From the IMG/VR virus record IMGVR_UViG_3300034198_003540, positions 1 to 24,061 of that record: DNA of 24,061 nt, one strand, 5' to 3'. Positions 1 to 24,061 of this stretch are shown here, in pieces (within the stretch, counting starts at the first letter, position 1; every line of letters begins with the position of its first letter). Origin of the DNA: a virus. The notes beneath the pieces are model-generated. The model was not told where the DNA came from. It saw only the letters and a list, made by a program, of their open reading frames with translations, and made no database searches. Position numbers and translations under genes: made by a program.

Positions 1-1
1 A

Positions 2-628
2 AATCGCAAAATTCTTAAACCAAAAAGTATTAATCAAGAAAATTATATTATTTCTATGGTTGAGAATGACATAACAATTTGTACTGGCCCTGCGGGATCA
101 GGAAAATCGGCAGTAGCGGTAGGGTTGGCCTGTAGCTGGCTGTTGGAAGGTAAAATTGAAAAGATTATTATTACTCGTCCAACGGTTGAAAATGGCAGAG
201 GATTGGGTTTTCTTCCGGGAAATAAAGATGAAAAAATACATCCTTATTTAGTCCCCGTGCTAGAAGAAATGGAACAATATCTTGGAAAAATGCTTTTGAC
301 AAAATATAGAGAAGCGGGTATAATAGAGATGTGTCCGCTTGAATATATGAGAGGAAGAAATTTCCACCACTCCTTTATGATACTTGATGAAGCTCAAAAC
401 GCAACTTATGAGCAGATAAAAATGTTTTTAACAAGAATTGGTATGTACTCTACTGCTGTTATTAATGGGGATGCTGATCAATCTGACTTACCTCATTCTT
501 TAAGGGGTGGATTAGAAAATGTTCAACAAAGACTGTTTGCACTACAAGGCGTGGGAACATGCGAATTAGATGCAACTGATATTGTACGCAATCCTATTAT
601 TGGCCGAATTTTAGAGAGGTTAAAATGA
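2..628 (+). CDS. phoH: PhoH-like P-loop ATPase, 5' end outside the window
   Basis: A PhoH-family ATPase, related to the ATPase part of superfamily 1 RNA helicases; such genes are common in phages and their exact role there is unsettled. Taking the ATG at 56 as residue 1, the P-loop GPAGSGKS is at residues 11-18 and Walker B (MILDEAQN, D111-E112) is followed by the family's QxKMFLTRIG and NGDxDQxDLP segments. The reading frame stays open upstream of that ATG to base 2 and encodes KPKSINQENYI, which matches the conserved stretch just before the P-loop in PhoH proteins. The ATG at 56 is therefore probably internal, and the true start lies before this window. The stop overlaps the next ATG by four bases. 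Family assignment is firm; the biological role is not. Confidence 0.93.
   Translation, partial: NRKILKPKSINQENYIISMVENDITICTGPAGSGKSAVAVGLACSWLLEGKIEKIIITRPTVENGRGLGFLPGNKDEKIHPYLVPVLEEMEQYLGKMLLTKYREAGIIEMCPLEYMRGRNFHHSFMILDEAQNATYEQIKMFLTRIGMYSTAVINGDADQSDLPHSLRGGLENVQQRLFALQGVGTCELDATDIVRNPIIGRILERLK
296..324 (+). promoter_or_regulatory. Consensus sigma-70 promoter inside phoH
   Basis: TTGACA at 296-301, a 17-base spacer, and TATAAT at 319-324: both hexamers match the consensus exactly at the ideal spacing. It lies inside the phoH coding sequence and points downstream, so it would supply transcripts for the small genes from 625 on. Activity is inferred from sequence only. Confidence 0.6.
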
Positions 629-894
629 AAAAGTGGCTAGCGCCCGTGCTTGTAGCAGCTTTTCTATGTGGTAATTTAGCGTTATGCGAAACAGAAAAGT
701 ATGAAATATTCACAGAGACGAAAGAAATTAACGAAGATTATATTTATTTTTACGAACTTACATTGTCTCGCGACGACTTAACAGACAAAAGAAGAATGGC
801 TTATAAAAATAGCTATAGAACTTTTATGTTAAATGCAAGTGAAGAAAATTTAAATAATGATCCTTATTTATACGAAGGACTTCAAGAGGAATAA
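625..894 (+). CDS. Small exported protein of unknown function (89 aa)
   Basis: Not recognised as a family. The N-terminus is a classic signal sequence: MKKW, then a hydrophobic run (LAPVLVAAFLCGNLAL, residues 5-20), then a polar, acidic mature part of about 68 residues. Cys21 follows LAL; this is a poor lipobox because the residue before Cys is Leu, so a soluble periplasmic product is as likely as a lipoprotein. The ATG overlaps the phoH stop (ATGA), which implies translational coupling. An exported product is out of place among DNA-metabolism genes and could act on the host envelope; that is inference. It could also stay anchored by an uncleaved helix. Confidence 0.75.
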   Translation: MKKWLAPVLVAAFLCGNLALCETEKYEIFTETKEINEDYIYFYELTLSRDDLTDKRRMAYKNSYRTFMLNASEENLNNDPYLYEGLQEE

Positions 895-896
895 TA

Positions 897-1241
897 ATGC
901 CGTTATATCACTATAAATGTGGAGATTGTGCCGTCGAATTCGAGGCGGCACATTCTATTAAGGAACCGCTATGGAAAACCTGTCCGGATTGCAAAAAAGA
1001 TGGATTGTCTGTGGTTTTAGACTCACCTCCGACTATAATGAATAGAGGAGAAGTGAAGACAATCGGACAACTGGCAGAAAAGAACGCCAAAAACTTAGGT
1101 CGATACGGACTACAGGAAAAAATGGCTTTAGATGGAACTGCCAATAAAATTAAGGAAAAAGAAAAGATGAATGAAGCTAGAAAATTAGCCTCACTTTCTC
1201 CGGAAAAGAAAACTAAATATATAGAAACAGGAAAACTATAA
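897..1241 (+). CDS. FmdB-type zinc-ribbon protein (114 aa)
   Basis: The start MPLYHYKCGDC closely matches the FmdB/putative regulatory zinc-ribbon family (typical start MPxYEYxC). Four cysteines in two CxxC knuckles (C8, C11 and C29, C32) form one zinc ribbon in the first 35 residues. The remaining 80 residues are Lys/Glu-rich, probably helical, and resemble nothing I know. In bacteria the family is annotated as regulatory on thin evidence; phage copies are common and uncharacterised. The start has a good Shine-Dalgarno site (AGAGGA) just upstream, two bases after the previous stop. The next gene begins directly after its TAA. The domain call is solid; the function is unknown. Confidence 0.82.
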   Translation: MPLYHYKCGDCAVEFEAAHSIKEPLWKTCPDCKKDGLSVVLDSPPTIMNRGEVKTIGQLAEKNAKNLGRYGLQEKMALDGTANKIKEKEKMNEARKLASLSPEKKTKYIETGKL

Positions 1242-1490
1242 ATGGATCAAAGATTAAAAAGAAATACAGCTCCTCACGTAGGGATTATTCGTGTTTCCGT
1301 TTTTGTTCACAGAATGTCGTCTGACGGTTCAATTGATCCAGATCCAATTGATTGTTCGGACTTATTTAAAGATCACGCTATGGCTAAAAAAGCCGAAATG
1401 CACGTCAAAGGATTTGATAAATGGGATTGTGTAAAAAAGGTTAAAGACACACTAGACAGGATGAATGACAATGGCAAGATGGGAGAATGA
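1242..1490 (+). CDS. Hypothetical protein (82 aa)
   Basis: I do not recognise this protein. It is small, soluble and mixed in charge, with two cysteines (C39, C63) but no metal-binding pattern. The N-terminal part (HVGIIRVSVFVHRM) looks like a beta strand; the C-terminal half is probably helical. Its ATG abuts the TAA of the FmdB-like gene and its end overlaps the next gene by 26 bases in another frame, as expected in a tightly packed phage operon. Reality as a gene rests on position, length and the coding layout rather than on homology. Confidence 0.65.
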   Translation: MDQRLKRNTAPHVGIIRVSVFVHRMSSDGSIDPDPIDCSDLFKDHAMAKKAEMHVKGFDKWDCVKKVKDTLDRMNDNGKMGE

Positions 1491-1812
1491 AAAACTGGAT
1501 GGACTAAATCTACCAGAGATGAAGAGCGTAAAAGAAGAATTCTATAGCGCAAATGCTACAATTACAGAAATTGAAAAGGAAGCTGTAGCTAAAATTGCAA
1601 ACGCAGAAGATAAAAAAGTATACTATATCAAACATGGCAGAGGAGAGATCTTTGATCCTTGGGGTATAGATAGAAATAGACAGCACTCTTTCATATTTAG
1701 TCTGCGTAAAGTGAATGAAGAAATTTTTAATTTGTATATTGAATATTTAAAAACAAGACGAGAAGTTTTTCTAACCAGAGCTAGAAGACTTTTTATTAAT
1801 TTAGGAGCATAA
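1465..1812 (+). CDS. Hypothetical helical protein (115 aa)
   Basis: Not recognised. The sequence is rich in charged residues and predicted to be mostly helical, with a central GRGEIFDPWGIDR segment. Two in-frame ATGs compete: 1465 (AGG only four bases upstream) and 1471 (ten bases). The second gives MARWENEKLDG and is equally plausible, so the N-terminus is uncertain by two residues. There is no membrane segment and no cysteine. It ends just before a strong Shine-Dalgarno site (AGGAG) serving the next gene. Confidence 0.65.
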   Translation: MTMARWENEKLDGLNLPEMKSVKEEFYSANATITEIEKEAVAKIANAEDKKVYYIKHGRGEIFDPWGIDRNRQHSFIFSLRKVNEEIFNLYIEYLKTRREVFLTRARRLFINLGA

Positions 1813-1813
1813 T

Positions 1814-2080
1814 ATGGCAAAAAAAGTTGCACCAAAAAAACAAGCAATCAATCAACAACCAAAGACCGAACAAGGCGATCCGGGGCCACAAATTCAAAAT
1901 CAAACAGATATTCCTCCGAAAGCTCCTAGTACATTTGAAATGTTTGCTAGAAAAAAAGATCGTGGAGTAATATCTATGACTGAACAAGCTTCTATGAGAG
2001 CTGACGAAACAAAAGCTAAATCAGTTCAGATGCCAAAAAAAATTCAAAATTCAATTCATAAAATTAGAGAAGATCAATGA
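1814..2080 (+). CDS. Basic, probably disordered protein (88 aa)
   Basis: A low-complexity polypeptide rich in Lys, Gln and Pro (start MAKKVAPKKQAINQQPK), likely disordered for its first 40 residues, followed by a short helix-forming segment around STFEMFARKKD. No family is recognised. A basic, disordered N-terminus is compatible with nucleic-acid or protein binding, but nothing specific supports that. It has a clear AGGAG ribosome-binding site and its TGA overlaps the next ATG (ATGA), so it looks like a real member of the operon. Confidence 0.65.
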   Translation: MAKKVAPKKQAINQQPKTEQGDPGPQIQNQTDIPPKAPSTFEMFARKKDRGVISMTEQASMRADETKAKSVQMPKKIQNSIHKIREDQ

Positions 2081-2568
2081 TTTGCAAAGGATATAATCTA
2101 AATATACAGCGACTGCTCATGGAACAAAAAATGGTTCTATGGAAATGCGTATTGTCCAATGGTGAAGAAGTGTGGTCAGATTTTATGGCGCAAACAGATC
2201 CTTGGCAGAGATTAAAATATTACTGTAATAACAATAATATTAATATTCTTGAAGTTAGAGTGTTAGCTTTAGGAATTCGTGAACAAATCGTATTTGAAGA
2301 TAAAAATGGCTTAGATGGGATTCTAATAACAGGCGGAATTAGTAAAGATATTAGCGATGACAGTGGAACCGTATATAGTTATTTAGCATTTGGACTATTA
2401 AATCCGAACACGAATAAGATTCAGGTAAAGAAGTTTTTCTGGCCGGAGTGCGAGTTCGATACGCATGAAGAAACTAGATCTTTAACAGAAGATAATCAAA
2501 AGCTACTCTATAAAAAAAGAAAACCCTGTGGAGATAACTGCGGATGTCAAGAAAGAGAAGCGAGTTAA
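2077..2568 (+). CDS. Hypothetical protein with Cys-rich tail (163 aa)
   Basis: No family recognised. The N-terminal half looks like an alpha/beta domain (WKCVLSNGEEVWSDF, then EVRVLALGIREQIVF). The C-terminus ends in CGDNCGCQ, a tight cysteine cluster suggesting metal binding or disulfides. The ATG at 2077 overlaps the preceding stop; an in-frame ATG at 2119 (MEQKMVLWK) would remove 14 residues and is a reasonable alternative start. The 3' end overlaps the next gene by 25 bases. Confidence 0.65.
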   Translation: MICKGYNLNIQRLLMEQKMVLWKCVLSNGEEVWSDFMAQTDPWQRLKYYCNNNNINILEVRVLALGIREQIVFEDKNGLDGILITGGISKDISDDSGTVYSYLAFGLLNPNTNKIQVKKFFWPECEFDTHEETRSLTEDNQKLLYKKRKPCGDNCGCQEREAS

Positions 2569-3005
2569 GTAAATATATGTCGCCGTCAACAGGCGAATAC
2601 TGCACCGCTGCTCAATATATAGCCGAAATAATATGCCAAAGAATCGCCGACAAAGACAAAGTTGGCACTTTGGCATATAAATTTTGGAATAATGAAAAGT
2701 GGAAAAAAACATACATACGTCAAGTAGGGCTTGCGAATAAACTTGTAAAAGACTGGGGAGATGAAGCTGTTGTTCGTTTCATAAAATCTAAAAGAGGAAG
2801 TAAGATTCTTTCTTTAGGGATGAAAGGGATTGCAGATCAAATTGAATTTTTTAAAAATTCACTTGACAACAGAGAACCGTCGGTTATAATTGAGATGACG
2901 AAACTACTAGAGTATACTCCAAGAAAATCGTTTGGACAAAAAAACTTGATTACAAAAATAAAGGAAATAGATCATGGCAAAAACACCAGATCCACCGACA
3001 TCTGA
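2544..3005 (+). CDS. Hypothetical basic protein (153 aa)
   Basis: Not recognised. A mainly helical, lysine-rich protein with a few aromatic residues (KFWNNEKWKKTYIRQ). It directly precedes the recombinase gene and overlaps it by 32 bases in a different frame, so translation of the two is probably linked. A DNA-binding or recombination-accessory role would fit the context and the basic character, but no motif shows it. Its coding sequence also carries a consensus sigma-70 promoter (2863-2890). The C-terminal 15 or so residues are constrained by the overlap. Confidence 0.65.
   Translation: MSRKRSELSKYMSPSTGEYCTAAQYIAEIICQRIADKDKVGTLAYKFWNNEKWKKTYIRQVGLANKLVKDWGDEAVVRFIKSKRGSKILSLGMKGIADQIEFFKNSLDNREPSVIIEMTKLLEYTPRKSFGQKNLITKIKEIDHGKNTRSTDI
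2863..2890 (+). promoter_or_regulatory. Consensus sigma-70 promoter ahead of the recombinase gene
   Basis: TTGACA at 2863-2868, a 16-base spacer, and TATAAT at 2885-2890: both hexamers are exact. It lies inside the preceding gene, with the predicted start of transcription near 2897, about 75 bases before the recombinase ATG at 2974. This is a natural position for a promoter of the recombination genes. Confidence 0.65.
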
Positions 3006-4041
3006 TAAAGTTTACGCAACAAAAGAAATTATGAAAGATTTCGGAGAATTCATCACTACTGGTGAAAAAATATTAGAAATAAAAAGAGATTATAAAACAA
3101 TAAGCATCAGTCCAGCTATTGATCTAGCTCTTGGAGGAGGAGTAAAAGAAGGTTCTTGGCTTATGCTAAGCGGTCCCCCTAAAGGTGGCAAAACAACAAC
3201 ATCAATGCAAATTATTGCTAATTGTCAAGCTTTAGGTAGAAAGATTATTTATCTTGATATTGAAGGCCGACTAAAAGAAATGAACTTTGAAGTGCCGGGA
3301 ATTGATGCTAGCAAGGTAACAGTAATTAGATCTGAAAAAGAACCCCTGAGTGCTGAAAAATTTCTTGACATTGCTCGTAAATTGGTTTCGCTACCTGAGA
3401 ATGAAGGATGCGTTTTAGTTATCGACTCAATTTCATCTTTAATTCCTGAGAAAGATTTGGATGGTGACATTAACGGTATGACCCGTCCCGGTCTTCCAAA
3501 AATCTTATCGGACTTTGTTAAAAAGATGGGTCAGATAGTTCCAAATCAAAAATGTCTTATTATTATGATCACGCACATGATCACAAATACTAGTGGTTAT
3601 GGCGTAGGAAAAATGGCAGATGGTGGTGTTAAAATCCAGTTCCAATCCGATACAAGAATGGAAATAAAGTCTGTGTCTCCGTGGGAGATCGGAGGAAATA
3701 AAGATACTAAACAAGCAATTGGTCTTAAAGTAACTTGGAAAATCATATGGTCTTCAATAGGATCTCCTTATAAAGAATGCGAAAGCTGGATTCGGTTCGG
3801 TCATGGAATTGATAAAATTCAAGAAATCATTATGATCGCTGGAGAGATGGGTTTAATTAATGTGAGCGGGTCATGGTATAATCTAGATTATCTAGATACT
3901 CCGGAAGCGAAATTAGAAGCAGGGCTGGAGGCTGATGCCAAATTAAACCTTCAAGGACAAGAAAAGGTATATAATTTTCTATCTGCAAATCCAAAATCTT
4001 ACGAAATCCTAGAGAAAAAAGTTAAGGAAATGATAACTTGA
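2974..4041 (+). CDS. RecA-like recombinase (355 aa)
   Basis: A RecA/UvsX-type strand-exchange ATPase. The Walker A motif GPPKGGKT is at residues 67-74. The catalytic glutamate lies in YLDIEG (E97), matching the DxE position of RecA. Walker B is VLVIDSISSL (about 147-156). A loop after IMITH (around 197-225) corresponds to the DNA-binding L2 region. Length is typical of RecA. The sequence diverges from cellular RecA and looks closer to phage recombinases. Expected roles are homologous pairing, recombination-dependent replication and repair. The ATG has an AAGGA site nine bases upstream and overlaps the previous gene by 32 bases. The next gene starts within its stop region. Family is secure; the exact subfamily is not. 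Confidence 0.92.
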   Translation: MAKTPDPPTSDKVYATKEIMKDFGEFITTGEKILEIKRDYKTISISPAIDLALGGGVKEGSWLMLSGPPKGGKTTTSMQIIANCQALGRKIIYLDIEGRLKEMNFEVPGIDASKVTVIRSEKEPLSAEKFLDIARKLVSLPENEGCVLVIDSISSLIPEKDLDGDINGMTRPGLPKILSDFVKKMGQIVPNQKCLIIMITHMITNTSGYGVGKMADGGVKIQFQSDTRMEIKSVSPWEIGGNKDTKQAIGLKVTWKIIWSSIGSPYKECESWIRFGHGIDKIQEIIMIAGEMGLINVSGSWYNLDYLDTPEAKLEAGLEADAKLNLQGQEKVYNFLSANPKSYEILEKKVKEMIT

Positions 4042-4451
4042 ACATACTAGGATTAGACGGTAAAGAATATTCATGGATTCCAAGTAACAATATCGTTGAT
4101 ACAGACAAGAGATCTAGTTTACATATCAAAGCGCGAGAACTGCTAAAAGAAAAATTTCCAAACGATAGAGTTCTTGAAGAATTAGTCTTACCGGGAACAA
4201 AAACTCAAAGCAGAAAATCAACTTTAAAAGCTGATTTTTTTATTCCTATGAGAAACCTACTAGTAGAAGTTCATGGAGAACAGCATCTTGAGTTCAATAG
4301 CTTCTTTTTTAAAACCAAGCTTGACTTTTATAAAGCGCAAGCTAGGGATAAAGACAAAAAAAGATGGTGTGAACTTAATAAATTTACTTTACTAGAACTG
4401 TATCATAACGAATCCATAGAAGAGTGGAGAGATAAAGTATGGAAAATATAG
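4038..4451 (+). CDS. Vsr-like PD-(D/E)XK endonuclease (137 aa)
   Basis: A compact nuclease of the Vsr/DUF559-like PD-(D/E)XK group. The signature is D66 in KADFFIP, E77 in LLVEVHGEQH with H83, and downstream charged residues (RDKDKK, about 103-108). Related proteins are mismatch or homing endonucleases and small repair nucleases. Next to the recombinase it could cut recombination intermediates or damaged DNA; that is inference. The start is TTG at 4038, overlapping the recombinase stop, with AAGGA about ten bases upstream; no in-frame ATG lies nearby, so TTG is well supported. It shares its catalytic pattern with the gene at 21953, but lacks the helix-turn-helix and NUMOD-like N-terminal part of that protein. 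Confidence 0.75.
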   Translation: MNILGLDGKEYSWIPSNNIVDTDKRSSLHIKARELLKEKFPNDRVLEELVLPGTKTQSRKSTLKADFFIPMRNLLVEVHGEQHLEFNSFFFKTKLDFYKAQARDKDKKRWCELNKFTLLELYHNESIEEWRDKVWKI

Positions 4452-4924
4452 ACGAAAGACTAGGAAATTTTCACAAAACGCTTGACAATTGGATTTTTGA
4501 GCATAAAATAGACTATGGAGCAAACCTTGAAGACGAAAGGTTCAAGGAAATATGCAGAATCATGAAATTTACAGAGCAAGATCTTAAATCTTTATCTGCA
4601 ATAGATATCCAAGTAGCAATTTATAATCTTAACTATTATATGCACTATGTACATGTTATTACAGATAGAGAGAAAGCTGTTAAAGCGTGGGTTGAACAAA
4701 CTATTGGATATATTATATCGGGACTTCAATTTGATAAATTCTTGAAATGGGAAGAAAAATATAATTTAGCAATAAGAAGTCATAGTTCTGGAGTTAGACT
4801 TCAAATGTTAAAAACGACTGCTGATTATAGAATATTATCAGGAAATAATTCAATAAGTACAATTCAAAATGCTATAAAGACTTTAGAAAACATAGGAAGG
4901 AATAGAGGTTATGACAGATCTTAA
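4439..4924 (+). CDS. Hypothetical helical protein (161 aa)
   Basis: No family recognised. It is predicted to be almost entirely helical, with aromatic-rich stretches (YNLNYYMHYVHVI) and no metal or nucleotide motif. Start at the ATG at 4439 is supported by GGAGAG seven bases upstream; it overlaps the nuclease gene by 13 bases. Its position between nuclease and dUTPase suggests a replication or recombination accessory, without direct evidence. A sigma-70-like promoter lies just inside its 5' end. Confidence 0.7.
   Translation: MENIDERLGNFHKTLDNWIFEHKIDYGANLEDERFKEICRIMKFTEQDLKSLSAIDIQVAIYNLNYYMHYVHVITDREKAVKAWVEQTIGYIISGLQFDKFLKWEEKYNLAIRSHSSGVRLQMLKTTADYRILSGNNSISTIQNAIKTLENIGRNRGYDRS
4482..4509 (+). 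promoter_or_regulatory. Near-consensus sigma-70 promoter inside the 4439 gene
   Basis: TTGACA at 4482-4487, a 16-base spacer, and TAAAAT at 4504-4509 (one mismatch in the -10). It would drive the zinc-ribbon protein at 4911 and dUTPase. Less certain than the exact-match sites. Confidence 0.45.
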
Positions 4925-5435
4925 AGAGCAAGCTAAAAAAATAATAGCAAAAGGCAAAGCGTTGCAAGACTCGGAATTAATTCAAATGGGTTTAGATATG
5001 TTAGATCAATTTGAAGGGTCAACTGTAATTGAAAACGCAGAGCCGGTACAAAATGTAAGTCAAAGCAAAGCTAAACGAAAAAGTAAAAATAAAATAACTG
5101 CTAAATCAAATCTAGCAGCAGTTGAAAAATCTACAGGAACTGCTACAATTCCAGATTTTACAATGAATAGAAAAGAAAAACAATCAAAATACGGTAAATC
5201 AAAATCTATATTAAATGATACAAGATATAATGCATTTACCGACGACAAATCGGAAGCGATGGGTCCAGAATTTAAGACTCCATCTTTTACGCCAACTCAA
5301 CGAAGACCTCCTGTAGATAAACAAAAAGTAGAGCAAACGTGCGAGATGTGTGGTAAGAAAGACCGTGTTCTTCCGATTTACAGTAGAGAATTTTATAGAT
5401 GTGATTCGTGTTTAATGAAAGGAAACAAGAAATGA
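4911..5435 (+). CDS. Disordered protein with C-terminal zinc ribbon (174 aa)
   Basis: Three parts can be seen: a short helical N-terminus (residues 1-35), a long Lys/Ser/Asn-rich, probably disordered middle (about 45-135), and a C-terminal zinc ribbon with two CxxC knuckles (C144-C147 and C164-C167, 16 residues between). Not recognised as a named family. The layout (flexible basic linker plus zinc ribbon) is compatible with nucleic-acid binding. It has a good AGAGG site upstream and overlaps dUTPase (ATGA) at its end. Function is unknown. Confidence 0.7.
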   Translation: MTDLKEQAKKIIAKGKALQDSELIQMGLDMLDQFEGSTVIENAEPVQNVSQSKAKRKSKNKITAKSNLAAVEKSTGTATIPDFTMNRKEKQSKYGKSKSILNDTRYNAFTDDKSEAMGPEFKTPSFTPTQRRPPVDKQKVEQTCEMCGKKDRVLPIYSREFYRCDSCLMKGNKK

Positions 5436-5875
5436 GTGCATATATTAGTTATCAATTACCAGTTAAAAAGCTAACAGAGACCGCTAAATTGCCAGATAAA
5501 GCGAATTTGTTTGATGCCGGATTAGATCTGTACTGTGACGAGAATCTCGTATCTCTAGCCCCCGGAGAGCGTAAGTTAATTTCGACGGGTATTTCTATGG
5601 CTATTCCGAGAGGTTTCGTAGGCGAAATTTGGCCGAGATCTGGACATGCTGTAAAAGGCGGTATCGACACTATGGCGGGAGTTATTGATTCCGACTATAG
5701 AGGAGAGGTTAAAGTTCTTATTATTAACCATGATGGTAAAGTACAACTTTTCAGAAAAGGCGACAAGATCGCTCAAATGCTAATTAAGCATATTCCAGAT
5801 TTTACACCTATTGAGGTTGAAAATCTAAACGATACGACTAGAGGAAATAATGGATTTGGGAGTTCAGGGGCTTGA
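5432..5875 (+). CDS. dut: dUTPase (deoxyuridine triphosphatase)
   Basis: Trimeric-type dUTPase, which hydrolyses dUTP to dUMP and pyrophosphate, keeping uracil out of phage DNA and supplying dUMP for dTTP synthesis. All five family motifs are visible: DAGLDLY (28-34), PRSG (68-71), GVIDSDYRG (83-91, catalytic Asp within), GDKIAQ (110-115) and the C-terminal P-loop-like arm RGNNGFGSSG (137-146). Length of 147 aa is normal. I chose the ATG at 5432, which overlaps the previous stop and has AAAGGA upstream, over a GTG at 5408 that would add eight residues lying inside the preceding gene. Its final codons overlap the -35 box of the next promoter. Confidence 0.96.
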   Translation: MSAYISYQLPVKKLTETAKLPDKANLFDAGLDLYCDENLVSLAPGERKLISTGISMAIPRGFVGEIWPRSGHAVKGGIDTMAGVIDSDYRGEVKVLIINHDGKVQLFRKGDKIAQMLIKHIPDFTPIEVENLNDTTRGNNGFGSSGA

Positions 5876-5900
5876 CATATCTGAAAATTGGGTTTATACT
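5872..5900 (+). promoter_or_regulatory. Strong sigma-70 promoter after dut
   Basis: TTGACA at 5872-5877, a 17-base spacer, and TATACT at 5895-5900. The -35 overlaps the dut stop codon. A leader of about 58 bases follows, with an excellent ribosome-binding site (AGGAGG, 5955-5960) five bases before the ATG at 5966. Of all the promoters here this is the only one in a real intergenic gap; I see no convincing riboswitch fold in the leader. Confidence 0.8.
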
Positions 5901-5965
5901 ATTTATAGCCTTTTACTGCATAGTATCATATAGAATAGTCGGTGGTACAATCATAGGAGGATTAA

Positions 5966-6190
5966 ATGACAGAGACAATATTTAGTCTAACATTCATATG
6001 GCTAGTAGTAACATTTTTTCTATTAATCATATATGATATTTACGCAGTAACAAAAGGTAAATCAACAATTAGTTGGATAGTTTTCGATACAAGTCGTCGT
6101 TGGCCCGTAATTCCATTTCTGAGCGGTTTCATTATTGGCTTTTTAATGGGTCACTTATTTTTTCCAATACCAGTTCCAATAGGACAATAA
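5966..6190 (+). CDS. Small inner-membrane protein, two TM helices (74 aa)
   Basis: Two hydrophobic helices are evident, roughly residues 5-25 (FSLTFIWLVVTFFLLIIYDI) and 47-68 (IPFLSGFIIGFLMGHLFF), joined by a polar loop with a DTSRRWP segment, and a short Pro-rich tail. Not recognised. First gene after the strong promoter with a near-perfect ribosome-binding site, so it is probably well expressed. Small phage membrane proteins of this kind may act in superinfection exclusion, lysis control or replication anchoring; nothing here decides which. Confidence 0.78.
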   Translation: MTETIFSLTFIWLVVTFFLLIIYDIYAVTKGKSTISWIVFDTSRRWPVIPFLSGFIIGFLMGHLFFPIPVPIGQ

Positions 6191-6191
6191 A

Positions 6192-6419
6192 ATGAATACA
6201 TTGGTCGCACTCGCGGTAATGTCGTTAGGTCAATTCTTTGTGGTTAATCCACAAATTCCAATTGTGGTTCAGCAACCTCAACCAATCGTAGTCCAATATC
6301 AATACGTAGTACAACAACCACAGTACGTAATTGTACCTAGAACAGTCTATGTACCAGTACAGGTTCAAACGTATCAACCTGTATACTATCCATATCCAAT
6401 TTACAGAATCTATCCTTAA
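6192..6419 (+). CDS. Exported V/Q/P/Y low-complexity protein (75 aa)
   Basis: After a hydrophobic N-terminus resembling a short signal sequence (residues 1-18), the rest is built almost only from Val, Gln, Pro, Tyr and Ile, with the repeated motif VVQQPQ (at about 25 and 39). There is no Asp, Glu, Lys, His, Cys or Trp in the whole protein and only two Arg. Similar V/Q/P/Y-rich stretches occur in secreted, surface and amyloid-like proteins. No family is recognised. Its own ribosome-binding site (AGGA) lies upstream and the gene starts one base after the previous stop. The composition predicts beta-rich aggregation or surface adhesion; this is inference. Confidence 0.72.
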   Translation: MNTLVALAVMSLGQFFVVNPQIPIVVQQPQPIVVQYQYVVQQPQYVIVPRTVYVPVQVQTYQPVYYPYPIYRIYP

Positions 6420-6430
6420 GGAGAATTAAA

Positions 6431-6811
6431 ATGTCACAAGAAAAAAATCCATTAAATGCATACAATCAGTTTGAAACAATTAAAAAAGCTGTTGATCAGC
6501 TTGAAACAATCCACGTCTACGAAGTAAACGCTAGACAGTGGGGAGATACAGATACGCCGTCATTAAAGGCCGAAATCGCAGATCTTGACAAGAAGGTATA
6601 TGAATATGAATTGCAGTTAGCGGAACTTCAAAAGTATAGTGAAGAGCTGGAAATTGCGAACAAATCTCTTCTAAAGGCTAATAACGTTCTTGTAGACGCA
6701 AATAAGATCTTATCAGATAACACTCAGACAGCAGAAAGCACAACCGACAAGATCGTCGAAGCGTACAGCAAGCTGCCGAGAATAATTAAGAAGTTTTACG
6801 GGCCAAAGTGA
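6431..6811 (+). CDS. Coiled-coil protein (126 aa)
   Basis: No family recognised. Residues from about 45 to 105 form a long heptad-like coiled coil (for example KKVYEYELQLAELQKYSEEL, then IANKSLLKANNVLVDANKI), and the C-terminus is basic (RIIKKFYGPK). The strong ribosome-binding site AAGGAGA lies seven or so bases before the ATG. It closes the small three-gene cassette behind the promoter at 5872 and is followed by a 57-base gap, so it may be separately regulated from the helicase. Likely an oligomer or scaffold; partner unknown. Confidence 0.75.
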   Translation: MSQEKNPLNAYNQFETIKKAVDQLETIHVYEVNARQWGDTDTPSLKAEIADLDKKVYEYELQLAELQKYSEELEIANKSLLKANNVLVDANKILSDNTQTAESTTDKIVEAYSKLPRIIKKFYGPK

Positions 6812-6824
6812 TTAATGAGTTTTC

Positions 6825-6849
6825 ACACTTTCTCATTGCAAAAAAGTGT
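6825..6849 (+). repeat. Inverted repeat upstream of the helicase gene
   Basis: ACACTTT (6825-6831) and AAAGTGT (6843-6849) are perfect complements around an 11-base loop. The sequence TATATT (6850-6855) follows at once and could be a -10 box, but no good -35 sits at the right distance (ACTTTC at 17 bases). A GAGGTG ribosome-binding site follows before the ATG at 6869. It could be an operator or a weak RNA hairpin; there is no U-tract, so it is not a usual terminator. Confidence 0.4.
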
Positions 6850-6868
6850 TATATTCTTGAGGTGAATA

Positions 6869-8320
6869 ATGAAAGAAAAATTACAAAATCTAGCGATTGA
6901 AAGAGCTGTTTTAGCAGGGTTGTGTCAATACGGCTCCGATGTAGAAGTATTTTCCCAGCTCGACTTCTTAGAGACAGATTATTTCACCCATGAAGTTAAT
7001 CAAATACTCTTTTCTTGCGTTAAAGAAATTGTTAAACAGCAACAAAATATTGAATACTTAACTATATTTTCAACAGCGGAAAAGTTAGGAGTGTTTGATT
7101 TAATTAATAATAAAGAAGAAATGGCATTCATACGATCCATTTTCAACTTTCCTATTGATAAAGATAATTTGCCATCTCACGTTACAACTCTTGCTAAGCT
7201 AAAACTAGCGAGGGATATCAAGATAACGCTGAAGATTTGCAGCGACAAAATCGAAAAGATTAGCGGTCACGAAGAGATAGAAGATATTATTAATATCGTA
7301 GAAGCTCCAATTATGGAGATAACATCATCTGCGTATAAAGAGCAGAACAACAACACGGTATTGATTGGCGACAATATAGACGAGTATGTTGATTATTTAA
7401 TTGATAATCCTAGCGATTATCTTGGCATTCCGACTGGTTTTCCAAGACTGGATGAAGCTATGGGAGGCGGCTTGAGACGTAAAAGCGTTACCCTTATTGG
7501 AGCTAGGACTGGTGTTGGTAAGAGCGTTATTTCTACAAATGTTGCAAAATATATCTCCGAAGTTTATAATATTCCAGCATTATATTTAGATACAGAAATG
7601 GATCTAGGAGATCAGAGAAATAGAATGTTAGCTAATATTAGCAATGTAAAAATTAATGATATTGCTAAAGGCACATTTGCTAGAAAGTTATCTGATAAAG
7701 AAAAGGTTATTAAAGCTGCTGGATTAATTAGTAAGATACCATATCACTACAATTCTATTGCGGGACAACCTTTTGATAATGTATTAAATATTATTAAAAG
7801 ATGGATTCATCAGCATGTTGGATTTGATGAGAATGGACGTACTAAAGATTGTGTAGTTATTTATGACTATTTCAAGCTTATGAGTAGCGCGGGTCTATCC
7901 GCTGCTATGCAGGAATACCAAGCGTTAGGTTTTCAGATTACAAAGATGAATGATTTTTGTATTAAATATGATATACCGTGTCTGTCTTTTGTTCAGTTGA
8001 ATAGAGAAGAAGAAATTGCTCAATCTGACCGATTGCAATGGCTTGCATCTACTGTGGCGAAATTTCAAGTTAAAAGCGATGAAGAATTAGCAGATGACGG
8101 TCCTGAAAATGGAAATAGAAAATTCGTTATCATAAAAGCACGTCATGGTTCGGGATTAGATCAGGGAGACTACATTAATGTTAAAATGGATGGATCAACA
8201 GCTAGACTTACAGAAGGCTTAACTAGAAATGAACTCAAATCTGGGAAAACTTTACAACAAACCTCGCCCCCATTCGACATTCAAGAAACTGACGGGCAAT
8301 CAGATCTTTTCGATTTGTGA
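6869..8320 (+). CDS. dnaB: Replicative DNA helicase, DnaB type
   Basis: Hexameric 5'-3' fork helicase of the DnaB family (483 aa). The N-terminal helical domain (about 1-100) has the family pattern AIERAVLAGLCQ. A linker leads to the RecA-like domain: Walker A GARTGVGKS (211-219), the DTE motif with catalytic Glu (E243), a Walker B-like strand CVVIYDY (about 328-334), and the KARHGSG segment (423-429) where DnaB helicases carry the arginine finger region. The C-terminal tail ends in QSDLFDL, which resembles the QxxLF beta-clamp-binding motif. The last 92 bases overlap the primase gene in another frame. It starts the replisome gene block and is followed by its natural partner, the primase. Confidence 0.94.
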   Translation: MKEKLQNLAIERAVLAGLCQYGSDVEVFSQLDFLETDYFTHEVNQILFSCVKEIVKQQQNIEYLTIFSTAEKLGVFDLINNKEEMAFIRSIFNFPIDKDNLPSHVTTLAKLKLARDIKITLKICSDKIEKISGHEEIEDIINIVEAPIMEITSSAYKEQNNNTVLIGDNIDEYVDYLIDNPSDYLGIPTGFPRLDEAMGGGLRRKSVTLIGARTGVGKSVISTNVAKYISEVYNIPALYLDTEMDLGDQRNRMLANISNVKINDIAKGTFARKLSDKEKVIKAAGLISKIPYHYNSIAGQPFDNVLNIIKRWIHQHVGFDENGRTKDCVVIYDYFKLMSSAGLSAAMQEYQALGFQITKMNDFCIKYDIPCLSFVQLNREEEIAQSDRLQWLASTVAKFQVKSDEELADDGPENGNRKFVIIKARHGSGLDQGDYINVKMDGSTARLTEGLTRNELKSGKTLQQTSPPFDIQETDGQSDLFDL

Positions 8321-9332
8321 TGAACTGGCTGACAATTTACCAAAATTATTAGAGACTTTAGAAATTGAATATACTGAATACCCCAATAGATTAGCTGTCA
8401 AATGTCCTATACATGACGGAGATAACGCTGAAGGTGCTTGTATTTACACTACTGGGGATAAGCAAAAAGGCAACTGGGTATGCTGGACAAACAGTTGTCA
8501 CGATAATTATAATAAGAATATATTAGGGTTTATTCAAGGAGCTATGGCAAAAAGAAAGGGTGAATTTTCTTTCCCTCAAGTTCTATCATTTGCAATGAAG
8601 TTTCTAAATAAAGATTTCGAAGCAATGGAAGATGTTAAAAGCACAAAAGAAACTATTCTTGAAGCGACTAGGTATAATGAAATATTAACTAGAAATAACG
8701 AAACTGAACTACCTAATGTAAGCAGAGAAACAGTAATTAAAAATCTAGACATTCCATCAAAATACTTTCAAGATCGCGGTTTTAAAACCGAAATATTAAA
8801 AGAGTTCGATGTAGGAGATTGTTTTACTGCTGGCAAAAAAATGTATGGTCGAGCTGTGGTTCCAGTCTACGATGAAGACTATAACTATGTTGGATGCGTT
8901 GGAAGAACTACAAATGACGCTTATCATCCAAAGTGGATTAATAGCGATAAGTTTAAAAAAACCTTGTACTTGTATGGATACCATATAACAAAAAAATACG
9001 CACAAGAAAAACATGCAATTTTTTTAGTTGAAGGACAAGGAGATGTCTGGAAATTATATCAGGCGGGAATAAAAAATGCTGCTGGAATCTTTGGATCTAA
9101 TCTAGGAGATGACCAGCTTATTATTTTGGAAAAAAGTGGAATTTTAGATCTTGTCATATTGACAGATAACGATACAGCCGGAGAAAAGGCTGCACAACAA
9201 ATTCAGCAAAAAGGTGGTCGAAGGTTTAACTATATTCGTCCAAAATTTGAAGCTAAAGATGTTGGGGATATGACAGAACAAGAAATTAGCGAAGTTATTA
9301 AACCTCAAACAGAAGGACTATATTATGGGTAA
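8229..9332 (+). CDS. DNA primase with zinc-binding and TOPRIM domains
   Basis: DnaG-like phage primase (367 aa) making RNA primers at the fork. An N-terminal zinc-binding region carries C59 and H62 (CPIH) and the cluster C85, C90, H91 (CWTNSCH). The TOPRIM domain has the Glu in FLVEGQGD (E268) and the DxD in LTDNDTAG (D313, D315). It is shorter than bacterial DnaG, with no helicase-binding C-terminal domain. The ATG at 8229 is the only in-frame ATG before the zinc region, so the 92-base overlap with dnaB appears genuine; if initiation used a rare codon downstream the protein would lose up to 30 residues, which look poorly structured. Confidence 0.9.
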   Translation: MNSNLGKLYNKPRPHSTFKKLTGNQIFSICDELADNLPKLLETLEIEYTEYPNRLAVKCPIHDGDNAEGACIYTTGDKQKGNWVCWTNSCHDNYNKNILGFIQGAMAKRKGEFSFPQVLSFAMKFLNKDFEAMEDVKSTKETILEATRYNEILTRNNETELPNVSRETVIKNLDIPSKYFQDRGFKTEILKEFDVGDCFTAGKKMYGRAVVPVYDEDYNYVGCVGRTTNDAYHPKWINSDKFKKTLYLYGYHITKKYAQEKHAIFLVEGQGDVWKLYQAGIKNAAGIFGSNLGDDQLIILEKSGILDLVILTDNDTAGEKAAQQIQQKGGRRFNYIRPKFEAKDVGDMTEQEISEVIKPQTEGLYYG

Positions 9333-10122
9333 AGTACTTGCTTTCGCCGGAAAAAAGGGCGCTGGAAAAAACACATTGTGCAACTTTCTTCATGGGTATC
9401 AGCTAAAATGCTATGAAATTATTGACGGTTTTGAAGTTACAGACGAGGGCGATTTAATTATCGACACATTGGTAAAGGATGAAACCGGAAAAGAGCAAAA
9501 GGGTAAAGGTTTAATCGACATTACCAGATATGATATCGACTTTGGAATGTGGGCAGTTGATAATGTTTGGCCTTACGTTAAGCATTATTCCTTTGCCGGT
9601 ACGCTGAAAGATATTTGCACTGAGTTATTCAGTATTGATCGTGAAAAGTTATTTGGAACAGACAAAGAAAAGAACCTCCCGACTCAGTTTAAATGGGAAG
9701 ATATGCCTGTTAAAATTAAAGGAAAAACTGGAAATATGTCAGGTCGAGAATTTATGCAATATTTTGGCACAGAGATATGCCGAACTATTTATCCTGATGT
9801 TTGGGTAGATAAGATTGCAAAAGACATTGATACTGAAAACTCAAACCTTTCTGTCATTTCTGATTGTAGGTTTACAAATGAAGCAGAAGCCGTTCAGACA
9901 AAAATGGGTGGCAAAGTTATTAAGTTGACTAGAAATCTTTATAGCGACAATCACGCGAGCGAAAATGATTTAGATGATTTTAAAAATTATGATGCAGTCA
10001 TAGATAATGCAAATCTCTCCATACATGAAAGCTGTATTGAATTGTTAAAAATTCTAGATGAGTGGGGATGGATTGCTAAAACAGTAGCTCCTTCTCGTAA
10101 TAATGTAACTTCAATCAAATGA
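9325..10122 (+). CDS. Deoxynucleoside monophosphate kinase-like protein
   Basis: P-loop kinase of the phage dNMP kinase type (as T4 gene 1), which phosphorylates deoxynucleoside monophosphates to diphosphates for DNA synthesis. The P-loop GKKGAGKNT is at residues 9-17, and the conserved SGREFMQYFGTEICR followed by PDVWVDK is a family hallmark. VISDCRFTNEAE fits the substrate or lid strand of such kinases. Length of 265 aa is typical. An insertion around residues 35-75 (acidic, Gly/Lys-rich) seems longer than in the relatives I know. The ATG overlaps the primase end, with AAGGA upstream. Substrate range cannot be told from the sequence. Confidence 0.85.
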   Translation: MGKVLAFAGKKGAGKNTLCNFLHGYQLKCYEIIDGFEVTDEGDLIIDTLVKDETGKEQKGKGLIDITRYDIDFGMWAVDNVWPYVKHYSFAGTLKDICTELFSIDREKLFGTDKEKNLPTQFKWEDMPVKIKGKTGNMSGREFMQYFGTEICRTIYPDVWVDKIAKDIDTENSNLSVISDCRFTNEAEAVQTKMGGKVIKLTRNLYSDNHASENDLDDFKNYDAVIDNANLSIHESCIELLKILDEWGWIAKTVAPSRNNVTSIK

Positions 10123-11153
10123 TTACAACATATTTTAGAAGCTCTAGTTTAAACAATTGGAAATACTGCGAACTTCAATACTTTATGACGTATGTCTTAG
10201 GACATTACTCACCGTCAGGTAAAAAGGCAGATCTTGGAACAATAACCCACGCTGTATTTGAAACTCTGGCAATTTGTAAAAAGAGAACGCAGTATAATAA
10301 AAGAGCTACTATGAAAATCACTCAAGAACCGTTGGGTGATTTTTCTTTTACTGAGAAACAGCTCTATACTGATACTTTTGTTAATTATATACTGTCAAAA
10401 AGTTTTGATTATTATCAAAAAAATTCTTCTCATAACGAATTTACAAACGCAGATTATAAATTCTGTGAGAAAATGGTTTGGGACACTTTAGGTTATAACG
10501 ATGGTCAATTTGATCCTCGTAATCGAAAAGTAATTGATACAGAACCGCACTTTGATATTCCGATTTTAGAAGATTGGGCTAAGTTTGAATATACTCTTCC
10601 TTCTGGTGAAAAATTATCAGGAAATCTTGCGATAAAAGGGACGATTGACCTTGTAACTGAGGCCGATGATGGTATAATTGAAGTGATTGACTGGAAAACC
10701 GGACAAAGGCTCGACTGGGCCACTGGTGAAAAGAAAGATTATGATAAACTTATGAAAGATGTACAATTATTGCTTTATAATTACGCAATTTCTAAGATGT
10801 ATCCTAAATATCGTCAAGCAATTATGACTATTTTCTTTTGCCGAGATGGTGGTCCATTTAGTCTGTGTTTTGAAGATGAGCATGTCAAAGAATTCATGAA
10901 TTATCTAAAGCAACAATTTAAAGAAATTGTGGTGAATCAATCTCCTCGTCCAATATCGGCAGATAGAGGAAGTTTTAAATGTAAAAAACTGTGTCATTAC
11001 TATAAAAATAATTGGCCGGGATCAGATAAATCTATTTGTAATTATGTAGAAGATTCACTCAAAACAATTGGAATGACAGAAACTATTAAAAATTGCACCA
11101 AACCCGGATTCACTATTGGAAAATATAGAGATCCCGGAACGGCTGGAGAATAA
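10119..11153 (+). CDS. RecB/Cas4-like PD-(D/E)XK nuclease
   Basis: Exonuclease of the RecB/Cas4/AddB-type nuclease superfamily (344 aa). Motifs: an N-terminal SSLNNWKYCELQYF (C17), H44 in GTITHAV, D177 in GTIDLV, the DxK in EVIDWKTGQ (D191, K193) and Q216 in DVQLLLY. Three C-terminal cysteines (C288, C292, C307) with C17 could bind an iron-sulfur cluster as in Cas4 and AddB, although the spacing CxxxC-x14-C differs from the usual CxxC-x5-C. Expected role: processing DNA ends for recombination, or host DNA degradation. There is no adjacent CRISPR array or cas gene, so a CRISPR role is not suggested. The ATG overlaps the previous stop. Confidence 0.88.
   Translation: MITTYFRSSSLNNWKYCELQYFMTYVLGHYSPSGKKADLGTITHAVFETLAICKKRTQYNKRATMKITQEPLGDFSFTEKQLYTDTFVNYILSKSFDYYQKNSSHNEFTNADYKFCEKMVWDTLGYNDGQFDPRNRKVIDTEPHFDIPILEDWAKFEYTLPSGEKLSGNLAIKGTIDLVTEADDGIIEVIDWKTGQRLDWATGEKKDYDKLMKDVQLLLYNYAISKMYPKYRQAIMTIFFCRDGGPFSLCFEDEHVKEFMNYLKQQFKEIVVNQSPRPISADRGSFKCKKLCHYYKNNWPGSDKSICNYVEDSLKTIGMTETIKNCTKPGFTIGKYRDPGTAGE
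10651..10678 (+). promoter_or_regulatory. Possible extended -10 promoter before the polymerase gene
   Basis: TTGTAA (10651-10656), a 16-base spacer ending in TGG, then TATAAT (10673-10678). The -35 is only four of six, but the -10 is exact with the extended TGn. It is inside the nuclease gene, about 475 bases before the polymerase start. Plausible only. Confidence 0.3.
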
Positions 11154-11154
11154 A

Positions 11155-12651
11155 ATGATTCTACCTATTGTTACAACGCACTATTCATTGCTAAAAGGGT
11201 TCATCAAACCCAGCGAAGTTGCTAAAAAATGCAAAGAGTATGGATATACGCACTGTCTTATTGCAGACATAGATACGATTAGTGGTGTAATTGACTTTTT
11301 CTCTGAGATGAAAAAAGCGGGAATAGTTCCTGTTATTGGAATAAAAGAAGAATCGGGATATTACATCGCTAAATCTATAGAGGGTTATAAAAAGTTAATA
11401 CGTCTATCGTCTGGATATGATGTTGTTTTTGTGGACGAGGAATTGCAATTCTATAAAGAAAACGAATTGGCTTCATTTAATGCCTTTTACGCAAACAAAG
11501 AAGACGCTATCTTACACCAGATTGCTATTTGTTCGGGATTTAAGACAACATTAAAAAAATCAAAGAATATTGACTTAGGTAAATATAGAAAATTTTTTGA
11601 CAGAGATGACTTTCATTTTAAAAGAATGGATGAAATAAGCTACACGAAAACCCAAATAGAGAATACGGAAAAGTTGATATCTGAATTAAAAGATTATACA
11701 ATCTTATCTCAACCAAAACTGCCAAAAGTTGATTGTGGAAATATGAATGAAAATGATTATTTAACACAACTTTGTAGAAATGGATGGAAAGATAAGTTAT
11801 CTCACTTAAAAGGTGATACAAAGCAGGAATATATAAATAGAATTAAGTATGAGCTTAGTATTATTCATGGATTTAACTTATCAGGATACTTTCTTATTGT
11901 TGAAGATATCGTTAGATACGTTAGAGATAACGGATGGATGCCGGGACCGGGGCGTGGAAGTGCTGGAGGATGCTTAGTTTCATATTTATTATCTATAACA
12001 GAAATTGATCCTATTCCATATGACTTACTATTCTCAAGATTTTTAAATTCTGGACGATTTAGTAAAGATAACATTTCCTTGCCAGATATTGATATTGATG
12101 TTCCCACTAAACATCGAGACCAAATCATTGAATATTTAAAAACAAAATACGGTCACGATAAAGTATGCCAGATGATTACGCTTGGAAGATTGCAGGGTAG
12201 GGCCGCTTTAAAAGAAGTTCTCCGTATATGCTCTGATTTATCTCAAGCTGAAATGAATGAACTCACAAAAGCGCTTCCTCAAGAGTCGGCAATTTCTGAT
12301 GATCTTGAAGAAATGGAAATAAAGTCTATTATCTTATGGGCATTAGAAAATACTCCTGCAAAACTTGAAAAGTGGTGCAAGCTAGATAAGCAAAATAATT
12401 TAGTAGGAGAGTTGTCCGATCTGTTTTCACTTGCTATAAGAATAGAAGGAACTTATAAAAGCCAAGGAAAGCATCCCGCTGGGGTTGTTATATCAAATCA
12501 GGATTTAATTGAGGATGCTCCATTAATTAAAGATACTAATGGAGATAGGGTCGTAGGATTCGAAATGTCGGACTTAGATAAAGCGGGATTAACTAAATTT
12601 GATATTCTTGGTATTAATCTATTAGATAAAGTCATGGAGATAACACAATGA
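11155..12651 (+). CDS. DNA polymerase III alpha, N-terminal half (PHP-like and catalytic palm)
   Basis: First half (498 aa) of a C-family replicative polymerase. Residues 1-70 are a PHP-like domain missing its metal-binding histidines. GPGRGSAGG (264-272), the catalytic PDIDIDV (D311/D313/D315) and KFDILG (D483, matching E. coli D555) are the three palm signatures, so all catalytic acids are here. The reading frame stops 15 residues after D483, where intact enzymes continue towards the fingers. The ATG at 11155 (GGAG six bases after centre) is preferred over a TTG at 11116, which would sit inside the nuclease gene. No intein motif is present at the end. It must work with the protein at 13584 to form an active enzyme. 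Confidence 0.93.
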   Translation: MILPIVTTHYSLLKGFIKPSEVAKKCKEYGYTHCLIADIDTISGVIDFFSEMKKAGIVPVIGIKEESGYYIAKSIEGYKKLIRLSSGYDVVFVDEELQFYKENELASFNAFYANKEDAILHQIAICSGFKTTLKKSKNIDLGKYRKFFDRDDFHFKRMDEISYTKTQIENTEKLISELKDYTILSQPKLPKVDCGNMNENDYLTQLCRNGWKDKLSHLKGDTKQEYINRIKYELSIIHGFNLSGYFLIVEDIVRYVRDNGWMPGPGRGSAGGCLVSYLLSITEIDPIPYDLLFSRFLNSGRFSKDNISLPDIDIDVPTKHRDQIIEYLKTKYGHDKVCQMITLGRLQGRAALKEVLRICSDLSQAEMNELTKALPQESAISDDLEEMEIKSIILWALENTPAKLEKWCKLDKQNNLVGELSDLFSLAIRIEGTYKSQGKHPAGVVISNQDLIEDAPLIKDTNGDRVVGFEMSDLDKAGLTKFDILGINLLDKVMEITQ

Positions 12652-12860
12652 CGGATGATCGACTATTAAGTTATGCTAAAGTAATTAGAGAAGGAAACGA
12701 TATTGACTACAAAGATCTAAGTCTATCAGATCTAAGGAATCATGTACCTTGGTATAGAGATAAGAAAAATGGAGTATATCAAGTTCATAGTAACAGTTAC
12801 TCGCAAATTTTTTATAATATTGAAGAAGCAATTAACAAATTTTTAGAACTGAGGAAATAA
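12648..12860 (+). CDS. Small orphan protein between the polymerase halves (70 aa)
   Basis: Not recognised. A short, charged protein (start MTDDRLLSYAK, with HVPWYRDKKNGVYQVHSNSY in the middle) predicted as mixed alpha/beta. The ATG overlaps the stop of the polymerase N-half by four bases and its TAA overlaps the exonuclease ATG by one, so it is translationally coupled to both. It does not resemble an intein fragment or a homing nuclease. The location inside a replication complex operon suggests a structural subunit or a passenger; neither is shown. Confidence 0.65.
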   Translation: MTDDRLLSYAKVIREGNDIDYKDLSLSDLRNHVPWYRDKKNGVYQVHSNSYSQIFYNIEEAINKFLELRK

Positions 12861-13564
12861 TGGCACTTAACGCTTGGAAACAATATGCAATTTTTGACTT
12901 TGAAACAACTGGTAAAAATCCTAATGGATGCCAACTTACCCAAGTTTCATGTGTTATTATTCATGGTAAAAAACTAACAATTGAGCCAAATGCTATTTTT
13001 AATAGCGAAGTACGACCTGAATTTGATGACGAAAAAGCAATTGCAGCTGGATATGACCCGGTTGAACAAGCGGCTCTTGATATCACTAGGAAAACAAAGG
13101 AAGAATTACTTAAAGCTCCGGGACCAAAAGAAGTATGGGCTAAATTCGCAGAATTTATCAATAAGCATAATATTAAAGGTAGTTCATACTATGCTCCTAT
13201 CCCAGTCGGATATAATATCGTGAATTTCGATTTGCCTATTGTTAACAGATATTGCAAACAATATGGTCCATACGATGAGAAAAACGGTAAGCAAAAACTA
13301 TTCCATCAGATTTATAAAGTGGATATGATGGATAATTTATTCATGTGGTTTGAAAACAATGACGATGTTCAAAAACTCAATATGGATTATTTAAGAGATT
13401 ATCTTGGATTTCCTCAAAAAAGTAAAGATAACGCTCACAACGCTCTTTATGACGTAATTGATACAGCAAACATCTTCGTAAGATTTCTAAAATATCATAG
13501 AAAACTAAATGAGAAAACCAAGTTCGCCAAAGCTTTCGGTGATAAAATGGATATTGTAATATAA
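12860..13564 (+). CDS. DEDDh 3'-5' exonuclease (DnaQ/epsilon-like proofreader)
   Basis: Proofreading-type exonuclease of the DnaQ family (234 aa). Exo I is FDFETTG (D13, E15), Exo II is GYNIVNFDLPIV (D124), Exo III is NAHNALYD (H193, D198): the full DEDDh set. Encoded between the two halves of the polymerase, it is the natural epsilon-like partner, and the PHP-like domain of the polymerase appears dead, so proofreading would depend on this protein. There is no clear clamp-binding motif. The C-terminal 25 residues are basic. Strong GAGGAAATA ribosome-binding site. Confidence 0.93.
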   Translation: MALNAWKQYAIFDFETTGKNPNGCQLTQVSCVIIHGKKLTIEPNAIFNSEVRPEFDDEKAIAAGYDPVEQAALDITRKTKEELLKAPGPKEVWAKFAEFINKHNIKGSSYYAPIPVGYNIVNFDLPIVNRYCKQYGPYDEKNGKQKLFHQIYKVDMMDNLFMWFENNDDVQKLNMDYLRDYLGFPQKSKDNAHNALYDVIDTANIFVRFLKYHRKLNEKTKFAKAFGDKMDIVI

Positions 13565-13583
13565 ATACGGAGTGAGGAATTGC

Positions 13584-15170
13584 ATGACTGTTCTTAATAT
13601 TGATGATTTTACAGATGAAAAAACTTGGGATTTAATTTGTTCGGGCAATACTAAAGGAGTATTTCAACTAGAAAGTAAACTTGGATCAACTTGGGCTAAA
13701 AAGAGTCAACCTAGAAACATTCAAGAGCTTGCCGATCTTATTTCTATTATTCGTCCCGGAACCTTGCAAGCCGAGCTTGAGGGTAAAAACATGACGGCTC
13801 ACTATGTTGATAGAAAGCATAAACTAGAAGATACGGTTTATATTCATCAATCTCTTGAGCCAATTCTTAATAAAACATATGGAATTATTGTATATCAAGA
13901 ACAGGCCATGAAAATTGCGACATCTCTGGCAGGATTTACTCCAGAGGAAGCCGACTCGCTTAGAAAGGCTATGGGTAAAAAAGACGCCGCCCTTATGCAA
14001 GAGGTCAGGAAAAAGTTCGTTTTAGGGTGTCAAAATAAAAAGATTGTCTCAGATGCCGATGCCTCACAAATATTTGACTGGATTCAAGCATCTGCTAGAT
14101 ACTCTTTCAATGCAAGTCACGCTATCGCGTATGCAATTAATGCTTATAGATCAGCATATTGTAAAGCGAATAGCATTCTTAAATTTTATGAAGTTTATCT
14201 AAATCATGCGGAAAATAAGCCCGACAAAGCAGATGAAGATGATGAAATTAAAGAGTTAGTAATGGATGCTAAAAAGTTTAATATTGAAGTATATCCTCCA
14301 AGGCTAAATCATCTATACGAAAGATTTACTATGGATGAGTCAAAAAATATTATATACTTTGGATACAAAGATGTCAGATATCTTGGAGACAGGGAACGAG
14401 AAAAACTTCAAGCCGCGATTATTGACGCAGAAAAGAAGTTAAATAAAAAGCTACACGAGTTTACATGGGCCGATATCTTGTTTTCCATTGCAATTAATAT
14501 TAAAAAGAATGCAGTTCAATCTTTAATCAGTGTTGGGGCTTTTAATGGGGATAAAAATCGGTTAACCAGAAATCAGATGCTTTATGAGTTTGCTGTTTGG
14601 AATAGATTAACAGACAGAGAATTCAACTGGTTATTTGATCAATGGAGCGTTAATAAAGAAAAATATAAAAACGTTTTATCTTTAGTAGAGCTATTAATCA
14701 ATAAGATGCCTAAGATAACATCTAGTAGGTTAACAGTATTAATGGATCTTTTAAAAATATTACAGAATCCAACTCATAATTTAGAAGATGATTACGGATG
14801 GATTGCTGATATCGAAGAGAAAAATATGGGGTGTTCATTAACCTGTTCTAAAACAGACGCTTTAGGTACGGATTTTGCAGCTACGCCTTGCAGAGAATTA
14901 ATGGACTCAGGACTAAAGCATGGATGTATGGCTGTTAAAATATCCAGATCTAATGAGTATAAAATTAAAAAAGGACAATCTGAAGGTCGATCTATGTGCT
15001 TCTTAACAGTTGAAGATGGGTCAGGGTCAATTGATTCAGTAATTTTATTCCCAGATGATTACGAGAATTTTAAAGGGTTGCTTTTTAAAGGAAATACGGT
15101 ATTATTAATAGGAGAGATCGAAAAAAGAAAAGAACTCTCTTTTATTGTCAAAAATGTTATTCAAATTTAA
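13584..15170 (+). CDS. DNA polymerase III alpha, C-terminal half (fingers, HhH, OB fold)
   Basis: Second half (528 aa) of the C-family polymerase. It begins at the family's IPLDD-like segment (VLNIDDFTDEKTW), then GVFQLES, IIRPG, and the fingers block YQEQAMKIATSLAGFTPEEA with LRKAMGKK (about 104-133), all conserved in Pol III alpha. A helix-hairpin-helix region (LISVGAFNGDKNR, about 313-325) and a C-terminal OB fold (FLTVEDGSGSIDSVIL, about 472-487) follow; the protein ends right after the OB fold, so the tau-binding region of bacterial alpha is absent, and I see no internal clamp motif. I chose the ATG at 13584, with GAGG six bases upstream, over a GTG at 13572. Confidence 0.93.
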   Translation: MTVLNIDDFTDEKTWDLICSGNTKGVFQLESKLGSTWAKKSQPRNIQELADLISIIRPGTLQAELEGKNMTAHYVDRKHKLEDTVYIHQSLEPILNKTYGIIVYQEQAMKIATSLAGFTPEEADSLRKAMGKKDAALMQEVRKKFVLGCQNKKIVSDADASQIFDWIQASARYSFNASHAIAYAINAYRSAYCKANSILKFYEVYLNHAENKPDKADEDDEIKELVMDAKKFNIEVYPPRLNHLYERFTMDESKNIIYFGYKDVRYLGDREREKLQAAIIDAEKKLNKKLHEFTWADILFSIAINIKKNAVQSLISVGAFNGDKNRLTRNQMLYEFAVWNRLTDREFNWLFDQWSVNKEKYKNVLSLVELLINKMPKITSSRLTVLMDLLKILQNPTHNLEDDYGWIADIEEKNMGCSLTCSKTDALGTDFAATPCRELMDSGLKHGCMAVKISRSNEYKIKKGQSEGRSMCFLTVEDGSGSIDSVILFPDDYENFKGLLFKGNTVLLIGEIEKRKELSFIVKNVIQI

Positions 15171-15182
15171 CGAGGATTTATT

Positions 15183-15530
15183 ATGAATATTTGTGTATTT
15201 GTTGGAAAACTTGTAGCTAATCCAGAATTAACAACCACCAAGGACTCTTGTGTTGTAAATTTTACATTAGCAGTTGAAGACTATAGGAAAGATAAGGATG
15301 GAACAAAGCATCGTAAGGTGCATTTCTTAGATTTTGAAGCTTGGGATACAGGCGCTACTACGATAGCGAAGCATTTTAAAAAGGGTGACATGCTTTTTAT
15401 TGAATCCGAAGCCCGTCAGCATAAGTGGATTTCTGCTGACCAATCGAAGAAACAAAAAATTGTATTCAGAGTTAAAACTTTTAAATCAGGAATGAAATCG
15501 GATTCTAATTTAACACAGGAACAAGAGTAA
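15183..15530 (+). CDS. ssb: Single-stranded DNA-binding protein (SSB)
   Basis: OB-fold SSB of bacterial type (115 aa): MNICVFVGKLVANPEL start, VVNFTLAVEDYR strand, HFLDFEAWDTGA and the ARQHKW strand are all family positions. It coats single-stranded DNA at the fork. Unlike cellular SSB it lacks the long linker and the acidic DDxPF tail; it ends in SNLTQEQE, so recruitment of partners through the tail is not expected. It directly follows the polymerase C-half with an AGGA ribosome-binding site. Confidence 0.92.
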   Translation: MNICVFVGKLVANPELTTTKDSCVVNFTLAVEDYRKDKDGTKHRKVHFLDFEAWDTGATTIAKHFKKGDMLFIESEARQHKWISADQSKKQKIVFRVKTFKSGMKSDSNLTQEQE

Positions 15531-15541
15531 TAGGACATAAA

Positions 15542-17194
15542 ATGTTAAGAAAAAAAGTCTTATTTGTTACGGAAGCATCTTTTCATGCAACTGGGTATTC
15601 TGTCTATACAAAAGAAGTATTGTCAAGACTGAATAAGATACCTGAACTTGAAGTAGCAGAGCTTGCATGTTATGCTAATGAAGATAGTCCAGAAATCAAA
15701 GATATCCCTTGGAAATTTTATGCAAATGCTCCTAATCAAAAAAATAATGAAGAAGTAGCATATTATAACAATTCAATGAGTGCAAAATTTGGTGAATTAA
15801 AATTCAATCATGTATTGTTGGAGTTCCAGCCCGATTTCGTAATGGATATTCGTGACTGGTGGATGTTGGAATTTGAAGAAAGATCTCCTTTCAGAGAATT
15901 CTTTAATTGGGCGATTATGCCTACAGTGGATGCCGCTCCTCAAAATCAATTATGGATCGACACTTATTCAGATGCAGATGCTGTGTTCTCATATTCTGAA
16001 TTCGGCAGAGATACAATGCTAGATCAATCTAGTAAAATAAAATTTGTAGATGTAGCATCTCCTTGTGCAAGCGAAGTTTTTAATAAAGTTGCAAATAAAA
16101 AGTCATTTAAACAATCTCATGGAATTGATCCAGATTCAATTATTTTTGGTACAGTTATGCGTAACCAAAGACGTAAGCTGTATCCGGACTTGTTTAAAGC
16201 TTTTAGATTATTTTTAGATCAAAATCCGAAATTAACTAACTGTTACTTATATTGTCATACAGGATATCCTGATGTTGGTTGGGATATTCCATCTTTGATT
16301 CAGGAAAATGAACTGGCAAACAAAGTTCTGTTGACTTATAAGTGTCGGAAATGTGGACATGTTTATCCGTCATTTTTCCATGACTGCGTTGCATTCTGCA
16401 ATAACTGTAAAACTTTCTCTTCTACTTTAGTCAGTATTAATAACAAAATAGAAGAAAACGAACTTAATAACGTTTATAATCTATTTGATGTATATATCCA
16501 GTGGGCTAATAGCGAAGGATGGGGTATGCCTCAGCTTGAAGCTGCATATGCGGGTCTTCCTGTTGTAAGTATGAATTATTCAGCAATGGAATCATTAATA
16601 GAAAACATTAAAGGTATTCCTGTTGATCCTATCTCTTATTATAAAGAATTAGAAACCGGATGCATGAGAGCAGTGCCAGACAATAAAAAGTTGGCGGAAG
16701 TTATTGCGACACTTGCAACTGATAATCAAAAAAGAAACTATATTGCTGATAGATGTTATTCTACTTCTAGAAAAGTATATAATTGGGATTACACTGCTAA
16801 AAAGTGGGCCGATTATTTCCTAAATACACCTGTAAAGTCCTTTAACGAGACATGGGGTAGCGCAGCAAGAATATTTAATCCTGCTAAATCTTTACCAGAA
16901 AATATCAACCAGATATCCCCATCTGAGCAAGTTAGCTGGCTTTTTACTAATGTTCTTGGCAAACCTCAATTGATTAATGGTGCGATGTGGAAAAGAATCG
17001 TAAGGGATTTAACGTATGGAATTACAGCATCTTCCTATGTTCCCGGATATTATTCAAATGATTTTTCAATGCCTGACTCAGAAAAAAGAATTGAAGAATT
17101 CAATATTAGTAAAGCTTTTGAAATGTTGTATAATTCAAGAATGCAATTAAATCATTGGGAAAACGTTAGACTGGAGAAAGTTAAGAAATCATGA
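15542..17194 (+). CDS. GT4-like glycosyltransferase with inserted zinc ribbon (550 aa)
   Basis: GT-B fold, GT4-like retaining glycosyltransferase. The N-terminal Rossmann domain starts KVLFVTEASFHATGYSVY. The second domain begins near FGTVMRNQRRKLYPDL (202-217, donor phosphate contacts) and has the EGWGMPQLE motif (E325 and E333, the E-x7-E pair), then AYAGLPVVS. Between these, residues 268-289 form a zinc ribbon (C268, C271, C286, C289, plus C282), an unusual insertion. About 130 residues after the fold (420-550) are not recognised. Acceptor is unknown: cell-surface glycan, virion protein or DNA are all open. First gene of the glycosylation island, twelve bases after ssb, so apparently co-transcribed with the replisome. 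Confidence 0.88.
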   Translation: MLRKKVLFVTEASFHATGYSVYTKEVLSRLNKIPELEVAELACYANEDSPEIKDIPWKFYANAPNQKNNEEVAYYNNSMSAKFGELKFNHVLLEFQPDFVMDIRDWWMLEFEERSPFREFFNWAIMPTVDAAPQNQLWIDTYSDADAVFSYSEFGRDTMLDQSSKIKFVDVASPCASEVFNKVANKKSFKQSHGIDPDSIIFGTVMRNQRRKLYPDLFKAFRLFLDQNPKLTNCYLYCHTGYPDVGWDIPSLIQENELANKVLLTYKCRKCGHVYPSFFHDCVAFCNNCKTFSSTLVSINNKIEENELNNVYNLFDVYIQWANSEGWGMPQLEAAYAGLPVVSMNYSAMESLIENIKGIPVDPISYYKELETGCMRAVPDNKKLAEVIATLATDNQKRNYIADRCYSTSRKVYNWDYTAKKWADYFLNTPVKSFNETWGSAARIFNPAKSLPENINQISPSEQVSWLFTNVLGKPQLINGAMWKRIVRDLTYGITASSYVPGYYSNDFSMPDSEKRIEEFNISKAFEMLYNSRMQLNHWENVRLEKVKKS

Positions 17195-18282
17195 GAATAA
17201 ATTATATTAGCAATTATAGAGATGGTACAGCGTGGTCGAAAGCGGCCACCTATAATATTCTTGCTTTAAAAGAAGCTGGATATGATGTTTATTTAAAATT
17301 GATTAGATATAACAACGAAGTATCAACCTTATTACACCCTGACTTGTTGGATATTGAATTAAAACATGCTAATGAGTTTGATATGACAATTTTTCATTCA
17401 TTGCCTATCAATTTTTCATATGAAAAAAATAATTCTAAGACTCAATTTGTAGGAATAGCGGCTTTAGAATCTTATACTTTAGATAATATATACTGGCAAA
17501 AGAAATTTAAACTCATGGATAGAGTTTTCTCTGCCAATTCATTAACTAAAAATACTTTAAATAATTATGAAATTAGTTCTAGCGTATTTAAACAATCATT
17601 TGACTTTGATGCAGTGTTTAATAGTGTAAAGAAATCCAAGATCAATATCTTAGACAACTCTTTTAACTTTGTATTTGAAGGGGACTCTTCTAAGATTTCA
17701 AATCTTGAAAGTCTATTAATCGCATTTCATTCAGAGTTCTCTGTTCATGAACCAGTAAATATTGTTATTAAATCTTTATCTAGCGTAGATGAGTTTTGCA
17801 CTAATGTAAAAAAGAATCTAAAATTATCTAAAAGATATAAGAAAGAAGTAACGGTTTACGGAGGATTGAATGATGAAGATTATTACAGTATTCTTCGTCA
17901 TTGTCATGCTTTTGTGTGTCCAAATAGAGGCATTTCATGGTGTCAATCAGCGCTAGAAGCTATGACTATTGGATTGCCAGTTATTTACACAGAAGGAAAC
18001 GGGCTTGATGATTATGTGAACGGTTATTCAATGCCAGTTTCTTCTACGTTAGATAACTGCTACGGAGCTGAAGGCTTTGATGATTTATTAACTGGTAGAG
18101 ATCTTTGGTCAAACCCAAAGATCAGTAGTTTAAGATATCAGATGAGATCAATATATGAAACATATAAAAATAATCTATCTCAATATCTAGAAATTAGCAA
18201 AGCAACAGTTCAAAACGCATCTCAGTATAATTATAAAACTATGAAAAATCATATTGATAGTATTATTGGAGGTATTAAATGA
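17191..18282 (+). CDS. GT-B glycosyltransferase, divergent (363 aa)
   Basis: GT-B glycosyltransferase-like: N-terminal Rossmann start MRINYISNYRDGTAWSKA, a FVFEGDSSKI strand at the second domain, and the donor-site block GISWCQSALEAMTIGLPVIY, matching the GT4 pattern around the second Glu of E-x7-E. The first Glu of that pair is not evident (CPNRG precedes it), so catalysis may differ or be lost. The start overlaps the previous gene (ATGA). Together with its neighbour it probably extends the same glycan, but that is inference. Confidence 0.78.
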   Translation: MRINYISNYRDGTAWSKAATYNILALKEAGYDVYLKLIRYNNEVSTLLHPDLLDIELKHANEFDMTIFHSLPINFSYEKNNSKTQFVGIAALESYTLDNIYWQKKFKLMDRVFSANSLTKNTLNNYEISSSVFKQSFDFDAVFNSVKKSKINILDNSFNFVFEGDSSKISNLESLLIAFHSEFSVHEPVNIVIKSLSSVDEFCTNVKKNLKLSKRYKKEVTVYGGLNDEDYYSILRHCHAFVCPNRGISWCQSALEAMTIGLPVIYTEGNGLDDYVNGYSMPVSSTLDNCYGAEGFDDLLTGRDLWSNPKISSLRYQMRSIYETYKNNLSQYLEISKATVQNASQYNYKTMKNHIDSIIGGIK

Positions 18283-18695
18283 AAGTATATATTGGAAAAA
18301 ATGAGGCTCCAGAAGAATTTAAGAGAATTAGCGAGCCGGGAATTTTAAATTATGTAGCAGACGATTCTGAATGTGAAATTATTGTCCTAGACGGCGTACT
18401 TAAAAAAATGCCAATAGATGATGTTGCCAACTATTTAACGCTTGCAAGAAAAAAATTGCGATTAAATGGAGTCTTGACAGTAAAAGATTTAGATTTTGAT
18501 ATCTTATCATATATACATCAAAGAAACTCAGATTTGGCATCTATTAATAAAGCTATTTTTCAAAATGGTTCTATAGAATCTGTTTTTAACTTTGAATATG
18601 TATTGCAAATTCTTAGTAATAGCATGGGATTAGAACTTCAGGTTAAGAATCTTGAGGGATTAGATTTTATTTTAACATTTAGGAGAGTTTCATGA
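18279..18695 (+). CDS. Methyltransferase-like protein lacking the SAM motif (138 aa)
   Basis: Resembles the second half of small class I SAM-dependent methyltransferases found in glycan clusters: IIVLDGVLKKMPIDDVANYL, followed by ARKKLRLNGVLTVKDLDFD, is the usual post-motif-II helix and LKPGGxL strand. The glycine-rich SAM-binding motif I is not present; the N-terminus MKVYIGKNEAPEEFKRIS looks like a shortened, degenerate version of that region. It may be an inactive or binding-only member, or work with another subunit. Strong GGAGG site upstream, and the ATG overlaps the preceding stop. Moderate confidence in the fold, low in activity. Confidence 0.6.
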   Translation: MKVYIGKNEAPEEFKRISEPGILNYVADDSECEIIVLDGVLKKMPIDDVANYLTLARKKLRLNGVLTVKDLDFDILSYIHQRNSDLASINKAIFQNGSIESVFNFEYVLQILSNSMGLELQVKNLEGLDFILTFRRVS

Positions 18696-19426
18696 GTTTG
18701 ACAAATTTGGACAATTGTAAAGAATGTAAATTTGCAATCATGGGGGCGGAAGGTCAATCCGACTGCTCCCTTGGTAAATTGAATTTTTTAAAATCTCCGG
18801 TTCAACCTATTGATTTTTCGTATTTTAACTTAAGTCGGATATGTATTTTTAAAAGATCTGAAAAATGGGATGGAGATATTCAAAAAGAAACCGCTCCTAA
18901 AGTCGGATATATCTTTATTTTAAAAGATAGAGATAAACTAAATGAGCTAAAAGAAAACATCTTAAAAGTTAAGAATTGCATATGGGTTGGCGTATATCAT
19001 CCATTTGAAGATCTACAGAAAGAAATTATTGAATTTACAGCAAAATCTTTAGACCACTCCCGTATTAATATTGTATGTAATTTTTCAGGAGTAGACGGTA
19101 ATGATCTTTATAAACTTGATAAATTTGAAAAAAATTATATAAATGGTTGGACAATAGTCAATATTGTAGGTGAAGAGTTTGATGTAGAAAAATTAAGCAA
19201 TACTCTAGATTCATTTGTAAATAATAAGATGGGGCGAGCTAGCATTATATATAATAAAGATTCTAATAGCATTAACGAGCTATGCTTCTTTAATATCTAC
19301 TATAAATTTTATAAGGGTAGCCACTCTTCATTAGACACAGTTCTGGACAAAGTAATACATCAGACTGTTATAGAAAAAGCCTTGCAAGAAAATAGTCAAC
19401 TAGTTAAAGACTGGAGTGATATTTAA
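18692..19426 (+). CDS. Unknown protein with N-terminal Cys cluster (244 aa)
   Basis: The N-terminus has cysteines C9, C12, C25 and C51 (CKECKF, then DCSLG, then RICIF), a pattern compatible with a zinc or iron-sulfur site. From about residue 70 an alpha/beta domain follows (KVGYIFILKDRDK, then NCIWVGVYHP, INIVCNFSG, GWTIVNIVGEEFD) whose strand-helix rhythm recalls GT-A glycosyltransferase folds, but I do not see a DxD motif. Not recognised as a named family. It is tightly coupled (ATGA) to its neighbours in the glycosylation island, so a role in that pathway is likely by context. Confidence 0.65.
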   Translation: MSLTNLDNCKECKFAIMGAEGQSDCSLGKLNFLKSPVQPIDFSYFNLSRICIFKRSEKWDGDIQKETAPKVGYIFILKDRDKLNELKENILKVKNCIWVGVYHPFEDLQKEIIEFTAKSLDHSRINIVCNFSGVDGNDLYKLDKFEKNYINGWTIVNIVGEEFDVEKLSNTLDSFVNNKMGRASIIYNKDSNSINELCFFNIYYKFYKGSHSSLDTVLDKVIHQTVIEKALQENSQLVKDWSDI

Positions 19427-20037
19427 TGAGAACTTCCTTTTTAGTTTATGATATAAAAAATCAAGCTGAATTTGTTGGGTCTATGAATAGTGTAATGCTA
19501 GCAAATGCTGATGGTGATATTAATATTGTTATTGATAACAGTTCAAACTGTATAGAAATAGCCAATGTTATGACAAAAGGTTGCTGCGGTCAACCCGAAC
19601 CAGTTATTGTAAAAGATGACTTGTTTACAGTTAGAACTCAAATGCGTGATAACAGATTAATTCGAATTATAAGCTATGATGGAATACTAAGTGCAGAAAA
19701 ACAAATATCGGAAGGGCTAAAGAGAGCCGCGACAGGCGATTCCATTACCTTGATGAAGGGTGGAGCAAAAGTTCACAGAGATTTTATATCTGCGATTAGT
19801 GAAATTTTTAACTCTTCAGTAGTTGGCGGCATTTTTGCAGATACAGTAGATAATATGCATTATTCATATTTTACAAGTTTAAGGCCAAATAAACCTTTTA
19901 GAGAGAATTTGAATAATCTAACGTTTAGATCAGTCTTTTTACCATATATTAATTCTGGCAACATATTTGATATTGTGAAAATTTTACATAATCATTCCAT
20001 CGTTGTTCACTTGCCTAAGCCGTATTTTAGAACATGA
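19426..20037 (+). CDS. Unknown protein in glycosylation island (203 aa)
   Basis: No family recognised with confidence. Beta-alpha rhythm at the N-terminus (TSFLVYDIKNQAEFVGSM, DINIVIDNSSN) and a later segment VVGGIFADTVDNMHYSYF with a KPFREN region resemble a reduced GT-A-type glycosyltransferase; the usual DxD is not clear, although FADTVDN could be the degenerate equivalent. It starts at the last base of the previous gene and overlaps the next. Function by context only. Confidence 0.62.
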   Translation: MRTSFLVYDIKNQAEFVGSMNSVMLANADGDINIVIDNSSNCIEIANVMTKGCCGQPEPVIVKDDLFTVRTQMRDNRLIRIISYDGILSAEKQISEGLKRAATGDSITLMKGGAKVHRDFISAISEIFNSSVVGGIFADTVDNMHYSYFTSLRPNKPFRENLNNLTFRSVFLPYINSGNIFDIVKILHNHSIVVHLPKPYFRT

Positions 20038-20741
20038 ATAACAGATATGTAAAAAAAATAAAAAATAAGCAGCCGGATAATATTGATGTCATTATATTAA
20101 CGGCTGGCATTGGTTCTAAGATTAAATCCTATGAGCCACGCAGTCTTATAAAGCTAAACAACAAAACTTTAATTGAGCATCAAATGGATGCCTTTAAACA
20201 AAAACTTCCAAAGTGTGACTTTATTACTGTTGTTGGATATGAATGTAATAAAATAATTAGAAAAATACAAGGAAAGACCAAAATAGTAGAAAATTGTATT
20301 TATAATGAATGCAATAATGGCGAAAGTCTTAGACTTGGAGTTAATAATAGTTTATCTGATAATTTATTTATCATTCACGGCGACATAAATTTTGACAAAA
20401 ACATTATAGACGAGTTTACATATGGCGAGTCTTTCGTTATAACTGTAAACGGCTTGGAAGAGAGAGAAGTGGGAATAACGTCCACTGATGGTTATATCAA
20501 TAGTTTTTCATACGGATTAGAAAAAAAGTGGGGCCAAATAGTTTTTTTAAATTCAACTGACGTAGAAGTGTTGCGAAAATTACTTCTTAGGAATGATTTT
20601 AATACTAAGTTTATGTTAACTTTTGAAATATTAAATAAGCTTATAGAATTTGGAGTTAGATTTAAAGAAATAGAAGTTGACCCTAAAAAGATAAAAGAAA
20701 TAGATACCGCAAAGGATATAATAAATGAATATTTTAACTGA
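20034..20741 (+). CDS. Nucleotidyltransferase-like protein (sugar or choline type)
   Basis: Nucleotidyl-transferase fold of the GlmU/LicC kind (235 aa), which activates a sugar-1-phosphate or phosphocholine with an NTP. Residues 18-50 carry the nucleotide loop and acceptor segment: VIILTAGIGSKIKSYEPRSL, then KLNNKTLIEHQ. The expected PK is PR here (PRSL), a conservative change at a position usually Lys. IIHGDINFD (D117) fits the metal-binding Asp. The N-terminal 16 residues are basic and extra. It could supply activated donors to the glycosyltransferases upstream. LicC-like, MobA-like and sugar nucleotidyltransferases cannot be separated by eye. Confidence 0.72.
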   Translation: MNNRYVKKIKNKQPDNIDVIILTAGIGSKIKSYEPRSLIKLNNKTLIEHQMDAFKQKLPKCDFITVVGYECNKIIRKIQGKTKIVENCIYNECNNGESLRLGVNNSLSDNLFIIHGDINFDKNIIDEFTYGESFVITVNGLEEREVGITSTDGYINSFSYGLEKKWGQIVFLNSTDVEVLRKLLLRNDFNTKFMLTFEILNKLIEFGVRFKEIEVDPKKIKEIDTAKDIINEYFN

Positions 20742-21519
20742 AAGCAGCCTTATTAAGTTCGCTAAAGCTTTATCAGTATCAAAGTTTAATGTGGCAATTT
20801 TAAATCAAGGTGTTGCGATATATGATGCTTTCGACACTTTTAAACCAGATATTTTTATTACTACTATGTCCGCATTAGACCGGGCAAGAGTTAAAAACAT
20901 TATTGAAAGACCAGCTTTGAGAGTTGTTTTAATTGGTGACGCACCAGTAAATGAGCATTACGATGAATTAGTAAAAACTGTATTTCCGAATATCATATAT
21001 TCCAATAACCCCGATGATTACAAAATGCCAGTTACACCATTTGAAACTTACTCAGACATTCTATTATATAAAGACGCTAAATTTCAAGATAAATATGCAG
21101 CGGATATTGTATGCATAGAAGACAATCTTGGTCCGGAAATACTGAATTTTACACCCGGATATGATATAACATTTAGAATTTTTAGTAATAATATAGTGAA
21201 CCATAGTAATTTCTGCGGGACTGTAATAGATAATAATAAAAAAGACGTTTATGCGTCTGCAAAAATATCTTTATGTTCTCCGGAAAATAAAGAAAACGCT
21301 TGGCTATGCGGGAGTTATGTTATCGACTTGTTGAATCCACCTCCTTTAAATGAGATTCTTTCAAGACTGACAAGTGATAATACCGAAGAAATACAAAGTC
21401 AAAGAGCTAGAATTTTAGAATCAAATACTACTTTCCACCTCTGCGCAAATTTAATGGAAGGTTTAGATCTTAAAAAAGAATCTCAAATGATTCTAAATAA
21501 ATTGAAGGAGATACTATGA
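20725..21519 (+). CDS. GT-B-like protein of unknown activity (264 aa)
   Basis: Weak resemblance to GT-B glycosyltransferases: a strand-helix N-terminus (FNVAILNQGVAIYDAF, then KPDIFITTMSALD), a middle RVVLIGDAPVN segment, and YASAKISLCSPENKENAW followed by LCGSYVIDLLN, the place where a GT-B donor site would have its acidic residue and glycine. None of the catalytic signatures is clear. Not assigned. Overlaps the nucleotidyltransferase end by 17 bases with an AAAGGA site inside it. Confidence 0.6.
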   Translation: MNILTESSLIKFAKALSVSKFNVAILNQGVAIYDAFDTFKPDIFITTMSALDRARVKNIIERPALRVVLIGDAPVNEHYDELVKTVFPNIIYSNNPDDYKMPVTPFETYSDILLYKDAKFQDKYAADIVCIEDNLGPEILNFTPGYDITFRIFSNNIVNHSNFCGTVIDNNKKDVYASAKISLCSPENKENAWLCGSYVIDLLNPPPLNEILSRLTSDNTEEIQSQRARILESNTTFHLCANLMEGLDLKKESQMILNKLKEIL

Positions 21520-21968
21520 ATATTGGATTTTTAATTGATGGAATTGGTAATAGCGATTTATCTTATAGCATATTAAAATTAATAAATACTGAACTTATTA
21601 ATAGCACTGAACATTCGCCAATCATATTTGTAAGAAATTTATATCCCCCAGTTATTAGCCCATTATGTCTAATGACAAATTTAGCTTCTGTAAATAATTT
21701 CCAAGGCATTGCGATTGCAACAGATTTACAAGCAGCAGACACTTTGGATCAATCAAACTCTCCATGTGAGAAATGGTTATATTTATGGGATATTGAATGG
21801 CTAAACGAGATGGTTAATTATGACGTAGCTATTAAAATTTTAAATAGTTTTAATATTATCTGTAGGAGTGAAAGTCATCAAATCATTATAAAGAACTTTT
21901 GTGGCAAAAAGGCTCACATTATAGATAATCTTAACTGGAGTGAATTAAAAGAATGCTTGAATTTGTAA
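21516..21968 (+). CDS. Hypothetical protein in glycosylation island (150 aa)
   Basis: Not recognised. Alpha/beta start MNIGFLIDGIGNSDLSYSIL, like the N-terminal strand of a Rossmann-type domain, and a YLWDIEWLNEM segment in the middle. At 150 aa it could be a single half of a GT-B fold, perhaps pairing with the preceding 264-aa protein; that is a guess from size and order. AAGGAG site upstream. Its coding sequence is extremely AT-rich: 12 G/C in the 60 bases from 21541. Confidence 0.6.
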   Translation: MNIGFLIDGIGNSDLSYSILKLINTELINSTEHSPIIFVRNLYPPVISPLCLMTNLASVNNFQGIAIATDLQAADTLDQSNSPCEKWLYLWDIEWLNEMVNYDVAIKILNSFNIICRSESHQIIIKNFCGKKAHIIDNLNWSELKECLNL

Positions 21969-22729
21969 TAGAAAAAATTGTCCAAGATTACAGGGATGGA
22001 CAAAGCGTAAGACAAATCGCCGCAACTTATAAAACATATCCAAACAAGATTTTAGACATGCTGAAGAAATACGGCGAACCTGTTAGAAGTAAAAGTGAGG
22101 CCCAAAAAATGGCTCTTGAATTAGGCAAGAGTAAGCCTCCTTTTCTAGGTAAAAAAAGAACCGAAGCTGACAAAGACAATATAAGTAAGGCTCGCGCGAA
22201 AGCGTGGGCCAATATTTCCGACGAACAACGCCAGTCGTTCAAAAATGGCGCTAAGGCGCGATGGGAAGCTTTAAGCGATTCAGACAAGGCTGATATGCAA
22301 AGTCGCGCTGGAGAGGCTCTCAGGGCCGCTAGCGTGGAAGGCTCAAAGGCAGAGCGTTTTTTGTATGAAGACTTGTTACGCAAAGGCTACATTGTTGAGA
22401 TGCATAAAAAAGGTTTAATTGCGGGTGAGAAGTATGAAATTGACTTGTTTTTACCCGAACTGAAGACTATAATAGAGATAGATGGTCCTCAACATTTTCT
22501 TCCCGTTTTTGGAGAAGAGAGGCTTGACAAGACGATTCGATATGATATAATAAAAAATGGCGTTCTGATCTCCAAGGGGTTTTGTGTGATTCGTGTAAAA
22601 TATATGACTAAACATATCTCACGTAAAAAAACAAATGACTTGTTGCTCATAGTGTCTGAAGAGTTAGAACGTATTAAAAACCAATTTCCTGAACAAGGCC
22701 ACAGACTAATTGAGGTAGAATTATTATGA
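21953..22729 (+). CDS. Free-standing homing-endonuclease-like protein (HTH, NUMOD3-like, Vsr-like nuclease)
   Basis: Order of parts: an HTH-like segment (residues 10-40, QSVRQIAATYKTYPNKIL), NUMOD3-like DNA-binding repeats (about 63-125: FLGKKRTEADKDNISKAR, then SDEQRQSFKNGAKARW and SDSDKADMQSRAGEA), and a Vsr-like nuclease (about 130-215) with D164 (YEIDLFLP), E175 and D177 (IIEIDGPQHF), H181 and D192. This layout fits the EDxHD homing endonucleases known from phages (I-Bth0305I type). It is not inside an intron or intein here. The NUMOD region is much richer in GC (33 of 60 bases from 22201) than the genes around, suggesting recent acquisition. It overlaps both neighbours by a few bases, so it is integrated into the operon. 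Confidence 0.82.
   Translation: MLEFVIEKIVQDYRDGQSVRQIAATYKTYPNKILDMLKKYGEPVRSKSEAQKMALELGKSKPPFLGKKRTEADKDNISKARAKAWANISDEQRQSFKNGAKARWEALSDSDKADMQSRAGEALRAASVEGSKAERFLYEDLLRKGYIVEMHKKGLIAGEKYEIDLFLPELKTIIEIDGPQHFLPVFGEERLDKTIRYDIIKNGVLISKGFCVIRVKYMTKHISRKKTNDLLLIVSEELERIKNQFPEQGHRLIEVELL
22524..22551 (+). promoter_or_regulatory. Consensus sigma-70 promoter with extended -10
   Basis: TTGACA at 22524-22529, a 16-base spacer ending TGA, and TATAAT at 22546-22551: exact hexamers plus the extended TGn. It is inside the endonuclease gene, with the predicted start about 165 bases before the annealing-protein gene at 22726, which it probably drives. Confidence 0.65.
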
Positions 22730-23547
22730 CTGAAATTAACGCAGAAGATATTGATTTTGAAAACGGCGACCTTTTTGAATCTGCAATTGTTAATGGTGTT
22801 AATAAAACAAGGGATGTGATTGAGGCAGTTACAGAAGGACCAGACCCTCTGTCTCCTGAGTGGCATGATTATGTCATGTCTCAGTTCTTAGATAGCGAAC
22901 TTGTTGAAATCAACGGTGAGAAGTATCCGAACGCTTACGGCTTGAGGAGAGTTGCTGAAAAGTTGCTTGGTACAATTATTGCTACTAAGCCAGTCCAAAC
23001 TTTTATGTCGGCAGACTCAACTACCAATAGTCCGGGGCGAGTGACAGTCGTTTACGAAGTTGCTATTCGACTTTATGAAACCGGGGATGTAAAAGTCGTA
23101 GGAGATATCGCTGAAGTATTTTCTCTTAACTGCGACGATATGTTCTTAGCTTATCCTGCTGCTACAGCTTGCACTAGAGCAGAAGGTCGTTGTTTAAGAA
23201 AAGCTCTTAAACTACGATGCGTTGCTGCTGAAGAAATCACTAGAAATAAGGACGTAACAAAAGCGGTTCAGGCGGCGATTCAATCCAAGCCAACCGATGG
23301 ATCATATAATGAGGCAGACCCTATTTCATCTGCTCAAATTGGCTTGCTTGATGTAAAATGCAAACAAATGAATATTGACTTGCTTAAGTTTATTAATATT
23401 GGTGAAAAAACCTATAATAAGATTGAGGAAGTTTCTAAGAAAACGGGAAGCGTAATGATTCAACTATTAGGCGAGTATCAAAACAACACTAAGAAAGTTC
23501 CCGATAGTATTGTTGGATACGATAAAAATTGGAGAATAACTAAATGA
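22726..23547 (+). CDS. Putative single-strand annealing protein (Rad52-like group)
   Basis: A 273-aa protein whose core (about 68-170) recalls phage Rad52-superfamily annealing proteins: NAYGLRRVAEKLLG, beta strands VTVVYEVAIRLYETGDVKVV, then YPAATACTRAEGRCLRKALKL, like the TRAEGRALRKAL helix I associate with that group. The C-terminal 80 residues hold AQIGLLDVKCKQMNIDLLKF and may be a separate small domain. Acidic N-terminus (about 1-35). Annealing proteins pair complementary single strands during recombination-dependent replication, fitting the RecA-like protein, SSB and nuclease in the same window. This is my reading of the pattern, not a search result; Erf-like or unrelated families remain possible. 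Confidence 0.55.
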   Translation: MTEINAEDIDFENGDLFESAIVNGVNKTRDVIEAVTEGPDPLSPEWHDYVMSQFLDSELVEINGEKYPNAYGLRRVAEKLLGTIIATKPVQTFMSADSTTNSPGRVTVVYEVAIRLYETGDVKVVGDIAEVFSLNCDDMFLAYPAATACTRAEGRCLRKALKLRCVAAEEITRNKDVTKAVQAAIQSKPTDGSYNEADPISSAQIGLLDVKCKQMNIDLLKFINIGEKTYNKIEEVSKKTGSVMIQLLGEYQNNTKKVPDSIVGYDKNWRITK

Positions 23548-23948
23548 AATTAATTAAACACTTACAAAACTTGACCGTAGAACTTGAAGCTGATACCGCA
23601 TCGGATGCTTTTGAAGCTCTGGCTAGTACAGAAGAAGTATTTGGTAATACTAACTGTGGCGTATGTGGATCAGAGGCTCGCTTTGTAGTTCGTACAAACG
23701 ATTCTGGCGATTTCTATGAAATGAAATGCGAGAATACAAAATGTCGTGCTAGACTGTCCTTTGGTAAGCATAAGAAGGGCGGAGGTTTATTTCCAAAACG
23801 TAAAGATGGAGATAAATGGCTTGAAAACAACGGATGGGTTATTTATAAACCAGATTCTGCAAAATCAGATTCAATAAAATCATCAAGCCCGGTTGAAAAT
23901 AAAAAGCCATCTACTAAAACGTCTAATAAATCAGACGTAGACTTCTAA
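23544..23948 (+). CDS. Zinc-finger protein with SSB-like acidic tail (134 aa)
   Basis: A zinc-binding core with C38, C41 (NCGVCG), C62 and C67 (KCENTKC), flanked by basic segments (FGKHKKGGG, FPKRKDGDKW), then a Ser/Lys/Pro-rich disordered linker (about 104-129) and an acidic end SDVDF. Linker plus acidic, Phe-terminated tip is the architecture of the SSB C-terminus, which recruits partners. Probably a DNA-binding accessory of the annealing protein, with which it overlaps (ATGA). Not recognised as a named family. Last gene before the terminator. Confidence 0.7.
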   Translation: MKLIKHLQNLTVELEADTASDAFEALASTEEVFGNTNCGVCGSEARFVVRTNDSGDFYEMKCENTKCRARLSFGKHKKGGGLFPKRKDGDKWLENNGWVIYKPDSAKSDSIKSSSPVENKKPSTKTSNKSDVDF

Positions 23949-23950
23949 CG

Positions 23951-23982
23951 AAAAAAGCCCCCAGAAATGGGGGCTTTTTTTT
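23951..23982 (+). terminator. Strong intrinsic terminator
   Basis: AGCCCCC (23956-23962), a six-base loop AGAAAT, GGGGGCT (23969-23975), then a run of eight T ending at 23982. Six A precede the stem, so it can also terminate transcription from the other strand. It starts three bases after the last stop codon and ends the operon. Confidence 0.95.
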
Positions 23983-24053
23983 ATCGCTATAACTTGTCAT
24001 CGTTCGTCTTCAGTTATAGAGCGAAAGTGAGTCGCGACTCGAAACGATAAAAA
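23978..24053. other. Gene-free region with nested inverted repeats
   Basis: Outer arms TTTTTATCG (23978-23986) and CGATAAAAA (24045-24053) are perfect complements. Inside lie a second pair, CTATAACT (23987-23994) with AGTTATAG (24012-24019), and a 12-base palindrome GAGTCGCGACTC (24029-24040). Together they can fold as a three-way junction in RNA or DNA, or present operator sites. There is no coding sequence up to the window end. What it does is not evident: regulatory region of the next operon, origin or small RNA are all possible. Confidence 0.5.
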
Positions 24054-24061
24054 GGTCGCCA

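What the first reader, a model, noticed from the sequence alone, without database searches (positions are those of the whole stretch)
11155..15170. Pol III alpha split into two proteins, with the exonuclease gene between the halves and no intein
The N-half carries PDIDIDV and KFDILG (all palm acids) and stops 15 residues later. The C-half restarts at the family's next conserved block (VLNIDDFTDEKTW, GVFQLES) with a proper start and ribosome-binding site. Between them lie a 70-aa orphan and a DEDDh exonuclease. Nothing at either break looks like a split-intein fragment, so the enzyme probably assembles non-covalently. The break falls inside the catalytic domain, unlike the intein-mediated split DnaE of cyanobacteria. 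It may be a fractured gene in which a mobile element was replaced by useful genes.
Basis: partly seen in the sequence, partly recalled or inferred. Interest (0 to 1): 0.72.

Follow-up and report, generated by a model that had tools for sequence, protein, structure and literature searches.

The report
Phage replicase split into two proteins
In a large, mostly uncultured group of phages the enzyme that copies the DNA (DNA polymerase III alpha) is made as two separate proteins, with the gene for a probable proofreading enzyme between the two halves; this is real, old and conserved, and most likely works by the halves simply sticking together, which is a new variant of split phage polymerases already known.

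Summary
A Pol III alpha (DnaE-type) gene is split at the palm/fingers boundary (E. coli DnaE about 566/585). All three catalytic aspartates lie in the N-half (11155-12651); fingers, HhH and OB domains lie in the C-half (13584-15170). A DEDDh exonuclease and a small ORF lie between. It is not an assembly error, intron, frameshift or split intein: 116 distinct loci (56 clusters at 80% identity) share the split, always with the exonuclease between the halves. All parts are under strong purifying selection, and 15 of 15 long contigs carry no other detectable family A, B or C polymerase. The '70-aa orphan' is a conserved operon member (76 of 116 loci). Sister phages have the same split with the halves adjacent and the exonuclease elsewhere. 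One virus nested inside the clade has re-fused the halves and split off the OB domain instead. Best explanation: two polypeptides reassemble non-covalently into one replicase (not shown biochemically). The homing-element origin is possible but unproven. Split Pol III alpha genes are already published in other phages, so this is a new variant of a known kind.

The parts
11155..12651 (+). Pol III alpha N-half: degenerate PHP + palm (all three catalytic Asp) + thumb, 498 aa
12648..12860 (+). conserved 70-aa small protein (the 'orphan'); ATGA overlap with the N-half stop
   Evidence: found in 76 of 116 split loci
12860..13564 (+). DEDDh 3'-5' exonuclease, probable proofreading subunit; one-base overlap with the small ORF
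   Evidence: AlphaFold2 pLDDT 94.5 and DEDDh fold
13569..13577 (+). ribosome-binding site of the C-half (GGAGTGAGG, position approximate)
   Evidence: read from sequence
13584..15170 (+). Pol III alpha C-half: fingers + HhH + OB fold, 528 aa
10119..11153 (+). PDDEXK (Cas4/RecB-like) nuclease, the frequent upstream neighbour in the same operon
15183..15530 (+). single-stranded DNA-binding protein, the frequent downstream neighbour in the same operon

Best explanation
This is the replicative C-family DNA polymerase of a tailed phage, made as two polypeptides by an old gene fission at the linker between palm and fingers. Shown: two ORFs with their own stop and start signals, compact and largely overlapping genes, all polymerase domains divided between the halves, conservation in over 100 related contigs, one origin of the split in this clade, purifying selection on both halves, no other detectable polymerase in long relatives, and a later natural re-fusion. 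Inferred: the N-half (PHP, palm, thumb) and C-half (fingers, HhH, OB) dock through the normal palm-fingers contacts to form the active site without a covalent link. The exonuclease between them probably serves as the proofreading subunit of the same complex. The small protein may help assembly; its role is unknown.
For: 116 distinct split loci, 91 clusters at 95% and 56 at 80% identity, all with the exonuclease between the halves. The N-half stops mostly 12-21 residues after KFDxLG. Small or negative intergenic distances in most loci. Median dN/dS: N 0.032, C 0.026, exonuclease 0.023, small ORF 0.06. In 15 of 15 long contigs (93-173 kb) there is exactly one PF07733 and one PF17657 match and no PF00476 or PF00136 match. 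The split clade including L028/L197 is supported 100/100. The fused virus L015 nests inside it; placing it outside is rejected (AU p=0.012 and 0.001), so evolution has rejoined the halves into one chain. In L181 the N and C genes are 6.8 kb apart, excluding read-through. Precedent: split gp43A/43B of Aeromonas phage 25 co-purify and are active, and split NrdA of Aeh1 is functional (PMC2988022).
Against: No biochemical or structural evidence for the complex; a complex could not be modelled with these tools. PMC3666897 describes the core domains of C-family polymerases as lying in one polypeptide, so assembly in trans has no tested precedent known to me in this family without an intein. Contigs are fragments, so another polymerase could be missed. 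Selection on both halves does not by itself prove that they bind each other. The proofreading role of the exonuclease rests on motif, fold and gene position only.
Confidence: 0.85

Rival explanations
1. Fractured gene: a homing endonuclease inserted into an intact Pol III alpha gene, broke it, and was later replaced by the small ORF and the exonuclease. This concerns how the split arose and is compatible with the best explanation of how it works.
For: HNH-type nucleases lie in the gap of L002, L009, L062, L103, L174 and L188, L088 by motif, and a VSR-like homing nuclease in L019. Bacillus phage KLEB27-3 has an HNH endonuclease between two Pol III alpha genes at E. coli 612/621. Alicyclobacillus phage KKP_3916 has homing nucleases in pol-gene gaps and a group I intron.
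Against: The sister lineage L028/L197 has the same split with adjacent halves and no insert. The nucleases sit in different sub-intervals, as expected of later arrivals. The window's gap has none.
Confidence: 0.35
2. Plain fission by mutations creating stop and start sites in the palm-fingers linker, with halves first adjacent; the exonuclease and later the small ORF then moved in between. Also about origin, not function.
For: L028 and L197 halves are adjacent and their DEDDh exonuclease lies elsewhere, about 13 kb upstream. The small ORF was not detected in early-branching members L012, L019 and L035. Rossellomorea phage phiT1 shows the same break site with only a 49-aa ORF between.
Against: The exonuclease could instead have been lost from the gap in the L028/L197 lineage; the tree cannot tell the direction.
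Confidence: 0.45
3. The halves are joined at RNA or protein level (intron, trans-splicing intein, frameshift or bypass), so that a normal single chain is made.
For: Introns and inteins do occur in Pol III alpha genes of other phages: group I intron in KKP_3916, intein in L028 and an intein-like insert in Rhodococcus phage Peregrin.
Against: No Rfam match in the window or in eight relatives, while the control finds a group I intron in KKP_3916. The gap encodes genes under purifying selection. Only 12 residues after KFDILG and about 5 before the C-half homology leave no room for intein fragments. Gap sizes range from 0.6 to 6.8 kb.
Confidence: 0.03
4. One half, or both, is a relic or has another function, and the phage uses the host polymerase.
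For: PHP of the N-half is degenerate (H-x-H motif lost, N-half about 140 residues shorter than in L004).
Against: Low dN/dS on both halves; all polymerase catalytic residues kept; operon with helicase, primase and SSB; no gene order without exonuclease or with a missing half among 116 loci (which by design counts loci with both halves). PHP metal-site loss is reported to go with a separate exonuclease (PMC3666897).
Confidence: 0.05

Closest known systems
Split minimal DNA polymerase III alpha of group 2.2 jumbo phages (PMC7824862)
   Same: Pol III alpha catalytic module encoded as two phage proteins proposed to reconstitute an enzyme, with no intein mentioned in the passages read
   Different: There the module is minimal, lies in distant genes and accompanies a family B polymerase; here all DnaE domains are present, the genes form one operon around an exonuclease, and no other polymerase was found
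Two-gene Pol III alpha of Microbacterium cluster EF phages (PMC7302621); similar gene pair in Microbacterium phage Pharpay examined here
   Same: two genes replace one Pol III alpha gene in a cultured phage
   Different: in Pharpay the break is at PHP/palm (E. coli 272/291), no exonuclease between, and it falls outside the clade in the quick tree
Rossellomorea phage phiT1 gp20/gp18 (PV767480)
   Same: break at the same place (E. coli 575/585)
   Different: only a 49-aa ORF between; ML tree places it outside the clade, though one clade is not rejected (AU p=0.10)
T4-like split family B polymerase gp43A/43B (PMC2988022)
   Same: split phage replicase whose halves co-purify and are active
   Different: family B, not C; unrelated fold; associated with a seg endonuclease or an untranslated sequence
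Cyanobacterial split DnaE with trans-splicing intein (reviewed in PMC7765530)
   Same: C-family polymerase encoded by two genes and broken inside the polymerase core
   Different: halves carry intein fragments and are joined covalently; break about 170 residues further on (CFN site)
Bacillus phage KLEB27-3 Pol III alpha with HNH endonuclease between halves (OM634661)
   Same: two polymerase genes with a nuclease gene between them
   Different: the nuclease is a homing-type HNH; break at E. coli 612/621

Membership tests
C-family DNA polymerase (DnaE / Pol III alpha) | palm with three catalytic Asp (PDxDxD and KFDxLG) | tested here: met
C-family DNA polymerase (DnaE / Pol III alpha) | PF07733 and PF17657 matched over most of their length | tested here: met
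   1-260/260 and 26-165/166
C-family DNA polymerase (DnaE / Pol III alpha) | domain order PHP, palm, thumb, fingers, HhH, OB | tested here: met
   in this order but over two ORFs; PHP degenerate, HhH match below Pfam cut-off
single-chain organisation usually stated for C-family polymerases (PMC3666897) | four core domains in one polypeptide | tested here: not met
   cyanobacterial dnaE genes also break this rule before splicing
split-intein DnaE (cyanobacteria) | intein fragments at both sides of the break | tested here: not met
   no Pfam intein match in N-half, small ORF or C-half; no extra sequence at the ends
split-intein DnaE (cyanobacteria) | break at the Y/CFN site | tested here: not met
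   break at E. coli 566/585; CFN-equivalent site intact in the C-half
homing-endonuclease fractured gene | homing nuclease gene between the halves | tested here: not met
   none in the window gap; present in some relatives
group I or II intron-interrupted gene | intron RNA structure between exons | tested here: not met
   positive control
minimal split Pol III alpha of group 2.2 jumbo phages | minimal module, distant genes, co-occurring family B polymerase | tested here: not met
   full domain set, adjacent genes, no PF00136 in 15 long relatives
DEDDh 3'-5' exonuclease | DEDDh motif and RNase H-like exonuclease fold | tested here: met
   (Z 18.8, rmsd 2.6, 170 aligned to Pol III epsilon 2gui; Z 20.6 to DinG)
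Pol III epsilon-type proofreading subunit | binds the polymerase and proofreads | not testable with these tools
   PHROG_192 'DNA polymerase exonuclease subunit' match E=5e-28 is a lead only
YkuJ-like fold (small ORF) | same fold and family | tested here: inconclusive
   Z 5.7, rmsd 2.5, 58 aligned to 2ffg; no Foldseek or Pfam support

The most novel reading that the evidence does not exclude
A whole phage clade replicates with an obligately multi-part C-family polymerase: palm and fingers are separate chains held together non-covalently, and the exonuclease and the 70-aa protein are built-in assembly or regulatory subunits, so that the palm-fingers joint itself is free or regulated. The re-fused L015 lineage would be a natural control for what the missing covalent link does.
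Probability: 0.25. Interest if true: 0.75.

Novelty: new variant of a known kind. Interest (0 to 1): 0.55.

Why it matters
C-family replicases are usually described as single chains for PHP, palm, thumb and fingers. A large phage clade that splits the enzyme exactly between palm and fingers, without an intein, and apparently depends on it alone, gives a ready system to ask whether the palm-fingers link is needed, how split replicases stay assembled and processive, and whether the exonuclease or the small protein helps. The nested virus with re-fused halves allows a direct comparison.

Tried and rejected
Assembly error or frameshift: rejected by 116 loci. Intron: no Rfam match. Split intein: none at the break. 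Independent splitting in each lineage of this clade: disfavoured by the tree. L015 as the ancestral fused state: rejected. No cultured phage lies close to the window: best matches to the halves under 40% identity, exonuclease at most 28.6%. The small ORF has no Pfam family and no significant Foldseek match. Two paper searches for split Pol III alpha gave nothing direct; a later one found the jumbo phage case. Not done: complex prediction (the tool takes one chain), co-evolution of residue pairs across the break.

Full report
WHAT IS THERE. The window is a 24,061-base IMG/VR virus record from a tailed phage: PhoH, UvsX/RecA-like recombinase, dUTPase, DnaB helicase, primase, dNMP kinase, PDDEXK nuclease, then the locus in question, SSB and glycosyltransferases. 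The N-half ORF runs 11155-12651 and matches the whole PF07733 model; the C-half ORF matches PF17657 from position 26 and an OB domain. In PHROG_405 the halves cover 247-608 and 625-1054. Aligned to E. coli DnaE the N-half ends at about 566 and the C-half starts at about 585, after the third catalytic Asp and at the palm/fingers boundary (domain limits from established knowledge of the E. coli structure). The most likely C-half start is ATG 13584 behind GGAGTGAGG.

IT IS CONSERVED. Scans of viral contigs and HMM mapping gave 116 distinct split loci including the window, every one with the exonuclease between the halves; they form 91 clusters at 95%, 56 at 80% and 23 at 70% identity of the N-half. 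These loci were found by similarity to the window and its relatives, so the count describes this clade, not phages at large. The N-half ends mostly 12-21 residues after KFDxLG, and neighbouring genes usually overlap or nearly touch. The 70-aa ORF is present in 76 of the 116 (alignments). dN/dS is far below 1 for all four genes. In 15 long relatives there is one N-half, one C-half and no family A or B polymerase; completeness of these contigs is unknown.

EVOLUTION. In a 37-taxon tree all members with the exonuclease between the halves plus L028/L197 form one clade (100/100), nested among intact polymerases. L028/L197 have the same break with adjacent halves and their only DEDDh exonuclease about 13 kb upstream. 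L015, seen as near-identical contigs in six samples, has N-half and most of the C-half in one 854-aa ORF and the OB domain in a separate 175-aa ORF, with the small ORF and exonuclease now between those two. It nests inside the split clade; trees with it outside are rejected (AU p=0.012 and 0.001). This is best read as re-fusion. Further splits of the C-half occur in L027 and L052. A quick tree used 41 taxa; long-branch taxa were dropped.

OTHER SPLITS IN CULTURED PHAGES. Pol III alpha is broken elsewhere too: phi13:1 at E. coli 397/398, Jayan 400/401, Maenad 398/402, KKP_3916 at several sites with homing nucleases and one group I intron, Peregrin 226/283, Pharpay 272/291, KLEB27-3 612/621 with an HNH endonuclease between, and phiT1 at 575/585, the same place as the window. 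Some of these may be introns or sequencing errors; they were not studied further. Published precedents: Microbacterium cluster EF phages have two genes related to Pol III alpha (PMC7302621), and group 2.2 jumbo phages have a minimal Pol III alpha split into two distant genes beside a family B polymerase (PMC7824862).

INTEINS AND MOBILE NUCLEASES. None is at the window's break. L028 has an intein with an HNH motif inside its C-half at RY/CFN, the cyanobacterial DnaE site, and Peregrin has an intein-like insert three residues further on. HNH or VSR-like nucleases lie in the gap of at least eight relatives. This keeps the fractured-gene origin open, but the sister lineage without an insert means it is not shown.

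THE TWO PROTEINS BETWEEN. The exonuclease keeps the DEDDh residues across a 52-row alignment; its model (pLDDT 94.5) is a DEDDh exonuclease, about equally close to DinG, ExoI, PolC exonuclease, RNase T and Pol III epsilon, so the fold does not single out proofreading. The small protein is predicted with high confidence (pLDDT 91.6) as helix, four strands, helix; the only raised structural match is YkuJ, Z 5.7, too weak to use. The PHP part of the N-half has lost the H-x-H motif and is short; loss of PHP metal sites is reported to go with a separate exonuclease (PMC3666897).

HOW IT MOST LIKELY WORKS. The two chains dock through the natural palm-fingers interface to form one replicase, with the exonuclease as likely proofreading subunit. 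The split, its conservation and the re-fusion are shown; docking, activity and proofreading are inferred. Split gp43 of Aeromonas phage 25 and split NrdA of Aeh1 show that such reassembly works in other enzymes (PMC2988022).

VERDICT. New variant of a known kind.

Noticed in passing
L028:4815-7370 (insert at about residues 223-501 of the C-half): Complete intein with HNH motif in the C-half of a split Pol III alpha, at the cyanobacterial DnaE intein site (RY/CFN); close relative L197 lacks it.
   Followed up: partly
L199:2396-5275 (Rhodococcus phage Peregrin gp100): Intein-like insert of about 165 residues at FNK/SHS in Pol III alpha; not recognised by Pfam.
   Followed up: no
L015:3492-9249: Re-fused N-half and fingers in one ORF with the OB domain split off, in near-identical contigs from six samples.
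   Followed up: yes
L027:4968-6529 and L052: C-half split a second time in members of the clade.
   Followed up: partly
L181, gap of 6.8 kb between N-half and C-half: Metabolic genes (aldehyde dehydrogenase, class III aminotransferase and others) lie between the polymerase halves.
   Followed up: no
window 4038-4451 and 21953-22729: Two small VSR/DUF559-like nucleases; the first matches a PHROG named homing endonuclease, the second matches Pfam DUF559.
   Followed up: partly
L215 (Rossellomorea phage phiT1, 3489-6771): Cultured phage with Pol III alpha broken at the same site as the window, only a 49-aa ORF between; possibly convergent.
   Followed up: partly
L201 (Alicyclobacillus phage KKP_3916): Pol III alpha in several pieces with a group I intron, a LAGLIDADG ORF and an HNH-repeat ORF, all annotated as hypothetical proteins.
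   Followed up: partly
window 15542-20741: Cluster of glycosyltransferase and nucleotidyltransferase-like genes directly after the replication operon.
   Followed up: no
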